From contig NZ_CP101987.1 in the NCBI RefSeq assembly GCF_024508315.1, positions 1,550,001 through 1,614,000 on the forward strand: a stretch of DNA of 64,000 bases. Direction: 5' to 3'. This stretch comes from Cellulomonas xiejunii. GTDB taxonomy: Bacteria; Actinomycetota; Actinomycetes; Actinomycetales; Cellulomonadaceae. A program made the translations under genes and the position numbers. The notes under the pieces were generated by a model. The model had not been told where the DNA came from. It worked only from the letters and a program-made list of their open reading frames with translations, and did not search any database. Within the stretch, counting starts at the first letter, position 1. Each line of letters starts with the position of its first letter. This document shows, piece after piece, positions 1-64,000 of this stretch.

Positions 1-335
1 CCGTCGCCCTGGTCACCGTCGTGGTGACGACGCTGGCGATCGCGGACGTGCTGGCCCGCACCGCGGAGTCGGTGCAGCCGTGGGCCGACGCCGCGACGAC
101 GTCGCTGAGCCTCGTCGCCCAGCTCATGCTCGGCCGCAAGTGGCTGGGGTCGTGGGCGGTGTGGATCGTCACCGACGTCCTGCTCGTCGTCCTGTACGTC
201 AGCCTGGGCCTGTACCTCACGGCCGGGCTGTACGTGCTCTTCATCGGGCTGTGCGTGCACGGCTGGCGGCAGTGGTCCCGCGACCTGCGCGCCGCGACGT
301 CCCTGGCGCCGGCACCCGCGCAGGTCGCGGCGTGA
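1..335 (+). CDS. pnuC: PnuC-type nicotinamide riboside transporter (C-terminal part, cut by window start)
   Basis: The reading frame is open from the window edge and ends at a TGA at 333-335. The visible ~110 residues contain hydrophobic segments, the sequence LGRKWLGSWAVWIVTDVLLV (a PnuC-like motif that normally lies near the ligand path) and a short polar tail. PnuC is an inner-membrane facilitator for nicotinamide riboside, which is trapped inside the cell by phosphorylation. The stop overlaps the start of nadR, whose product carries a ribosylnicotinamide kinase domain, so the pair forms a coupled NAD-salvage unit. The N-terminal half lies outside the window. Assignment rests on the motif plus the nadR partnership. 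Confidence 0.85.
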   Translation, partial: VALVTVVVTTLAIADVLARTAESVQPWADAATTSLSLVAQLMLGRKWLGSWAVWIVTDVLLVVLYVSLGLYLTAGLYVLFIGLCVHGWRQWSRDLRAATSLAPAPAQVAA

Positions 336-1384
336 GGCACGGGCTGGTCATCGGCAAGTTCTACCCGCCGCACGCCGGGCACCTGGCGCTCGTGCGGGAG
401 GCGCAGGCCCGGTGCGACCGCGTGACCGTGCAGGTCCTCGCGTCGAGCGCCGAGTCGCTGCCCGGTGGGCTGCGGGCGTCGTGGCTGCGCGAGGAGCTGC
501 CGACCGCCCACGTCGTGCACGGGCTCGACGACCACCCGGTCGACTACGCCGACCCGGCGGCGTGGGACGCGCACGTCGGGGTGATCCGGGGGCTGCTCGA
601 CGCGCCCGTCGACCTGGTCGTCACGTCGGACTCCTACGGCGGGGAGCTCGCGCGACGCCTCGGCGCGCAGTGGCACCGCGTCGACCCCGGCCGTCAGGGG
701 CTCCCGGTGTCGGGCACCGCGGTGCGCGCCGACCCCGCGCGCTACTGGTGGGCCCTGCCCGCTGCCGTCCGCGCGTGGTTCGTGCGTCGTGTCGTCGTCA
801 CCGGGGCCGAGTCGACCGGGACCACGACGCTCGCGCAGGACCTCACCGCGCACTACGGGTTGCCGGCCGTGCCCGAGTTCGGCCGTGAGTGGACGACGCT
901 GCGCGACGGCGGCATCGACGCGCCGTGGCACACCGCCGAGTTCGACCTCGTGGCCCGCGAGCAGGCGCGTCGTGAGGACGACGCCGCCCGGCGCACACCA
1001 CGCCCGCTCCTGGTCTGCGACACCGACGTGACCGCGACCGTCCTCTGGCACGAGCGCTATGTCGGTCGGCCCTCGCCCGGCGTCGCCGCGCTGGCCGAGT
1101 CCAGGGTCCCGGACCTGTACCTGCTGACGGGCGACGAGATCCCGTTCGTGCAGGACGGGTGGCGCGACGGCGAGCACGTGCGGCACGCCATGCAGGAGCG
1201 GTTCCGCGAGGAGCTGACGCGCCGTCGCACCGCCGACGGCGTGCCGTGGGTCGAGCTGCGGGGGTCGCGCACCGAGCGGTTCGACGCCGCGATCGCGCTG
1301 GTCGACGACCTGCTGAGCCGACCGCGTGACCTCGCCGCGCCCTTGCCGGAGGCCAACGGTGACCATGCCACACTCTCCGCGTGA
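332..1384 (+). CDS. nadR: NadR-like bifunctional NMN adenylyltransferase / ribosylnicotinamide kinase
   Basis: 350 aa from a GTG that overlaps the pnuC stop (GTGA). The N-terminal nucleotidyltransferase domain begins GKFYPPHAGH, the HxGH signature that adenylylates NMN to NAD. The C-terminal P-loop kinase domain begins near residue 155 and would phosphorylate incoming nicotinamide riboside. There is no N-terminal HTH, so unlike enterobacterial NadR it is purely enzymatic. The kinase P-loop reads GAESTGTTT (residues 158-166): the usual Walker A lysine position (164) is Thr. I believe this variant also occurs in other actinobacterial NadR-like proteins, but could not check. The stop overlaps the next start (GTGA), linking NAD salvage to the AAA/vWA genes downstream. 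Confidence 0.9.
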   Translation: MRHGLVIGKFYPPHAGHLALVREAQARCDRVTVQVLASSAESLPGGLRASWLREELPTAHVVHGLDDHPVDYADPAAWDAHVGVIRGLLDAPVDLVVTSDSYGGELARRLGAQWHRVDPGRQGLPVSGTAVRADPARYWWALPAAVRAWFVRRVVVTGAESTGTTTLAQDLTAHYGLPAVPEFGREWTTLRDGGIDAPWHTAEFDLVAREQARREDDAARRTPRPLLVCDTDVTATVLWHERYVGRPSPGVAALAESRVPDLYLLTGDEIPFVQDGWRDGEHVRHAMQERFREELTRRRTADGVPWVELRGSRTERFDAAIALVDDLLSRPRDLAAPLPEANGDHATLSA

Positions 1385-2961
1385 ACGAGCACGACCTGCA
1401 GCAGGTCTCCCAGGCACCCACGCGCGCCGGTGCGGCAGGAGCGACGCAGGTGGAGCTCGACGCCGCCCACCTGTTCGCCGACGAGAGCGCCGCGCCCGAG
1501 GCGGACGTCCCCCGGCTCGACGAGAAGCTGCGCCAGGCGTACTTCTGGATGGTCAACCACGCGGTCATCAGCCCCCACTACGACGTCGAGTTCTCGGCAC
1601 CCGGCCAGGCCCGCACGACGTACCGCCTGGGCGACTCGCAGGCGGCGGTCCACCTGCCGACCGACCAGTCGTACTCGTCGTTCGTGCTGCTGCCGCTGCT
1701 GACCTTCGCGGTGCGGGGGCGCTGCCTGCTCGTCGGCGGGCCGGGCAGGGGCAAGACCGCGTCGGCCGTCCTCATGGGCGTGATCGCCGGGTACCCGGTG
1801 CGCGACGTGCGCCGTGCGATGCAGCACGGCCACCCGCAGCTGACGGTGCAGGACATGTTCGGGACGCCGCTGCCCCGTGACCTGGTCAACGCCGAGCGGC
1901 TCGCGGACGTGGACGTCGCGTGGCGGTCCTGGCTGGGCATGCGCGTGAAGATCGTCGACGAGTACAACCGCATCCCCACGCGCACGCAGTCGGCGCTGCT
2001 CACGGTGCTCGCGGACGGGTACGTCGAGGTGTTCGACCAGTTCTTCGAGACGGGCGCCTCGGCGTGGTACCTGACGGCGAACGACGACGCGGGCGGCGGG
2101 ACGTTCCAGGTGGTCGACGCGCTGCGTGACCGGATCGACGTCGTCGTCAAGGCGCTGGCGTTCAACTCGCGCTTCCTCGGGGACCTCGTGGAGCGCGCCG
2201 AGCGCGGGCTACGTCCCGAGGAGAACGTGCCGCCGGGCATCGTCTTCGACGCCGACGAGCACGACCGGCTGCACCGCGAGGTCGTCGCCGTGCCGGTGCC
2301 ACCGGCGGTGCGTCGCCGCCTGGAGTTCTTCGCCGCGCAGCTCGAGCTGCTGGAGCGCGCCGGCCGGCAGCTCGAGTACCGCACGAAGGACACGGCCCGC
2401 CTGGCAGGCGTCGACCCGCACACGCTCCTCGTCGCCGACGACGGTCGGGACCGGCGCGACGACGTGGGCGCCCAGACGCTGAACGGCCTGTCGGTGCGCG
2501 CGCTGCAGTCCCTCGTGCTGTACGCGAAGGCCATGGCGTACTTCCGAGGCGACGCGCAGGTCGAGCTCGACGACCTGCGGGCCGTCCTGCCGTTCGTGCT
2601 GCACGACAAGCTCCAGCCCGATCTGGACGCCCCGGCGTTCGACGACCCGGCGCGGGAGGCCCTGCGGACCGACCGCGTGTCGTGGCTGCGGGAGATCTTC
2701 GACACCGCGTGCCTGCAGTACGACGCGGCGGGCCTCGACGACGACGACCCGGTCGGTGACGTGCTCTCGGAGCTGGCCGCGGGTCTGGAGGGGCTCGACG
2801 AGCAGACGGTCCTGGCGCGCCTGGCCACCATCGAGCGCATCCTGTCCGGCTGGCAGCGCACCAAGCTGCACGGCGACATGTACGACGACGCGCTCGCCCT
2901 GAAGTACGCGCACCAGCGGTACTCGTCCTACCTGCGCTGGCTACGCTGGCAGTCCGCGTGA
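1381..2961 (+). CDS. MoxR-type AAA+ ATPase
   Basis: 526 aa, GTG start overlapping the nadR stop. Walker A is GGPGRGKT (K125) and Walker B is IVDEYNR (D193, E194), followed by a sensor-1-like Asn in YLTANDD and an arginine-rich RDRIDVVV stretch, the order seen in MoxR/RavA ATPases. The C-terminal ~180 residues are helical and not a recognised domain. MoxR proteins act as chaperone-like remodelers, typically with a vWA-domain partner; here the partner is two genes downstream (3884-5644). All junctions are 4-bp overlaps, so the genes are probably translated as a unit. The specific substrate is unknown. Confidence 0.88.
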   Translation: MNEHDLQQVSQAPTRAGAAGATQVELDAAHLFADESAAPEADVPRLDEKLRQAYFWMVNHAVISPHYDVEFSAPGQARTTYRLGDSQAAVHLPTDQSYSSFVLLPLLTFAVRGRCLLVGGPGRGKTASAVLMGVIAGYPVRDVRRAMQHGHPQLTVQDMFGTPLPRDLVNAERLADVDVAWRSWLGMRVKIVDEYNRIPTRTQSALLTVLADGYVEVFDQFFETGASAWYLTANDDAGGGTFQVVDALRDRIDVVVKALAFNSRFLGDLVERAERGLRPEENVPPGIVFDADEHDRLHREVVAVPVPPAVRRRLEFFAAQLELLERAGRQLEYRTKDTARLAGVDPHTLLVADDGRDRRDDVGAQTLNGLSVRALQSLVLYAKAMAYFRGDAQVELDDLRAVLPFVLHDKLQPDLDAPAFDDPAREALRTDRVSWLREIFDTACLQYDAAGLDDDDPVGDVLSELAAGLEGLDEQTVLARLATIERILSGWQRTKLHGDMYDDALALKYAHQRYSSYLRWLRWQSA

Positions 2962-3887
2962 CGTCGTCCACGCAGGGCGTGGCGGCGCTGGTGCGGGCGC
3001 ACGCCGCGACGGTCGACCCGTGGCTGCGGGAGGCGGCGGCGTGGGGTGTCGACGCGGCGACGGCGCGGGCGGCGCTGACGGACCTCGAGCCCGTGCTCGC
3101 GGCGGTCGGCGACGACGCGCGGGCCGGCCTCGCGATCGTGCGCGCGACCCTCGACCTGGTCGCGCGCGGCCGCTGGCACACCGAGGCGGTGCCCCGCACG
3201 GTGGTGCTTCGGGTGCTGCCGCGGTTGTCCTCGTGGCTCCGCTCGTGGCCCGACGACGTCGTGCCCGCGGTGCTCGCGGCGTCGCGTGGTGTCGCGCGCT
3301 CCGGCCTCCTCGACGCGTGGGTCGCCCGCGTGGCGGCCTCGGACGCACCGGACCAGGCGGCTGACGTCCGTCCGGCGCTCCTGGTCGCCGCGTGGCGCTG
3401 CGGTCTCGTCCGCTACCGGGAGGCTGCGCTCGACGCCGCGGGGTCGCTGCCGCCCCCCACGGTCGCGGCGCTCCTCGGCGTGCCGTGCGCCACCGTCACC
3501 GAGACGCTCGAGCGGCACCGGTCGGACCGGTGGTGGTGGCCGGACCGGTCGGCCGAACCGGGCGTCGTGCAGCGTGTGGGCGGGTTCGTGGGGTGGGGCG
3601 GGCCGTGGGTCCAGGTGCCGCAGGTCGCCGCGGGCGGGCCCACGGGCTGGCTCGCCCTGGTGGACGGGACGGTCGGCGCGGTGGTGGCCGACGTGCACGG
3701 CTCGGCGGTCGTCGGCCTCGCGGACCACGCCGAGGTGACCGTGCCGGAGCGTCCGGACGCCCGCACCCTGCCCGTCCCGTGGGTCGACGAGGTCACCGGC
3801 GTGGTCCCCGGCGACCAGGGCGTGGTGCTCGTCGCCCGGGCGCACTCCTACGCGCTCGACGTGGTCCGGCTCGGGCGGTCGGGATGA
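2958..3887 (+). CDS. Uncharacterised protein of a MoxR/vWA cassette
   Basis: 309 aa, GTG start overlapping the MoxR stop (GTGA) and ATGA overlap with the next gene. I do not recognise a family. The first ~200 residues look all-helical and rich in Ala, Arg and Leu, resembling HEAT-like or ARM-like repeats. The last ~100 residues are rich in Val and Gly with short beta-like stretches (for example GWLALVDGTVGAVVADVHG), suggesting a small C-terminal beta domain. There is no signal peptide or membrane segment. Its place between the ATPase and the vWA protein suggests an adaptor or substrate-recognition subunit; that is inference from position only. Confidence 0.75.
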   Translation: MTSSTQGVAALVRAHAATVDPWLREAAAWGVDAATARAALTDLEPVLAAVGDDARAGLAIVRATLDLVARGRWHTEAVPRTVVLRVLPRLSSWLRSWPDDVVPAVLAASRGVARSGLLDAWVARVAASDAPDQAADVRPALLVAAWRCGLVRYREAALDAAGSLPPPTVAALLGVPCATVTETLERHRSDRWWWPDRSAEPGVVQRVGGFVGWGGPWVQVPQVAAGGPTGWLALVDGTVGAVVADVHGSAVVGLADHAEVTVPERPDARTLPVPWVDEVTGVVPGDQGVVLVARAHSYALDVVRLGRSG

Positions 3888-5644
3888 GCGGCCCCGCGGC
3901 CCCGGGCCACGACCTCGACGCACTCGTCGCGCGCTGGGGCGAGGCGTGGCCGCAGGCGCTCGCGGCCTGGGGTGCGACGACCCGCATGCACGCCCCCCGC
4001 CTGCACGCACGTCCCGTGGCCGAGGTGCCCTCGTTCGCCTGGTACGACAGCCGCGAGGTCGAGGTCCACGTCGACCTCGCGCACGTCGTGAGGGTCGGTC
4101 TCGAGGAGCACGCCGTCGCGGTCCTCGCGCACGAGGTGGGTCACCACGTCCTGGCGCCCGTCGACGCCCGCACGCGCGTGCGGATCGCCGCACGGGTGCG
4201 CGCGGGGCTCGTCGACCGCGACGACCTCGTCCCCCTGGTCGCGAACCTGTGGTGCGACCTGCTCATCAACGACCGGCTCCAGCGCACCGGCGGGGCGGAC
4301 CTCGCCGCGGTGTGGCGCGCTCTCGGCCCGCCGAGCGACCCGCTCATGGCTCTGGTGCTGCGCACGAACGAGCTGCTGTGGGGCCTGCCGCGGCACGAGC
4401 TGAGCGGTCGCGACGTGCCGGTCCGGGACGAGGCGGCGTGGCTGTGCTCGCGGCTGGTCCGGGCCTACGCCCGGGACCCGGCGACCGGCGCGGGAGGGTT
4501 CGCGGCGCTCCTGCGGACGTCGCTCGAGCAGGAGCTCGCGCAGATGACGCCGGGCGGTGCCGCCGCGGCTGCGGCGCGCACGCTCGCGTGCGGCGACGAG
4601 GGCGCCCTGGAGGGCCTGCCGTACGGCGTGGCCGACGCCGGGGTCGCCGAGCGCATCGTGCACCCGGCGCTCGACCCGGCCGTCGTGGGTGACGCGGCGC
4701 CCGCGCCCGCCCCACCCGGCCCGCAGGCGCCGCCCGACGCCACGTCCGGCAGCGGGACGGGCACGCACGCCAGCGGTGTCCTGCCGCCGGAGCTGCACGC
4801 GACCCTCACGGCGCTCGGGGCGTCGACCACGCTGGAGGACGTCGCGGTGGCCTGGTACCGCGAGCGCGCCGCGCCCTATGTCGTGCCGTTCCGCCGGGCG
4901 GTCCGCCCCCTGACTCCCGACGCGCTGCTGGGCGGCCTCGAGCCCTGGGCGCTGGGCGAGGACGTCGCGGACGTCGACTGGGTGGGAACGGTGAGCGCGT
5001 CGCCCGTCGTGGTGCCCGGCCTGACGACCGTGCGGCGGCACGTCATGGACGACGAGCCGCAGGAGCCGCGCCGCGTGCCGGTCGACCTCGACCTGTACCT
5101 CGACTCCTCGGGGTCGATGGCCGATCCGCGCCGGTTCTCGTGGATCGCGCTGGCAGGCGCCGTGCTCGTGCTGTCGGCCGTGCGCGCGGGGGCGCGGGTC
5201 CAGGCCACGACGTGGTCCGGCCCGGGGCAGGTGGCCGGGACGGACGGCTTCACCCGGGACGTCGACGCCGCGCTGCGGGCCGTCGTCGCGTACTTCGGCG
5301 GCGGGACGTCCTTCCCGCTCGGCGTGCTGCGCCGGACGCACCTCGGCGCGGACGGGCGGCGGCCCACGGCGACCCGCACCACCCACATCGCCGTGATCTC
5401 CGACGCGGGGGTGCAGACGATGGCCGCCGACCGGCACGCCCCGGGTGAGGTCGGAGTCGCGGTGCAGGCGCTGCAGGCGGCCGGAGGCGGGGGCACCCTC
5501 GTGCTCGACGTACCCCCGGACTGGCTGGACCGGTTGCGACCAGGGCTGCCCGAGGGGTACGACGCCCACAGCGTCACCGGGGACGAGGCACTCGTGGAGT
5601 TCGCGCGGCGGTTCGCGCGGACCACGTGGGGGGAGGGGCGATGA
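3884..5644 (+). CDS. Metallopeptidase-like plus vWA-domain protein (DUF2201-like)
   Basis: 586 aa from ATG 3884, overlapping the previous stop (ATGA). The N-terminal domain carries HEVGHH (residues 83-88), a zincin-type HExxH motif, followed by NLWCDLLIND, a helix with acidic residues that could supply a third ligand. A proline/alanine linker lies near residues 265-295. The C-terminal domain has the vWA metal site DSSGSM (D407 onward), followed later by GGGTSF and the ISDAG strand. This pairing resembles DUF2201/vWA-like proteins encoded with MoxR ATPases. The likely arrangement is that the ATPase remodels a target bound by the vWA domain, with a possible proteolytic step. Catalysis is inferred from the motif only. 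Confidence 0.85.
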   Translation: MSGPAAPGHDLDALVARWGEAWPQALAAWGATTRMHAPRLHARPVAEVPSFAWYDSREVEVHVDLAHVVRVGLEEHAVAVLAHEVGHHVLAPVDARTRVRIAARVRAGLVDRDDLVPLVANLWCDLLINDRLQRTGGADLAAVWRALGPPSDPLMALVLRTNELLWGLPRHELSGRDVPVRDEAAWLCSRLVRAYARDPATGAGGFAALLRTSLEQELAQMTPGGAAAAAARTLACGDEGALEGLPYGVADAGVAERIVHPALDPAVVGDAAPAPAPPGPQAPPDATSGSGTGTHASGVLPPELHATLTALGASTTLEDVAVAWYRERAAPYVVPFRRAVRPLTPDALLGGLEPWALGEDVADVDWVGTVSASPVVVPGLTTVRRHVMDDEPQEPRRVPVDLDLYLDSSGSMADPRRFSWIALAGAVLVLSAVRAGARVQATTWSGPGQVAGTDGFTRDVDAALRAVVAYFGGGTSFPLGVLRRTHLGADGRRPTATRTTHIAVISDAGVQTMAADRHAPGEVGVAVQALQAAGGGGTLVLDVPPDWLDRLRPGLPEGYDAHSVTGDEALVEFARRFARTTWGEGR

Positions 5645-6282
5645 GGGAGGACGACGCACGGATGCCGCGCCCGCTGGTGCCGGGGGAGCCGTGCCCCGGG
5701 CCGGAGCTGGTCGCCGTCACGCGCCGGCTCGCGACGGCCCCCGCGGCGCTGCGCGACCCGGGCGTGCACCCGGGCGCGGCGCTGGCGGACCTGGCCGTCG
5801 TGCTGGACGGGCGCGTGGCCGAGACCACGGAGCTGCGCTCGCTCGACCAGCGACTGGGCGCCGGGGGCGGGGAGCGGGCCGTGCTCGCGCTGCTCACGGG
5901 CTGGGTGGGGCTCGACCCGGCCGTCGCCCACCACCCCGGGGTGCGTGAGGTGGCGGCACGGTGCGGCGGCGTCAGCCGGCTGGTGGTCGCGGCGGCGCTC
6001 GCGGTGGCCGACGAGCTGGGTGGGCTGCGCGACCCCGCCGCCTGGACGGACGACGACGTGGCGCGCGAGGAGCTCGCGCGCGCCACGCTCGCGGTCCTCG
6101 GCGTCCTGCCCGCCGGGGAGAGCCCGCAGGTCGCGGGGGACGCGTGGCGGGTCGTGAGCACCCGCCACCGCCGAGCGGTGGCCGCCGAGCTCGCTGCGGA
6201 GGGGCAGCGGGCCGCGGAGCTCGCGAAGGCGCTCGAGGAGCAGCGCGCGAAGGAGGCGGCGGCGCAGTATGCCAACTACTGA
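5641..6282 (+). CDS. Small uncharacterised protein of the MoxR/vWA cassette
   Basis: 213 aa from ATG 5641, overlapping the vWA gene stop (ATGA) and preceded by GGGGAGGGG, a strong ribosome site. It is mostly helical, with an Ala/Arg-rich body and a charged C-terminal helix (residues ~180-210, AELAAEGQRAAELAKALEEQ), which looks like a coiled coil. No membrane segment, signal peptide or known motif is visible. An upstream in-frame ATG at 5626 exists, but the overlap and ribosome site favour 5641. Function unknown; conserved coupling to the vWA gene suggests a subunit of the same complex. Confidence 0.75.
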   Translation: MREDDARMPRPLVPGEPCPGPELVAVTRRLATAPAALRDPGVHPGAALADLAVVLDGRVAETTELRSLDQRLGAGGGERAVLALLTGWVGLDPAVAHHPGVREVAARCGGVSRLVVAAALAVADELGGLRDPAAWTDDDVAREELARATLAVLGVLPAGESPQVAGDAWRVVSTRHRRAVAAELAAEGQRAAELAKALEEQRAKEAAAQYANY

Positions 6283-7750
6283 CCCGGGCACGACCGGCCC
6301 GGGCGCGACCGACCCGGGCGCGACCGACCCGCTCGGACCGCCGGCCGAGTACGCCCCGATGGGGGCCGTGGCGCTCGACGACGTCGAGCGCTGGCCGACG
6401 CTGGGTGCCGCGGACCTCACGCGGGTCGCCGCCGCGCGTGCGCACCCGGCCGCGCCCGTCTGGGTGCACGAGACGGGTGACCGCCTGGACCAGGCGGACC
6501 TCGCGGCGCTCGCGGTCGGGCAGCCCGCCGCCGCGAGCGCCGGTGGGACGCCGCCCGCCTGGGTCGCGGCGCTCGTCGAGCGGGCGCACCGCACCGTGCC
6601 GCGCTACCGCGCCGCGGCACGCGACGGGCGATCCGGCCCGGGGACTGCCCTGACGGACCTGCCGACCGTGACGCGACGCGACCTCGTCACGGCGCTCGCA
6701 GCGCACGTGCCGCTCGACGTCCCGCTGGACCGGGTGCTGCACGGCACGAGCTCGGGCAGCACCGGCGCGGCGCTGCTGGTGCCGCTGCACCCGCGGTCCG
6801 TGGCGGCGGACCTGCTGCTCGTGCACGCCCTCGTCGAGGACGCGGGGGTCACGTGGGCGTCGGACGTGACGCGTCTGGGCCTGGTGAACCTCGTCGACCA
6901 GCGCGCCGCGTTCACGTACGTGTCGGCGATGTCGGCGTTCCCGCGTCCCGCCGGTGCGCCGGTGCCGCTCATGGCACGGGTCAACCTCGACGCGAGCGCG
7001 TGGCGCGACCCGGGCGACCGGGAGCGGTGGTTCGAGGAGCACGACCCCCAGGTGGTGAGCACGAGCACGATCCCGTTGACGCACCTGCTGGACCTCGCCG
7101 AGGCGGGCCTGGCGGTGCGGCCGCTGGCGGTCGTCAACGGCGCGACGCACGTGACGCCGGCAGTCCACCAGCGGGTGCGCGACGTGTGGGGTGCGCCCCT
7201 GGTCGACCTGTACGGCCTGCGCGAGACCGGCCCGGTGGCGTTCGCTGCCGCACCCGGGCAGGGCCACGTGCTCGTCGACCGGCGCGTCCACGTCGAGGTG
7301 CTCGACGCGACCGGACAGCCCGTGCCCGAGGGGCACCGCGGTGAGGTCGTGGTGACGGTCGACGAGAACCCGTACCTGCCGCTGCTGCGCTACCGCACGG
7401 GCGACCACGCGGCCCTCGCGCGCGCCGCCGACGGTCGGCCGGTGCTCGTCGGGCTCGAGGGGCGCGCGGCCGTCCTCTTCGTGGACTCGGCGGGGCTCGG
7501 CCGCCCCTCGATCGACGCCACGCAGGTGCTGCAGACGGCCGGGCTGGTGGCGTGGCACCTGCACCAGGACCGCGACGGGCACGTGCGGCTGCGGGCGGTC
7601 GCCCCCGACGTCCCGGCGGCGCAGGCGGCTGCCCGCGTGGTGCGCGCGTGGCTGGACCGGCCCGTGGAGCTCGAGGTCCTGCACGACGTGGCGGACCTCG
7701 GCGGGGGCAAGCCCGCGCGCTACTCCTGCGACCTGCCGAGCCTCAGCTGA
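6269..7750 (+). CDS. Adenylate-forming enzyme, PaaK/CapK-like
   Basis: 493 aa, ATG inside the end of the previous gene (14-bp overlap), with AAGGAGG about 12 nt upstream. The phosphate-binding motif GTSSGSTG (residues 159-166) is the P-loop of the acyl-adenylate superfamily. Later come YGLRETGP (the motif that holds the adenine) and the LRYRTGDHA hinge region, as in phenylacetate-CoA ligase and CapK-like proteins. It should activate a carboxylate as an acyl-AMP, but the substrate cannot be read from the sequence. The N-terminus holds a low-complexity Gly/Thr/Asp/Pro repeat. As last gene of the run with MoxR and vWA proteins it may tag or modify a substrate; inference only. Confidence 0.8.
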   Translation: MPTTDPGTTGPGATDPGATDPLGPPAEYAPMGAVALDDVERWPTLGAADLTRVAAARAHPAAPVWVHETGDRLDQADLAALAVGQPAAASAGGTPPAWVAALVERAHRTVPRYRAAARDGRSGPGTALTDLPTVTRRDLVTALAAHVPLDVPLDRVLHGTSSGSTGAALLVPLHPRSVAADLLLVHALVEDAGVTWASDVTRLGLVNLVDQRAAFTYVSAMSAFPRPAGAPVPLMARVNLDASAWRDPGDRERWFEEHDPQVVSTSTIPLTHLLDLAEAGLAVRPLAVVNGATHVTPAVHQRVRDVWGAPLVDLYGLRETGPVAFAAAPGQGHVLVDRRVHVEVLDATGQPVPEGHRGEVVVTVDENPYLPLLRYRTGDHAALARAADGRPVLVGLEGRAAVLFVDSAGLGRPSIDATQVLQTAGLVAWHLHQDRDGHVRLRAVAPDVPAAQAAARVVRAWLDRPVELEVLHDVADLGGGKPARYSCDLPSLS

Positions 7751-8639
7751 GGTCTGCCGACCCGCCGGTGCTGGCCTGATCTGCCGGGTTGTCGCGCAGC
7801 CAGCGGGTGTCGTCGTTGACGTACGCGTAGTACCAGCCGATGAGCAGGCCACCCCCGATGAAGTTGCCGAGGAGCGCGAGCACGATGTTGCCGGCAACGA
7901 GGCCCAGGTCGATGCCCTCCTGCATCCCGACGATCGAGAACAGCACGGTGTTGGCGACCGAGTGCTCGAGGCCGAGGAACGCGAAGATGAAGACGGCGAC
8001 GATCATGACGGACGACTTGGCCACGTCGTTGCGGATGAGGCCGTTGTAGACCAGCAGCATCGCGAGGTTGATGCAGAAGTTGCACAGGATGGCCCGGATC
8101 AGCAGGTCGACCCAGCCGGTCGGCCCGTCCGCGACGAACGCCAGCTTGTGGTCGGCAGAGGCGACCATCCGGTCGAACACGGCACCGTCGGCGAGCGTCG
8201 AGAACCTCAGGAACGCCGCGACGAGCAGGCCGCCGACGAAGTTGCCGAGGTAGCACAGCCCCAGCAGGCGTGCCGCGCGGCCCCACGTGGTGCGGCGGTG
8301 GTAGGCGCCGATCGAGACGATCATCATGTTCGACGTCAGCAGCTCGGACCGGGAGTAGTAGATGAACACCAGCGCCCACCCGAACGTGAGCGCCCCGGCG
8401 ATGCGTCCCAAGGGCTCCAGCGTCGAGCCCCCCACGGCGATCTGGGCGAACGCGGTGATCACGGCGTAGTGCGCGGCGTACAGGACGCCGATCATGATCC
8501 CCGCCATCGCAGCCCGCATGAAGTAGCGGCGGCCGAGCGTCCCGGACATCGCCGTCTTCGTCTCCAGCGCCTCGAGGACGGTGCTGATGAAGTGCTTGCC
8601 GGGGAACAGGGATCCCGCGTCGGGGCCGGTGGTGCTCAC
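7743..8639 (-). CDS. Formate/nitrite transporter family channel
   Basis: 298 aa, GTG at 8639 (VSTTGPD). Six hydrophobic segments are visible, and the FNT-type patterns GxxxGxxLVxxF-like (NFVGGLLVAAFLRF) and NIVLALLGNFIGGGLLIGWYYAY match the FocA/NirC family of pentameric channels for formate, nitrite or related anions. The segment GLEHSVANTVLFS contains the central His expected to protonate the substrate. The 3' end overlaps the preceding + strand gene by 8 bp (convergent). No clear ribosome site precedes the GTG, so the start is the least certain part. Substrate is not predictable from sequence; no formate or nitrite enzymes are adjacent. Confidence 0.85.
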   Translation of the reverse strand: MSTTGPDAGSLFPGKHFISTVLEALETKTAMSGTLGRRYFMRAAMAGIMIGVLYAAHYAVITAFAQIAVGGSTLEPLGRIAGALTFGWALVFIYYSRSELLTSNMMIVSIGAYHRRTTWGRAARLLGLCYLGNFVGGLLVAAFLRFSTLADGAVFDRMVASADHKLAFVADGPTGWVDLLIRAILCNFCINLAMLLVYNGLIRNDVAKSSVMIVAVFIFAFLGLEHSVANTVLFSIVGMQEGIDLGLVAGNIVLALLGNFIGGGLLIGWYYAYVNDDTRWLRDNPADQASTGGSADLS

Positions 8640-8780
8640 GGACCCACGCTGCCACACCACGTAGCGACCTGCGTCGACGGACCGTCCCACCGAGGTGCCG
8701 GGCCCTGCGGACGCGCTGATGACGTCACCGATCGCGGGGCGGCGCGTGAGGCACGAGACAGGAACAGGCGCGCGGTGCGC

Positions 8781-8786
8781 GACGAT
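8781..8786 (+). promoter_or_regulatory. Putative -10 element of a leaderless phosphoribosyltransferase transcript
   Basis: GACGAT ends 6 nt before the ATG at 8793. This nAnnnT hexamer at a fixed 6-7 nt from the start codon recurs upstream of many genes here and would place the transcript start on the start codon. No good -35 match is seen. Confidence 0.35.
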
Positions 8787-8792
8787 GGTGCC

Positions 8793-9299
8793 ATGACGAC
8801 GGGGCAGCGCACGACCGACGCGACGACCGACCGTGAGGTCCTCGACTGGGAGACCTTCGGGAGCGCCGCGCGCGAGGTCGCGCAGGCTGTCGTCGACTCG
8901 GGCTTCGTGCCGGACGTGGTGGTGTCGATCGCGCGCGGCGGGCTGCCGCCGGGCGGCGCGATCGCGTACGCCCTGGGCACCAAGGCCGTCGGGACGATGA
9001 ACGTCGAGTTCTACACCGGTGTGGGCAGCACGATGCCCGAGCCGCTGCTGCTCCCGCCGCTGCTGGACACCGACGCCATGCACGGCCTGCGCGCGCTCGT
9101 CGTCGACGACGTCGCCGACTCCGGGGAGACCCTCGCGCTGGTCCGGCGGCTGCTGTCGGCGCACTGCGGCGAGGTGCGCACGGCCGTCCTGTACGCCAAG
9201 CCGCGCTCCGTGATCGACCCGGACTACGTCTGGCGTCGCACGGACCTGTGGATCACGTTCCCGTGGTCGGCGCTTCCCCCGGTCGAGGCGACCCGCTGA
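8793..9299 (+). CDS. Phosphoribosyltransferase (Gpt/PRT type I domain protein)
   Basis: 168 aa from ATG 8793. The type I PRTase PRPP-binding motif ALVVDDVADSGET is clear (residues ~104-116), preceded by an IARGGLPPGG loop of the kind seen in xanthine/guanine phosphoribosyltransferases. This family converts a purine base and PRPP to the nucleotide; xanthine or guanine are the likeliest substrates, though related proteins act on other bases. It is transcribed towards the HAD phosphatase gene and their 3' ends overlap by 47 bp. A leaderless transcript is likely from the -10-like GACGAT immediately upstream. Confidence 0.85.
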   Translation: MTTGQRTTDATTDREVLDWETFGSAAREVAQAVVDSGFVPDVVVSIARGGLPPGGAIAYALGTKAVGTMNVEFYTGVGSTMPEPLLLPPLLDTDAMHGLRALVVDDVADSGETLALVRRLLSAHCGEVRTAVLYAKPRSVIDPDYVWRRTDLWITFPWSALPPVEATR

Positions 9300-9987
9300 C
9301 GACGCCGCCCGGCTGTGCCCCCGGCGGGGCCGGGCGGTCGAGGGCCGCCAGCACGGCCGCCGCGAGACCGTCGACGTGGTCGACCACGGCGAACGCCCCG
9401 GCACCGCGCAGCTCACCGGACTGCGCGTAGCCCCACGCGACACCGAGGCAGTCCACGCCGTTCGCGCGTGCGCCGTGCACGTCGTGCTCCCGGTCGCCGA
9501 CCATGAGCACCGCCCCGGCCGGCCGCAGCGCGTCGAGGGCCGCCGCGACGACCGTCGCCTTGGACGACGGCACGTGGTCCGGCGGTGCCCCGAAAACGCC
9601 CTCGAGCAGAGGGGCGAGGCCGAAGCGCTCGCAGATCGGCCCGGCGAACACCTCGGGCTTACTCGTCGCCACGGCCAGGCGCACGCCCGCGTCCCGGAGC
9701 GTCCTCAGCTGCTCGGTGATGCCGTCGTAGACGCTGTTCTCCCACATCCCGGTCGTGCGGAAGTAGCCGCGGTACGCGGCGACCGCCTCGGGCACGCGCT
9801 CCGGCGGGACCCCGAGCCGCGGGAACGACTCCACGACGGGCGGGCCGACGAAGCGCCGCAGCGCCGCGTCGCCGGGCACCGGGAGTCCCAGCGTCGTGAA
9901 CGCGACGCGCGCGCTCGCGGCGATGCCGGGGTACGAGTCGGTGAGGGTGCCGTCGAGGTCCAGCAGGACGAGGGGTGCGGGAGTCAT
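9253..9987 (-). CDS. HAD-family phosphatase (Gph/PGP-like), copy 1
   Basis: 244 aa. ATG at 9987 is preferred over 9996 because GGGAGG lies 9 nt upstream of 9987 but abuts 9996. HAD motif I is LLDLDGTLTD with nucleophile Asp, motif II Thr/Ser is in VATSKPE, and motif IV is MVGDREHDVHGA. A helical cap of C1 type sits between motifs I and II, as in phosphoglycolate phosphatase-like enzymes. It lies 26 bp downstream of a close paralog (10014-10691) sharing the same motif spacing, so the two arose by tandem duplication. The 3' end overlaps the convergent phosphoribosyltransferase gene by 47 bp. Substrate unknown; small phosphorylated metabolites are typical. Confidence 0.85.
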   Translation of the reverse strand: MTPAPLVLLDLDGTLTDSYPGIAASARVAFTTLGLPVPGDAALRRFVGPPVVESFPRLGVPPERVPEAVAAYRGYFRTTGMWENSVYDGITEQLRTLRDAGVRLAVATSKPEVFAGPICERFGLAPLLEGVFGAPPDHVPSSKATVVAAALDALRPAGAVLMVGDREHDVHGARANGVDCLGVAWGYAQSGELRGAGAFAVVDHVDGLAAAVLAALDRPAPPGAQPGGVVSGSPRPGEAPTTGT

Positions 9988-10013
9988 CCCGGCCATCCTC
10001 CCAGCGTCCCTCG

Positions 10014-10691
10014 TCAGCCGGTCACCCGGGCGAGCACGGCCGCGGGGACGTCCGCGGGCGAGGTGAGCACGTCGGCCGCACCCGCGGTGCGCAGCTCGTC
10101 CTCGCCGCCGTAGCCCCACAGCGCCCCGAGGCACGGCACCCCGTGCTCCGCCGCGCCGTGCACGTCGTGCTCCCGGTCGCCGAGCATGACGGCCCGGTAC
10201 CCGGCCTCGCCGACCGCCCCGCGCACCCACGTGAGAGCTCGCCCGATGATCTCGCCCTTCGTCTCCGACTCGTCGTCCGGGGCACCGACGAGGTGGTCGA
10301 GCAGCGGCGTGAGGCCGGTCTCGGCGCAGATCGGCTCCGCCCAGCGCACCGGCTTGGCGGTCGCGACGACGAGCAGCACGCCGGCCTCGCGCAGCGCGAC
10401 GAGCGCCTCGGGGATGCCGTCGAACACCCGCGTGTCCCACACGCCGACGTCGGAGAAGTGCGTGCCGTAGGCCGCGACGGCGGCGTCCAGCTGCTCGGCG
10501 GGCACGCCGTGGGTGGTGAACGACCACGTGATCGGCGGGCCGGCGAACGAGCGCATGACGGCCTCCGCCGGGGCGGGCAGGCCGACGTGGGCGTACGCCT
10601 GGCGCACCGACGCGACGATGCCGGAGGCCGAGTCCATGAGGGTGCCGTCGAGGTCGAGGAGGGCAACGGGCCGGGACGGGTGAGGAGGCAT
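10014..10691 (-). CDS. HAD-family phosphatase (Gph/PGP-like), copy 2
   Basis: 225 aa. Motif I is LLDLDGTLMD, motif II is VATAKP and motif IV is MLGDREHDVHGA. The whole protein aligns by eye with the downstream copy (SxGIxASxRxA, VFDGIPEAL versus VYDGITEQL, CLGxxWGY), which marks a tandem duplication with later divergence. First gene of a two-gene - strand operon. Its start lies only 87 bp from the divergent DUF2975 gene, so the palindrome at 10749-10770 could influence both. Function is inferred at family level only. Confidence 0.85.
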   Translation of the reverse strand: MPPHPSRPVALLDLDGTLMDSASGIVASVRQAYAHVGLPAPAEAVMRSFAGPPITWSFTTHGVPAEQLDAAVAAYGTHFSDVGVWDTRVFDGIPEALVALREAGVLLVVATAKPVRWAEPICAETGLTPLLDHLVGAPDDESETKGEIIGRALTWVRGAVGEAGYRAVMLGDREHDVHGAAEHGVPCLGALWGYGGEDELRTAGAADVLTSPADVPAAVLARVTG

Positions 10692-10743
10692 GGGGTGATC
10701 GTGCCTCGTCCCGCGCGCGGCTCACCAATCCGGGTGGCACCTC

Positions 10744-10772
10744 TTGACAGTCGAGATATATCTATCGACTAT
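10744..10772 (+). promoter_or_regulatory. Promoter with an overlapping 22-bp palindromic operator for the DUF2975 gene
   Basis: TTGACA (10744-10749) is a perfect -35; a weak -10 GACTAT (10767-10772) follows with a 17-bp spacer, and the ATG at 10779 sits at the predicted transcript start. Between them lies an inverted repeat, AGTCGA...TCGACT (10749-10770), with 9 of 11 positions symmetric and an inner AGATATATCT. A repressor bound here would block the promoter. The AT-rich core resembles PadR-type operators, but the regulator is not encoded nearby. Confidence 0.6.
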
Positions 10773-10778
10773 CAATGG

Positions 10779-11255
10779 ATGAGTCGGTGGTCCTGGCGCG
10801 TGCTCCGCGCTGCACTCGTCGCCCTGCTGCTGGGCTCGCTCCTGCTGCAGGTCCTGCTGCCGATGCTGGCCGAGGAGGTCGGCGGCGGGTACACGGAGAC
10901 CGCGCACCTCGTCGCGCCCTATGCCGTGACCGCCATCGCGGCGGTCGCGTGCCTGCAGGTCGCGCTCGGTGCCGTCTGGTGGCTCATGGCTCTCGTGCGC
11001 CGCGACGAGATGCTCACGCCGCGTGCGCTGCGGGGTGTGGACGTGGCGGGCGTGGCGATCGTGCTGGCCGCGGCGCTCGCCGCGTCGCCCCCGGCGCACC
11101 TGCTCCTCGGCGTGGACGTGGGCGGGCCCGGCGTCCTCATCGCGTTCGCCGCGTGCGCCGCCGGCGGGGTCGCGGCCGCCCTCGCCTGGCGCGCCGTGCG
11201 GTCGCAGCTCGTCGCCGCGATCGCCGACAGGGCAGAGCTCGCCGCCGTCGTGTGA
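10779..11255 (+). CDS. DUF2975-type small membrane protein
   Basis: 158 aa. Four hydrophobic segments are visible (about residues 8-28, 45-75, 88-110, 118-140), with the RRDEMLTP loop between the second and third that is typical of DUF2975 proteins. An ATG at 10775 is out of frame; ATG 10779 is used. In many actinobacteria and firmicutes such genes are followed by a small Xre-type regulator; none is found here before the ileS leader. Expression is probably controlled by the palindrome overlapping its promoter. Function unknown. Confidence 0.8.
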   Translation: MSRWSWRVLRAALVALLLGSLLLQVLLPMLAEEVGGGYTETAHLVAPYAVTAIAAVACLQVALGAVWWLMALVRRDEMLTPRALRGVDVAGVAIVLAAALAASPPAHLLLGVDVGGPGVLIAFAACAAGGVAAALAWRAVRSQLVAAIADRAELAAVV

Positions 11256-11334
11256 CCGGCCGCCCCCAGGCTCCGACCCCGACCCCGCTTGATCGTGACA
11301 CGGTCCGGGCGCGAGCGCAGCGGCGGGTCCTGGG

Positions 11335-11581
11335 TATGCTGACCGCACAGGCATCGACCCGGCCATCACCGGTGAGCCTCCGGAAGAACGGGATCCGCGC
11401 CACGGTGCGTCGTCCTCAGTAGAACCGGACGGGGCAGGCCCGTCACAGCCGCAGGCGAGAGGCCGGGGACTCGTCCCCGGCAAGCGAGGTGGTACCGCGG
11501 TGCCGTCCGGGTGGTCCGGGTGGTGTCGTCCTCGTGGCCGTACGCACCCCACCGGGTGCGCGAGACCAGGAGCACCCGACC
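11335..11581 (+). promoter_or_regulatory. T-box leader controlling ileS (ultrashort Stem I, translational type)
   Basis: A -10 TATGCT (11335-11340) precedes the leader. A short hairpin CCGG-CCATCA-CCGG (11359-11372) carries an Ile codon ATC (11365-11367) in its loop, as in the ultrashort Stem I T-boxes known from actinobacterial ileS genes. The conserved T-box GCGAGGTGGTACCGCGG lies at 11484-11500; its TGGT (11490-11493) can pair with the ACCA end of uncharged tRNA-Ile. There is no U-rich terminator before the gene, and the ribosome site AGGAG is at 11568-11572, so control is most likely by sequestering the ribosome site rather than by termination. Uncharged tRNA-Ile should turn translation on. 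Confidence 0.88.
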
Positions 11582-14500
11582 GTGGCGTACCCGCTGCACC
11601 GCACGTCCGACGGCACCCCCGCGACCGTCCCGCCCAGCCCCGACCTTCCCGCCCTCGAGCAGGACGTGCTGCGGTACTGGGACGCGGACGACACGTTCCG
11701 CGCCTCGGTGGCACTGCGACCCACGGGCGAGAACGGCGAGAACGAGTACGTCTTCTACGACGGGCCGCCGTTCGCCAACGGGATGCCGCACTACGGCCAC
11801 CTGCTCACGGGGTACGCCAAGGACGTCGTGCCGCGCTACCAGACCATGCGCGGGCGGCACGTCGAGCGCCGGTTCGGCTGGGACACGCACGGACTGCCGG
11901 CCGAGCTGGAGGCCGAGCGCGTCCTGGGGATCACCGACAAGTCACAGATCGACGAGATGGGCATCGCCGCGTTCAACGACGCGTGCCGCAGCTCGGTGCT
12001 GAAGTACACCGAGGAGTGGCAGCAGTACGTCGAGCGGCAGGCGCGCTGGGTCGACTTCGAGAACGACTACAAGACGCTCGACCCGTCGTTCATGGAGTCG
12101 GTCATCTGGGCGTTCAAGCAGCTGTACGACAAGGGCCTGGCCTACGAGGGCTACCGCGTCCTGCCGTACTGCTGGCGCGACGAGACGCCGCTGAGCAACC
12201 ACGAGCTACGCATGGACGAGGACGTCTACGCCTCGCGCCAGGACCCGGCGATCACCGTCGGGTTCCGCCTGGACTCCGGTGAGCTGCTGCTGATCTGGAC
12301 CACCACGCCCTGGACGCTGCCGTCCAACCTGGCCGTCGCGGTGGGGCCGGACGTCGAGTACGTCGTCGTCGAGCCTGCCGCCGGGTCGCCGTTCGGCGAG
12401 GTGCACCCGGGGGAGCGCGTGGTGCTCGCCGCGGCGCGCCTGGGTGCGTACGCCCGTGAGCTGGGCGACGAGCCGGCGGTCGTCGCGCGACTGACGGGCG
12501 CCGACCTCGTGGGCCGCCGGTACACGCCGCCGTTCGACTACTTCGCGGGGCACGAGAACGCCCACCAGGTGCTGGCGGCGGACTTCGTCACCACCGAGGA
12601 CGGCACGGGCGTCGTGCACCTGGCACCCGCGTTCGGCGAGGACGACATGGCCGCGTGCGACGCGGCGGGCATCACCCCGGTCGTGCCCGTCGACTCCAAG
12701 GGCCGCTTCACCTCCCAGGTCACGGACTACGCGGACGTGCAGGTCTTCGATGCCAACAAGCAGGTCATCGCCGACCTCAAGAACGGCACCGGGCCGCTCG
12801 CACGCGTCGACGCCGCGCACCGGGCCGCGCTGGTGCGCCACGAGACGTACGAGCACTCGTACCCGCACTGCTGGCGCTGCCGGAACCCGCTGATCTACAA
12901 GGCCGTGTCGTCGTGGTTCGTGCGGGTCACGCAGTTCCGGGACCGCATGGTGGAGCTCAACCAGGGCATCGAGTGGATCCCCGGGCACATCAAGGACGGC
13001 CAGTTCGGCAAGTGGCTGGAGAACGCGCGCGACTGGTCGATCAGCCGCAACCGCTACTGGGGCACACCCATCCCGGTGTGGGTGAGCGACGACCCGGCGT
13101 ACCCGCGGGTCGACGTCTACGGCTCGTTCGCCGAGCTCGAGGCCGACTTCGGCCGCCTGCCGCTCAACGACAAGGGCGAGCCGGACCTGCACCGGCCCTT
13201 CATCGACGACCTCACGCGCCCCAACCCGGACGACCCCACGGGCCGCTCGACGATGCGCCGCATCCCCGACGTGCTCGACGTGTGGTTCGACTCCGGGTCG
13301 ATGCCGTTCGCGCAGGTGCACTACCCGTTCGAGAACCGCGACTGGTTCGAGCACCACTACCCGGGCGACTTCATCGTCGAGTACATCGGGCAGACGCGCG
13401 GCTGGTTCTACACGCTGCACGTGCTGGCCACCGCGATCTTCGACCGCGCCGCGTTCCGCAACGTCATGTGCCACGGCATCGTGCTGGGCGACGACGGCCG
13501 CAAGGCCAGCAAGTCGCTGCGCAACTTCCCGGACCCCGTCGTCATGTGGGACAAGTACGGGTCCGACGCCGTGCGCTGGTCCCTCATGTCCTCCACCATC
13601 CTGCGGGGCGGCAACCTCGTGGTCACCGAGGAGGGCATCCGCGACGGCGTGCGCCAGGTGCTCCTGCCGCTGTGGAGCACGTACTACTTCTTCACGCTGT
13701 ACGCGGGTGCCGCGGACGGCGGGCAGGGGTACACGGCGCAGCGGGTCACCGCCGAGCGCGCCGCCGGACTGGCCCCGATGGACCGGTACCTGCTCGCCCG
13801 GACGGGTGAGCTCACGGCCGCGATGACCGCCCAGCTCGACGCGTACGACATCCCCGCCGCGTGCGAGGCCGTCCGCGAGCACCTCGACCTGCTCACCAAC
13901 TGGTACGTGCGCACGCAGCGCGACCGGTTCTGGTCCGAGGACGCCGACGCCTTCGACACGCTGTGGACCGCGCTCGAGGAGCTCACGCGCGCCATGGCGC
14001 CGCTCGCGCCGTTGGTCACCGAGGAGGTGTGGCGCGGCCTGACGGGCGGACGCAGCGTGCACCTCACCGACTGGCCGGCCGTCGACGCGCTCGTCCGTGA
14101 CGACTCCCTGGTCGCCGCGATGGACGAGGTCCGCGCCGTGGTCTCGTCGGCGCTCGGCCTGCGCAAGGCGCACCAGGTGCGCGTGCGCCAGCCGCTGCGC
14201 CGGCTCACGGTCGCCGTGGCCGACCCGGCCGCGCTCGCGCCGTACACCGACCTGCTCGCCGCCGAGCTCAACGTCAAGCACGTCGACGTCGTCGAGGCGG
14301 ACGCCGCGACCACCGAGCGCTTCGGCATCACGCAGCGGCTCGCGGTCAACGCGCGGGCCGCCGGCCCGCGCCTGGGCCGCGCCGTGCAGCAGGTCATCAA
14401 GGGCGCCCGCTCCGGTGCGTGGCGGGTCGACGGCGAGACCGTCGTCGTCACCACCGACGCCGGGGACGTCGCGCTGGAGCCGGCGGAGTACGAGCTGACG

Positions 14501-14830
14501 ACGGTGGTCGGCGAGGCGGCGGGGGCCGACATGGCCGCCGCCGTGCTGAGCGGCGGCGTGGTGGTCGTCCTCGACCTGTCGCTGGACGACGCGCTGCGCG
14601 CCGAGGGCTACGCACGCGACGTCGTGCGAGCCGTGCAGGACGCACGCAAGGCCGCCGGCCTGCACGTCGCCGACCGGGTCGACCTGACGCTCACGGTGCC
14701 GGCCGCGCACGTCGCGGACGTCGAGGCGCACCGCGACTTCGTCGCCGCCGAGACGCTCGCGTCGTCCGTGTCGATCGAGGCCGCCGACGTGGCCGAGGTC
14801 GCCGTGACCGTCGTGCGGGCCGACGCGTGA
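11582..14830 (+). CDS. ileS: Isoleucine-tRNA ligase (eukaryote-like IleRS2 type)
   Basis: 1082 aa from GTG 11582, with AGGAG 9 nt upstream; longer in-frame starts fall inside the T-box and are rejected. The HIGH motif is [12 protein letters not shown] and the KMSKS loop is DDGRKASKS, with Ala replacing Met. The PHYGH form is typical of the IleRS2 clade, which includes eukaryotic cytosolic and many actinobacterial enzymes and is usually insensitive to mupirocin, rather than of E. coli-type IleRS1. The CP1 editing region (THE-like segment, [12 protein letters not shown]) and a C-terminal tRNA-binding extension are present. Charges tRNA-Ile in the cytosol. The stop overlaps the folC start (GTGA). 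Confidence 0.97.
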
Positions 14831-16212
14831 GCCGCGAACGCGGTGGCGCGGACCACCTGAAGGACGAGGCCGCCCGGGCGGCACGCCAGGCCGCGGACGA
14901 GGTCTACCGCAGCATCCTCGCGCGTGCGCCCGAGCACGACATCGACCCCGAGCTGGGCCGCGTCCGCGCGGTGCTCGAGCTGCTCGGCGACCCGCAGCGT
15001 GCGTTCCGCTCGGTGCACGTCACCGGCACGAACGGCAAGACGTCGACGGCACGCATGGTCGAGGCACTGCTGCGCGAGCACGGGCTGCGTACGGGCCGCT
15101 TCACCAGCCCGCACCTCACGCGCGCCAACGAGCGCATCAGCATCGACGGCGAGCCGATCAGCGACGAGCGCTTCGTCGAGGTCTGGCAGGACGTCGCGCC
15201 CTACGTGCACATGGTGGACACGGACGCGGCCGAGCGCGGTGAGCCCCGGCTGTCGTTCTTCGAGGTCTTCGTCGTCATGGCGTACGCCGCGTTCGCCGAC
15301 GCGCCCGTCGAGGTCGCGGTCGTCGAGGTCGGCATGGGCGGGCGCTGGGACGCGACCAACGTGATCGACGCCGAGGTCGCGGTCATGACGCCCGTCGCGA
15401 TGGACCACGAGCGCTACCTGGGGAACACCCTCGTGGAGATCGCGTCGGAGAAGTCCGGCATCGTCAAGGACGGTGCGACGCTCGTGCTCGCGACGCAGAC
15501 CGAGGACGTCGAGGGTGTCGTGCTGACGGTCGCCGCCGAGCGCGGGGCCCGCGTCGTGCGCGAGGGCGTGGACATCGCGGTCGTCGACCGGCAGGTCGCG
15601 GTGGGCGGTCAGCTCGTCGCGCTGCGCGGGCTCGGCGGCGTGTACACCGACGTGTTCCTGCCGCTGTACGGCGAGCACCAGGCGCACAACGCTCTGCTGG
15701 CGCTCGTCGCGACGGAGGCGCTGCTCACGGGTGGCGCCGCGCTCGACGGATCGGTCGTCGAGGCCGCGTTCGGCGGCGTGACGTCCCCGGGACGCCTCGA
15801 GGTCGTCCGGTCGAGCCCGACCGTCCTCGTCGACGCCGCGCACAACCCCGCGGGTGCCGAGGCGCTGGCCGACGCGGTCATCGAGGCGTTCGACTTCACG
15901 CGCCTGGTCGGCGTCGTCGGCGTCATGGCGGACAAGGACCCCGAGGGCATCCTCGCGGCGCTCGAGCCGCTGCTCGCCGAGGTCGTCGTGACCCAGGCGT
16001 CGACGCCGCGCGCGCTCGATGCGGACGACCTGGCCGAGATCGCGATCGACGTGTTCGGCGAGGACCGCGTGCACGTGGCCGCCCGTCTGCCCGACGCGAT
16101 CGACGTCGCCGTCCAGCGTGCCGAGAGCGAGGAGGAGCGGGGGGCCGGTGTGCTGGTGACGGGCTCCGTCCTGCTCGTCGCCGAGGCCCGGGTGCTGCTG
16201 GGACGTGAGTGA
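14827..16212 (+). CDS. folC: Folylpolyglutamate synthase / dihydrofolate synthase
   Basis: 461 aa, GTG start overlapping the ileS stop. The P-loop [13 protein letters not shown], the Mur-ligase-type [12 protein letters not shown] and the C-terminal [10 protein letters not shown] motif identify FolC, which adds glutamate to dihydropteroate or to folates using ATP. Length is normal. In many actinobacteria folC is followed directly by a DUF4233 gene and ndk; here the dhaKLM operon separates them. It probably shares the ileS transcript and thus partly its T-box-regulated mRNA. Confidence 0.96.
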
Positions 16213-16225
16213 GACGAGTCTCGCC

Positions 16226-16254
16226 TTGACGTCCGTCGTGCCCCGGGGTGGAGT
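16226..16254 (+). promoter_or_regulatory. Possible dhaK promoter
   Basis: TTGACG (16226-16231) with a 17-bp spacer to TGGAGT (16249-16254). The -35 is good and the -10 poor. It would give dhaKLM its own transcript separate from folC. Confidence 0.35.
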
Positions 16255-16290
16255 GGAGCGACCACCGCCGGCACGTCGAGGGAGTCGAGC

Positions 16291-17286
16291 GTGAAGAAGC
16301 TCATCAACGACCCGCAGGATGTCGTCGCCGAGTCGGTCGAGGGGTTCGGCCTCGCGCACGCCGACGTGGTGCAGGTGCATGTCGACCCGCTGTTCGTCAC
16401 CCGCGCCGGCGGCGCCGTGCCCGGCAAGGTCGGCCTCGTCTCGGGGGGTGGCAGCGGGCACGAGCCGCTGCACGCGGGCTTCGTCGGCGTCGGGATGCTC
16501 GACGCCGCAGTCCCGGGTGCGGTCTTCACCTCGCCCACGCCCGACCAGATCCTGCCCGCGATCGCCGCGGCCGACGCCGGGGCCGGCGTCCTGACGATCG
16601 TCAAGAACTACACGGGCGACGTGCTGAACTTCGAGACCGCCGCCGAGCTCGCCGACGCCGACGGGATCACCGTCCGGCAGGTGGTGGTGAACGACGACGT
16701 GGCCGTCGAGGACTCCCTCTACACGGCAGGGCGGCGCGGCGTGGCCGGCACGGTGGCAGTGGAGAAGATCGCGGGGGCCGCCGCCGAGCGCGGCGACGAC
16801 CTCGACGCGGTCGCCGCCGTCGCGCAGCGCGTGGTCGACAACGTCCGCACGATGGGTCTGGCGCTGACCGCCTGCACCGTGCCCCATGTCGGCGGCCCCA
16901 GCTTCGACCTGCCGGACGACGAGATCGAGATCGGCATCGGGATCCACGGCGAGCCGGGGCGCCACCGCGTCGGCCTGGAGAACGCCGACGTGCTCACCGA
17001 GAAGCTCCTGACGCCGGTCGTCGAGGACCTCGGCCTGGCGGGCGGGGAGCGTGTGTTGCTGCTCGTCAACGGCATGGGCGGCACGCCCGCGTCCGAGCTG
17101 TACGTCGTCTATCGTCGGGCGCGCGCGTTGCTCGCCGAGCGCGGGGTCGAGGTGGCCCGCTCGCTCGTCGGCAACTACGTGACATCGCTGGAGATGCAGG
17201 GCGCGTCGGTCACCGTCCTTCGTCTGGACGACGAGCTGACCGCCCTGTGGGACGCACCCGTGCACACGTCGGCGCTGCGCTGGTGA
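16291..17286 (+). CDS. dhaK: Dihydroxyacetone kinase subunit DhaK
   Basis: 331 aa, GTG start with GAGGGAG 6 nt upstream. The SGGGSGHEPLHAGFVG loop near residue 53 and GIGIHGEPG with His219, which would bind dihydroxyacetone covalently as a hemiaminal, are both present. DhaK is the substrate-binding subunit of the PTS-dependent kinase that makes dihydroxyacetone phosphate. It works with DhaL (ADP-binding) and DhaM (phosphoryl donor), both encoded next. Length is slightly below E. coli DhaK (356 aa). Confidence 0.96.
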   Translation: MKKLINDPQDVVAESVEGFGLAHADVVQVHVDPLFVTRAGGAVPGKVGLVSGGGSGHEPLHAGFVGVGMLDAAVPGAVFTSPTPDQILPAIAAADAGAGVLTIVKNYTGDVLNFETAAELADADGITVRQVVVNDDVAVEDSLYTAGRRGVAGTVAVEKIAGAAAERGDDLDAVAAVAQRVVDNVRTMGLALTACTVPHVGGPSFDLPDDEIEIGIGIHGEPGRHRVGLENADVLTEKLLTPVVEDLGLAGGERVLLLVNGMGGTPASELYVVYRRARALLAERGVEVARSLVGNYVTSLEMQGASVTVLRLDDELTALWDAPVHTSALRW

Positions 17287-17320
17287 ACGACGCGGCCGGG
17301 GACTCGGGGAGGCTGGGCGG

Positions 17321-17962
17321 ATGACGCTGGACGCGGCATGGGCCGTCGACTGGGTGAGGCGCAGTGCGGCGACGGTCGCCGAGCACCGGGACGAGCTCGT
17401 GGAGCTCGACCGGCAGATCGGCGACGGCGACCACGGTGAGAACCTCGACCGGGGCTTCCGTGCGGTCGTCGCCAAGCTCGACGGGCTCGACACGCCGCCT
17501 GCGAGCGTCGGGGACGTCCTGCGGCTGGTCGCCACGACGCTGATGTCCACGGTCGGAGGCGCGGCGGGGCCCCTGTACGGCACCGCCTACCTGCGTGCGT
17601 CGAAGTCGGGCACGGCGAGCGAGCTGGGTCCCGACGGTGTCGTCGCGCTGCTCGAGGCCGCATTGGACGGGATCGTCACGCGCGGACGCGCCGGCGCGGG
17701 GGAGAAGACGATGGTCGACGCGTGGACGGCGGCGGTCGCGGCCGCCGTGGACGCCGCCGACCACGGCGCCCCGCCCTCGGCGGTGCTCGCCGCTGCGGCC
17801 CGCGGCGCGCACGACGGCGCGGAGTCGACCGTGCCGCTCGTCGCGACGAAGGGCCGTGCCAGCTACCTGGGCGAGCGCTCCGCGGGGCACCTCGACCCGG
17901 GAGCCCGCTCGAGCGAGCTCATCCTGCTCGCGGCGGCGCAGGCGGCCGAGGCGGCGGACTGA
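17321..17962 (+). CDS. dhaL: Dihydroxyacetone kinase subunit DhaL
   Basis: 213 aa. The motif RQIGDGDHGENLDRGF supplies the aspartates that hold Mg-ADP in DhaL, and TVGGAAGPLYGTAYLRA is the conserved Gly-rich segment around the nucleotide. DhaL keeps a tightly bound ADP that is phosphorylated by DhaM and passes phosphate to dihydroxyacetone on DhaK. Start ATG 17321, 34 bp after dhaK, with GGAGGC upstream (GGGGAGGCTGGGCGG). Length is typical. Confidence 0.96.
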   Translation: MTLDAAWAVDWVRRSAATVAEHRDELVELDRQIGDGDHGENLDRGFRAVVAKLDGLDTPPASVGDVLRLVATTLMSTVGGAAGPLYGTAYLRASKSGTASELGPDGVVALLEAALDGIVTRGRAGAGEKTMVDAWTAAVAAAVDAADHGAPPSAVLAAAARGAHDGAESTVPLVATKGRASYLGERSAGHLDPGARSSELILLAAAQAAEAAD

Positions 17963-18035
17963 TCGACGACGAGCCGCACCGACCACGGTGCGGCACCACG
18001 ACGCGGCGCGGACGTCGCGGGGGGAGGCAGGACCG

Positions 18036-18797
18036 GTGACGGATCGCTGGGCGCCCGTGGCGCTCGTGCTCGTCTCGCACTCGCGGGCGCTCGCGGAGGG
18101 CGCGGTCGAGGTCGCGGCGCAGATGGCGCCCGGGGTGCGCCTCGTGGCCGCGGGCGGCACGGACGACGGCGGACTGGGCACGAGCTTCGACCGGGTGGAC
18201 GCGGCGCTGCGCGACGCGACCGGCGACGGACGCTCGGTCGTGGTCGTCGCGGACCTCGGGTCGGCGGTGCTGACGGCGGAGTCGGTGCTGGAGCTGATGG
18301 ACGAGGACGTCGCCGCCCGTGTGCGACTCGCGGACGCGCCGTTCGTCGAGGGCGCCGTCGCCGCGGCCGTGACGGCGCACGGCAAGGCGGACCTGGCGAC
18401 GGTCCTGGACTCCGCGCAGGCGGCGGCGGGAACGTTCGGGCCGGCACGTCCGCTGCGCGACGGGTCGTCGGCTCCCGTGGCGGCGAGCGGCCCGGCCGGC
18501 GAGGCCCCTGCTGTGACGGCGCCGGTGACCGCGCCGGACGGATCGGTCCAGGCGACCGCCGTGCTGCGCAACCCGCTCGGCCTGCACGCACGGCCCGCCG
18601 CGCTGATCGTCCGCATGCTGGCCCACCTCGACGCCAAGGTCCAGGTCAACGGCATGAACGCGGCGAGCGTGCTGGACCTGATGAAGCTGGGTGCGGTGAA
18701 GGGCGACGTCCTGACGATCACCGCCCAGGGTCCGCAGGCCGCCGAGGCTGCCGCTCGCCTCGTGGCGGACGTGGAGGCGGGCTTCGGCGAGGTGTGA
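18036..18797 (+). CDS. dhaM: DhaM: PTS EIIA-HPr fusion phosphodonor for dihydroxyacetone kinase
   Basis: 253 aa from GTG 18036, preceded by GGGGGAGGCAGG. The N-terminal EIIA-Dha domain has the active His in LVLVSHSRALAEG; after an Ala/Pro linker (residues ~130-165) an HPr domain follows with NPLGLHARPAA, whose His is the phosphate acceptor. E. coli DhaM also carries an enzyme I-like domain; it is missing here, so phosphate must come from the general PTS enzyme I encoded elsewhere. The separate HPr domain could make the operon independent of the housekeeping HPr. Spacing in the operon is 73 bp. Confidence 0.93.
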   Translation: MTDRWAPVALVLVSHSRALAEGAVEVAAQMAPGVRLVAAGGTDDGGLGTSFDRVDAALRDATGDGRSVVVVADLGSAVLTAESVLELMDEDVAARVRLADAPFVEGAVAAAVTAHGKADLATVLDSAQAAAGTFGPARPLRDGSSAPVAASGPAGEAPAVTAPVTAPDGSVQATAVLRNPLGLHARPAALIVRMLAHLDAKVQVNGMNAASVLDLMKLGAVKGDVLTITAQGPQAAEAAARLVADVEAGFGEV

Positions 18798-18837
18798 CGG
18801 TCGGCGGCACGTCGACGAGCAGGCCGTGCCGCGCGGC

Positions 18838-18843
18838 TAGCCT
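18838..18843 (+). promoter_or_regulatory. -10 element of a putative leaderless DUF4233 transcript
   Basis: TAGCCT ends 6 nt before ATG 18850, and no Shine-Dalgarno sequence fits that start, so the message probably begins at the ATG. Confidence 0.45.
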
Positions 18844-18849
18844 GGTGGG

Positions 18850-19248
18850 ATGACGACCCAGCAGTCCGCCCCGACGCGGCGCAAGCGTCCGGCGAAGCCG
18901 CAGTTCACCCAGATGACGCTGCTGCTGGAGGCGTTCCTCGTCGGGTTCGCGACCCTGGTCGCGTACGGCCTGCGCGTGGCGCCGCCGGCGACCGTGTGGA
19001 CGCTCGGCGGTGTGACGTTCGTGATCCTCGTGCTGCTGTCCGGCTACGTGGGCCGCCCCGGCGGCTACGTCGCCGGGTCGTTCGCGCAGCTCGCGGTGCT
19101 CGGGTTCGGGGTCCTCGTGCCGATGATGTACGGCGTCGGTGCGGTCTTCGTCGTGCTGTGGGCCGTGTCGTTGCGGCTGGGCGGACGGATCGACCGCGAG
19201 CGGGCCGCGTGGGACGCAGCCCACCCTGAGGGGCCCGCGCCCGCGTGA
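18850..19248 (+). CDS. DUF4233 membrane protein
   Basis: 132 aa. After a basic N-terminal tail (TRRKRPAKP) there are about four hydrophobic segments (residues ~20-45, 48-62, 68-90, 92-112). This family is found in actinobacteria, typically between folC and ndk, and its members have no known biochemical role. Here it sits next to ndk but is separated from folC by dhaKLM. A likely leaderless promoter precedes it. Product should be an inner-membrane protein with a short charged C-terminus. Confidence 0.85.
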   Translation: MTTQQSAPTRRKRPAKPQFTQMTLLLEAFLVGFATLVAYGLRVAPPATVWTLGGVTFVILVLLSGYVGRPGGYVAGSFAQLAVLGFGVLVPMMYGVGAVFVVLWAVSLRLGGRIDRERAAWDAAHPEGPAPA

Positions 19249-19293
19249 CGCACGCCCGACGGACGCACTCGTCGTGCGCCCTCGGTCCGCCGA

Positions 19294-19299
19294 TAAGGT
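19294..19299 (+). promoter_or_regulatory. -10 element of a putative leaderless ndk transcript
   Basis: TAAGGT ends 7 nt before the ndk ATG at 19307; no Shine-Dalgarno sequence is visible at that start. Confidence 0.45.
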
Positions 19300-19306
19300 G
19301 ACGGCC

Positions 19307-19741
19307 ATGACTGACGCACCCGCCCCCCAGCGCACCCTCGTCCTCGTCAAGCCGGACGGTGTGCGCCGCGGCCAGGTCGGTGAGGTGCTGCGCCGCATCG
19401 AGGCGAAGGGCTACACCCTCGTCGCGGTCGAGCTGCGCCACGCCGACGAGAGCCTGCTGGTCGAGCACTACGCCGAGCACGCCGGCAAGCCGTTCGTCGG
19501 GGCGCTCGTCGACTTCATGCGGTCCGGCCCCGTCCTCGCCGCCGTGGTCGAGGGCCACCGCGTCATCGAGGGGTTCCGCTCGCTGGCCGGTGCGACCGAC
19601 CCGACGGTCGCGGCGCCCGGCACCATCCGGGGTGACCTCGCCCGTGACTGGGGCACCAAGCTCATCGAGAACGTCGTCCACGGCTCCGACGGCGAGGAGT
19701 CGGCCGCGCGCGAGATCGCGCTCTGGTTCCCCGCGCTCTGA
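19307..19741 (+). CDS. ndk: Nucleoside diphosphate kinase
   Basis: 144 aa from ATG 19307. RTLVLVKPDGVRRG at the N-terminus, the RSGPVLAAVVEGHRVIE segment and the active-site region ENVVHGSDGEESA, with the phosphoryl-accepting His, are diagnostic. It equilibrates nucleoside triphosphates and diphosphates through a phosphohistidine. Length matches the bacterial family. Likely transcribed as a leaderless message. Confidence 0.98.
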   Translation: MTDAPAPQRTLVLVKPDGVRRGQVGEVLRRIEAKGYTLVAVELRHADESLLVEHYAEHAGKPFVGALVDFMRSGPVLAAVVEGHRVIEGFRSLAGATDPTVAAPGTIRGDLARDWGTKLIENVVHGSDGEESAAREIALWFPAL

Positions 19742-19843
19742 CACCCCTCACGCAGGGTGCGCGCGGCGTCGGTCGCGCCCGCTCCCGCCGCGGCGCACAC
19801 GCCCGGGCGTCGGAGCGTGCGCGGCCGGGCGCCGTGCGTTGCC

Positions 19844-19849
19844 TAGGCT
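19844..19849 (+). promoter_or_regulatory. -10 element of a putative leaderless smc transcript
   Basis: TAGGCT ends 7 nt before the smc GTG at 19857, in a stretch with no ribosome site. Confidence 0.4.
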
Positions 19850-19856
19850 GCCCTAC

Positions 19857-22800
19857 GTGCACCTCAAGACCCTGACCCTGCGCGGGTTCAAGTCGTTCGC
19901 CTCCGCGACGACGCTGAACTTCGAGCCGGGGATCACGTGCGTCGTCGGGCCCAACGGCTCCGGCAAGTCCAACGTCGTGGACGCGCTCGCCTGGGTCATG
20001 GGGGAGCAGGGCGCCAAGTCGCTGCGCGGCGGCAAGATGGAGGACGTCATCTTCGCCGGCACGTCGGGGCGTCCGCCGCTCGGTCGTGCCGAGGTCGCGC
20101 TGACGATCGACAACTCCGACGGTGCGCTGCCGATCGAGTACTCCGAGGTCACGATCTCGCGGACCCTGTTCCGCAACGGCGGCTCCGAGTACGCGATCAA
20201 CGGCCGCAGCTGCCGCCTCCTGGACATCCAGGACCTGCTGTCGGACTCCGGCCTGGGCCGGGAGATGCACGTCATCGTGGGGCAGGGACAGCTCGACGCT
20301 GTGCTGCGCGCGACCCCCGAGGAGCGCCGGGGCTTCATCGAGGAGGCCGCGGGCGTCCTCAAGCACCGCAAGCGCAAGGAGAAGGCGCTGCGCAAGCTCG
20401 ACTCGATGCAGGGCAACCTGACGCGTCTGGGTGACCTCACCGCGGAGATCCGCCGTCAGCTCGGACCGCTGGGCCGGCAGGCGGAGGTGGCGCGCAAGGC
20501 CGCCGTGGTCCAGTCGGACCTGCGCGACTCGCGCGCCCGGCTGCTGGCCGACGACCTGGCCCAGCTCCAGGCGCGGCTCGAGCAGGAGATCGCCGACGAG
20601 TCCGCGGTGCTCGAGCGGCGCGCCCAGGTCGAGGCGCAGCTCGCCGAGGCACGCGGCCGGCTCGGGGCCCTCGAGCGGGAGGCGGCCGAGGCGGCGCCCG
20701 CGGTGAGCGAGGCCGGTGAGGTCTGGTACCGGCTGTCCTCGCTGCGTGAGCGCGTGCGCGGCACCGCGTCGCTCGCGGCCGACCGCGCACGACTGCTCGG
20801 GACCGCGTCGAGCGAGCGCACCGGCGGTCAGGACCCGGCCGACCTGGAGGCCCAGGCCGAGCGCGTCCGGCACGCGGAGGCGGAGCTCGCCGCCGAGGTC
20901 GACCTCGCACGCGCCGCGGTCGCGGCCGCTGCGACAGCACGTCAGGAGGCGGAGGCCGCCGCGACGGCGGCCGAGCGGGCGCTGGCGGACCTGCAGCGCG
21001 GTGCGGCCGACCGGCGCGAGGGCGTCGCGCGGCTGGCCGGGCAGGTCGCGGCGCGACGCAGCCGCGTCGAGGCCACCGAGGCCGAGATCGGACGCCTGCG
21101 CGCGAGCCTGGCCGCCGCCGAGGAGCGGGCGCGCGACGCGACGACGCAGTTCGCCGCGCTCGAGACCCAGGTCGCAGGCGTCGAGGAGGGCGAGGAAGGG
21201 CTCGACGCGGAGCACGAGGCCGCCGCCGAGGCGCTGGACGCCGCCGCCGCGCGCGTCGTGGCACTCGAGGACGAGCTGCGCACCGCCGAGCGGGAGCGGG
21301 ACCAGCAGTCGTCGCGCGCCGAGACACTCGAGATGTCGCTGAGCCGCAAGGACGGTGCAGGTGCGCTGCTCGCGGCGGACGGTCTGCCGGGCGTGGTGGG
21401 TTCCGTCGCGGCGCTGCTCAGCGTGGACGCGCGCGACGAGGAGGCGATCGTCGGGGCACTCGGCGCGGTCGCGGACGCCGTGGCGGTCGAGTCGGTCGAC
21501 GCCGCGGTCGACGCGATCCGGCACCTGCGCACGGAGGACGCCGGCCGGGCCACGCTCATGGTCGCCGGGGCGGGTGCCGTCCGTTCCGTGGACCTGCCGG
21601 CCGGTGTCGACCGCGCGGTCGACCTCGTGCAGGCCCCTGCTGCCGTCCTCGACGCGGTGCGCGCACTGCTCGCCGACGTCGTCGTCGTGGACGACCTCGC
21701 CGCCGCACGTCCCCTGGTCGCGGCGCACCCGGACCTCGTCGTCGCGACGCGGACGGGGGACGTGCTCTCGCGGTTCCGTGCGTCCGGCGGGTCGGCCTCC
21801 GCGCCGAGCGCGCTGCACCTGCAGGGTGCCCTCGACACGGCCCGCGCCGCCGCGACGACCGCGACCGCCGCGGCCGAGCGGCTGCGCTTCGAGCTGGTGA
21901 CGGCACGTGACGCGCGTGCCGCGGCACAGGCCGCCGTGGACGCGACCCTCGAGCGGCTCAACGAGTCCGACGCGGCGCTCGCCGCCGTCGCGGAGCAGCT
22001 CGGCCACCTCGGGTCCGCGTCGCGGGCGGCGCGCGCCGAGGCCGAGCGCGTACAGCGCTCGCTGGAGGCGGCGAGCACGACGCTCGCCGAGGACCACGCG
22101 GCGCTCGCCGAGCTCACCGCGAGGCTCGCCGCGGCCGAGGACGCCCCGCAGGACGTCGAGGCGGCCATCGCGGCCGCCACGGCGCGCCGCGACGCCACGG
22201 CGGGGGAGGCCACCGCCGCCCGCGGCCGGGAGACCGAGTCGCGGCTGACGCTGCGCACGAGCGAGGAGCGGGCCCGCGCGCTCGCGGGTCGCGCGGAGTC
22301 GCTCGAGCGCGCCGCGGCGTCGGAGCGTGCGGCCCGCGAGAAGGCTGCTCGCCGGGAGCAGGAGCGCGCCCGGCAGGCGGGGGTGGCGCGGGCGGTCCAC
22401 ACCGCCGCGGTCCACACGGGTGGTCTGCTCGACCGTGCGCTGCGCCGCGCGTCGGACGAGCGGGACGCCGCCGAGACCGCGCGGGCCGAGCGGGACGCGG
22501 CCCTGGCCGCCGTCCGCACCCGCGTCGACGGGCTCGCGCGGGACCTGGCCGAGCTGACGGACGTCGCGCACAAGGACGAGGTCGCGCGCGCCGAGCAGCG
22601 GCTGCGCATCGAGCAGCTCGAGACGCGTGCCGTGGAGGAGCTGGGTCTCGACCCGCAGGTGCTGCTCGACGAGTACGGGCCGCACCGCGACGTGCCCGTC
22701 GTGCTCCCGCCCGGGACGGAGCCGGACGACGACGCGCCGACCGCGGTGCCGTACGTGCGGGCGGAGCAGGAGAAGCGGCTGCGCGCCGCCGAGCGTGCGC

Positions 22801-23417
22801 TCGCCCTGCTCGGCAAGGTCAACCCGCTCGCGCTCGAGGAGTTCGCCGCGCTCGAGGAGCGGCACCAGTTCCTCGTCGAGCAGCTCGGGGACCTCAAGAA
22901 GTCCCGTGCGGACCTGCTGGAGATCGTCAAGGACATCGACCAGCGCGTCGAGCAGGTCTTCACGGACGCGTACCGCGACACCGCGGCAGCGTTCGACGTG
23001 GTGTTCCCGCGGCTGTTCCCCGGGGGCGAGGGGCGCCTGGTGCTGACCGACCCGGACGACATGCTGACGACCGGCATCGAGGTCGAGGCGCGCCCCGCAG
23101 GCAAGAAGGTCAAGCGCCTGTCGCTGCTCTCCGGCGGCGAGCGCTCGCTCACGGCGGTCGCGCTGCTCGTCGCGATCTTCAAGGCGCGCCCCAGCCCGTT
23201 CTACGTCATGGACGAGGTCGAGGCCGCGCTCGACGACGCCAACCTGGGGCGTCTGCTCGGCATCTTCCGCGAGCTGCAGGAGGACTCCCAGCTCATCGTG
23301 GTGACGCACCAGAAGCGGACCATGGAGATCGCGGACGCGCTGTACGGCGTGACGATGCGCGGCGACGGCGTCACGACCGTCATCAGCCAGCGCATGGTGG
23401 AGGACGTCCCCGCCTGA
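19857..23417 (+). CDS. smc: Chromosome segregation SMC ATPase
   Basis: 1186 aa from GTG 19857. Walker A is GPNGSGKSN (residues ~32-40), followed by the Q-loop VIVGQGQLDAVL. Two long Ala/Glu/Arg-rich coiled coils flank a hinge near residues 500-640 (GLPGVVGSVAALLSVDARDEEA). The C-terminal head has the signature LSGGERSLTAVALL and Walker B SPFYVMDEVEAALDD. SMC forms condensin with ScpA and ScpB to organise and separate chromosomes. Longer in-frame upstream starts would overlap ndk and are rejected. The conserved neighbour ftsY follows. Confidence 0.97.
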   Translation: MHLKTLTLRGFKSFASATTLNFEPGITCVVGPNGSGKSNVVDALAWVMGEQGAKSLRGGKMEDVIFAGTSGRPPLGRAEVALTIDNSDGALPIEYSEVTISRTLFRNGGSEYAINGRSCRLLDIQDLLSDSGLGREMHVIVGQGQLDAVLRATPEERRGFIEEAAGVLKHRKRKEKALRKLDSMQGNLTRLGDLTAEIRRQLGPLGRQAEVARKAAVVQSDLRDSRARLLADDLAQLQARLEQEIADESAVLERRAQVEAQLAEARGRLGALEREAAEAAPAVSEAGEVWYRLSSLRERVRGTASLAADRARLLGTASSERTGGQDPADLEAQAERVRHAEAELAAEVDLARAAVAAAATARQEAEAAATAAERALADLQRGAADRREGVARLAGQVAARRSRVEATEAEIGRLRASLAAAEERARDATTQFAALETQVAGVEEGEEGLDAEHEAAAEALDAAAARVVALEDELRTAERERDQQSSRAETLEMSLSRKDGAGALLAADGLPGVVGSVAALLSVDARDEEAIVGALGAVADAVAVESVDAAVDAIRHLRTEDAGRATLMVAGAGAVRSVDLPAGVDRAVDLVQAPAAVLDAVRALLADVVVVDDLAAARPLVAAHPDLVVATRTGDVLSRFRASGGSASAPSALHLQGALDTARAAATTATAAAERLRFELVTARDARAAAQAAVDATLERLNESDAALAAVAEQLGHLGSASRAARAEAERVQRSLEAASTTLAEDHAALAELTARLAAAEDAPQDVEAAIAAATARRDATAGEATAARGRETESRLTLRTSEERARALAGRAESLERAAASERAAREKAARREQERARQAGVARAVHTAAVHTGGLLDRALRRASDERDAAETARAERDAALAAVRTRVDGLARDLAELTDVAHKDEVARAEQRLRIEQLETRAVEELGLDPQVLLDEYGPHRDVPVVLPPGTEPDDDAPTAVPYVRAEQEKRLRAAERALALLGKVNPLALEEFAALEERHQFLVEQLGDLKKSRADLLEIVKDIDQRVEQVFTDAYRDTAAAFDVVFPRLFPGGEGRLVLTDPDDMLTTGIEVEARPAGKKVKRLSLLSGGERSLTAVALLVAIFKARPSPFYVMDEVEAALDDANLGRLLGIFRELQEDSQLIVVTHQKRTMEIADALYGVTMRGDGVTTVISQRMVEDVPA

Positions 23418-23537
23418 GCGACGGGCAGGCCAGCCCGCACGGTGCCGTCGTCACCGTCGTGTGAAGGTTGTGCGCGGGTTCGGCCAGGGCGCGTGCGTCG
23501 AGCGGTCCGCCGCCGCGACGGCCCGGAGACTGGTCAT

Positions 23538-23879
23538 GTGGCCGTCGTGATCTGGACTCTCGTTGCTCTCCTCACCGCTGCGGCGGTGCTCGTCGTCGCC
23601 TCGTCGAGCACCGGCGCCGCGAACCCGTTGACCACCTTCCGCCGGGGGGTGCGCGCCCGCCGCAACCCCGACCGCGAGCAGGCGGCTGCTGCCCAGGCGG
23701 CCGCCGCGGCGCCGGTCGACCTCTCGCTGGCCGACTTCCTGCGCGCGACGGCGTCGGAGGGCGACGGCTACCTGAACCCCGACGAGCTGATCGAGGACCT
23801 GCGCGGTGCGCGGGAGCGTGCCGCCGCGGTCGTGCGTCCTCGCCGGGACGTCGTGGACGCGCACGACAAGGCCCGCTGA
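23538..23879 (+). CDS. Small single-pass membrane protein between smc and ftsY
   Basis: 113 aa from GTG 23538. A single N-terminal hydrophobic segment (VVIWTLVALLTAAAVLVVAS) is followed by an Arg-rich stretch and a soluble acidic tail (~70 residues) with an Ala-rich linker. No catalytic motif is visible and I do not recognise a family. The start could be further upstream, but the hydrophobic segment then would not be terminal. Position between smc and ftsY suggests a housekeeping role, unproven. Confidence 0.65.
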   Translation: MAVVIWTLVALLTAAAVLVVASSSTGAANPLTTFRRGVRARRNPDREQAAAAQAAAAAPVDLSLADFLRATASEGDGYLNPDELIEDLRGARERAAAVVRPRRDVVDAHDKAR

Positions 23880-23923
23880 CCCTCGGCTGACGCCCCGGGT
23901 CGCCGCGAGGTCCCTGCGCCCGA

Positions 23924-23929
23924 CAGACT
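23924..23929 (+). promoter_or_regulatory. -10-like element of a putative leaderless ftsY transcript
   Basis: CAGACT ends 6 nt before the GTG at 23936. It fits the nAnnnT pattern of neighbouring genes. Confidence 0.35.
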
Positions 23930-23935
23930 GTCCGC

Positions 23936-25144
23936 GTGGACTTCAACGACTTCCTGCCCTACCTCATCGGCATCCCCGTGCTGGTCGCGGGCGCCGCGGC
24001 CGCGGTGTCCGTGCGCCGGCGTCGCACCGACGCCCCGAAGCAGCCCGACGGCGACGAGCGCGCGGGTGCCTCGACCGGCACGGCCGTCGTGGACCGTCCG
24101 GCTGCGGCGCCCGCCACCGAGCCGGAGGCCCCCACCGCGACCGTCGCACCCGAGGACCTCCTGGTCCCCGAGGACATCGCGACCCCCGCACTGGAGACCC
24201 CGGAACCCACGGCCGGTCGTCTGCGCCGGCTCCGCGAGCGGCTCGCGCGCTCCGGCTCGCCGCTCGGGACCCGGCTGCTCGGCGTCCTGTCGCGCGACCA
24301 CCTCACCGAGGACGACTGGGACGAGCTCGAGGAGACCCTGCTCCTCGCGGACGTCGGAGCGGGCCCGACCGACGAGCTCATCGACGCACTGCGCACCCGG
24401 GTGCGCGTCGACGGCCTGCGCGACGGCGAGGAGGCACGCGCCGTGCTGCGCGAGCAGCTGCTCGCGCTCGTCGAGCCCGGGCTCGACCGTTCGCTGGCGA
24501 CCGAGCCCACCACGGGCGAGGACGGCAGCAAGGTCCCGGCCGTCGTGCTCGTCGTGGGCGTCAACGGCACCGGCAAGACGACGACGGTCGGCAAGCTCGC
24601 CCGTGTCCTGGTGGCGGACGGCCGCAGCGTGGTGCTCGGCGCGGCTGACACGTTCCGGGCGGCGGCGGCCGACCAGCTGCAGACGTGGGGCTCGCGCGTC
24701 GGTGTCCCCACCGTGCGCTCGGACCGGGACGGTGCCGACCCCGCGGCCGTCGCGTTCGACGCCGTGCGCGCCGGTGTGGCGGACGGCGCCGACGTCGTCC
24801 TGGTCGACACGGCGGGTCGGCTGCAGAACAAGGCCGGCCTCATGGACGAGCTGGGCAAGATCACCCGCGTCATCACGCGGACGGCGCCGCTGTCCGAGGT
24901 CCTGCTCGTGCTCGACGCGACCACCGGTCAGAACGGGCTCAACCAGGCGCGGGTCTTCGGCGAGGTGGCGGGCGTCACGGGCATCGTCCTGACGAAGCTC
25001 GACGGCACCGCGAAGGGCGGGATCGTCGTCGCCGTCCAGCGCGAGCTCGGCGTGCCGGTCAAGCTCGTGGGGCTGGGGGAAGGCCCCGACGACCTGGCGC
25101 CGTTCGACCCCGAGGCGTTCGTCGACGGGCTCCTGCAGTCCTGA
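23936..25144 (+). CDS. ftsY: Signal recognition particle receptor FtsY
   Basis: 402 aa. A short N-terminal membrane-contact segment (residues 5-25) is followed by an acidic/Pro-rich spacer to ~residue 95, then the NG domain: [15 protein letters not shown] (G1), [11 protein letters not shown] (insertion box), DTAGRLQNK (G3), [10 protein letters not shown] (G4) and GLGEGPDDL (G5). It is the GTPase that docks SRP-ribosome complexes at the membrane; its partner Ffh is encoded at 28819-30438. The N-terminal membrane anchor is typical of actinobacterial FtsY. Confidence 0.97.
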
Positions 25145-26971
<1,827 letters not shown>

Positions 26972-26992
26972 ACGGACGGTCGCAGCACACAG

Positions 26993-28789
26993 ATGACGAT
27001 CGCACGGCCGCCCGCGGGGGGCGCGGCCGGGTCGCCGCAGCAGCCGCAGGTCCCGCACCCCGTCGGGGTGCGGGACCTGCGCGCTGCCCGGCTCGACCTG
27101 GCCGCACGGATGATGACACCGGGCACCGACGGAGTGGCGCGACGCCGCGCCGTGGCGGACCTGGTGGTCGGCGCGCTCGCGCTGCTCTGGACCGAGGCGA
27201 CGGAGGGCCGCGACGTGCAGGGCGTCGCGCTCGGTGTCGTCGGGAGCGTGGGACGCGGCGACGCGAGTCCTGTCTCGGACCTCGACCTGCTGCTCGTGCA
27301 CGAGGGGAGGGGGCACTCGGCGGATGACCTCGCACGGCTCGCCGAGCGCCTGTGGTACCCGATCTGGGACGCGGGGCTCGACCTCGACCACTCGGTCCGC
27401 TCGCTCGCGCAGTGCCGTCAGGTCGCGTCCAAGGACCTGCCGGCCGCGGTGGGGCTGCTCGAGCTGCAGCCCGTCGCCGGTGACGGCCTCGTGATCGCGC
27501 GCGCGACGTCGGCGCTGCTCGCCGACTGGCGGTCGGCCGCGCGCCGGCGCCTGCCGGAGCTGCTCGCCTCGACGCGTCAGCGTGCCGACCGGCACGGCGA
27601 GCTGGCCTACCTCATCGAGCCCGACATCAAGGAGGCTCGCGGCGGCATCCGCGACGCCGTCGTCCTGTCGGCGCTCGCTGCCACGTGGCTCACGGACCGG
27701 CCGCACGGTGCGGTCGACCACGCGTACACCCACCTGCTGGACGTGCGCGACGCGGTCCAGGTCGTGACGCGTCGGCACAGCAACCGGCTGCTGCAGGCCG
27801 ACCAGGACGAGGTCGCCGGGCTCGTCGGCTTCGACGACCGCGATGACCTGCTGGCCTCGATCGCGGAGGCCGGGCGGGTCATCTCCTACGCGCTGGACAC
27901 GACCGCGCGCAACGCGCGCCAGGCGCTGCAGCGTCCGGTGCGCGCGCCGATGCTGGTGCGGGGCCGGCGCACACCACCCCGGTTGCGGACCATCGCCGAG
28001 GGGCTCGTGGAGCACGACGGCGAGATCGTGCTCGCGGTCGACGCGCGCCCGGCGGAGGACCCGGTCCTGTCGCTGCGGGCCGCGGCGACGGCGACCCGGC
28101 CGGGGCTCGTCCTCTCGCCGGTGACGGTCGCGAGCCTCGAGGCGACCCCACCGCTGCCGACGCCGTGGCCGCGTGCGGCCCGCCAGCAGCTCCTGCACCT
28201 GCTCGGCTCCGGGCCGGCGCAGGTGCCGGTGTGGGAGGCCCTCGACCTCGCGGGCGTCGCGACGACGTGGATCCCCGAGTGGGCCGGTGTCCGCAACCGG
28301 CCGCAGCGCTCGGCCATCCACCGCCACACGGTCGACCGGCACCTCGTGGAGACGGTGGCCCGGGCGAGCCGCGACCGGCGGGCGGTGGGCTCTCCTGACA
28401 CCCTGCTGCTCGCCGCGCTGCTGCACGACATCGGCAAGCGTGCGGGCGCGGGCGACCACTCGGTCGAGGGCGCCCGGCTCGCTGGCCCGATCATCGCCCG
28501 CATGGGGTTCGGGCCTCAGGTGGGGGCGGACGTGACCCGCCTCGTGCGTGAGCACCTCACGCTCTCCGAGCTGGCGACGACGGCGGACCATGACGACCCG
28601 GCGACGCTCGAACGGCTGCTCGATGCCGTGGACCACCGGATGGACCTGCTGACGCTGCTGCGGGCGCTCACGGAGGCCGATGCGTCGGCGGCGGGCCCCG
28701 CCGCGTGGACGACGTGGCGAGCGACGCTCGTCGACGACCTCACCGCCCGGGCCGCGCGTGCGCTGGCGGGTACCCTGGGACGTCCGTAG
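26993..28789 (+). CDS. glnD: PII nucleotidyltransferase/uridylyl-removing enzyme, lacking the C-terminal ACT domains
   Basis: 598 aa, ATG 26993. The nucleotidyltransferase motif is [15 protein letters not shown] (residues 84-98), then an internal helical region, and an HD phosphohydrolase domain with LLHDIGKR (His478, Asp479). The protein stops about 120 residues after the HD motif ([19 protein letters not shown]). Typical GlnD proteins run to ~690-890 aa with one or two C-terminal ACT domains that sense glutamine; none is present. It should modify and demodify GlnK, but glutamine control would need another route. Position in amtB-glnK-glnD is the standard actinobacterial order. Confidence 0.92.
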
Positions 28790-28818
28790 CCGTACCGCCG
28801 ACCACCGCGAGGCCCAGG

Positions 28819-30438
28819 TTGTTCGCCACCCTCTCCGACCGTCTCACGTCGACGTTCAAGAACCTCCGTGCCAAGGGACGCCTGTCCGAGGCCGACATCG
28901 ACGCGACGATCCGTGAGATCCGGCGCGCGCTGCTCGACGCCGACGTCGCCGTCCCCGTCGTCCGCCAGTTCACCGGGGCGGTGCGCGAGCGCGCCCTCTC
29001 GTCCGAGGTGTCGGGGGCGCTCAACCCCGCGCAGCAGGTCGTCAAGGTGGTCAACGACGAGCTGGTCGCGATCCTCGGCGGGCAGACGCGGGTCCTCGCG
29101 TTCGCCAAGCAGCCGCCGACCGTCATCATGCTGGCCGGCCTGCAGGGCGCGGGCAAGACGACGCTCGCGGGCAAGCTGGCACTCTGGCTGCGTGAGCAGG
29201 GGCACACGCCGCTGCTCGTCGCAGCGGACCTCCAGCGCCCCAACGCCGTGACGCAGCTGCAGGTCGTCGGCGAGCGCGCGGGGGTGCCCGTCCACGCACC
29301 GCACCCGGGCAACCAGGGTGCCGACGACGTCCTGCCCGCGGGTGCCGACCCGGTGGCGGTCGCACGCGCGGGCCTGGAGACGGCGCGCCAGAAGCAGTAC
29401 GACGTCGTGATCGTCGACACCGCCGGCCGCCTGGGCGTCGACGCCGAGCTCATGGCGCAGGCGTCCGACATCCGCGACGCCGTCGACCCCGACGAGGTCC
29501 TGTTCGTCGTCGACGCGATGATCGGCCAGGACGCCGTGACCACCGCGCAGGCGTTCGCCGACGGCGTCGGGTTCACCGGTGTGGTGCTCTCCAAGCTCGA
29601 CGGCGACGCGCGCGGTGGTGCCGCGCTGTCGATCGCGAGCGTCACGGGCCGGCCCATCATGTTCGCCTCGACGGGTGAGAAGCTCACCGACTTCGAGGTC
29701 TTCCACCCCGACCGGATGGCGTCGCGCATCCTCGACATGGGTGACGTGCTCACCCTCATCGAGCAGGCCGAGAAGGCGTTCGACGCCGAGCAGGCCGAGA
29801 AGATGGCCGGCAAGCTCGTGGCCGGCGAGGACTTCACGCTCGAGGACTTCCTCGTGCAGATGCAGCAGCTGAAGAACATGGGCTCCATCAAGAAGATGTT
29901 CGGCATGCTGCCGGGCATGGGGCAGATGCGCGAGGCCCTGGAGAACTTCGACGAGCGCGAGGTCGACCGGATCGAGGCGATCATCCGCTCGATGACCCCG
30001 GGCGAGCGGCAGAACCCGAAGATCATCAACGGCTCGCGGCGTGCCCGTATCGCGCGCGGGTCGGGCACCACGACGAGCGAGATCAACCAGCTGCTCGAAC
30101 GGTTCGACGGCGCGAAGAAGATGATGCGCCAGATGGCCAAGGGCGGTGGCATGCCCGGCGGGATGCCCAGCATGGGCAACCTGCCCGGCATGGGTGGCAA
30201 GAAGTCCCGTGGCCGCCAGGCGCCGCAGCCGAAGCGCACCAAGGCGCGGTCCGGCAACCCCGCCAAGCGCGCCGAGCAGGAGCGCGCCGCGGCGGCGCGC
30301 GCGGCCGGCGAGGTCCCCGCGGCGCCCGCCGGGTCGGCGTTCGGACTCGGTGGCGCCCGTGACACGGCCCCCGACCCGGCGGCGTTCGACCCCGCGGAGC
30401 TGCCCGCCGGCCTGGGCGACCTGTTCAAGGGCCGCTGA
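28819..30438 (+). CDS. ffh: Signal recognition particle protein Ffh
   Basis: 539 aa. The start is TTG 28819 (MFATLSDRL), with GAGG upstream, matching the family N-terminus. The NG domain has LQGAGKTTLAGKLA, DLQRPNAVTQL, DTAGRLGVD and SKLDGDARGG; the Met-rich M domain (residues ~310-440, MFGMLPGMGQM, SRRARIARGSGTT) binds 4.5S RNA and signal peptides. A long charged tail (~100 residues) rich in Gly, Met, Lys and Ala follows, longer than in E. coli. It partners with FtsY. Confidence 0.97.
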   Translation: MFATLSDRLTSTFKNLRAKGRLSEADIDATIREIRRALLDADVAVPVVRQFTGAVRERALSSEVSGALNPAQQVVKVVNDELVAILGGQTRVLAFAKQPPTVIMLAGLQGAGKTTLAGKLALWLREQGHTPLLVAADLQRPNAVTQLQVVGERAGVPVHAPHPGNQGADDVLPAGADPVAVARAGLETARQKQYDVVIVDTAGRLGVDAELMAQASDIRDAVDPDEVLFVVDAMIGQDAVTTAQAFADGVGFTGVVLSKLDGDARGGAALSIASVTGRPIMFASTGEKLTDFEVFHPDRMASRILDMGDVLTLIEQAEKAFDAEQAEKMAGKLVAGEDFTLEDFLVQMQQLKNMGSIKKMFGMLPGMGQMREALENFDEREVDRIEAIIRSMTPGERQNPKIINGSRRARIARGSGTTTSEINQLLERFDGAKKMMRQMAKGGGMPGGMPSMGNLPGMGGKKSRGRQAPQPKRTKARSGNPAKRAEQERAAAARAAGEVPAAPAGSAFGLGGARDTAPDPAAFDPAELPAGLGDLFKGR

Positions 30439-30443
30439 CGCCC

Positions 30444-31532
30444 GTGATCACCCACCTGCGCGGCACCGTCGTGCTGGGTGACGAGCACGAGGTCGGCGAG
30501 GCCTGGATCATCGGCGACCGGCTCACGCTGGAGCAGCCTGTGGAGCCGGCCGAGACCACGCTCGACGGCTGGGTCCTGCCCGGGCTCGTCGACGTGCACT
30601 GCCACATCGGGCTGGCGGCCGACGGCCCGGTGGACGACGGCGAGGCCGAGGCGCAGGCGCGGGCCGACCGGGACTCGGGCGTGCTGCTCGTGCGGGACGC
30701 CGGCTCGCCCGCGGACACCCGCTGGGTGGACCACCGTCGCGACCTGCCGCGGCTGCTGCGCGCCGGTCGTCACCTCGCCCTCACGAAGCGCTACCTGCGC
30801 CACTACGGGCGTGAGCTCACCGATCCCGCGCAGCTGCCCCAGGCAGTGCGCGAGGAGGCGGACCGCGGTGACGGCTGGGTCAAGCTCGTCGCCGACTGGA
30901 TCGATCGTGACCTCGGGCCGGACGGCGACCTGCGTCCCCTGTGGCCCGCCGACGTCCTGAGCGACGCGGTGGCCGCCGCGCACGCCGCGGGCGCACGGGT
31001 CACGGCGCACACGTTCAGCCACGAGGCGATCGACCCTCTCCTCGACGCGGGCGTCGACTGCCTCGAGCACGCGACGGGCGCGACCCCCGCGCAGATCGCA
31101 CGGATCGCGGCCGCCGGCGTGCCGGTGACCGCCACGCTCCTGCAGGTCGGGCAGTTCGAGGCCATCGCCGCCCAGGGGGAGGTGCGGTACCCGCGGTTCG
31201 CCGCGCGGATGCGTGTGATGCACGCCCGGCGGTACGACCACGTCCGTGACCTGCACGACGCCGGCGTCCGGGTGCTGGTCGGCACCGACGCGGGCGGGAC
31301 GATCGACCACGGCCGTGTCGCGGACGAGGCGGCCGAGATGGTCCGTGCCGGACTCCCCGCACACGACGTGGTCGCGGCCGCGTCCTGGCGGACACGCGAC
31401 TGGCTGGGGGTGCCCGGCATCGCCGAGGGTGCGAGCGCGGACGTCGTCGTCTACGACGCCGACCCGCGCGCGGACGTCGCGGCGCTGGCGTCCCCGCGTG
31501 CGGTCGTGCTGCGCGGCGTGCGCGTGCGCTGA
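30444..31532 (+). CDS. Amidohydrolase-family protein
   Basis: 362 aa, GTG 30444, 5 bp after ffh. Metal-binding landmarks of the amidohydrolase superfamily are GLVDVHCHIG (residues ~50), RVTAHTFSHEAID and VGTDAGG with the catalytic Asp. This layout resembles imidazolonepropionase or dipeptidase-like enzymes, but substrate cannot be named. It probably hydrolyses a cyclic or peptide amide with a mononuclear or binuclear metal site. Cytosolic, no signal peptide. Co-transcription with ffh is likely. Confidence 0.85.
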   Translation: MITHLRGTVVLGDEHEVGEAWIIGDRLTLEQPVEPAETTLDGWVLPGLVDVHCHIGLAADGPVDDGEAEAQARADRDSGVLLVRDAGSPADTRWVDHRRDLPRLLRAGRHLALTKRYLRHYGRELTDPAQLPQAVREEADRGDGWVKLVADWIDRDLGPDGDLRPLWPADVLSDAVAAAHAAGARVTAHTFSHEAIDPLLDAGVDCLEHATGATPAQIARIAAAGVPVTATLLQVGQFEAIAAQGEVRYPRFAARMRVMHARRYDHVRDLHDAGVRVLVGTDAGGTIDHGRVADEAAEMVRAGLPAHDVVAAASWRTRDWLGVPGIAEGASADVVVYDADPRADVAALASPRAVVLRGVRVR

Positions 31533-31633
31533 GGCGCCGGTCCTCGACCGGGCCGAGCCGCGCACCCGCGCCCGCCGGCGGCCTGCGCGCGCGGGACCGA
31601 TGCGTCGATTCGGTGGCAGTGCCGTCGGTCTGG

Positions 31634-31639
31634 CAGAAT
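31634..31639 (+). promoter_or_regulatory. -10 element of the rpsP promoter
   Basis: CAGAAT within TGGCAGAATGAT, about 130 bp before rpsP. The TGnCAGAAT layout resembles extended -10 promoters of ribosomal genes in actinobacteria. The intervening leader to 31769 contains no ORF I would support. Confidence 0.45.
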
Positions 31640-31769
31640 GATCGGCTGTACTCGGTCCGCGCAGCCCCTCTACCTGCTCGGTGTCCGTGTCCTCCGGCCG
31701 GAACGGCGCACCCTCCCCACGGGACGCACCGCGAGGCCACCCCAGCAGACATCAGGAGAACACCACCTC

Positions 31770-32198
31770 GTGGCAACGAAGATCCGTCTCAAGCGCCTGG
31801 GCAAGATCCGTGCGCCGTACTACCGCATCGTCGTCGCCGACTCGCGCACCAAGCGCGACGGTCGTGTGATCGAGGAGATCGGCAAGTACCACCCGACCGA
31901 GGAGCCCTCCCTCATCGAGATCTCCTCGGAGCGGGCGCAGTACTGGCTGGGCGTCGGCGCTCAGCCCACCGAGCAGGTGCGCGTGCTGCTCAAGGTCACC
32001 GGTGACTGGCAGAAGTTCAAGGGCCTGCCGGGCGCCGAGGGCACCTTGCGCGTCAAGCAGCCGAAGGTCGACCCGAAGGCTGCCGTCGAGGCTGCCGCGC
32101 TGGACGCCGAGAAGGTCAAGGCGAAGGCGTCGGAGAAGAAGGCTGCTGCCGCGGAGCCCGCCGAGCAGGCGGCTCCCGCCGAGGACGAGCAGGCCTGA
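31770..32198 (+). CDS. rpsP: Ribosomal protein bS16
   Basis: 142 aa from GTG 31770, with AGGAGA upstream. The first 80 residues ([26 protein letters not shown]) are bS16; the remainder is an Ala/Lys/Glu-rich tail (residues ~105-142), a common actinobacterial extension. It binds 16S rRNA in the 30S subunit. The KH-domain gene khpA begins within its stop codon, so the two are translationally coupled. Order rpsP-khpA-rimM-trmD-rplS is conserved. Confidence 0.97.
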
Positions 32199-32437
32199 TG
32201 CTCGCCGACGCGCTCGAGCACCTGGTGCGCGGCATCGTCGACCACCCGGACGACGTGCACGTGCGTTCCTCGTCGCTGCGCCGGGGCGAGATGCTCGAGG
32301 TGCGTGTGCACCCCGAGGACCTCGGCCGCGTCATCGGACGCGGTGGCCGGACCGCTCGTGCGCTGCGCACGGTGGTCGGTGCGCTGTCGCCCGACGGTGC
32401 CGTGCGCGTCGACGTGGTCGACGTCGACCGGCGCTGA
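32198..32437 (+). CDS. khpA: KhpA KH-domain RNA-binding protein
   Basis: 79 aa, ATG overlapping the rpsP stop (TGATG). A single KH domain with the GxxG-type loop VIGRGGRTARA (residues ~44-54) fits KhpA, a small RNA chaperone found with KhpB in Gram-positives. Very short and complete; no other domain. It is encoded in the ribosomal operon between rpsP and rimM, which is the usual site. Confidence 0.9.
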   Translation: MLADALEHLVRGIVDHPDDVHVRSSSLRRGEMLEVRVHPEDLGRVIGRGGRTARALRTVVGALSPDGAVRVDVVDVDRR

Positions 32438-32448
32438 CCGCAGACACC

Positions 32449-32483
32449 GACGGCCCGGTCCCTCGACGAGGGGCCGGGCCGTC
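32449..32483 (+). terminator. Hairpin between khpA and rimM
   Basis: GACGGCCCGG (32449-32458) pairs with CCGGGCCGTC (32474-32483), giving a 10-bp stem with further internal pairing, followed by GTCGTC rather than T residues. It may be partial terminator or an RNA processing site, since rimM follows closely. Confidence 0.5.
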
Positions 32484-32515
32484 GTCGTCCCCGACACGTC
32501 GGGGGAGGGAGTGAC

Positions 32516-33079
32516 ATGCTGCTGACCGTCGCCCGCATCGGGCGTCCCCACGGGCTGCGTGGGGAGGTGGCGCTGGACGTGCGGACCGACGCGCCAGAGG
32601 ATCGGCTGGTCGTCGGCGCGCGGTTCGACACGGAGCCCGCAGCTGCTGGCCCGCTCGTCGTCGCGCAGGTGCGCGACGCGCAGGGGCGCTGGTACGCCAC
32701 GTTCGAGGGCGTCGCCGACCGCAGCGCCGCCGAGGGCCTGCGCGGGGTGGCGCTCGTGGTCGACTCGGACGACGACCCGCACGACGACGACGGGTGGTAC
32801 CCCCACGAGCTCGTCGGGCTGCGCGCGGAGCACGTCACCGACGGGCGCGTCCTCGGTGAGGTGGTGGGTCTCGAGCACCTGCCGGCGCACGACGTGCTCG
32901 TCCTGCGCGAGCCTGACGGTGCACGCACGCTCGTCCCGTTCGTCGAGGCGATCGTCCCGGTCGTCGACGTCGCGGGCGCTCGTGTCGTGCTCGACCCGCC
33001 CGGCGGGCTGCTCGCGGCCGACGTCGCCAACCTCGTCGTGAGCGACGAGACCCGCGGCACCGCACCCGACGAGGCCTGA
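32516..33079 (+). CDS. rimM: Ribosome maturation factor RimM
   Basis: 187 aa, ATG 32516 after GGGGAGGGAG. The N-terminal beta-barrel begins LLTVARIGRPHGLRGEVALDVRTD, and the C-terminal PRC-barrel carries DDDGWYPHELVGL and VPFVEAIVPVVD. RimM assists 16S rRNA processing near the head of the 30S subunit and binds uS19. The gene is 4 bp from trmD, the usual pair. Confidence 0.95.
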   Translation: MLLTVARIGRPHGLRGEVALDVRTDAPEDRLVVGARFDTEPAAAGPLVVAQVRDAQGRWYATFEGVADRSAAEGLRGVALVVDSDDDPHDDDGWYPHELVGLRAEHVTDGRVLGEVVGLEHLPAHDVLVLREPDGARTLVPFVEAIVPVVDVAGARVVLDPPGGLLAADVANLVVSDETRGTAPDEA

Positions 33080-33082
33080 GAC

Positions 33083-33889
33083 GTGCGCATCGACGTCGTC
33101 TCGATCTTCCCCGAGTACCTGGCTCCGCTCGAGCTGTCCCTGGTCGGCAAGGCGCGCACCGCCGGTCTGCTGGACCTGCGGGTCCACGACCTGCGTGCAT
33201 GGACTGACGACCGGCACCGGACGGTCGACGACACGCCCTTCGGTGGCGGTGCCGGCATGGTCATGCGGCCGGACGTGTGGGGTCGTGCGCTCGACGACGT
33301 CCTGACGCCGGACGCGCACCTGCTCGTCCCGTCGCCCGCCGGCACACCGTTCACGCAGCGCACCGCCGAGGCGTGGGCCACCGAGCAGCACCTGGTCGTC
33401 GCATGCGGCCGGTACGAGGGCATCGACGCGCGCGTCGTCGAGCACTATGCGACTCGGGGGCGGGTCACGGAGGTGTCGCTCGGCGACTACGTCCTCAACG
33501 GGGGCGAGGTGGCCGCGCTCGTCGTCGTCGAGGCAGTCGCCCGGCTGCTCCCCGGTGTCGTCGGCAACCCCGAGTCGCTCGTCGAGGAGTCGCACGGTGC
33601 CGCGGGGCTGCTGGAGTACCCCGTCTACACCAAGCCGCCGTCGTGGCAGGGGCACGACGTACCCGACGTGCTGCTGTCCGGGCACCACGCCCGTATCGCG
33701 CGCTGGCGTCGGGACGAGGCGCTGCGCCGGACCGCGGCCCGCCGCCCGGACATCCTCGTGGCGCTCGATGCGGTCCGGTGGGACCGGCACGACCTCGAGG
33801 TGCTCGCCGACTGCGGGTGGGTCCTGATCGACGGCCGCCTGCGCCCGAGCGACGGTGGCGATCCCGGGCGGGAGCCCGTCAGCGCCTGA
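33083..33889 (+). CDS. trmD: tRNA (guanine-37-N1)-methyltransferase
   Basis: 268 aa, GTG 33083. The SPOUT knot region is clear: [38 protein letters not shown] and [18 protein letters not shown]-terminal extension follows the family core ([21 protein letters not shown]). It methylates N1 of G37 in tRNAs with a G36, preventing +1 frameshifting. Confidence 0.97.
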
Positions 33890-34170
33890 CGGTGCCGCGT
33901 GGGGGCGACCTGCGTCGTCGCACTCGTGGACGGCTGCACGGGCGCGATTGGGAGCAGACGGGCCGCTGTGGCAGACTGTCTGCTCGGTGTGCGTCCGCCG
34001 CCTCTCTGCCGCAGGGGAGAGCGCTCGTGACGCGCGGACCGGACCGGCCCTCGGCCGGGACCCCGGTCCGCACCGACAGACCCGAACCACGGGCGCGTGC
34101 CATGCCCAGGCAACGCGCGCGCCCGTCGATCACGTTCCTGACCTGCGGCAGGGCGGGGAAGCGACACGAC
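33890..34170 (+). promoter_or_regulatory. rplS leader region with putative promoter
   Basis: A 281-bp gap before rplS. TTGGGA (33948-33953) and CAGACT (33972-33977) form a possible promoter with an 18-bp spacer. The rest shows several GC-rich hairpins but no ORF I can support; it may be an autoregulatory leader for L19. Confidence 0.4.
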
Positions 34171-34539
34171 ATGCAGACGCTCGACGCGGTCGACGCAGCA
34201 TCGCTGCGGCACGACCACCCGGACTTCCGCCCCGGAGACACCCTCAAGGTCAACGTGAAGGTCGTCGAGGGCAACCGCTCGCGCATCCAGGCCTTCCAGG
34301 GTGTCGTCATCGCCCGCCAGGGTTCCGGTGTGCGCGAGACCTTCACGATCCGCAAGATCAGCTTCGCCGTGGGCGTCGAGCGGACCTTCCCGCTGCACAC
34401 GCCGTCGATCGACACGATCGAGGTCGTCACGCGCGGTGACGTGCGGCGCGCGAAGCTCTACTACCTGCGCGCGCTGCGTGGCAAGAAGGCGAAGATCAAG
34501 GAGAAGCGCGAGAACGCTCCGGCCAAGAAGAAGGGCTGA
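34171..34539 (+). CDS. rplS: Ribosomal protein bL19
   Basis: 122 aa from ATG 34171, where GGCGGGGAAGCG is a moderate ribosome site. [26 protein letters not shown] and [25 protein letters not shown] are L19 signatures; a Lys-rich tail ends the protein. It sits at the 30S-50S interface. A long upstream in-frame extension would pass through the gap and is rejected. Confidence 0.97.
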
Positions 34540-34563
34540 GCACCCCGCACTCCCGGTACGTCG

Positions 34564-34597
34564 CGACGGGCGGGCACCTTCGGGTGCCCGCCCGTCG
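34564..34597 (+). terminator. Strong hairpin terminator after rplS
   Basis: A perfect 15-bp stem (34564-34578 with 34583-34597) closed by a TTCG tetraloop, 25 nt after the rplS stop. No T tract follows; such I-shaped hairpins are normal in high-GC actinobacteria. Confidence 0.85.
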
Positions 34598-34685
34598 TCG
34601 TCCCCGGACACCCAGCGGGCGTCCAGGGGGCGTCCTGGTGGTCTCGCGAGGTGGCCTCGCGGACCCCACGCGCGCGAGTCCGTGT

Positions 34686-34691
34686 CAGAGT
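34686..34691 (+). promoter_or_regulatory. -10-like element of a putative leaderless lepB transcript
   Basis: CAGAGT ends 6 nt before the chosen GTG at 34698. Confidence 0.35.
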
Positions 34692-34697
34692 GTGTCA

Positions 34698-35585
34698 GTG
34701 ACCGAGTCCCGACCCGACGGACCGGGGTCGACGCCGTCCTCGAGCCGCCCCGCAGACGCACCGCCGACCGCCGCACACCCGCTGTGGACACCCACGGGCG
34801 CCCACGGCGGTGGCTCCGGCCAGGACTGGGCCTCCCGTTCGCGCGACGAGCGGGCCCGTGGCGAGGAGTCGGCAGCCGCGCACCGCGACCGCGACGCGGT
34901 CCGTCGGCGCCCGTCGACGGCGTGGTCGTGGGTCCGCGAGACGGCGATCATCCTGGTCAGCGCGCTCGTGCTGTCGCTCGTCGTGAAGACGTTCCTCGTG
35001 CAGGCGTTCTTCATCCCGTCGCAGTCGATGCACGAGACCCTCGTCGAGAACGACCGCATCCTGGTCAGCAAGCTGACACCCGGCCCGTTCGACCTCAAGC
35101 GCGGTGACATCGTCGTGTTCAAGGATCCCGGGGGCTGGCTGCCGCCGGAGATCAAGAAGCCGCAAGGTGCGCTGGCCGAGGCCGTCAACGAGGGGCTGAC
35201 GTTCATCGGGCTGCTCCCGCAGGACGCCGGTGAGCACCTCGTCAAGCGCATCATCGGCCTGCCGGGTGATCGTGTGGCGTGCGCCGGCCCGGGGGAGCCG
35301 ATCACCGTCAACGGCGTCCCGCTCGACGAGCCGTACCTGGCGCCCGGGTCGCAGCCGAGCGAGATGCAGTTCGACGTCGTCGTCCCGGAGAACTCGCTGT
35401 GGCTGATGGGTGACAACCGCCAGCAGTCGGCGGACTCCCGCCGCCACCAGGGTGAGCCGGGTGGCGGTTCGGTGCCGGTTGCCAACGTCGTGGGCGTCGC
35501 GTTCGTCACCGTGTGGCCGGTCGACCGCTTCACGCTCTTGAAGAACCCGTCCGCGACCTTCGCGGACGTGCCCGACGCGGGATGA
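34698..35585 (+). CDS. lepB: Signal peptidase I
   Basis: 295 aa from GTG 34698. A long soluble Ser/Pro/Arg-rich N-terminus (~75 residues) precedes one membrane segment ([21 protein letters not shown]). Catalytic Ser110 lies in [11 protein letters not shown] and the general base Lys183 in [12 protein letters not shown]; the box [12 protein letters not shown] follows. It cleaves signal peptides of exported proteins on the outer face of the membrane. A GTG at 34692 is also in frame; 34698 fits the -10 spacing better. Confidence 0.95.
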
Positions 35586-36409
35586 CGACGGCAGGTCCCG
35601 ACGCGGTCGTCCGGGCGCCCGGACGCACGACCCGTCGTGCCACGGCCAGGCCGACTCCCCACCTGCGCCACGAGCGCGCCCTCCTGCGCACCGGCCTGCG
35701 CTACGTCGCCGGGATGGACGAGGTGGGGCGCGGGTCGCTGGCCGGACCCGTCTCCGTCGGGGTGGTCGTCGTGGACGTCGCCACCCGGTCCGCGCCGCGC
35801 GGGGTCGCCGACTCCAAGCTCCTGAGCCCTGCCGCTCGTCAGGCGCTGCTGCCCTCGCTCGACCGCTGGGGCGTGGCACGCGCTGTCGGGCACGCCTCGC
35901 CCGACGAGATCGACGAGCGCGGCATCATCGCGGCGCTGCGGCTGGCGGGTACGCGTGCGATGCGGTCGGTCCTCACCGTCGTCGAGCACGTCGACGCGGT
36001 GGTCCTCGACGGGTCGCACGACTGGCTCACGCCGCCCCAGCCCGACCTGTTCGGCACGCAGGGCGAGCTGTTCGACGGGCAGGGGGAGATCTCGCTCCCG
36101 GCGGTGCACCTGAAGGTCAAGGCGGACCGGTCGTGCGCGAGCGTCGCGGCGGCGAGCGTGCTGGCGAAGTGCGAGCGCGACGCCCTGATGGTGCGCCACG
36201 CCGTCGCGTACCCGCAGTACCGCTGGGAGGAGAACAAGGGCTACGCAGCGCCCGAGCACCTCGCTGCGCTCCGCGAGCACGGGCCGAGCCCGCTGCACCG
36301 CAGGTCATGGCGCCTGCCCACGACGCAGGAACCGATCGCCCAGGCCGGCGCAGAGGGCTGGGCCGTCGACGCGCTGCTCCCGGACGAGGTGCTGCGCGGG
36401 CCGTCATGA
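35582..36409 (+). CDS. rnhB: Ribonuclease HII
   Basis: 275 aa, ATG overlapping the lepB stop (ATGA). [14 protein letters not shown] carries the first catalytic acidic pair, and [22 protein letters not shown] and [18 protein letters not shown] are conserved. It removes RNA from RNA-DNA hybrids, including misinserted ribonucleotides. An insertion near residue 150 ([21 protein letters not shown]) is longer than in E. coli RNase HII. Confidence 0.95.
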
Positions 36410-36422
36410 CGGCGCGATGGGG

Positions 36423-36428
36423 GATGAT
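36423..36428 (+). promoter_or_regulatory. -10-like element of a putative leaderless DUF2469 transcript
   Basis: GATGAT ends 6 nt before GTG 36435, as at the other candidate leaderless genes. Confidence 0.35.
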
Positions 36429-36434
36429 GGTGCG

Positions 36435-36758
36435 GTGAGCGCCGAGGACCTGGAGAACTACGAGACCGACATGGAGCTCGCGCTGTACCGCGAGTACCGC
36501 GACGTGGTCGGCCTCTTCTCGTACGTGGTCGAGACCGAACGACGCTTCTACCTGGCGAACCACGTCGACCTGCAGGTCCGCTCGGCGGCCGGCGAGGTGT
36601 ACTTCGAGCTGTCGCTCGTCGATGCCTGGGTGTGGGACGTCTACCGCTCGGCACGGTTCGTCAAGTCGGTCCGGGTCGTCACGTTCAAGGACGTGAACGT
36701 CGAGGAGCTCGCGAAGGCCGAGCTGGACCTCGGGGCGGGGCCCGGCTTCACCCGCTGA
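36435..36758 (+). CDS. DUF2469 conserved protein
   Basis: 107 aa from GTG 36435. The sequence MSAEDLENYETDMELALYRE, then VETERRFYLANHVDLQVR, WVWDVYRSARFVKSVRVVTFKDVNVEEL, is highly conserved across actinobacteria directly downstream of rnhB. No catalytic motif or membrane segment is visible and no function is known to me. The short length and strong conservation suggest a housekeeping role. Confidence 0.9.
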   Translation: MSAEDLENYETDMELALYREYRDVVGLFSYVVETERRFYLANHVDLQVRSAAGEVYFELSLVDAWVWDVYRSARFVKSVRVVTFKDVNVEELAKAELDLGAGPGFTR

Positions 36759-36908
36759 CGCTCGTCGCCTCGCCCGCCCGCCCCGCGCTTCGTCGTCGGC
36801 GTCGAGCCGACCACAGGCCCCGCCGGCGGAGGGTCCGTCCACCGATCTGGCGCCGCGCCGCCGCACCCGGCCCGTCCGCGGGCAGGGTCGGTGCCGGAGG
36901 TGGTCGAC

Positions 36909-37265
36909 GTGCGGGCGAAGGACGCGGTCGGACGGTACGGGGAGGACGTGGCGGCGGCGTTCGTCACGCAGGCGGGCTGGACGGTGCTCGCCCGCAACTG
37001 GCGGTGCCCCGAGGGGGAGCTCGACATCGTGGCCCTCGACGGCGACGAGGTCGTCGCGGTCGAGGTCAAGACGCGGCGCTCGACGGCCTACGGGCACCCC
37101 GCCGAGGCGGTCACGTACCGCAAGCTGGCACGACTACGACGACTGACGGCCCGGTGGCTGAGTGAGCACGACGTGCGCGCCCGTTCGGTGCGGGTCGACG
37201 TCATCGCGGTGCTCGTGCAGCGCCGGGGCGCTGCGCAGGTCGAGCACCTCGTCGGGGTGGTCTGA
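36909..37265 (+). CDS. yraN: YraN/UPF0102 endonuclease-fold protein
   Basis: 118 aa from GTG 36909, with GGAGGT 7 nt upstream; the in-frame GTG at 36891 has no ribosome site. The motif GELDIVALDGDEVVAVEVKTRR carries the D-(E/x)K residues of a Holliday-junction-resolvase-like fold. YraN lies next to comM and dprA across bacteria. Role not established; possibly linked to DNA uptake or recombination. Its stop is immediately followed by the comM GTG. Confidence 0.9.
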   Translation: MRAKDAVGRYGEDVAAAFVTQAGWTVLARNWRCPEGELDIVALDGDEVVAVEVKTRRSTAYGHPAEAVTYRKLARLRRLTARWLSEHDVRARSVRVDVIAVLVQRRGAAQVEHLVGVV

Positions 37266-38188
37266 GTGCTCGGGCGCACGCGTGCCGTCGCGCTGGTGGG
37301 GCTCGTCGGGCACCTCGTGGACGTGGAGTCCCACCTGGCCCCGTCCCTGCCCGCCTTCACGCTCGTCGGCCTGCCCGACGCCTCGCTGGCCGAGGCGCGG
37401 GACCGGGTACGGGCCGCGGTGACGTCGTCCGGGCTCGCCTGGCCGACACGACGCATCACGGTCAACCTGTCTCCGGCGACCCTGCCCAAGACCGGGTCGT
37501 CGTTCGACCTGGCGGTCGCCGTCGCGACGCTGGCGGGCGCCGGCCTGGTCGAGGTCGCGTCCGTGGCCGGGTGGGTCCACCTCGGGGAGCTGGGTCTGGA
37601 CGGCCGTCTGCGGCCGGTGCGCGGCGTGCTGCCGTCCGTGGCGGCCGCCGTCGCGGCGGGGCACCCTCGGGTCGTGGTGCCGCGGGGCAACCTCGAGGAG
37701 GCGCGCCTGGTGCCCGGCGCGCAGGTCCTCGCCGCGGACAGCCTCGCGCAGGTGGCCGCGCACCACGGTGCCGACGTCGAGGTGCTCGACGTCGAGCCCG
37801 TGCGGGACGTCGTCTGCGTCGTCCCCGCACGCCGCGAGCCCGACCTCGGTGACGTCCTCGGCCAGGACGAGGCGCGGTACGGCCTGGAGGTGGCGGCGGC
37901 CGGGGGTCACCACCTCCTCATGGTCGGTCCCCCGGGCGCGGGCAAGACGATGCTCGCGGCGCGGCTCCCGGGACTGCTGCCGGACCTCGACGAGGCCGAC
38001 GCCGTGGAGGTCACCGCCGTGCACTCGGTCGCGGGCACGTTCGATCCGGGAGGCGGGCTGGTACGCCGACCCCCGTTCGAGGACCCGCACCACACCGCCA
38101 CGCCGGCGAGCATCGTCGGTGGCGGCTCGGGCCTGCCGCGGCCGGGTGCGGCGTCCCGCGCCCACCGCGGGGTCCTGTTCCTCGACGA
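37266..38188 (+). pseudogene. comM: comM (YifB), 5' fragment interrupted by the integrative element
   Basis: Begins GTG 37266 directly after yraN. Encodes the Lon-protease-like N-terminal domain and the start of the Mg-chelatase AAA core with Walker A VGPPGAGKTM (around residue 222). Sequence matching the family ends at LFLD (38184-38186), where ComM continues EAPEF. The rest of the gene is at 47856-48450 in the same frame once 38189-47855 is removed. In the current state the frame runs on to a stop at 38330, adding 47 unrelated residues. ComM is a helicase-like AAA protein that assists branch migration in natural transformation. Confidence 0.92.
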
Positions 38189-38190
38189 CT
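38184..38190. other. attL junction
   Basis: GACGACT: the GA of the comM Glu codon at 38187-38188 is the last base pair shared with attR. Chromosomal sequence is to the left. It meets element sequence CTCCAACTATC to the right. Confidence 0.8.
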
Positions 38191-38203
38191 CCAACTATCA
38201 TCT

Positions 38204-38240
38204 TGCACTCCCGAGGCCGCCCGATCGAGCTGCACTCCCG
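38204..38240 (+). repeat. 10-bp direct repeat pair near attL
   Basis: TGCACTCCCG occurs at 38204-38213 and 38231-38240, 27 bp apart. They lie within 55 bp of the junction and could be recombinase or directionality-factor sites. Also GCCCGATCG at 38219-38227 has an inverted partner CGATCGGGC at 47842-47850 near attR. Confidence 0.5.
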
Positions 38241-38347
38241 TCCGTGAGGTGTCGGGACCCAAGGACCCGCCTAGCTTCCGGTCGGCATTCCGGTGCCCGA
38301 GTTGCCGGTCAACCGTCCGTCGGCCGCTAGAGCACCCCGCCCGCGAC

Positions 38348-38353
38348 TAGGTT
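38348..38353 (+). promoter_or_regulatory. -10 element of a putative leaderless cargo transcript
   Basis: TAGGTT ends 6 nt before ATG 38360, and no ribosome site precedes that ATG. Confidence 0.45.
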
Positions 38354-38359
38354 CCAGTC

Positions 38360-39145
38360 ATGGAGTCCTCCGAGCAGCGCTTCCTGCATGAGATCCGGTC
38401 GACGTACGCCGATCTTGAGCGGTGGAGGGTGCGCGCATCCTCGGTGGAGGAGCCGGAGCGGGGCAGCGAGCTCGCGGTTGATGACCACGTGTTCCCGCGT
38501 CACCGCATCAGCAGTGTGGCATGGCTCTCGTTGGCGTTGGCAGGTGAGCACCTTCGTCTCGCTCGGGACGCCATTGAAGCTCAGCAGCTGTATCCGAGTG
38601 CTCACTTCTCGGTGCTGCGGAGTGCGCTCGTCGGCGCTGCGCAAGGGGTCTGGATCCTCGGCCCAGACCATGGGGCACAACGCCAAGAGCGTGGGCTGAT
38701 CGTCCTCGCCGAGATGCACGAGCAGATGCGCAAGTACTACAACCGGCTGTCTGACTTCGCGCTGAGCGACCAGGAGCGCACCGAGCTCGTTGCACAGCAG
38801 GAGTGGCTGGCGCAGCGAGTCGAGGAAGTAGCAAGGGCCAGGACCGGGCGGCAGAAGCTCGAACTGACCACCACGGTCATCCCAGAGGCGCTAGATCTCG
38901 TATTCCCCGACAGCGAGCGTCGACAGCAGGGGCGTGCTCTGTGGTACGAGATGAGTGGCGACGCTCATGTACTCGGTTGGTCCACGATTCCGAGGGGATC
39001 GGTCATCGCGGCCGACCGGCTATCAGGTCTAGCGACGCACGTAGTGGGTGGTTCGCTTGACCAGATCTCTCAGCCCTTCATTGCGTCCTACAAGATGCTC
39101 CGCGTCGGGTGGAGTCTGTATGACCGTCGATGTGAGGGCCGGTAG
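38360..39145 (+). CDS. Uncharacterised cargo protein, all-helical
   Basis: 261 aa from ATG 38360. I do not recognise the family. It looks mostly helical, with a central paired-helix region (LALAGEHLRLARDAIEA, then VLRSALVGAAQGVWILG) and an amphipathic charged helix (residues ~115-165). A pattern WYEMSGDAHVLGW near residue 200 recalls helical DUF5677-like or HEPN-like proteins, but no RxxxxH HEPN site is evident. GC is lower than the chromosome by eye. A leaderless promoter precedes it. Position beside attL and next to a GHKL ATPase suggests accessory cargo. Confidence 0.75.
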   Translation: MESSEQRFLHEIRSTYADLERWRVRASSVEEPERGSELAVDDHVFPRHRISSVAWLSLALAGEHLRLARDAIEAQQLYPSAHFSVLRSALVGAAQGVWILGPDHGAQRQERGLIVLAEMHEQMRKYYNRLSDFALSDQERTELVAQQEWLAQRVEEVARARTGRQKLELTTTVIPEALDLVFPDSERRQQGRALWYEMSGDAHVLGWSTIPRGSVIAADRLSGLATHVVGGSLDQISQPFIASYKMLRVGWSLYDRRCEGR

Positions 39146-39293
39146 GCAGTCAGCAGCTCCGAAGGAGTCATGCACAGTCTTCGGCCGACAGTGCCCAGCG
39201 CGGGGCCGTGTTACAGCAGCGCTCGTCTCCTAGGCGTCGGCGGTCCGAATCTGGTTGGGGCGGCGGCGCGCCGGGCCCAGACGGTGGGCACGG

Positions 39294-39737
39294 CTAGGGG
39301 GCGGAACTCTGGGCAGGCGGCGGAATATGGCCGGGAGGCTCTGTGGTGGTGAGTCCGATGTAAAGCGTCGCGCCGATGGCCAGCGCAGAAACCACGACAG
39401 CGGCCCAGGTGGCGCGGGCTGCGGCCCGCGCGGCCCTTGCGCTTGCCCCGGTGAGGCGTTCCATGACCAAGAGGCTGATCGCCTCCCGGATGCGGGCCTC
39501 GTCGTCGTGGGCTTCCCGACGCGCGCTCCTCACCAGATCGTGGGCTTCGAGGGATTCCTTGATCCAGTCAAGTCTCATGCGCATGTCTTTAGGGCTCGCC
39601 GGGTCAGCGGTCGCCTGTAGTTCCTCGGCGAACTTATATGTCCGCTCAGCGGAGGCGCGCTCCTCCCCGTCGATCCCCTCACGCTTCGCTACCACGACCC
39701 TTAGGCGCTCCCGAAGCTCGCGCTCGTCGTCGCTCAT
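39294..39737 (-). CDS. Tail-anchored membrane protein with charged coiled-coil body
   Basis: 147 aa from ATG 39737, where AGGGAG lies upstream; ATG 39752 is also in frame but lacks a fitting ribosome site. The first ~110 residues are Glu/Arg/Ala-rich and helical (DERELRERLRVVVAKREG; HDDEARIREAISLLV). A single hydrophobic segment (AAVVVSALAIGATLYIGL) lies near the C-terminus, followed by a Pro-rich tail. This tail-anchored layout is common in membrane-targeting effectors of phage defence. It is transcribed towards the 38360-39145 gene and lies divergently from the GHKL gene. No family recognised. Confidence 0.65.
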   Translation of the reverse strand: MSDDERELRERLRVVVAKREGIDGEERASAERTYKFAEELQATADPASPKDMRMRLDWIKESLEAHDLVRSARREAHDDEARIREAISLLVMERLTGASARAARAAARATWAAVVVSALAIGATLYIGLTTTEPPGHIPPPAQSSAP

Positions 39738-39977
39738 GCTCTCCCTACCCATGTCGGAGAGTGTGGCGCAAGCGCGACGTCGAGACTAGGCAGCATCTGC
39801 GCGAGCGCCCACGGTCAGGACGCCGTTGACCGGGCGGCGGCAGGAGCGCCGTTCGCGAGCGCGGGGCAGGGCAAGTGCTGCGGACGACCGCGCTTGCTCA
39901 AGATGGAGCGGGAGTCTGGCCCGCGAGCTGGACCCGGGCGGTACGCTCGGCATCAGTAGCGACGAGAGGACCTGTGG
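39738..39977. other. Divergent intergenic region of cargo genes
   Basis: A 240-bp region between the tail-anchored and GHKL genes. TACGCT (39942-39947) could be a -10 for the GHKL gene, with no good -35. I see no ORF or repeat that I would support. Confidence 0.4.
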
Positions 39978-41975
39978 ATGTCTGAGCTTCCGGTCAGTTT
40001 CGACCCCTTAGAGTTCCGGCCAACTGGGCCGAATGAGATGTCGGCACACGCCCGGAACATCGTCAAGAACGTTCTGGACAGCTACACGGGACGATTCGAC
40101 GTCTTGGCGGAAGCGGTTCAGAACGCGATGGACGCGATCGAGGCACGTTGGGGTGCAGGCGTAGATAACGCGGCCGGGCGTCGTGATGGGGAATACCCGA
40201 CGATCCGCATTGAGATCGACGCGTCCGCAAGGAACGAGATAACGGTCACCGATAATGGCGTCGGTATAGCCGGTGACAAGCTGCAGGAGGTTTTTACGCC
40301 TCACCTTAGCCCGAAGCTGCTCTATGGAAGGCCGACCCGAGGACACAAGGGTGTTGGAACTACATTTCTAATCTACGGGCATCCGGCCTTCGAGGTGCGG
40401 ACGAAGACGACTTCTGGCGAGGTGCACGCCTATCGAATCCAGGGCGGGTCCGAATGGGTGCAGGGCGAGACTATTCTGCCTGCACCAAAGTTCGAAAGGG
40501 TCGAGGACGCAGGGCGGCGGCTCGAAAACTTCGGCTCCGGGACAAGCATTACGGTTAAGGTCGACGAGAGCACGCGCTTTGGTCGAGTGCGCAACGCTCA
40601 ATACAACAAGCTCGAGACGTGGGAGCTTGTTCTTCGAACATTCACCGCTATCGGCATTGTGAACGTCGGCATTGCTGACCATCGGCGCCCGGAGTGGGTT
40701 CGAGAGCTGCGTGTCGAACTTGAGCTTTTGGGTGTCTCTGGTGGCGGGACATGCACTGTCGTCCCGAAGTTTCATTTCCCTCACTCGGATGCTGCCACGA
40801 GCGTGAGCCTATCGGAGTTGTGGTCCGGTTCGGTGAGCGACAGTAATCGCTACGAAATGCTCTACCTCGAGCTTGGGCCTGACGCCCTCGAGCAGCAACT
40901 AAAAGCACAGATTGAAGAACTCGAAAACAGTGACTCGGCGGAGGATCAGGAAACCCTCCAGACCCTAAGAAAGTACGAGACCTCGGTTTATGCCAGCTGG
41001 GCATACAAGAACACGCTCTATGAGGACCTTTATCGGGGCGCACTCGAAGAGCCATCGGCGAAGCGTTTCCAGTACATGAACGTGCGCGGGGGGCTAATGG
41101 TGGCCTCCGTGGGAATGCCGATCGGCGAGACGACGGACCATCCTTACGCGACTATGAAGCCTGAGTATCGCAGGCGCCTCTTCATGATCGCGTCCTTCAA
41201 TGGGAAGTATTCGCCGGACTTGGGCCGGAAGACCATCCCCGCTCAGGATCGCGCCTTCCTGGAGTGGCTCGAGCGCCAGATCCAGAACCTGTTCCTTCGC
41301 TATATTGGCAGGCTGGTCCGGTCCAACGACGAGGCGCCCCATCATGCCGGTGGATTCGCTCAAGCGAAAGAGGAGCTCGCGAGCGAAGGCGACAGGGTTC
41401 GCAAGCGTACTGAGAAGCTGCAGGCCATGTCCGAGCCACTCGGTTTTGCATACGAGCCGCGATACGAAGCCGAGTTGGTGGGGATCTTCTACGCGCTGCT
41501 TGCGTCGGGAGATCTCCGGGGCTACCGACTTCTCGCCGTGCCGGGTAGCACAACGCGCCTCGACGGCTACTTTGATTTCGAGGCATCACAGTTCGCCAAG
41601 CCCACTCCGGATGACCTGGCTCCGCTCGGAATCGCCGAGAGCAAGGCGACCGGTGGCGCGTTCCAGCGCCGGGGTAAGTGGCTGGAGTTCAAGGTGCGCC
41701 TGGACGACCTTATCGATGACTTCGAGGCTGAAGACGCCACAGGGAGTAAGAAATACTTCGATCTAGTCGACCTGGTTGTGGCCTGGGAAGTGCCTGCCGG
41801 AGAGTCCATCGGCGACTATGACTTGGTCGAGTTGAAGGAGGGCAACTGGAACGAGCGCGATTATTACGGCGCGACGCACCTCCTCAGGAAGAGCGGTGGG
41901 AACCACGTCGTCCAGGTTCTGGCCCTTCAAGACTTCATTCGTCGCATGCAGTCGGTGGCGCCAGCGACCGCGTAG
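39978..41975 (+). CDS. GHKL (Hsp90-like) ATPase with C-terminal nuclease-like motif; candidate defence protein
   Basis: 665 aa, ATG 39978 with GAGAGGA 7 nt upstream. The GHKL ATP-binding motifs are present: N box LAEAVQNAMDAIE (residues 43-55, Glu45/Asn49), G1 DNGVGI (92-97) and G2 GHKGVG (122-127). A middle region of beta strands and helices follows, with a coiled-coil-like acidic stretch (residues ~305-335). Near the C-terminus, LDGYFDF (Asp529, Asp533) followed by GIAESKA (Glu554, Lys556) has the D...ExK spacing of PD-(D/E)XK nucleases. Proteins with Hsp90-like ATPase plus nuclease are common in phage defence. Function is inferred; the gene is visibly lower in GC than the rest of the window. 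Confidence 0.85.
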   Translation: MSELPVSFDPLEFRPTGPNEMSAHARNIVKNVLDSYTGRFDVLAEAVQNAMDAIEARWGAGVDNAAGRRDGEYPTIRIEIDASARNEITVTDNGVGIAGDKLQEVFTPHLSPKLLYGRPTRGHKGVGTTFLIYGHPAFEVRTKTTSGEVHAYRIQGGSEWVQGETILPAPKFERVEDAGRRLENFGSGTSITVKVDESTRFGRVRNAQYNKLETWELVLRTFTAIGIVNVGIADHRRPEWVRELRVELELLGVSGGGTCTVVPKFHFPHSDAATSVSLSELWSGSVSDSNRYEMLYLELGPDALEQQLKAQIEELENSDSAEDQETLQTLRKYETSVYASWAYKNTLYEDLYRGALEEPSAKRFQYMNVRGGLMVASVGMPIGETTDHPYATMKPEYRRRLFMIASFNGKYSPDLGRKTIPAQDRAFLEWLERQIQNLFLRYIGRLVRSNDEAPHHAGGFAQAKEELASEGDRVRKRTEKLQAMSEPLGFAYEPRYEAELVGIFYALLASGDLRGYRLLAVPGSTTRLDGYFDFEASQFAKPTPDDLAPLGIAESKATGGAFQRRGKWLEFKVRLDDLIDDFEAEDATGSKKYFDLVDLVVAWEVPAGESIGDYDLVELKEGNWNERDYYGATHLLRKSGGNHVVQVLALQDFIRRMQSVAPATA

Positions 41976-42236
41976 TCTTGAGGATTGCCATAGCTGCGGC
42001 GTTTGTTGCGGCGATATTGCAATGCGGGAGCTTTGCGAACCTCCCGCGCAAGTCGGAGCGACCGCGCGAGCTATCGCGGAACCTAGGAGGCTGCCCCGGT
42101 AGTGCATTGAGCCCCACTCGAGTGCCTACCCCTGGGGGGCTGACCCCTTTGGGTTGATGTCGCGCACCGCCATGTCTTAGCTGCGCGCTGTACGCCGAAA
42201 ATGGGGAGGTCCTCAAACCGGTGCGGCAGAACGCAG
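41976..42236. other. Intergenic region between cargo and replication halves of the element
   Basis: About 260 bp without a supported ORF. It marks the change from lower-GC cargo to high-GC replication/integration genes. It holds several short inverted repeats, none striking. Confidence 0.5.
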
Positions 42237-42281
42237 AAAAGGGCCCCTAGCCTGCGGCTTTGAGTCGCAAGCTAGGGGCCC
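42237..42281 (-). terminator. Rho-independent terminator of the element's - strand operon
   Basis: GGGCCCCTAGC (42241-42251) pairs with GCTAGGGGCCC (42271-42281). On the - strand the stem is followed by TTTT (42237-42240). It lies 30 bp after the stop of the HNH-like gene (42311). One of the few T-tract terminators in the window. Confidence 0.88.
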
Positions 42282-42310
42282 TCAGTAAGCCCTCGCGGGC
42301 AGGATGTTGC

Positions 42311-42868
42311 TCAGTCGCGACAACCGTGGGCTCGGTCGTGGGCGGTGTGGCATGGCTCGCAGAGTGGCAGATAGTCCGCCGGGCGGTCGCTGTAGACGAG
42401 ACCGGCGCCCTTCCTGCCCTGTTCGCCGTACAGCGCACGCGCGTCGCGACGGTGTGAGTAGGCCCAGTGTTGCGCGGGCTCGCCGCAGTCCTCGCATGGG
42501 TGCTGCCTGGGGCGACCGCGCGCGGCGCGTACGCGATCGTGAGCGCCGCCGTAGGACAGGCCCAACGGGTTTCGACCCCCGGCGCCCGGGTGCGCAACGC
42601 GGTTGCCGCAGGTCCGGGCCCGCCCGCTGGTGACGTTGGTCAGCCACATCTCCGACGTCGCGCCGCAGTCGCAGAGCACGCGAACCCGGGAGTGCCCCCT
42701 CACCTTGCCAAGACGCTCGACGAGCACGAGAGAGCCGAACCGGGCACCGACGGCGTACCTGTGCGCCCGACTGCTCTCGCTGGGGTTGCTTGGGACCAGA
42801 CGCGTGCCCGCAGCCCGCCCCGAGCTCGACTCCGTGCCCCTGCACCGCTGGGCGGGGTCGCTCAACAT
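42311..42868 (-). CDS. HNH-like zinc protein
   Basis: 185 aa from ATG 42868, with GGAGG 8 nt upstream. Two zinc-binding clusters are seen: CDCGATSEMWLTNVTSGRARTC (first) and CEDCGEPAQHWAYSHRRD (second), followed by YLPLCEPCHTAHDRAHG. The pattern C-x2-C...C-x2-C-H with a central His is that of small HNH-type proteins often seen in actinophages and integrative elements. Not a large homing enzyme; could be a free-standing HNH nuclease or DNA-processing factor. Last gene before the operon terminator. Confidence 0.75.
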   Translation of the reverse strand: MLSDPAQRCRGTESSSGRAAGTRLVPSNPSESSRAHRYAVGARFGSLVLVERLGKVRGHSRVRVLCDCGATSEMWLTNVTSGRARTCGNRVAHPGAGGRNPLGLSYGGAHDRVRAARGRPRQHPCEDCGEPAQHWAYSHRRDARALYGEQGRKGAGLVYSDRPADYLPLCEPCHTAHDRAHGCRD

Positions 42869-42870
42869 CG

Positions 42871-43224
42871 TCAGCGCCTCCGCTCACTGTCAGGCCGTCG
42901 GGGACGGCGTCGCGACCGGCGTGGCCAAGCGTGCAGGTCTTCGGCGGTCGGCCGCTCCTTGCGCGCCAGCGAGCGCAGCCCTTGCACCTCGCGCGCCACA
43001 TCGTCGGACCTGTCGTGCAGCTCGTCCGCCTGGCGGCGCATGCGGTCCTCTGCCCGCGCTCGTTGGTCGGCGAACTGGTGCACCCGGCGCCGGAAGTCCG
43101 TCACGGCTGCACGGTGCTCCCGAGAGCAGAAGGCTGCCCCCTTGGAGGTGGGTGCATCGCAGAGCGCGCACGTCCCGCCCATCGTCGCGGCCCCCCTCTG
43201 TGTCTGTGCCCCCTCCGCGCTCAC
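42871..43224 (-). CDS. Small zinc-finger/coiled-coil protein
   Basis: 117 aa. GTG 43224 overlaps the stop of the upstream gene (GTGA), so the pair is coupled. GGTCALCDAPTSKGAAFCSREHR is a treble-clef-like C-x2-C...C-x3-H cluster, followed by a long Arg/Glu-rich helix (residues ~40-95). A second possible start is the internal ATG at residue 15. Family not recognised; the N-terminal cluster followed by a helix suggests a DNA- or RNA-binding accessory. Confidence 0.65.
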   Translation of the reverse strand: MSAEGAQTQRGAATMGGTCALCDAPTSKGAAFCSREHRAAVTDFRRRVHQFADQRARAEDRMRRQADELHDRSDDVAREVQGLRSLARKERPTAEDLHAWPRRSRRRPRRPDSERRR

Positions 43225-43976
43225 AGGTCCGCCACCCCCGTTGCCGCCTTCTCAGCCGCGCGGCTTCCAAGGAACGCAGCCCACGAGGGCAGGGCGCCCG
43301 CGTCCTGGTCTTCCCGCTCGGCGCGACGCACCGCCTGCAGCCCGTCGGAACGGATCATCCAGCCTGCCGCCGCCGCCGCCTCACCGAGGGTCTTCCAGAG
43401 GACGTCCTCGGTCGTCGGCGCCTCCACGCGCCGACCGTCAAGGGTGAGCGCCTGTCGCCCCAACCCGCGCGCCGTCAGCTGTACCGGCTCGGTCCGGTAG
43501 AGGTTGACGTCTTGGGCCGCGCGCAGCGCTCCCGCAACGGCCTGCCGCTGCCCCTCGGCGATGATGGCGAGGGTGCCCAGCGCCTGCGCGATGTCGTCCA
43601 CCGCCTGGCGCCGTGCCTCCGTGAGCGCGCTGTCGTCCACGATGGGCGCAAGGGCAGCCGCGAGGTCGTTCGCGAGGGCCACCCGCTCGGCCCCCTGCGC
43701 CCGGCTTAGCGCCACGGCGGCGCCGTCTGCCAGCAGGGTTGCGTGCTCGACAGCCGCCGTCGCCTGAGCGAGGGCCGTCACGGTCACGTCCTCACCCTGT
43801 GCGACACGCTCGCGGATCTCATCCAGTGCAGCGCGCGCGTCGTTCAGCGCACGTTGCGCGGCAGCGTGCCGGTCCTGTGCTGCGAGGCGCTGCGTCGTCG
43901 CGGTGGGCCCGGCAGGGCCGCTCTCCGTGGTGCGCGCGCTTTCGGTCCTGGTGGTCGTGCTCTTGGCGGTAGCCAT
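43221..43976 (-). CDS. Coiled-coil protein of the element
   Basis: 251 aa from ATG 43976 (MATAKSTTTRTE), with GAGAGGA upstream. The Ala/Glu/Arg-rich central part (residues ~30-150) is predicted helical coiled coil, and the C-terminus ends AFLGSRAAEKAATG. No catalytic motif or membrane segment is visible. It is the first gene after a 580-bp non-coding region and is coupled to the next gene. Function unknown; such proteins are common in integrative elements. Confidence 0.7.
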   Translation of the reverse strand: MATAKSTTTRTESARTTESGPAGPTATTQRLAAQDRHAAAQRALNDARAALDEIRERVAQGEDVTVTALAQATAAVEHATLLADGAAVALSRAQGAERVALANDLAAALAPIVDDSALTEARRQAVDDIAQALGTLAIIAEGQRQAVAGALRAAQDVNLYRTEPVQLTARGLGRQALTLDGRRVEAPTTEDVLWKTLGEAAAAAGWMIRSDGLQAVRRAEREDQDAGALPSWAAFLGSRAAEKAATGVADL

Positions 43977-44051
43977 CGTGGGCTGTCCTCTCGGTTGCGG
44001 GACGCGGACGCGTCCCTATGACGCGCGTCGGCGTTGCTCGACGCGGATACA

Positions 44052-44070
44052 CCGAGGCGCGGGGCCTCGG
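44052..44070 (+). terminator. Terminator-like hairpin
   Basis: CCGAGGC (44052-44058) pairs with GCCTCGG (44064-44070) and is followed on the + strand by a T-rich run (CTTTGTGTTCCTT). No + strand gene ends here, so the role is uncertain. Confidence 0.4.
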
Positions 44071-44180
44071 CTTTGTGTTCCTTGAAGGGGCTGGGGATGG
44101 GTCGTGCCACCCCGAGTGCTCATGCCGGTGACGCGGCGTGCGTCCTCGGAGCCCTTCGGAGCAGTGAGCTCCCGAGGCTT

Positions 44181-44229
44181 GGCACGGCGTGCGGTGCGCC
44201 AGCGCACGGCACGGCGTGCGGTGCGCCAG
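44181..44229 (+). repeat. 22-bp tandem direct repeat
   Basis: GGCACGGCGTGCGGTGCGCCAG occurs at 44181-44202 and 44208-44229 (period 27), overlapping small inverted repeats. Non-coding. Confidence 0.75.
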
Positions 44230-44557
44230 GGCATGGCATCGAAGGTCCGGGGAGGGGTTGCCCGAGGCGCCGTGTGCACCTCTGCGGCCCTCTCGAGCCC
44301 GTCCCCTCACCCTGGAGCGGCGGGGCCCTTGCGAGGGCCCTGCGGGGCGCCAGGGCGCCCGCACGCGGTTCGTGTCGCAGCTCTGGTAGCGGCCACGCGC
44401 TGGCGCCCTGTGGCGCCCGGCGGCGCAGCGGCGAAGGCACCACCGGGATTGCGTCCGCCCTGCGCTCAGGCCGTCGGCGGTTGGCGATGGGCGGGCCGCG
44501 CCAGCGGCCCCAGGCCTAGAGCGTTGCTCGCGGTGGGCCCGGAGGGCCCCGCAAGCC

Positions 44558-45202
44558 CTACGTCAGGAACACCGGCAGGATCTCGTCTGCCAGCCTGTCG
44601 ACCTCCGCACGCGCCGCTGCTTCTGCCTCCGCCGCTGCGGCTGCGGCTGCCCAGGCCGCTGCCCCCCGTACCTCTGTAGCGCATTGCTCTATAGAGGTAG
44701 AGCCAGAGCCAGTAGTAGAGCCTGCGTTATACGGCTCTGGTGGCGTACTAGGGGTCGCATCTCCTCGGCGCTCCCGGCCCCCACCTAGTGCGCCATCTGC
44801 GACAGGGGCCGCACCTAGTGCGCCATCTGCGACAAGGGCGAGGGCCCCTAGTGCGCCATCGGCGGCACCTTGCACGGTGGGCACCGACGGGGGGCCTAGT
44901 GCGCCATCTGCGACAGGCAGGCTCAGGCGGTAGTGCTTCGGCCCGCGCATCGGCGCGTGCACGAGCGTCAGCCAGCCTGCAGCTGCGAGCGCCACCATGT
45001 GCCGGTTCACCGTGCGTACCCCGGCGCCGATCTCGCGCGCGATGCGAGCTTGTGAGGGTCGGACCTGTCGACCGTCCTCGCCTGCGTAGGTCGAGAGCGC
45101 GAGAGCGACCGCGACCCATGAGCCGGGCAGCACGCCAGCTGCGACAGCGCCCAGCACGGCGCGCTGCCACTCGTGCCGCCCGGCCGGCATTGGGTCAGCC
45201 AT
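44558..45202 (-). CDS. Winged-helix replication-initiator candidate with intragenic iterons
   Basis: 214 aa from ATG 45202 (AAGGCG upstream). Residues ~12-92 form a winged-helix domain (SQARIAREIGAGVRTVNRHMVALAAAGWLTL, then a wing ending HYRLSL). Four copies of (V/A)ADGALG follow at residues ~97-140; at DNA level they are 23-bp repeats (44784-44917). A poorly conserved Ala-rich region ends the protein. DNA-binding domain, then iterons inside the same gene, then a C-terminal region resembles phage lambda O, whose origin lies within the O gene. Replication function is inferred. It is coupled to the upstream gene (8-bp overlap). Confidence 0.7.
   Translation of the reverse strand: MADPMPAGRHEWQRAVLGAVAAGVLPGSWVAVALALSTYAGEDGRQVRPSQARIAREIGAGVRTVNRHMVALAAAGWLTLVHAPMRGPKHYRLSLPVADGALGPPSVPTVQGAADGALGALALVADGALGAAPVADGALGGGRERRGDATPSTPPEPYNAGSTTGSGSTSIEQCATEVRGAAAWAAAAAAAEAEAAARAEVDRLADEILPVFLT
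44669..44740. repeat. Two inverted repeats in a relatively AT-richer patch beside the iterons
   Basis: TACCTCT (44669-44675) pairs with AGAGGTA (44693-44699) and CCAGAGCC (44703-44710) pairs with GGCTCTGG (44733-44740). This patch includes CTCTATAGAG and GTTATAC and is visibly less GC-rich than its surroundings. It may correspond to the DNA-unwinding part of an origin. It is within the initiator coding sequence. Confidence 0.5.
44784..44917. repeat. Four iteron-like 23-bp repeats (candidate replication origin)
   Basis: CCTAGTGCGCCATCTGCGAC-AGG type units start at 44784, 44814, 44847 and 44895. The first and fourth are identical, the second has one mismatch and the third keeps the first 14 bases. 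Spacings (30, 33, 48 bp) are multiples of 3, as they encode the repeat (V/A)ADGALG. They lie directly downstream, in reading direction, of the wHTH domain. Confidence 0.75.
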
Positions 45203-45668
45203 CGCCTTCCCCCTCGTCGTCAGAGTGAGCGGCGCCGAACGCCGCTGCGAGCGCCAGCCCGCTGGGCTCCGGACCCGGGGGCGGCGGGTCCATCCGCACG
45301 TGTTGGTGCGCGATGCCCCACGCCTCGGGCACGCCCAGCGCCTCAAGCGCGGCGGGCACGACGAGGGACACCCGCCCACCGGCCTGGGCCCCGTTGGCGA
45401 TTCGCCCGGCGTCCTCCAGGTCTGCGAGCGCGTCGAGAACCTGAGCATGCGTCAGGCCCGTGTGCCGCGAGATCCGCTCGACGTTCAGCCGCACGGCTGG
45501 CATGTCCGCGAGGACGAGCGCCAGCACGACATCAGCAGGGGTCGCGCGAGGCTGGGGGGATCGTCTCCACACCGAGCCCGTGCCGATGCTCGCCCGGCGC
45601 AGCGCGAACCGCTGTGCGTCGAGCCAGCCGGACAGCGTCGGCGCGAGTGCGTCGCTGCGCCCGCTCAT
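45195..45668 (-). CDS. HTH protein upstream of the initiator candidate
   Basis: 157 aa. ATG 45668 overlaps the upstream stop (ATGA) and the 3' end overlaps the initiator gene by 8 bp, a tightly coupled operon. A helix-turn-helix is seen in VRLNVERISRHTGLTHAQVLDALADLEDAGRI (residues ~52-85), followed by a short beta wing and an acidic Pro-rich tail. Likely a DNA-binding regulator or replication accessory; no known family. Confidence 0.65.
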   Translation of the reverse strand: MSGRSDALAPTLSGWLDAQRFALRRASIGTGSVWRRSPQPRATPADVVLALVLADMPAVRLNVERISRHTGLTHAQVLDALADLEDAGRIANGAQAGGRVSLVVPAALEALGVPEAWGIAHQHVRMDPPPPGPEPSGLALAAAFGAAHSDDEGEGDG

Positions 45669-45895
45669 GCAGCACCGCCGGGCACGACGGCGGCGCCATC
45701 TTCGTACGCAAGGACGTCGGCCAGCCGGTAGCGGACAGCGCCGCTCCCCGAGAGCTTGAGGTAGGACGCACCGCGCCCCTGGGATCGCTGGTTGGCGAGC
45801 GTGCCAGGGCTGAGGCGCCATCGTGCCGCTAGCTCGCGCTCCGTGAGCAGGCTGTGCCAGGGGTCGGGGCTGGGCGCCGAGTTCTCTACGGCCAT
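45665..45895 (-). CDS. AlpA/Xis-like helix-turn-helix protein
   Basis: 76 aa from ATG 45895, where CAGGAG lies 7 nt upstream. LLTERELAARWRLSPGTLANQRSQGRG plus VRYRLADVLAYED has the MerR-like HTH layout of excisionases and AlpA-type regulators. It lies directly downstream of the integrase, the usual place for a recombination directionality factor. It could also regulate the element's operon. First gene of the tightly coupled - strand run to 44558. Confidence 0.75.
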   Translation of the reverse strand: MAVENSAPSPDPWHSLLTERELAARWRLSPGTLANQRSQGRGASYLKLSGSGAVRYRLADVLAYEDGAAVVPGGAA

Positions 45896-45923
45896 GGTGG
45901 TGTGCTCCTGTCTGGAACGCCGA

Positions 45924-45970
45924 ACGGCCCCGGTCCGGACCCTCGGGGGAGGCGTCCAGACCAGGGCCGT
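45924..45970. terminator. Hairpin between integrase and Xis-like gene
   Basis: A 17-bp imperfect stem (45924-45940 with 45954-45970; two G-U pairs). It lies 28 bp upstream of the Xis-like start, with no T tract. It could separate integrase and operon transcripts. Confidence 0.45.
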
Positions 45971-46156
45971 CCGGCTCTGTGGTTGCTGTGGGGTGACGGG
46001 GCCCGTTCCTCTGGGCTCTGATCCGCCGTCATGGGCGACGACTGCGGGGGACATGTCTCACGTTGCCGGGTGGGTCGGGCACGAGTTCTCATGCCCTCCC
46101 ACCTGATAGAGACGGCCCAAGTCGCGATCTTGTGCGTCAGGCAGCAGTGATCTCGG
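45971..46156. other. Intergenic region between integrase and Xis-like gene
   Basis: About 186 bp with no supported ORF. It should hold the - strand operon promoter, but I cannot pick it with confidence. Confidence 0.45.
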
Positions 46157-47824
46157 TCACACCACGTCGGAGGACACTACGGGGACGGCGTCGGGCCCGG
46201 TCAGATGTTCACCGAACAGGTGCGAGGCCCAATCTGCGAGGGCACTAGCTGAGGACGGGAGCGGCATGGGCTCGGCGCTCTGGTCCGCGTCGACCTCGCC
46301 GGGCAGGCGGAAGGCGACGCGCAGTCGCGATGCGACGTCCTGTCCCCGCTTGCCCGTCCCTCGCTCGACGTAGAAGCGCACACCGGACGCTCGCAGGATC
46401 GCGTTTCGGGCGGCGTCGTCGCCCGCAGCCTGCCAACGGTCAGCGAGGGTCTCGCCGGTCTCCTCCTCCCGCCACCCTGACGGGATCCGCTCCTGCGCCA
46501 TCAGCTCCTCGCGGCGGCGCTCCAGCTCGGAATAGGTCGCGCGGAACTCCGCGAGTCCGGCGGTGGTCGAGTACATGCCAGCTGCGCGGTCCTCGCGCAT
46601 CTGCGCCAGCGCCTCCGTGATCTCGGCGACACGAGCCGCGACGTCGTTGCCCTGGACCCAGACGCGCCGAGTCACCGGCTTGTGCCCCCAGTCGCCCAGG
46701 ATCGCGCGAGTGACGACGTCGTCAACGTCGGCACACGGAAGGACGCCGTTGGTGCACAACTGGGAGCCCTGGCGGGCTCGGGATCCACAGCGGTAATACT
46801 TCTGCCCCCTCCCGCCGTTGACTCGGTACATCGGTTCGTCGCGCCCCTCGGTCGCACACTCCCAGCACCAGAGCACGCGCAGGAGTAGCGCGCGGTCGAG
46901 ACGCGCCCCCGGCTGACGGCCGGAGCCCTTGCGGTTCTCGCTCAGGATGGCCCGAATCTCGTCAAGCTCCGAGCGCGTCAGGATCGCCTCTGCACGCTGC
47001 ACGGGCAGGCCGTCGGCGCCGCGCACTACGTACTCACGGCGACCGCCGTCGGGCTGCGTCTCCTCGCGCACCATCTGGCCCAGCATCCGATCGGACGTCA
47101 TCACCCGCATCAGGTTGCCGGTCCGCCACTCGCCACGGCCCGAAGGCGTCGGCACGCCGTGCCGGTTCAGATCCGCGCAGATGCCGTTAGCGCTCTCGCC
47201 CCCACGGATGCGATCTGCCAGCGCCCGCACGAGCGCCGCAGCGTCCGGGTCTACGGCCAAGCGCTTATGCCCGTCCTCGCCGGTGGCCACGCGGTAGCCG
47301 AACGGGGGCGTGCCGCCCCGCCAGCGCCCTTCACGCGAGAGCTTGTCGAAGGAGGAGCGGGCCCGCGCCACCATGCGCTCGCGCTCGCCCTGCGCCAGTC
47401 CACCCAGCACGGCAACCGTGATGGCACCCGCCGGACCTGTGTACTCCGTTCCCTGGGTGTCGAACACCGGGCGCCCCTCTGCGCGGGCCCAGTCGATCAC
47501 TGCAAGTAGGTCCGCCGCCCGGCGACTCAGCCGGTCGAGGTTCCACGTGACCAAGGCGTCCCACTCTCCGGCGCGGCAAGCCGCGAGCGCAGCCCGCTTC
47601 TCGGCGGGTGACGCGTCTCGGTTGGCGAGAGTGCGGGGGAGGTACTGGCCCAGGTCCGGACGCGCCCACGGGGCGACGTCGCCTGAGACATCCTCGTCGA
47701 TGGCCCAGGCGGTGATCTCGTGCCCTGTGAGCGCTGCCCACCGCTCGACGGCCTCGCGCTGGCGCTCTATCGACGTTGACGCGGCGTCAGTGCGGCTGAG
47801 TCGGAGGACCCCAAGGATTCGCAT
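46157..47824 (-). CDS. int: Large serine recombinase (integrase)
   Basis: 555 aa from ATG 47824. An upstream extension to 47860 would run through the attachment core into comM and is rejected. The N-terminal resolvase domain has catalytic Ser10 (GVLRLSRTD), and WNLDRLSRRAADLLAVIDWA and GGLAQGERERMVARA follow. A recombinase DNA-binding domain (FGYRVATGEDGHKRL, GICADLNRHGVPTPSG) and a zinc ribbon with CWECATEG (from residue ~320) and YRCGSRARQGSQLC come next, then a coiled-coil region with YSELERRREELMAQ. This is the layout of phiC31/Bxb1-type integrases, which catalyse insertion between attP and attB. It lies next to attR. Confidence 0.95.
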   Translation of the reverse strand: MRILGVLRLSRTDAASTSIERQREAVERWAALTGHEITAWAIDEDVSGDVAPWARPDLGQYLPRTLANRDASPAEKRAALAACRAGEWDALVTWNLDRLSRRAADLLAVIDWARAEGRPVFDTQGTEYTGPAGAITVAVLGGLAQGERERMVARARSSFDKLSREGRWRGGTPPFGYRVATGEDGHKRLAVDPDAAALVRALADRIRGGESANGICADLNRHGVPTPSGRGEWRTGNLMRVMTSDRMLGQMVREETQPDGGRREYVVRGADGLPVQRAEAILTRSELDEIRAILSENRKGSGRQPGARLDRALLLRVLWCWECATEGRDEPMYRVNGGRGQKYYRCGSRARQGSQLCTNGVLPCADVDDVVTRAILGDWGHKPVTRRVWVQGNDVAARVAEITEALAQMREDRAAGMYSTTAGLAEFRATYSELERRREELMAQERIPSGWREEETGETLADRWQAAGDDAARNAILRASGVRFYVERGTGKRGQDVASRLRVAFRLPGEVDADQSAEPMPLPSSASALADWASHLFGEHLTGPDAVPVVSSDVV

Positions 47825-47832
47825 GGTTGGGG

Positions 47833-47838
47833 AGTCTA
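47833..47838 (-). promoter_or_regulatory. -10 of the integrase promoter; -35 falls across the attachment core
   Basis: TAGACT on the - strand, 8 nt before the integrase ATG (near-leaderless). A 17-bp spacer reaches exactly to the GA core. In the integrated state the -35 hexamer (47856-47861 reversed) reads GGTGCC; in the excised circle it would be TTGGAG (38189-38194 reversed). Confidence 0.5.
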
Positions 47839-47851
47839 TAGCGATCGGGCG

Positions 47852-47857
47852 ATGAGG
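47852..47857. other. attR junction
   Basis: The GA shared with attL is at 47854-47855; comM sequence resumes at 47856 (GGCACCGGAG). Confidence 0.8.
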
Positions 47858-48450
47858 CACCGGAGTTCACGTCGGCCGTGCTGCAGACGTTGCGGCAGCC
47901 GCTCGAGCACGGTGAGCTCGTGCTGCACCGTGCCGCCGGCACCGCGCGGTACCCCGCGCGCTTCCAGCTGGTCCTCGCGGCCAACCCCTGCCCGTGCGGG
48001 CACGCGGTCGGCAAGGGCCTGGCCTGCACCTGCCGGCCCGAGCAGCGCCGACGGTACTTCGGCAAGCTGTCCGGGCCCCTGCTGGACCGGGTGGACCTCC
48101 AGCTCGAGGTCCCCGCGGCCCGTGCCGCGGATGTGGCGGGTGAGGACACCGCCACGGTCGCGCGTCGGGTGGTGACGGCGCGCGCGGCGCAGCAGGACCG
48201 CTGGCGCGGGACGGGGTGGCGGACGAACGCCGAGGTCCCGGGCCGTGCGCTGCACGCGCGTCTCGGCGCGGACCGCCCGCTCGTCGCGGACCTCGAGCGG
48301 GCCGTCGACCGTGGGACCTTGAGCCTGCGGGGCGCCGACCGTGTCCTGCGCGTGGCCTGGACCGTCGCCGACCTCGCAGGCCGTGCCGCGCCCCACCGCC
48401 ACGACGTCGCGCACGCCCTGGTGCTCCGGACCCGGGGGCACGGGGCATGA
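47856..48450 (+). pseudogene. comM: comM (YifB), 3' fragment
   Basis: Continues comM with EAPEFTSAVLQTLRQPLEHGE and then the AAA core arginine-finger part (RFQLVLAANPCPCGHAVGKG, LSGPLLDRVDLQLEVPA) and C-terminal helical domain. It has no start of its own. Added to the 5' part it makes about 505 codons, the normal YifB length. The stop overlaps the start of dprA (ATGA), as in the uninterrupted yraN-comM-dprA arrangement. The gene is thus functional only if the element excises. Confidence 0.92.
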
Positions 48451-49661
48451 GCGGGACGTCCGCGTCCGAGGGGCCCCGTGACCACGCCGGGTCCGACAGC
48501 GACCGCCGCGCGCGGGCGGTCTGGAGCGCGTTGGCCGAACCCGGCGACGCCGTCGCCGGGGCGCTGGTCCAGACGTGCGGTGCCGCGGCTGCCCTGGCAT
48601 GGGTCACGAGCGCCGCGGACACCGACCGGCCGGACTGGTCGGGGCTCGAGCGATCGGCCGGTGAGCTGGACGAGTCGCTGCGGCGACGTGTCGACGTCGG
48701 CGTCCGCAGGTGGGCGGCACGGTGGCGGTCGCTGGACCCCGAGCGCGACCGTGCTGCCGCGCAGCGGTCCGGGGCACGTCTCGTGGTCCCCGGCGATCCC
48801 GCCTGGCCGGGCGGCCTGGACGACCTGGGGGCGCTCGCACCGTTCGCGCTGTGGGTGCGCGGCGCCCCGCCGACCGCGTCCCGGTCCGTGGCGCTCGTGG
48901 GGGCGCGGGCCAGCACGAGCTACGGGGAGCGGGTGACGGTCGACCTCGCCGTGGAGCTGGCGCGCCGCGGCTGGGTCGTCGTCTCCGGCGGCGCCTACGG
49001 CATCGACGCCGCAGCCCACCGCGGTGCGCTCACGGGTGGTGGTGCGACGCACGTCGTGCTGGCCGGGGGAGTCGACCGCGCGTACCCCGTCGGCAACGCC
49101 GCCCTGCTCGAGGAGGTGGTGCGCGCCGGCGGGAGCCTGATCAGTGAGGTGCCACCCGGGTCGACGCCCACCCGGGGCCGCTTCCTGCAACGGAACCGGC
49201 TCATCGCGGCGGTCTCCCACGCGACGGTGGTCGTCGAGGCGGCGTGGCGCTCGGGCGCGGCGAGCACGGCGCACCACGCGGCGCGGCTCCTGCGACCGGT
49301 CGGGGCAGTCCCCGGGCCTGTCACGTCCGCTGCCTCGGCGGGCTGCCATCGGCTCCTGCGCGACGGGGTGGCGGTGTGCGTCACGGACGCGGACGAGGTC
49401 GTCGAGCTCGCGGGGAACGTGGGTGCGGACCTCACGCCCGTGCCCACCGGCACCGACGTCCGTCCGACCGACGGGCTCGACCCGGTGGCGCGTCGAGTGC
49501 ACGACGGCCTGTCGCGGCGTACGGCGCGTGACGCGGAGCAGATCGCCGCGCGCGCCGGGACGACGCCCGCGCAGGCCCGTGCGATGCTCGGGCTGCTCGA
49601 GCTCGACGGCCTCGCGCGAAGGGTCGCGTCCGGTTGGGTGGTGTCAGACGCGCAGGAGTAG
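48447..49661 (+). CDS. dprA: DNA-processing protein DprA
   Basis: 404 aa, ATG overlapping the comM stop. The Rossmann-like core has SVALVGARASTSYGERVTVDLAVELARRGWVVVSGGAYGIDAAAHRGAL and TRGRFLQRNRLIAAVSHATVVVEA, with a C-terminal winged helix (ARDAEQIAARAGTTPAQARAMLGLLELDGLARRVASGWVV). DprA loads RecA on incoming single-stranded DNA during transformation. With yraN and comM it forms a DNA-uptake gene set; upstream operon transcription is now interrupted by the element. Confidence 0.95.
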   Translation: MSGTSASEGPRDHAGSDSDRRARAVWSALAEPGDAVAGALVQTCGAAAALAWVTSAADTDRPDWSGLERSAGELDESLRRRVDVGVRRWAARWRSLDPERDRAAAQRSGARLVVPGDPAWPGGLDDLGALAPFALWVRGAPPTASRSVALVGARASTSYGERVTVDLAVELARRGWVVVSGGAYGIDAAAHRGALTGGGATHVVLAGGVDRAYPVGNAALLEEVVRAGGSLISEVPPGSTPTRGRFLQRNRLIAAVSHATVVVEAAWRSGAASTAHHAARLLRPVGAVPGPVTSAASAGCHRLLRDGVAVCVTDADEVVELAGNVGADLTPVPTGTDVRPTDGLDPVARRVHDGLSRRTARDAEQIAARAGTTPAQARAMLGLLELDGLARRVASGWVVSDAQE

Positions 49662-49752
49662 CGGACGGGTGAAAAAAAGCGGCGTTCGTGGGAATACGCG
49701 TCGAAGGAACGGACATCCTCGACCAATCCGTGCAGGCCATTCAGGAGGAGTC

Positions 49753-49794
49753 TTGAACGCCCCTTGTCGAACCGCGTGTCTCACGTCACCTTAG
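49753..49794 (+). CDS. Possible 13-codon leader ORF before xerC
   Basis: A TTG at 49753 follows AGGAGGAG (49743-49750) by 2-6 nt, the strongest ribosome-site match in the window. It would encode a 13-residue peptide with two Cys (MNAPCRTACLTSP) ending TAG at 49792-49794, at the ribosome site of xerC. It may be a translated leader, or the match may be chance. Confidence 0.35.
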   Translation: MNAPCRTACLTSP

Positions 49795-49804
49795 GGGGGT
49801 GCAG

Positions 49805-50731
49805 ATGTCCGAGATCACCCCAGGGACGCCCCACCGGGCGCTCCTGTGCAGCGACTTCGTCCTGCACCTGCGCGCGCAGCGCGGGGTTTCGGAGCACACG
49901 GTCCGTGCATATGTCGGCGACATCGAGCATCTTCTTGAGCACGCGGTGCGTCATGGCGTCACCCGTGTGGACGAGATCGACATCACAGTTCTTCGCGGCT
50001 GGCTGGCAGCGATGGCGAAAGCCGACCTCAGCCGCGCGACACTCGCGCGGCGCGCGGCTGCGGCCCGCACCTTCTTCACGTGGGCCACCCGCACGAGCCG
50101 CGTCGCCGCGAACCCGACGTCTCGCCTCGGCACCGCGCGCGCCGCGGGCACACTGCCCACCGTCCTGGCCGTCGAGCCCGTCGCCCGGCTGCTCGACGCG
50201 GCTCGGGAGCGTGCTGCGGACGGGGACCCGGTCCACGTGCGTGACTGGGCGGCCGTCGAGCTCCTGTACGCGACCGGCGTGCGGGTCGGTGAGCTGTGCG
50301 GCGCGGACGTCGACGACCTCGACCTCGACGAGCTCACCCTGCGCGTCGTCGGCAAGGGCGACAAGGAGCGTGTGGTGCCCTTCGGGCGTCCTGCGTCGCG
50401 CGCCGTCCGCACCTGGCTGAACGCGGGGCGACCGCTTCTCGCCGGAGAACGCTCGCGCGGCGCCCTGTTCCTCGGCCGGCGGGGCGGGCGCATCGACCAG
50501 CGGCAGGTCCGCACGGTGGTCCACGACCTCGCCGCGCTGGTCGGCGTGGACGACGTCGCACCCCACGCGCTGCGTCACACGGCGGCCACGCACCTGCTCG
50601 AGGGCGGCTCCGACCTGCGCACCGTGCAGGAGATCCTCGGCCACGCGAGCCTCGCGACCACGCAGCGCTACACCCACGTCTCGGCCGAGCGGCTCCGCTC
50701 CGCCTTCGAGCTCGCCCATCCGCGGGCGTGA
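49805..50731 (+). CDS. xerC: XerC-type tyrosine recombinase
   Basis: 308 aa from ATG 49805, preceded by GGGGGG; GTG 49799 is also in frame. Catalytic residues of the tyrosine recombinase domain are visible: first Arg in GVRVGELCG, Lys in VVGKGDKERVV, HALRHTAATHL (His, Arg), LGHASLATTQRYTHV (His, Tyr). N-terminal SAM-like DNA-binding domain precedes it. It should resolve chromosome dimers at dif together with XerD. Position after dprA matches other actinobacteria. Confidence 0.95.
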   Translation: MSEITPGTPHRALLCSDFVLHLRAQRGVSEHTVRAYVGDIEHLLEHAVRHGVTRVDEIDITVLRGWLAAMAKADLSRATLARRAAAARTFFTWATRTSRVAANPTSRLGTARAAGTLPTVLAVEPVARLLDAARERAADGDPVHVRDWAAVELLYATGVRVGELCGADVDDLDLDELTLRVVGKGDKERVVPFGRPASRAVRTWLNAGRPLLAGERSRGALFLGRRGGRIDQRQVRTVVHDLAALVGVDDVAPHALRHTAATHLLEGGSDLRTVQEILGHASLATTQRYTHVSAERLRSAFELAHPRA

Positions 50732-50811
50732 CCACCATGACCACCACTCGCGGCGGGGTCCCTTCCCCCTGCCTGACCGCCAGCACCACCAGCACAGATA
50801 CGGAGCCGACG

Positions 50812-51741
50812 ATGCCGGCACTTCACGAGGTCCTCGGCGATCGTGACACGCGCACGGCGGTGCGCGGCTACGGTCCGGGGACCGCGCCGACCGGTGTCAT
50901 CCCGCAGCAGCGGACGGCGCCCACCGAGCTCGCGGCTCCCGCGCTCGACGCTCCGGCCCTCGAGGTGGCCGAGGAGCGGTCGCCCGTCGACATGGCGTGG
51001 GAGCGCTTCACGACGAGCCACTGCACGCAGGCCCGTGAGCAGCTGATCCTCAACTACGTGCCTCTGGTCATGGCGGTCGCGGGGCGCATCGGCATGCGTC
51101 TGCCGGCGACGGTCGAGCACGCCGACCTGGTCTCCTACGGCATGTTCGGTCTCATCGACGCCATCGAGAAGTACCGCACGGACCGTGCCGTGAAGTTCGA
51201 GTCCTACGCGTCGTCCCGGATCCGGGGCGCCATCATCGACGAGCTGCGGGCGATGGACTGGGTCCCGCGGTCGGTACGGACCAAGGCCCGCGCCGTCGAC
51301 CGCGCCTACGGCGAGCTCGAGGCGACCCTGCACCGTGCGCCGACCGAGGTGGAGGTCGCGGAGCGGCTCGAGCTGCCCGTCGGGGAGCTGCGAGCCGTCT
51401 ACTCCCAGCTCGCCTCCGTGAACATCGCCGCCCTCGACGAGCTCCTCGCCGGCAGCGACGACCGCCCGGGCGCGGCCACGCTCGCGGACACCCTGGGTGA
51501 CCGTCGCGCGCAGGATCCGGCGGGTTCGGTCGAGGCCCAGGAGACCAAGTACCTGCTGTCCCGCGCGATCGAGTGCCTGGGGGAGCGCGAGCGGCTCGTC
51601 GTCGTCCTGTACTACTACGAGAGCATGACGCTGGCGGAGATCGGCCGCGTCCTCGGCGTCACCGAGTCGCGGATCTCGCAGATCCACACGGCCGCCATGG
51701 GTCGGCTGCGCACGCGGCTGCGGGACGCCGAGCACGCCTGA
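50812..51741 (+). CDS. WhiG/FliA-type RNA polymerase sigma factor
   Basis: 309 aa from ATG 50812, with GGAG 6 nt upstream; earlier in-frame starts at 50728 and 50737 lack a site. Region 2 is HADLVSYGMFGLIDAIEKYRTDRAVKFESYASSRIRGAIIDELRAMDWVPRSVR, region 3 is RAPTEVEVAERLELPVGELRAVYSQLASVN, and region 4.2 is TLAEIGRVLGVTESRISQIHTAAMGRLR. This is the sigma-28 family, WhiG in streptomycetes (sporulation) and FliA in motile bacteria. In motile Cellulomonas-like species a motility role is plausible. Neighbours xerC and rpsB match the WhiG locus. Confidence 0.93.
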   Translation: MPALHEVLGDRDTRTAVRGYGPGTAPTGVIPQQRTAPTELAAPALDAPALEVAEERSPVDMAWERFTTSHCTQAREQLILNYVPLVMAVAGRIGMRLPATVEHADLVSYGMFGLIDAIEKYRTDRAVKFESYASSRIRGAIIDELRAMDWVPRSVRTKARAVDRAYGELEATLHRAPTEVEVAERLELPVGELRAVYSQLASVNIAALDELLAGSDDRPGAATLADTLGDRRAQDPAGSVEAQETKYLLSRAIECLGERERLVVVLYYYESMTLAEIGRVLGVTESRISQIHTAAMGRLRTRLRDAEHA

Positions 51742-51749
51742 CGCCGGCC

Positions 51750-52316
51750 TCACGGCAGCGGCAGCAGGACGACGGGTCCCCGACCGGGAAGCAGCGCCCA
51801 CGGGTCGACGTAGACGTCGCCCTCCCGGACACCCCAGTGCAGTGCGGGGCCGCCCGGGACTCCACCGTGCGCGTCTCCCGCCACCGTGCCGAGCGGGTCG
51901 CCGGCGACGACGCGGGTGCCGGCAGGAAGCGTCGCGCTGACGGGTTCCAGACTGCTGCGGCGCCCGTCGTCGTGCAGCACGGACACGACGCCACGGCCGG
52001 CGACCAAGCCGGCGAACGACACCACCCCGGCCGCGGGCGCGCGTACCTGCCCGTCCGCGGGCGCCGACAGGTCGACCCCGCGATGACCCGCGAGCCACGG
52101 TCGAGGGGGCGGGTCGAAGGGACGCAGCACCCGGCCGGGCCCGTCGAGCGGGAGGCGGTAGACGCCAGCGTCGGCGGGAGGAGCCGGCCCGGGCGCCGCG
52201 GCCCCCGGCGCGGCCCACGCCATGGCGATGCCCAGGCTGAGGCCGACCACCCAGGCGACGAGCGGCCGGGTGGGGCGCCGGGCGGTGCCGGGACGAGCGC
52301 GGGAGGACGGGTGCAC
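51750..52316 (-). CDS. M23-family (LytM) peptidase-like protein
   Basis: 188 aa, GTG 52316. A signal-anchor at residues ~19-42 (LVAWVVGLSLGIAMAWAAPGAAA) ends in an AxA-type site. The LytM fold has GHRGVDLSAPADG (H and D ligands) and GPALHWGVREG; the first His of the usual HxH pair is replaced by Ala (ALHWG). It may still bind zinc or be a regulatory non-catalytic member. Located outside the membrane and related to cell-wall hydrolysis. It is transcribed convergently with the sigma gene; M23 proteins are common between whiG and rpsB. Confidence 0.85.
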   Translation of the reverse strand: MHPSSRARPGTARRPTRPLVAWVVGLSLGIAMAWAAPGAAAPGPAPPADAGVYRLPLDGPGRVLRPFDPPPRPWLAGHRGVDLSAPADGQVRAPAAGVVSFAGLVAGRGVVSVLHDDGRRSSLEPVSATLPAGTRVVAGDPLGTVAGDAHGGVPGGPALHWGVREGDVYVDPWALLPGRGPVVLLPLP

Positions 52317-52468
52317 CGGTCGATCGTCGTGCGCGGTGCGGTGGTGTGGTGTCGGAGGGTCACGGGCTGGGGACGAGCGCGCGACGGCAGGGACCTGGGG
52401 TCGGGTGGCGCTCCGGCACGGGCGGTCGGACGCCGTGCGCCCGGTCCGGACGCCGTGCGGCGGTGGGC

Positions 52469-52756
52469 TAGACTGTTCCCACGACCGGCGTGTGTCGGTC
52501 GAATTCGCGTGCCACGACCCTGGTCGTTCACGTCGACGTCCTGCGACGTCCGCACCGCCCTCGGGCGGCTCGGGGGTGGCGCGGGGCCCGGCGCCGACGG
52601 CGGGGGACCGTCCGCAGCGGTCCGGGCCTCGTGCCCGGCGCGGGCAGTGTGGGGCACCAGGGGCACGGCCGCCGGCCGCGCCGACAACCGAGATCGCGGG
52701 CCCGGGGGGTCCGCAGGAGCGCGCGCACCTCGCGGTGCGCGCCGGAAGGACGTGCC
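52469..52756 (+). promoter_or_regulatory. rpsB promoter and leader
   Basis: TAGACT (52469-52474) is a likely -10. The ~275-nt leader holds no ORF I would support. A hairpin GCGCGCAC-CTCGCG-GTGCGCGC (52721-52742) sits next to the ribosome site GGAAGGA (52744-52750), as might be used for autogenous control of S2. Most of the stretch 52317-52756 is thus regulatory. Confidence 0.45.
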
Positions 52757-53797
52757 ATGGCCGTCGTGACCATGCGCCAGCTGCTCGAGAGCGGTGTCCA
52801 CTTCGGGCACCAGACCCGCCGCTGGAACCCCAAGATGAAGCGCTTCATCTTCACCGAGCGCAACGGCATCTACATCGTCGACCTGCAGCAGTCGCTGTCC
52901 TACATCGACCGCGCGTACGAGTTCGTCTCGCAGACGGTCGCCCACGGCGGGTCGATCCTGTTCGTCGGCACGAAGAAGCAGGCGCAGGAGCCCGTCGCCG
53001 AGCAGGCCGCGCGCGTCGGCATGCCTTACGTGAACCAGCGCTGGCTGGGCGGCATGCTCACCAACTTCACCACGGTCCACAAGCGTCTGCAGCGCCTCAA
53101 GGAGCTGGAGCAGGTCGACTTCGACGACGTCGCGGGCTCGTCCCTGACGAAGAAGGAGCTCCTGGTCCTGCGTCGCGAGAAGGACAAGCTCACGAAGACG
53201 CTCGGCGGCATCCGTGACATGGCCAAGGTCCCCTCGGCCGTGTGGATCGTCGACACGAACAAGGAGCACCTCGCGGTCGACGAGGCGCGCAAGCTCGGCA
53301 TCCCGGTCGTCGCGATCCTCGACACCAACTGCGACCCCGACGTCGTCGACTACCCGATCCCGGGCAACGACGACGCGATCCGTGCCGTCCAGCTGCTCAC
53401 CCGCGTGATCGCGGACGCCGTCGCCGACGGCACGCTCAAGCGCCACTCCGGCGGTGCCGCGGGGGCGCAGGGCGCCGACGCCGCAGCCGAGCCGCTGGCC
53501 GAGTGGGAGCGCGAGCTGCTCGCCGGCGCCGAGGCCGGTCTGCAGGACCCGGCGCTCGCACCGGCAGCGGTCGAGGCCGCCGCCGAGCAGGTCGGTGACG
53601 TGGAGGCCGCCCCCGGCACCGCGACGCCGGACGAGGCAGCAGTCGCACCGGGCGAGGACGCTGCGCCGGCCGTCGAGGCCGCCGCCGCGGCCGAGGCCCG
53701 CGAGGAGGCCGCAGCCGCACAGGACGCCCCCGCCGAGGAGGCTCCCGCCGAGGCCGTCGTCGAGCCCGCCACGGCGCAGGACGCCGAGCAGGCCTGA
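52757..53797 (+). CDS. rpsB: Ribosomal protein uS2
   Basis: 346 aa from ATG 52757, with GGAAGGA upstream. [40 protein letters not shown] and [18 protein letters not shown] are S2 hallmarks, and [30 protein letters not shown] closes the core near residue 220. A long tail of ~110 residues is rich in Ala, Glu and Pro, unlike the ~240-aa family norm. Part of the 30S body. tsf follows, the classic pair. Confidence 0.97.
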
Positions 53798-53833
53798 CGC
53801 CCGGTGCCCTGACGGGCGCCCGGCACGACCCAC

Positions 53834-53863
53834 GGGTGCGGCGCGGACCACCGCGCCGCACCC
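53834..53863 (+). terminator. Hairpin between rpsB and tsf
   Basis: A perfect 13-bp stem (GGGTGCGGCGCGG with CCGCGCCGCACCC, ACCA loop), 51 bp before tsf. It may attenuate rpsB-tsf readthrough or be a processing site. Confidence 0.6.
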
Positions 53864-53913
53864 GGCATGCCGAGGACGTCGGCATGACGAGAACTCGAGG
53901 ACGGACGGAAGTC

Positions 53914-54759
53914 ATGGCGAACTACTCGCTGGCAGACATCAAGGCGCTGCGGGAGCGGACCGGCGCCGGCATGCTGGACGTGAAGAAGGCGCTCGAGGAG
54001 GCGGAGGGCGACGCCGACAAGGCGCTCGAGATCATCCGCGTCAAGGGCCTCAAGGGCGTCGGCAAGCGTGAGGGCCGCTCGGCCTCCGACGGCCTCGTCG
54101 CGGCCCACGTCGGCCCGACCGCCGACGGCGAGGGCCAGGTCGGCGTGCTCGTCGAGGTCAACTCCGAGACGGACTTCGTCGCGAAGAACCAGACCTTCAT
54201 CTCGCTGGCCGACCGCGTGCTCGCCGCAGCCGTCGCCAGCGGCGCCGCCGACGCCGACGCGCTGCTCGCCGCCGAGTCGGACGGCACGCCCGTCCAGACG
54301 GTGGTCGACGAGACGGCCGCGACGCTGGGCGAGAAGATCGTCCTGCGCCGTGTCGCCCGCCTCGCCGGCGAGCACGTCGAGGTCTACCTCCACAAGGTCA
54401 GCAAGGACCTGCCCCCGCAGGTGGGTGTCCTCGTCGCGACCGACGTCGCCGGTGCCGGGGTCTCGCGCGACATCGCGACGCACATCGCCGCGTTCTCGCC
54501 GTCGTACCTGACGCGCGACGAGGTGCCCGCGGACGTCGTCGAGAACGAGCGCCGCATCGCCGAGGAGACCGCCCGCAACGAGGGCAAGCCCGAGGGTGCG
54601 CTGCCGAAGATCGTCGAGGGCCGCCTCAACGGGTTCTTCAAGGAGGCGGTCCTGCTGGACCAGGCGTTCGCGAAGGACAACAAGAAGACGGTCGCCCAGG
54701 TCCTCGCCGAGGCCGGCGGGACCGTGACAGGCTTCGTGCGCTACCGCGTGGGAGCCTGA
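53914..54759 (+). CDS. tsf: Elongation factor Ts
   Basis: 281 aa from ATG 53914. The N-terminal UBA-like module [45 protein letters not shown] and the core [18 protein letters not shown] are diagnostic. It exchanges GDP for GTP on EF-Tu. A shorter dimerisation region than in E. coli is normal for Gram-positives. Confidence 0.97.
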
Positions 54760-54770
54760 GCGCGTGACGA

Positions 54771-54810
54771 CGACGGTGGCCCCGGCCCACGAGGGCCGGG
54801 GCCACCGTCG
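54771..54810 (+). terminator. Strong terminator after tsf
   Basis: An 18-bp perfect stem (54771-54788 with 54793-54810) with ACGA loop, 11 bp after the tsf stop. It separates rpsB-tsf from pyrH. Confidence 0.85.
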
Positions 54811-54894
54811 CACCGGGCGCCCGCGGTCCGCCGGGCGACCCGCACCGAGCCAGCGGGCACGCGCCACGCGGCGCACGAGCGAGGTGGAGGACAC

Positions 54895-55650
54895 GTGAGC
54901 GAGCAGCCGTCGTCGCAGGAGTCGCACCGGCGAACGCCGGACGGAGCACGCCGAGTCCTGCTCAAGCTCTCCGGTGAGAGCTTCGGTGGCGGAGCCGTCG
55001 GGCTGGCCGTCCCGGTGGTCCGTCGCATCGCGAAGGAGATCGCCGCCGCCGTGAACAACGGCGTCCAGGTCGCGATCGTCGTCGGGGGAGGCAACTTCTT
55101 CCGTGGCGTGGAGCTGCAGGTCAGCGGCATGGACCGCGCCCGCGCGGACTACATGGGGATGCTGGGCACGGTCATGAACTGCCTGGCGCTGCAGGACTTC
55201 CTGGAGCAGGCCGGCGTCAGTACGCGCGTGCAGACCGCCATCGCGATGGGGCAGGTCGCCGAGCCGTACATCCCCCTGCGGGCCATCCGGCACCTCGAGA
55301 AGGGTCGCGTCGTCATCTTCGGCGCCGGCGCAGGGATGCCCTACTTCTCGACCGACACGGTCGCCGTGCAGCGAGCCCTGGAGACCCACTGCCACGAGGT
55401 CCTCATGGGCAAGAACGGCGTGGACGGCGTCTACTCCGCAGACCCTCGCCACGACCCGGACGCGCGCAAGCTCGACCACCTGACGTACACCGAGGCGATC
55501 GTCGGGGAGCTCGGGGTCATGGACACGTCCGCGATGAGCCTGTGCCGCGACAACGACGTGCCGATGCGCGTCTTCGGTCTCGAGGAGACCGGCAACGTCA
55601 CGCGTGCTCTCGAGGGTGAGAAGATCGGGACGCTCGTCACCTCGAGCTGA
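54895..55650 (+). CDS. pyrH: UMP kinase
   Basis: 251 aa, GTG 54895 with GGAGG upstream. [22 protein letters not shown], [11 protein letters not shown] and [16 protein letters not shown] are PyrH motifs; [16 protein letters not shown] follows. It phosphorylates UMP to UDP and is a hexameric amino-acid-kinase-fold enzyme activated by GTP. A 15-residue basic N-terminal extension is present. frr follows 63 bp later, the conserved order. Confidence 0.97.
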
Positions 55651-55713
55651 GCACCGCGCGGACGGCCTACCGCCCGCCACGCCCAGGGCCACGAACCAGA
55701 CGAAGGAGCACCG

Positions 55714-56271
55714 GTGATCGACGACACACTTCTCGAGGCCGAGGAGAAGATGGACAAGGCTGTGGAGGTCGCCAAGGAGGACTTCGCGGCGATCCGCACG
55801 GGCCGCGCGAACGCCGCGATGTTCGCGAAGGTGTTCGTCGACTACTACGGCTCCCCGACGCCGCTGCAGCAGCTGGCCTCCTTCAACGTGGTCGAGGCGC
55901 GCACGATCCTGGTGTCGCCGTTCGACAAGTCGTCGACGACGGCGATCGAGAAGGCCCTGCGCGACTCCGACCTCGGCGTCAACCCGACCAACGACGGCAA
56001 CGTCGTGCGCGTCGTGCTCCCGGCACTGACCGCCGAGCGCCGCAAGGACTTCGTCAAGCTCGCCAAGACCAAGGCCGAGGACGCGCGCATCTCGGTGCGC
56101 TCCGTGCGCCGCCGGGCCAAGGAGGAGCTCGACCGCATCGCGAAGGACGGCGAGGCGGGCGAGGACGAGGTGGCGCGCGCCGAGAAGGAGCTCGAGTCGC
56201 TCACGAAGAAGCACGTCGAGGTCGTCGACCAGCTGCTCGCCTCCAAGGAGAGCGAGCTTCTCGAGGTCTGA
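55714..56271 (+). CDS. frr: Ribosome recycling factor
   Basis: 185 aa, GTG 55714 with AAGGAG upstream. [25 protein letters not shown], the bend region and [32 protein letters not shown] fit Frr exactly. It splits post-termination ribosomes with EF-G. Its stop overlaps the cdsA start by 1 bp. Confidence 0.98.
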
Positions 56272-57113
56272 TGACTCAGCTCGCCGCACCTCGCAAGACC
56301 GGCGCGGGCCGGGACCTCCCGGCCGCCGTGACGGTCGGTGTCCTGCTGCTCGGAGTCGTCGGCGCGTCGCTCTTCATCCGCAAGGAGGCGTTCGCGGCGT
56401 TCGCGGTGATCGCGGTCGCGGCCGCGATGTGGGAGCTCGCGCAGGCATTCACCCGGCGCTCGATCCACCTCCCGCTCGTCCCGCTGATCGTCGGCTCCGC
56501 AGGGATCCTCGTCTCGGCGTACGTCGCGGGGACCGAGGCGCTGTTCGTCGCGTTCCTGCTGACCGTCGGCGGTGCCGTCGTGTGGCGCGTGCTCGACGGC
56601 AGCGGGGAGGCCGCCCTGCGCGACGCGTCGGCCGCCACGTTCGCCGCTGCCTACCTCCCGTTCCTCGGCGGGTTCGTCATGCTGCTGCTCGCCGAGCCTG
56701 ACGGGCCGGCGCGCGTCGCGCTCTTCGTGCTCCTGGCCGTCGCGTGCGACACCGGCGGCTACGTCGTCGGGACGCTGCTCGGTCGGCACCCGCTCGCGCC
56801 GTCCGTCAGCCCGAAGAAGTCGTGGGAAGGACTCCTCGGCTCCCTCGTGCTCACGAGCGTGGTCGGCGTCGTCGGCATCCAGACGGTGTTCCACGGCGAG
56901 CCGCTCGTGGGTGCGCTGCTGGGAGTCGGCGTCGTGGTGAGCGCGACGCTCGGCGACCTCGCCGAGTCCTTGATCAAGCGCGACCTCGAGCTCAAGGACA
57001 TGGGCCGGCTGCTGCCCGGCCACGGCGGCGTGCTGGACCGTCTGGACTCGCTGCTGCTCACAGCCCCCACCGTGTGGGTGCTGCTCACCGTGCTGCAGCC
57101 GGCTGCCGGCTGA
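56271..57113 (+). CDS. cdsA: Phosphatidate cytidylyltransferase
   Basis: 280 aa, ATG 56271. About eight hydrophobic segments and the CDP-DAG synthase signature SPKKSWEG...[36 protein letters not shown]. It makes CDP-diacylglycerol for phospholipids at the inner membrane. Overlaps frr and is followed by rlmN after 31 bp. Confidence 0.96.
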
Positions 57114-57144
57114 ACGCCCTGACCCCCGAAAGGAGGCGCCGACC

Positions 57145-58275
57145 GTGAACGCCACCCCCGTACGTCTCCAGCTCACCGCGACCTCCCGCGGTGCACGCGG
57201 CAAGCCGCCGCGCCACTTCGTCGACCTCACCCCCGACGAGCGCGTCGAGGCGGTCACGGCGCTCGGCGAGAAGCCGTTCCGGGCCAAGCAGCTCGCGACC
57301 CACTACTTCACGCACCTGACGGCCGACGCGGAGGCGATGACCGACCTGCCGAAGGCCAGCAGGGACGCGCTCGTCGCCGACCTCTTCCCCCAGCTGCTGA
57401 CGACGAGCAGGACGCTCACCGCGGACCACGGCACCACCGTCAAGACGCTGTACCACCTGTTCGACGGTGCCAAGGTCGAGTCGGTCCTCATGCGGTACGC
57501 CAACCGCACGACCCTGTGCGTGTCGTCGCAGGCGGGTTGCGGCCTGGCCTGCTCGTTCTGCGCGACCGGGAAGATGGGGCTGCTGCGCAACCTGTCGACC
57601 GCGGAGATCGTCGAGCAGGTCCGGCAGGCCGCGCGTGCGCTGGCCGCCGGCGAGGTCGCCGGCGGCGAGACCCGCCTGAGCAACGTCGTCTTCATGGGCA
57701 TGGGGGAGCCGCTGGCCAACTACAAGTCGGTCATGGCGACCGTGCGCAGGCTCGTCGCGCCGGCGCCGGACGGGCTCGGCCTGTCGGCCCGCAACGTCAC
57801 GGTGTCGACGGTGGGGCTCGTCCCGGCCATGGACAAGCTCGCCGGGGAGGGCATCCCGGTGACCCTCGCGCTCTCCCTGCACGCGCCCGACGACGAGCTC
57901 CGCAGCGAGCTCGTGCCGGTCAACACGCGCTGGAGCGTCGACGAGGCGCTCGACTCCGCGCGCCGGTACTTCGACGCGACCGGACGGCGCGTGTCGATCG
58001 AGTACGCGCTGATCCGTGACGTGAACGACCACGCGTGGCGCGCCGACCTGCTGGGGGAGAAGCTGCTCGCGCGCGGAGGCAGCGGCTGGGTGCACTGCAA
58101 CCCCATCCCGTTGAACCCGACGCCGGGTTCACGCTGGACGGCGAGCGATCCGGAGGTGGAGCGCGAGTTCGTGGAACGCTTGCGGGCGCACGGCATCCCC
58201 ACGACCATCCGGGACACCCGTGGCAGCGACATCGACGGCGCGTGCGGTCAGCTCGCGGCGGAGGAGGACGAGTGA
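57145..58275 (+). CDS. rlmN: 23S rRNA (A2503-C2) / tRNA (A37-C2) methyltransferase
   Basis: 376 aa, GTG 57145 with AAAGGAGG upstream. The radical-SAM cluster CGLACSFC (Cys132, 136, 139) lies in [19 protein letters not shown], and the C-terminal catalytic Cys lies in [12 protein letters not shown]. It forms the C2-methyl of A2503 and may methylate tRNA A37. It is not Cfr, whose neighbours are usually transposons. The stop overlaps the next start (GTGA). Confidence 0.96.
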
Positions 58276-58826
58276 GCGACGGCATGTTCCGCACGGTGTC
58301 CGGGCTCCGGCGCGGCTACGACCCGGACGAGGTCGACGAGTTCTTCTCGCACGCGCGCTCGGTCTACGAGCAGGGGCCCGCGGGCGCGATCTCCGGAGCG
58401 GACGTGCGCCAGGTGGCGTTCGACCTCGTGCGCGGCGGGTACGTGACGGCCGCGGTGGACGCCGCGCTCGACCGGCTCGAGGCGGCGTTCGTCGCGCGTC
58501 ACCGCGCGCAGTTCGTCACCGAGCGGGGACAGGACGCCTGGATGGCGCACCTGGGTGCGCAGGCGCGCACCCTGTACGGGCGCCTCGGCCGACCCGACGG
58601 TGACCGCTTCGCGCCCCCCGTGGGGCGCAAGCCCGGGTACGAGCCTGCCGACGTGGACGAGCTGTGCCACCGGCTCGTCGCCTACTTCGACACCGGCGCG
58701 CCGTTGTCGGCCGCCGAGGTACGGGCGACGACGTTCCGCCGCCGCAACGGGCGCAACGGCTACGCGGAGGGACCCGTCGACGCGTTCGTCGCGCGCGCGG
58801 TCGAGGTCCTGCTCGGCGTCGAGTGA
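58272..58826 (+). CDS. DivIVA-domain protein
   Basis: 184 aa, GTG overlapping the rlmN stop. It carries two DivIVA-like lipid-binding motifs: [24 protein letters not shown] at the N-terminus and [22 protein letters not shown] near residue 116. Unlike Wag31/DivIVA it lacks a long coiled coil, so it is probably one of the short DivIVA-domain proteins of actinobacteria. Likely cytosolic membrane-curvature associated; role unclear. Confidence 0.85.
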
Positions 58827-58857
58827 GCACGCACCGCACCGACCGCCGGAGCCGACC

Positions 58858-60012
58858 GTGAGCCGGTCCGTCGTCGTGCTCGGCTCGACCGGTTCGATCG
58901 GCACGCAGGCCCTGGAGATCATGGCGGCCCGCCCCGAGTCCTTCACCGTCGCGGGGCTGTCGGCGGGCGGGGCCAACGTCGATCTGCTCGTCGCGCAGGC
59001 TCGCGCGCACGCGGTCCCCGTGGTGGCGGTGGCCGACCCCGCAGCGGCCGCGGTCGTGCGGGAGGCGCTGCCGGGCACCCGCGTCCTGGCGGGGCCCGAC
59101 GCCGCCGCCGAGCTGGCGGGATCGGGCGCCGATGTCGTCCTCAATGGGATCACGGGATCCGTCGGGCTGCTGCCGACCCTGGCCGCGTTGCGTGCCGGCA
59201 GCTCCCTGGCGCTCGCCAACAAGGAGTCACTCGTCGTCGGCGGTGCGCTGGTGCACGCCGCAGCCGTGCGTCCCGACCAGATCGTGCCCGTGGACTCCGA
59301 ACACTCGGCGATCGCCCAGGCGCTGCGGTCGGGCCGGGACCAGGAGGTCCGGCGTCTCGTCCTGACCGCCTCGGGCGGGCCGTTCCGCGGCTGGTCCGCC
59401 GCGGAGGTCCGCGCCGCGACGCCGCAGCAGGCGCTGGCGCACCCGACGTGGTCGATGGGGCCGGTCGTGACCGTCAACTCGGCGAGCCTGATGAACAAGG
59501 GGCTCGAGCTGATCGAGGCGCACCTGCTGTTCGGTGTCCCGGCCGAGCGGATCGCGGTCGTCGTGCACCCGCAGTCGGTCGTGCACTCGATGGTCGAGTT
59601 CGTCGACGGGTCGACGATCGCGCAGGCCTCACCGCCGGACATGAGGCTGCCCATCGCGCTCGGGCTGGCGTGGCCCGACCGTGTCCCCGGCGCGGCCCTC
59701 GCGTGCGACTGGTCCGCGCCCACGTCGTGGACCTTCGAGCCGCTCGCGGAGGACGTGTTCCCCGCGGTGGGGCTCGCACGGGCAGCGGTCGCGGCGTCGG
59801 CGACGCACCCGGCCGTGTACAACGCGGCCAACGAGGAGTGCGTCGAGGCGTTCCTCGCGGGGCGGATCGGGTTCGGGCAGATCGTCTCGACGGTGGATCG
59901 CGTGCTGTCCGAGCACGACGGGACCCCGGCCGACGCGCTCACGCTGGACGCGGTGCTCGCTGCCGAGTCGTGGGCGCGTGCGCGCGCGCACGAGGTGCTC
60001 GCAGGCGACTGA
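58858..60012 (+). CDS. dxr: 1-deoxy-D-xylulose 5-phosphate reductoisomerase
   Basis: 384 aa from GTG 58858, with CCGGAGCC upstream. [15 protein letters not shown] (NADPH fold), [33 protein letters not shown] and [28 protein letters not shown] (metal and substrate) are typical. It makes 2-C-methylerythritol 4-phosphate in the MEP route. In many actinobacteria rseP and ispG follow; here the next gene is a - strand flavin oxidase. Confidence 0.97.
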
Positions 60013-60064
60013 CCCGGCTCGCTGCGGGCCACCGGATGGACCACCGGCGTGCCGCCGGCCCCGG

Positions 60065-61441
60065 TCAGCCGCCGAGGAGAGGGGCGACGGCGTCGTACGG
60101 ACGGCTGCGACGGCCGGTCCGGCGCTCGGCACGGTCCGACCACGCGGTCAGCCACCGGGCGGCGGTGATCCCGGCCCACCGCAGCGGCTCGGGCTCCCAC
60201 GCGGGCGAGCGGTGGCCGACCCACGGCAGCCGCGTCAGCGGGGTGTCGGCGCCCGTCACCAGATCGGCCAGGGTCCGCCCGGCCAGGTTCGCCGCCCCCA
60301 CGCCGTCACCGACGTAGCCGCCGGCCCAGCCGAGCCCGGTGTCGGGGTCGAGACCGACCGACGGGTGCCAGTCGCGGGGGACACCGAGGGGTCCACCCCA
60401 GGCGTGCGTCACGGCGTAGGGCGCGACCTGCGGGAAGAGGTCGACGAGCGCATCGTGCAGGTGGGCGTGCACGCGCGGCACGCGGTCGTACGCCGGGTCG
60501 ACGCCGGAGCCCAGGTGGTACGGCGCGCCGCGGCCTCCGAACGCGATGCGGTCGTCCGCGGTCCGCTGCCCGTACACGACGAGGTGTCGCGCGTCGGTGA
60601 AGGTCTGACCGCGGTCCAGACCGATCTGCGCCCACACGTCGGCGGGCAGCGGCTCGGTGGCGATCATGAGGGAGTACACGGGCGCGGCCGCGCGGCGGGA
60701 CCCGCGCAGCTGGGTCGTCCACGCCTCGGTGGCGCGCACGACCCAGCGGCAGCGCGCGGTGCCGCGGTCGGTGACGACGGCGCGCGGCGAGATGCGCAGC
60801 GCGGTCGTGCCCTCGGCGATGCGCGCGCCGCGCTGCTCGACGAGACGCGCGAGCCCGTGCGCGAGCCGGGCCGGCTGGATGCGGGCGCAGTCGGGTGTCC
60901 ACGAACCGGCGAGCACGCGCGAGGCGCGCAGGTGGGCACCGACCTCGTCGGCGTCCAGCAGGTGTGCCTCGTCGCCCCACCGGCTCGCCTCGGCCACCTG
61001 GGCGGCGACCCGCTCGACCTGCGGGGCGGTGCGCGCGAGCGTGACCGTACCGCCGAACCGGAAGTCGCAGTCGATCTGCTCGGCCGCGGTCACGCCCCCG
61101 ACCTCGACGACCGTGTCACGCATCGCGGCGCGCATCGCACGAGCGGCGTCGGCTCCGTGGCGCCGTGCGAGGGCGTCCGGCCCCACCGGGAACAGTGACG
61201 AGCACCAGCCGCCGTTGCGGCCGCTGGCGCCGAACCCGGCGACGTGCGCGTCGACGACCAGGACGTCGAGCGACGGGTCGGCCTCGAGCAGGTAGTACGC
61301 CGCCCACAGCCCGGTGTACCCGGCGCCCACGACCACGACGTCGGCGGTGGTGTCACCGTCGAGCGGGGGCCGCGCACGGGCGGCCTCCGGGTCGTCGGCC
61401 ACGACCTGCTCCCACCACAGTGAGACGTCGGCGACCGTCAC
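60065..61441 (-). CDS. FAD-dependent amine oxidase/DAO-family protein (PuuB-like)
   Basis: 458 aa. GTG 61441 overlaps the stop of the aminotransferase gene (GTGA), so this start is chosen over GTG 61453. VVVVGAGYTGLWAAYYLLEA is the Rossmann FAD-binding motif and GFGASGRNGGWCSSLFP is the GSGRNGG-type sequence of PuuB/DAO-type oxidases. The C-terminal HAWGGPLGVPRDWHPSVG, then GYVGDGVGAANLAGR contacts FAD. With the aminotransferase, Lrp-type regulator and aldehyde dehydrogenase it fits gamma-glutamylputrescine or polyamine oxidation. Substrate is inferred from context. Confidence 0.88.
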   Translation of the reverse strand: MTVADVSLWWEQVVADDPEAARARPPLDGDTTADVVVVGAGYTGLWAAYYLLEADPSLDVLVVDAHVAGFGASGRNGGWCSSLFPVGPDALARRHGADAARAMRAAMRDTVVEVGGVTAAEQIDCDFRFGGTVTLARTAPQVERVAAQVAEASRWGDEAHLLDADEVGAHLRASRVLAGSWTPDCARIQPARLAHGLARLVEQRGARIAEGTTALRISPRAVVTDRGTARCRWVVRATEAWTTQLRGSRRAAAPVYSLMIATEPLPADVWAQIGLDRGQTFTDARHLVVYGQRTADDRIAFGGRGAPYHLGSGVDPAYDRVPRVHAHLHDALVDLFPQVAPYAVTHAWGGPLGVPRDWHPSVGLDPDTGLGWAGGYVGDGVGAANLAGRTLADLVTGADTPLTRLPWVGHRSPAWEPEPLRWAGITAARWLTAWSDRAERRTGRRSRPYDAVAPLLGG

Positions 61442-62814
61442 AGCCGCGCCCACGCGTCGGTCAGGACGCCACGCAGGATCTGCTCGATCTCGTCGAACTG
61501 GGCAGGTCCGCAGGTCAGCGGCGGGGCGAGCTGGACGACCGGATCTCCCCGGTCGTCCGCCCGGCAGTACAGGCCCGCCTCGTACAGCGCCGGGGTCAGG
61601 AACCCTCGCAGCAGGCGCTCCGACTCCGCGTCGTCGAACGTCTCGCGCGTCGCGGCGTCCTTGACGAGCTCGATCCCGTAGAAGAAGCCCTCGCCACGGA
61701 CGTCACCGACGATCGGCAGGTCGAGCAGGCGTTCGAGCGTGGCGCGCAGGACGGGGGCGTGGGCGCGCACGTGGTCCACGATCCCCTCCGACTCGAAGAG
61801 GTCGAGGTTGGCCATGGCGACGGCGGCCGACACGGGGTGCCCACCGAAGGTGTACCCGTGCGCGAAGGTCGTCGTCCCGGTCGCGAACGGCTCGAACACC
61901 CGGTCGGAGACCACGCACGCGCCGATGGGGGAGTAGCCGGACGTCATGCCCTTGGCGCACGTGATCATGTCCGGGACGTAGCCGAGGTCCTCGCAGGCGA
62001 ACATCGAGCCGATCCGACCGAACGCGCAGATCACCTCGTCGGAGACGAGCAGGACGTCGTGCTCGTCGCAGATCTCGCGCACGCGGTCGAAGTAGCCGGG
62101 CGGGGGCGGGAAGCAGCCGCCCGCGTTCTGCACGGGCTCGAGGAACACCGCGGCCACCGTGTCGGGACCCTCGAACTCGATGGCCTCGCCGATGCGGTCG
62201 GCAGCCCAGCGACCGAACGCCTTCGGGTCGTCGCGCAGGTGCTCCGGCGCGCGGTACGCGTTGGTGTTGGGGACCTTGTGCGCACCCGGCACGAGCGGCT
62301 CGAACGGCGCCTTGAGCTCCGGCAGGCCGGTGATCGACAGCGCACCCTGGGTGGTCCCGTGGTACGCCACCGCGCGTGAGACGACCTTGTGCTTGCCCGG
62401 CCGTCCGCGCAGCTTCCAGTACTGCTTCGCCAGCTTCCACGCGGTCTCGACCGCTTCGCCGCCGCCGGTCGTGAAGAACACGCGGTTGAGGTCGCCGGGA
62501 GCGTAGGCGGCCAGGCGCTCGGCCAGATCCACGGCCTGCGGGTGCGCGTACGACCACAGCGGGAAGAAGGCCAGCTCGCGGGCCTGCGCCGCAGCCGCAG
62601 CGGCCAGCTCCTCGCGGCCGTGCCCGAGCTGCACGACGAAGAGCCCGGACAGGCCGTCGAGGAGGCGGTGGCCGTCGGCGTCCCAGATGTGGTGGCCCTC
62701 GCCCCGGACGATCGTCGGGACACCCTGCTCCCAGGCGCTGTGACGCGTGAAGTGACCCCACAGGTGGTCGCGTGCCGCTGCCTGACGGTCGGTGCCACGG
62801 GGTGTGATGCTCAT
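61438..62814 (-). CDS. Class III aminotransferase (putrescine/omega-amino acid type)
   Basis: 458 aa from ATG 62814, overlapping the Lrp gene stop (ATGA). LFVVQLGHGREEL, FFTTGGGEAVETAWKLAKQYW, VLLVSDEVICAFGR (PLP Asp) and the lysine motif MITCAKGMTSGYSPIGA identify a class III PLP enzyme. Its relatives transfer the amino group of omega-amines or omega-amino acids to pyruvate or 2-oxoglutarate. Homologs of such genes in actinobacteria sit in polyamine catabolic clusters. Exact donor unknown. Confidence 0.92.
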   Translation of the reverse strand: MSITPRGTDRQAAARDHLWGHFTRHSAWEQGVPTIVRGEGHHIWDADGHRLLDGLSGLFVVQLGHGREELAAAAAAQARELAFFPLWSYAHPQAVDLAERLAAYAPGDLNRVFFTTGGGEAVETAWKLAKQYWKLRGRPGKHKVVSRAVAYHGTTQGALSITGLPELKAPFEPLVPGAHKVPNTNAYRAPEHLRDDPKAFGRWAADRIGEAIEFEGPDTVAAVFLEPVQNAGGCFPPPPGYFDRVREICDEHDVLLVSDEVICAFGRIGSMFACEDLGYVPDMITCAKGMTSGYSPIGACVVSDRVFEPFATGTTTFAHGYTFGGHPVSAAVAMANLDLFESEGIVDHVRAHAPVLRATLERLLDLPIVGDVRGEGFFYGIELVKDAATRETFDDAESERLLRGFLTPALYEAGLYCRADDRGDPVVQLAPPLTCGPAQFDEIEQILRGVLTDAWARL

Positions 62815-63281
62815 CGGGTTCCCCAGTTGTAGAGCTGCTTGTGCAGACGCAGATAGACGAACGTCTCGGTGCTGCGGACGCCGGGCAGCGACCGGATGGA
62901 CTCGTTGAGCACCGCCAGCAGGTGCTCGTCGTCCTCGCACACCACCTCGACGAGCACGTCGAAGGAGCCCGCGGTGACGACGACGTAGTCGACCTCGGTC
63001 ACCGCGGCGACCTGCTCCGCGAGCTCGTTCAGGTCGCCGTCGGCACGGATCCCGATCATGGCCTGACGCCGGAACCCCACCTGGAGGGGGTCGGTGACGG
63101 CGACGACCTGGATGACCCCGGACTCCTGGAGGCGCTGGACGCGCTGGCGCACCGCGGCCTCCGACAGCCCGACGGCCTTGCCGATGGTCGCGTACGGCCG
63201 CCGCCCGTCCTCCTGGAGCTGCTCGATGATGCCCTTGGCCGTGGCGTCGAGCACCACGGTGCTGCGGTCGCGCTGCGTCAT
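62811..63281 (-). CDS. Lrp/AsnC-family transcription regulator
   Basis: 156 aa. An N-terminal HTH (YATIGKAVGLSEAAVRQRVQRLQESGVI) is followed by the RAM/ligand domain (AMIGIRADGDLNELAEQVA, VDYVVVTAGSFDVLVEVVCED). First gene of the - strand operon with the aminotransferase and flavin oxidase. It likely controls this operon and the divergent aldehyde dehydrogenase. In streptomycetes a comparable regulator sits with polyamine genes. Effector unknown. Confidence 0.92.
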   Translation of the reverse strand: MTQRDRSTVVLDATAKGIIEQLQEDGRRPYATIGKAVGLSEAAVRQRVQRLQESGVIQVVAVTDPLQVGFRRQAMIGIRADGDLNELAEQVAAVTEVDYVVVTAGSFDVLVEVVCEDDEHLLAVLNESIRSLPGVRSTETFVYLRLHKQLYNWGTR

Positions 63282-63496
63282 GCAGCCGATCGTGGTGCCC
63301 CGGCGCGGTCACGGCAAGCGATTCCGTGCCGCGATCTCGTCCCCACCGCCGGATCCGTGGTCGGCCGCTCTGTCGGCGAGGGATCCGGCGACCGGGGACG
63401 AACCGGTGCTTCCGGGCGCGCGGGCCGTCCCGCTAGCGTTCGCGGAACAGCCGCACGCCGTCGTCCCGCCCGCCACCGGGCGGCAGGAGGAGGACC
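63282..63496. promoter_or_regulatory. Divergent regulatory region for amine catabolism genes
   Basis: CCGGATCC (63349-63356) and GGATCCGG (63381-63388) form an inverted repeat 24 bp apart that could bind the Lrp-type protein. TAGCGT (63434-63439) with TTCCGG 18 bp upstream is a possible aldehyde dehydrogenase promoter. Confidence 0.45.
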
Positions 63497-64000
63497 GTGA
63501 CCGACCCCGCGCTGATCGAGCTCACCAACGTCGTCGACGGCCGGGACGTCCCGGCGCACACGGGTGCCACCACCGCCGTCGTCGACCCGAGCACCGGGCA
63601 GGAGTACGCGCGGGCACCACGCAGCGGTCCGCGGGACGTCGACGACGCCTACGCGGCGGCCGACCGTGCGGCCGTCTCGTGGGGGCGCACGACGCCCGCC
63701 GAACGGCAGGCCGCGCTGCTCGCGCTGGCCGACCTGGTCGAGGCGCACGCGGACGAGCTGATCGCCGCGGAGTCGCGCAACACCGGCAAGCCGCTGCACC
63801 TGACGGCGACGGACGAGATCCCACCCTGCGCCGACCAGCTGCGGTTCTTCGCCGGTGCCGCCCGCGTGCTCACCGGGCTGGCGGCCGGCGAGTACCTCGC
63901 GGGGCACACGTCGTGGGTGCGGCGCGAGCCCGTCGGGGTCGTGGGCCAGGTGACGCCCTGGAACTACCCGCTCATGATGGCGGTGTGGAAGATCGCCCCG
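63497..64000 (+). CDS. Aldehyde dehydrogenase (gamma-aminobutyraldehyde dehydrogenase-like), cut by window end
   Basis: The first 168 codons, from GTG 63497 with AGGAGGAGGA upstream. VVDGRDVPAHTGATTAVVDPSTGQEYARAP, then ESRNTGKPLHL and REPVGVVGQVTPWNYPLMMAVWKIAP, match the N-terminal NAD-binding part of aldehyde dehydrogenases, including the WNYP motif. It should oxidise an amino-aldehyde made by the adjacent oxidase or aminotransferase. Catalytic Cys and Glu lie outside the window. Confidence 0.92.
   Translation, partial: MTDPALIELTNVVDGRDVPAHTGATTAVVDPSTGQEYARAPRSGPRDVDDAYAAADRAAVSWGRTTPAERQAALLALADLVEAHADELIAAESRNTGKPLHLTATDEIPPCADQLRFFAGAARVLTGLAAGEYLAGHTSWVRREPVGVVGQVTPWNYPLMMAVWKIAP

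Follow-up and report, generated by a model that had tools for sequence, protein, structure and literature searches.

The DNA-uptake gene comM of Cellulomonas xiejunii is interrupted by a 9.67-kb integrative element, which occupies positions 38189-47855 of the 64-kb stretch of DNA analysed (the window). The insertion in comM is confirmed and the element would, as read from its sequence, be excisable; we consider it rather likely to be a satellite-type (PICI-like) integrative element that carries defence cargo. The features of the element and its borders are as follows.

37266-38188, + strand: comM 5′ part, residues 1-307, outside the element and ending in the Walker B segment LFLD (PF01078 1-113, PF13541)
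38187-38188, + strand: attL core dinucleotide GA, from junction comparison and from the empty sites of six relatives; the element starts at 38189
38360-39145, + strand: ORF1, 261 aa, 53% identical to L056:10799-11617
39294-39752, − strand: ORF2, at most 152 aa; four libraries gave no family
39978-41975, + strand: GHKL ATPase (HATPase_c), 665 aa (PF02518 6.1e-8, PF13589 2.1e-6)
42240-42282, unstranded: hairpin with 20-nt arms, 90% complementary, and a 3-nt gap; probable terminator
42311-42868, − strand: HNH-type protein (phrog_22195)
42871-43182, − strand: small Cys-rich protein, 103 aa if counted from its likely start, without a Pfam family (best 0.091); weak PADLOC LmuB match (0.002)
43221-43976, − strand: coiled-coil (helical hairpin) protein, 251 aa, N-terminal pattern like that of proteins of two Isoptericola elements
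44558-45202, − strand: replication initiator, winged-helix, HTH_36/lambda-O-like, 214 aa (PF13730 7.2e-5, below the curated cut-off; phrog_270 8.5e-7; phrog_391 2.3e-6)
44672-44731, unstranded: putative unwinding element, the lowest-GC 60-mer of 42300-47855 (50%), beside the iterons
44776-44916, unstranded: four iterons, consensus TGTCGCAGATGGCGCACTAGG, within the initiator gene; putative origin
45195-45668, − strand: winged-helix protein, 157 aa (DprA_WH-like 4.2e-4, below cut-off), frames overlapping its neighbours
45665-45895, − strand: Xis/MerR-like HTH_17 protein, 76 aa, candidate recombination directionality factor (PF12728 5.3e-4, below cut-off; weak excisionase matches to phrog_66 and phrog_7735)
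46157-47824, − strand: large serine integrase, 555 aa, Resolvase, Recombinase and zinc ribbon (PF00239, PF07508, PF13408; phrog_95 5.5e-90)
47854-47855, + strand: attR core dinucleotide GA, from junction comparison and attP symmetry; the element ends at 47855
47857-48450, + strand: comM 3′ part, APEF to the stop, overlapping the start of dprA (PF01078 116-205, PF13335)

Joining 38188 to 47856, with 38189-47855 deleted, yields a continuous comM frame of 505 codons that runs from GVLFLD into EAPEF, in agreement with the in-frame rejoining and the length of about 505 codons claimed in the initial annotation. This is also the length of intact comM in the closest relatives (G060 98%, G010 96%, G003 96% and G018 91%, all aligned over 1-505 in frames of 505), and comM is likewise intact in G033 (94%, aligned over 2-505). 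Intact comM in related genomes, which had been proposed as a search but listed as a refuting outcome, is what an insertion into the gene leads one to expect. The PF01078 (Mg_chelatase/ComM) profile is split in a complementary manner (positions 1-113 and 116-205 of 207), and the two halves, which also match ChlI and Mg_chelatase_C, show no decay. The predicted empty site agrees with that of six relatives at 113 (the nearest), 107, 109, 103, 107 and 102 of 120 bases, and GACGAGGC is identical there in all six. The element has a GC content of 68.0%, compared with 73.5% and 73.3% for the 10 kb on either side. Downstream, dprA is intact (PF02481 at 48447-49658), and the genome retains both comEC and dprA; a dprA control covered 111 genomes. 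The insertion cuts comM within the Walker B segment and parts dprA from the upstream comM half, and excision would give comM back exactly. A tRNA-linked island was rejected, as the window holds no tRNA and 37000-49000 no Rfam family.

The left junction reads CTCGACGA followed by CTCC and the right junction GGGCGATGA followed by GGCACC. Their uninterrupted common core is GA, beyond which the next outward base differs (C/T) and CGA is shared again, and this places strand exchange at GA (38187-38188 and 47854-47855). The rebuilt attP is symmetric around GA: 13 of the 25 positions match, among them ACTCCC at +19 to +24 on both sides, and 0.48% of the window's 63,800 centres equal this on both measures. 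A 2-bp shared core, a symmetric attP and an empty attB in relatives are thus all present, as for a serine-integrase element, and bear out the earlier suggestion of a serine-recombinase crossover at junctions sharing just GA. The sequence thus shows that attP recombined with an attB formed by the comM codons that specify LFLDEAPEF, the two-base overlap being GA. A transposon was discarded, as no transposase family was recognised among the ten proteins and the two ends have nothing in common but the short core.

The integrase that had been noted at the right end proves to be complete and of phage type, with all three domains, beside the attachment site. Ser10 and the DRxSRR stretch are conserved in the alignment with relatives, and we take these motifs to have their usual functional meaning. 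A start at GTG 47860 was rejected in favour of 47824 (MRILG...), which lines up with the start in relatives and keeps attR out of the gene. The neighbouring Xis-like HTH protein would turn the integrase towards excision.

The replication-initiator candidate of the initial annotation gains substance from its family matches and in-gene iterons, and by the test used the window has no second cluster of this kind; the element thereby has, by sequence, its own initiator and origin. The excised 9.67-kb circle would amplify from this lambda-O-like origin, comprising the four iterons and an A+T-rich stretch. The initiator is 43% identical over 72 aa to that of a Paractinoplanes pyxinae element (L065) and has no tblastn match in phages at 0.01. 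Counting against a satellite are its sub-threshold HTH_36 score and the lack of a clear iteron array in L065.

The hairpin at 42240-42282 separates the convergent left arm and core module. The HNH-type protein has relatives in both Isoptericola comM elements (42% and 35%), and the coiled-coil protein aligns with proteins of these elements at 20-30%, yet without a BLAST link at 1e-3. Its predicted fold (mean pLDDT 48.5) is a helical hairpin only, confident just around helices 23-59 and 66-113. The coiled-coil gene occurs in one of 396 order genomes at E ≤ 1e-5, its own included, which counts against a satellite, and in none of the viral contigs. It was considered as a capsid replacement and set aside: only its position near the HNH gene favours this, and PHROGs gave no capsid match.

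The left arm is probably exchangeable cargo serving anti-phage defence (the GHKL ATPase and ORF1), as judged from gene neighbourhoods. ORF1 is found in nine of 396 order genomes at E ≤ 1e-10, its own included, and its relatives lie next to Gabija in G506 and next to a Type ISP restriction enzyme in G400. A near-full-length relative of the GHKL ATPase on a Rhizobium plasmid (tblastn, 26% over 98%) adjoins cytosine methylase, Vsr and DUF2357-PD-(D/E)XK genes. Three other insertions at this comM site (site C) also bear defence genes, namely Eco29kI restriction-modification with Vsr, an Eco57I-type methylase, and Gabija. Counting against a defence role, several neighbourhoods of left-arm relatives held no defence gene, and the proteins scanned from the Isoptericola sp. 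QY 916 element include no known defence gene. The GHKL gene is present in one of 396 order genomes at E ≤ 1e-20, its own included, which counts against a satellite, and in no phage; its protein, folded without an alignment, reached a mean pLDDT of 35. A nuclease-like C-terminal domain in this protein was dropped as a motif impression that no search supported. Reading the sequence of ORF2 gave the impression of a membrane segment.

The three closest integrases found (40-41% identity), from two Isoptericola elements (L064 and L067) and P. pyxinae L065, occupy the same comM codons. L065 is about 9.7 kb long and encodes a prohead protease (PF04586 4.4e-41) and an HK97 capsid (PF05065 1.8e-26). In Micromonospora, another integrase relative (L068, 34%) also has a capsid gene nearby (phrog_10 6.3e-34). 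The top-ranked integrase matches in the phage collection are Mycolicibacterium phage records of 10.9-11.1 kb, two of which, from the twelve, were examined and have no annotated portal or second terminase. The iterons inside the HTH initiator gene of one record, ChrisB1, number six copies of 14 nt, and its initiator weakly matches that of the element (28.8% over 73 aa, 7e-4). A search with the single integrase found no match in genome or viral contigs; a three-sequence alignment did find loci.

The initial suggestion of a satellite-like element gains indirect support: relatives in the integrase and initiator families, one at the same comM codons, carry capsid or terminase genes, and none was recognised in the element itself. 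Neither a terminase, capsid, tail, relaxase nor TraB/FtsK-like gene was recognised among its ten proteins in Pfam, PHROGs and NCBIfam, in keeping with the earlier remark that structural and transfer genes are lacking. A full phage gene set is thus absent, as in satellites; that Pfam and PHROGs recognised neither a small terminase subunit nor a capsid or any further head gene counts against one, and the own capsid and maturation protease of cfPICI were not recognised. A size-redirecting protein was likewise not recognised there, and the coiled-coil and small Cys-rich proteins received no assignment. An ordinary prophage was rejected, with no head or tail gene recognised and a T4_tail_cap match of ORF1 at only 0.059, as was an AICE, for which Pfam, PHROGs and NCBIfam gave no FtsK/TraB-like translocase. 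Since no capsid, terminase or conjugation gene is recognisable, we infer transfer in helper-phage particles, which would carry the element between cells. The genome has no match to Phage_portal (PF04860) and hence no resident helper prophage of that type. Further points against a satellite are the scarcity of integrase relatives (four of 396 order genomes at E ≤ 1e-30, its own included), the absence of capsid matches among the scanned proteins of both Isoptericola elements, and the DUF2637 of these sister elements, a domain also common in actinobacterial integrative plasmids.

We regard as unlikely that the element is a genomic island, mobilizable or of an integrative plasmid-like kind, which has a phage-type integrase, replicates as a plasmid once excised and spreads by conjugation or transformation rather than in phage particles. 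The unrecognised packaging gene, an iteron-bearing initiator that would also suit a plasmid, and a left arm resembling a genomic island all fit it. It is opposed by the lack of a meaningful relaxase or TraB/FtsK score in Pfam/NCBIfam (the coiled-coil protein matches TraC at 0.083), by the capsid genes in integrase relatives, one at the same site, and by the presence of integrase relatives in 5 of 72,556 plasmid records against 718 of 50,697 phage records, the latter rich in mycobacteriophages. A further alternative is a decayed satellite or prophage remnant, a fixed defence island that lost its structural module and excision and gained left-arm genes. In its favour, L065 has protease and capsid directly before the HNH gene, where the element has its coiled-coil and Cys-rich genes, and the G506 insertion at site C has defence genes and no recognised integrase. 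We regard this as quite improbable, given that the integrase, Xis-like and initiator frames are all open, the attachment halves are still symmetric about the core and the comM halves are undecayed.

That the host gains from reversible excision, which would re-enable comM and dprA expression, is very improbable indeed. Prophage excision from comK in Listeria is a precedent for such a regulated switch, and the exact in-frame restoration of comM and the retention of comEC and dprA would suit it; against it, regulated excision has left no sign, and the element is found in this genome only among the genus set searched (at E ≤ 1e-20, integrase relatives of any kind occur in two of 81 genomes, its own and one other with 31% identity).

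The element is a precisely bounded, testable serine-integrase case with its attB/attP core, an origin visible in the sequence and cargo that resembles defence genes. Beyond it, insertions of 7-15 kb split comM in at least 8 of the 200 genomes of the family, distributed over three sites, a repeated occupation of a transformation gene by satellite-size insertions within one bacterial family that involves more than one integrase clade. ComM aids single-strand recombination during transformation, so its occupants might gain from blocking uptake. Tentatively, actinomycete comM may be an attachment hotspot with three sites, used by a guild of satellite-type elements whose different serine integrases target conserved codons (near residue 83, Walker A and Walker B), and which would profit by disabling an uptake route able to replace them with an empty site while bringing anti-phage cargo; the element would be a capsid-less member with a new GHKL/ORF1 defence module. 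If occupation is selected for blocking transformation, these insertions offer direct comparative material for mobile elements resisting removal by recombination, and the comM-site integrases are candidate tools with naturally conserved attB sites.

Among known systems, the element resembles PICI and cfPICI in size, in its layout of integrase, Xis-like gene and initiator/origin, in lacking an autonomous structural set and in its accessory defence-like genes, and the Paractinoplanes relative at the same comM codons encodes protease and capsid. The element differs in its serine integrase, a tyrosine integrase being the norm in PICI, and in that neither a capsid gene nor a small terminase subunit nor any known interference gene was recognised. 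With the Mycolicibacterium aichiense phage records of about 11 kb (ChrisB1, Alyssa1 and relatives, which we infer to be satellites) it shares integrase family (33%) and genome size and, with ChrisB1, an HTH initiator gene with internal iterons; the two examined carry a short terminase, adaptor, stopper, capsid and tape measure, none of which was recognised in the element. AbaR-type islands also disrupt comM, in Acinetobacter, but are Tn7-like transposons with target-site duplication and without serine integrases. In Isoptericola sp. QY 916 and in I. sediminis JC619, the latter with restriction-modification cargo, the insertions in comM lie in the opposite orientation, with the integrase next to the comM 5′ half, and have a DUF2637 module and other cargo in place of GHKL/ORF1; they share with the element the same codons, a 40-41% identical integrase, a related HNH-type protein and coiled-coil proteins of similar, not BLAST-significant, N-terminal pattern.

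comM is interrupted by an insertion that is real and exact in the host genome, a single contig of 4.19 Mb of which the window covers positions 1,550,001 to 1,614,000. As the initial annotation had proposed, removal of 38189–47855 in silico fuses the two parts of comM in frame, giving a single reading frame of 505 codons. The halves correspond to complementary parts of the Mg_chelatase/ComM profile, the first ending at position 113 and the second beginning at position 116 of 207, which places the cut in the LFLDEAPEF segment, read here as Walker B. With the joined comM as query, a match was found in 199 of the 200 family genomes surveyed, and the intact genes sought in relatives as a check are present: over residues 1–505, the 505-codon frames of G060, G010, G003 and G018 (G-numbers denote surveyed genomes) align at 98%, 96%, 96% and 91% respectively, and G033 aligns at 94% over 2–505. 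The joined site matches the empty sites of six relatives at 113, 107, 109, 103, 107 and 102 of 120 bases, with GACGAGGC identical in all six.

The GA core suggested earlier, consistent with a serine recombinase crossover, is borne out. GA is the uninterrupted sequence common to both junctions, the adjacent outward base differing and CGA being common again beyond it. In the rebuilt attP, formed by joining the element ends, the arms read outward from GA agree at 13 of their 25 positions, with ACTCCC at 19–24 on both sides; 0.48% of 63,800 window centres do at least as well as the GA centre in match count and longest run, and over 22 arm positions the GA centre has 11 matches against 2 to 8 for 16 neighbouring centres.

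The genes of the element, from its right end leftwards, are as follows.

46157–47824, minus strand: large serine integrase, 555 residues, identified by family matches; first gene from the right end
Left of the integrase, minus strand: HTH_17/Xis-like protein, 76 residues
Next, minus strand: winged-helix protein, 157 residues
Next, minus strand: winged-helix initiator, 214 residues
Left of a 0.6-kb gap containing repeats, minus strand: coiled-coil protein, 251 residues
Next, minus strand: small Cys-rich protein
Leftmost core gene, minus strand: HNH-type protein (phrog_22195, 3.3e-24)
42240–42282: hairpin between the core and the left arm
39978–41975, plus strand: GHKL ATPase, left arm
Left arm, minus strand: ORF2
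38360–39145, plus strand: ORF1, left arm

Alignment with relatives shows conserved active-site stretches in the integrase noted at the right end, and its best solved relative is a 500-residue protein (9iu2, labelled Integrase; E 3.6e-80), which we take to be the Bxb1 integrase. The frames of the HTH_17, 157-residue and initiator genes overlap. Structural and transfer genes had been reported as absent, and the element proteins indeed gave no family match at a meaningful score to terminase, portal, capsid, tail, relaxase or FtsK/TraB; below threshold, ORF1 matched T4_tail_cap (0.059) and the coiled-coil protein matched TraC (0.083). GC content falls to 57.7 and 60.5% in the two kilobases of the GHKL gene, against 67–73% per kilobase elsewhere in the element, and this deficit of about 10 points relative to most of the element suggests a separate origin or acquisition.

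The replication-initiator candidate of the initial annotation gains support from PHROGs, where the 214-residue protein falls among replication initiation families (phrog_270, 8.5e-7; the O-like phrog_391, 2.3e-6). Its gene holds four copies of a repeat with consensus TGTCGCAGATGGCGCACTAGG, all in the same codon phase, with start spacings of 30, 33 and 48, one copy departing from the consensus at more positions. This cluster is the sole one in the 64-kb window with at least three copies of a 21-mer (18/21 or better) within 160 bp, and the lowest-GC 60-mer of 42300–47855 (50%) adjoins it within the gene. Iterons and a low-GC stretch inside the initiator gene are the layout of the lambda O gene origin, which the putative origin of the element resembles. 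Repeat arrays occur in or beside an HTH initiator gene in three of five relatives' regions examined: six copies of 14 nt within the gene in Mycolicibacterium phage ChrisB1, three of 19 nt within it in the comM element of G531, and three of 23 nt adjoining the HTH match in the Micromonospora locus L069. The regions of Paractinoplanes pyxinae (L065) and Isoptericola sediminis hold only two-copy repeat families. The initiator itself matches L065 (43% over 72 residues, 9.8e-9), L069 (39% over 66 residues, 2.9e-6), G531 (1.9e-5) and ChrisB1 (7e-4). In ChrisB1, the array inside the HTH gene (L007:5254–5376) is a putative origin absent from the record's annotation.

The integrase is rare, with relatives in 2 of 81 genus genomes at E ≤ 1e-20 (its own and one at 31%) and in 4 of 396 order genomes at E ≤ 1e-30. 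Relatives are present in 718 of 50,697 phage records and in 5 of 72,556 plasmid records. Searching with three aligned integrases gave 44 loci in genome_contigs and 24 in viral_contigs, with comM within 100 bp of the integrase in four and none of these respectively. The four are Isoptericola sp. QY 916 (L064), I. sediminis JC619 (L067), P. pyxinae and Actinomadura oligospora (L105), the last on the evidence of only a 62-residue comM match at a contig end. The first three carry the closest integrases found (40–41%), and in all three comM is cut between residue 307 and the subsequent codons; the fourth-closest integrase (38%, Streptomyces harbinensis) has flanks without a comM match. In both Isoptericola genomes the integrase adjoins the 5' half of comM, so that the element lies in the opposite orientation to that of C. 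xiejunii; the ends of the I. sediminis element share CTCGACGAGGC, and its core is therefore placed only to within that sequence.

The Paractinoplanes element (~9.7 kb) encodes a prohead protease (phrog_80, 5.5e-42; PF04586, 4.4e-41), an HK97 major capsid protein (phrog_10, 3.1e-31; PF05065, 1.8e-26), an HNH endonuclease and a DUF2637 protein. The element of Micromonospora sp. ATA32 (L068:10001–18811), with a capsid gene (phrog_10, 6.3e-34) and an HNH gene, reads as satellite-like, and its integrase directly adjoins the end of what reads as yebC, probably another attachment gene. The top-ranked phage relatives fall among twelve Mycolicibacterium phage records of 10.9–11.1 kb, two of which are annotated with a short terminase gene, adaptor, stopper, capsid and tape measure and with no portal or second terminase gene; we infer that these ~11-kb records are packaged satellites.

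Re-examination covered twenty genomes in which the comM matches were split or weak, 18 of these belonging to the family survey of 200. comM is split by insertion in 8 of these 18, and thus in at least 8 of 200 family genomes among the matches listed. Insertions near residue 83 (site A) were found in G468 (15.3 kb), G531 (10.6 kb), G088 (9.5 kb) and G434 (comM pieces on two contigs), and at the LFLDEAPEF codons (site C) in G000 (9.7 kb), G410 (12.7 kb), G577 (12.9 kb) and probably also G434. A third site, the Walker A codons (site B), is used in G506 (L056), where one comM carries 7.0 kb at Walker A, with no integrase recognised among its called genes, and 12.7 kb at site C, and outside the family in G115 (L062; 10.8 kb); G123, also outside it, has intact comM. 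The remaining ten of the 18 have contiguous or near-contiguous pieces (G494, G528, G470, G249, G547 and G562), an intact comM accompanied by a second, incomplete copy (G358), fragments at a contig end or spread over two contigs (G542, G566) or a scrambled gene (G393). In the latter (L060, a 2.7-Mb genome), comM stops after LFLDEA and is followed by a foreign stretch of ~40 bp and a short remnant with APEF, possibly the scar of a lost element.

As a control, dprA, the gene that follows comM, was matched in 109 of 111 surveyed family genomes, with complementary pieces on one contig in three (G011, G470, G514; at most 0.14 kb apart), compared with seven of the same 111 in which insertions split comM. 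The other second dprA matches cover a query part already matched or fall on a different contig, and single matches are in some cases partial, so that they could include a split gene with a missing piece. The control is rough, as dprA is less conserved.

Several of the elements at sites A and B are satellite-like. The four site-A loci (L052, L053, L054, L059), from four family genomes, have integrases of a different serine integrase clade (55–92% mutually identical), and three of these loci contain terminase, tape measure or capsid genes. The G468 element has a short terminase (7.3e-17) and a tape measure, G531 a tape measure (in both, the top PHROG is labelled endolysin and lower-ranked ones tape measure), G088 a capsid (1.2e-10), and G115 a short terminase (1.2e-8) and a primase/helicase (2.3e-39). 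Of the ten proteins in this PHROG scan, three had no match and one (G434) matched Nudix.

Known defence genes lie in three other site-C insertions: I. sediminis has an Eco29kI-type restriction enzyme together with a cytosine methylase and Vsr, G434 an Eco57I-type methylase, and G506 the Gabija pair GajA/GajB. In the QY 916 element, no known defence gene was found among three proteins compared with Pfam (one of them DUF4145) and two compared with PADLOC. An ORF1 relative (53%) lies directly upstream of Gabija in G506, where the insertion inside comM (L056:10799–19604) reads as ORF1 homologue, Gabija pair and a 1239-residue protein without Pfam or PADLOC match, with no integrase recognised; another (45%), in G400, neighbours a Type ISP restriction enzyme. 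Four genomic ORF1 neighbourhoods were gene-called. That of G059 has a DUF2971 gene ~2 kb away, those of G192 and G170 show no clear defence gene by reading alone, and three plasmid neighbourhoods have none by annotation. A relative of the GHKL protein, over 98% of its length, is encoded on a plasmid of Rhizobium with cytosine methylase, Vsr and DUF2357-PD-(D/E)XK genes next to it, and a partial one in Halobacterium has only hypothetical neighbours. ORF1 matches no PADLOC model, and GHKL and the Cys-rich protein match TmtA (6e-4) and LmuB (0.002) weakly; given these matches and the mixed neighbourhoods, it is gene neighbourhood that suggests a defence role for the left arm.

The site, core, open integrase frame, initiator with its origin-like array and truncated comM can be read from the DNA itself. 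The integrase and HTH_17 protein would excise the element, the excised circle would replicate and a helper phage would package it; as the C. xiejunii genome has no Phage_portal match, an external helper would probably be needed. The 5' fragment of comM ends inside Walker B and lacks everything beyond, so ComM, which functions in transformation, should be inactive. The ATG of dprA overlaps the stop codon of comM, and the insertion also cuts dprA off from the part of its operon that lies upstream; comEC is present in the genome. Mobile elements may block transformation to avoid their own removal. Points of comparison for the element are the PICI and cfPICI phage satellites, the AbaR islands and Listeria comK.
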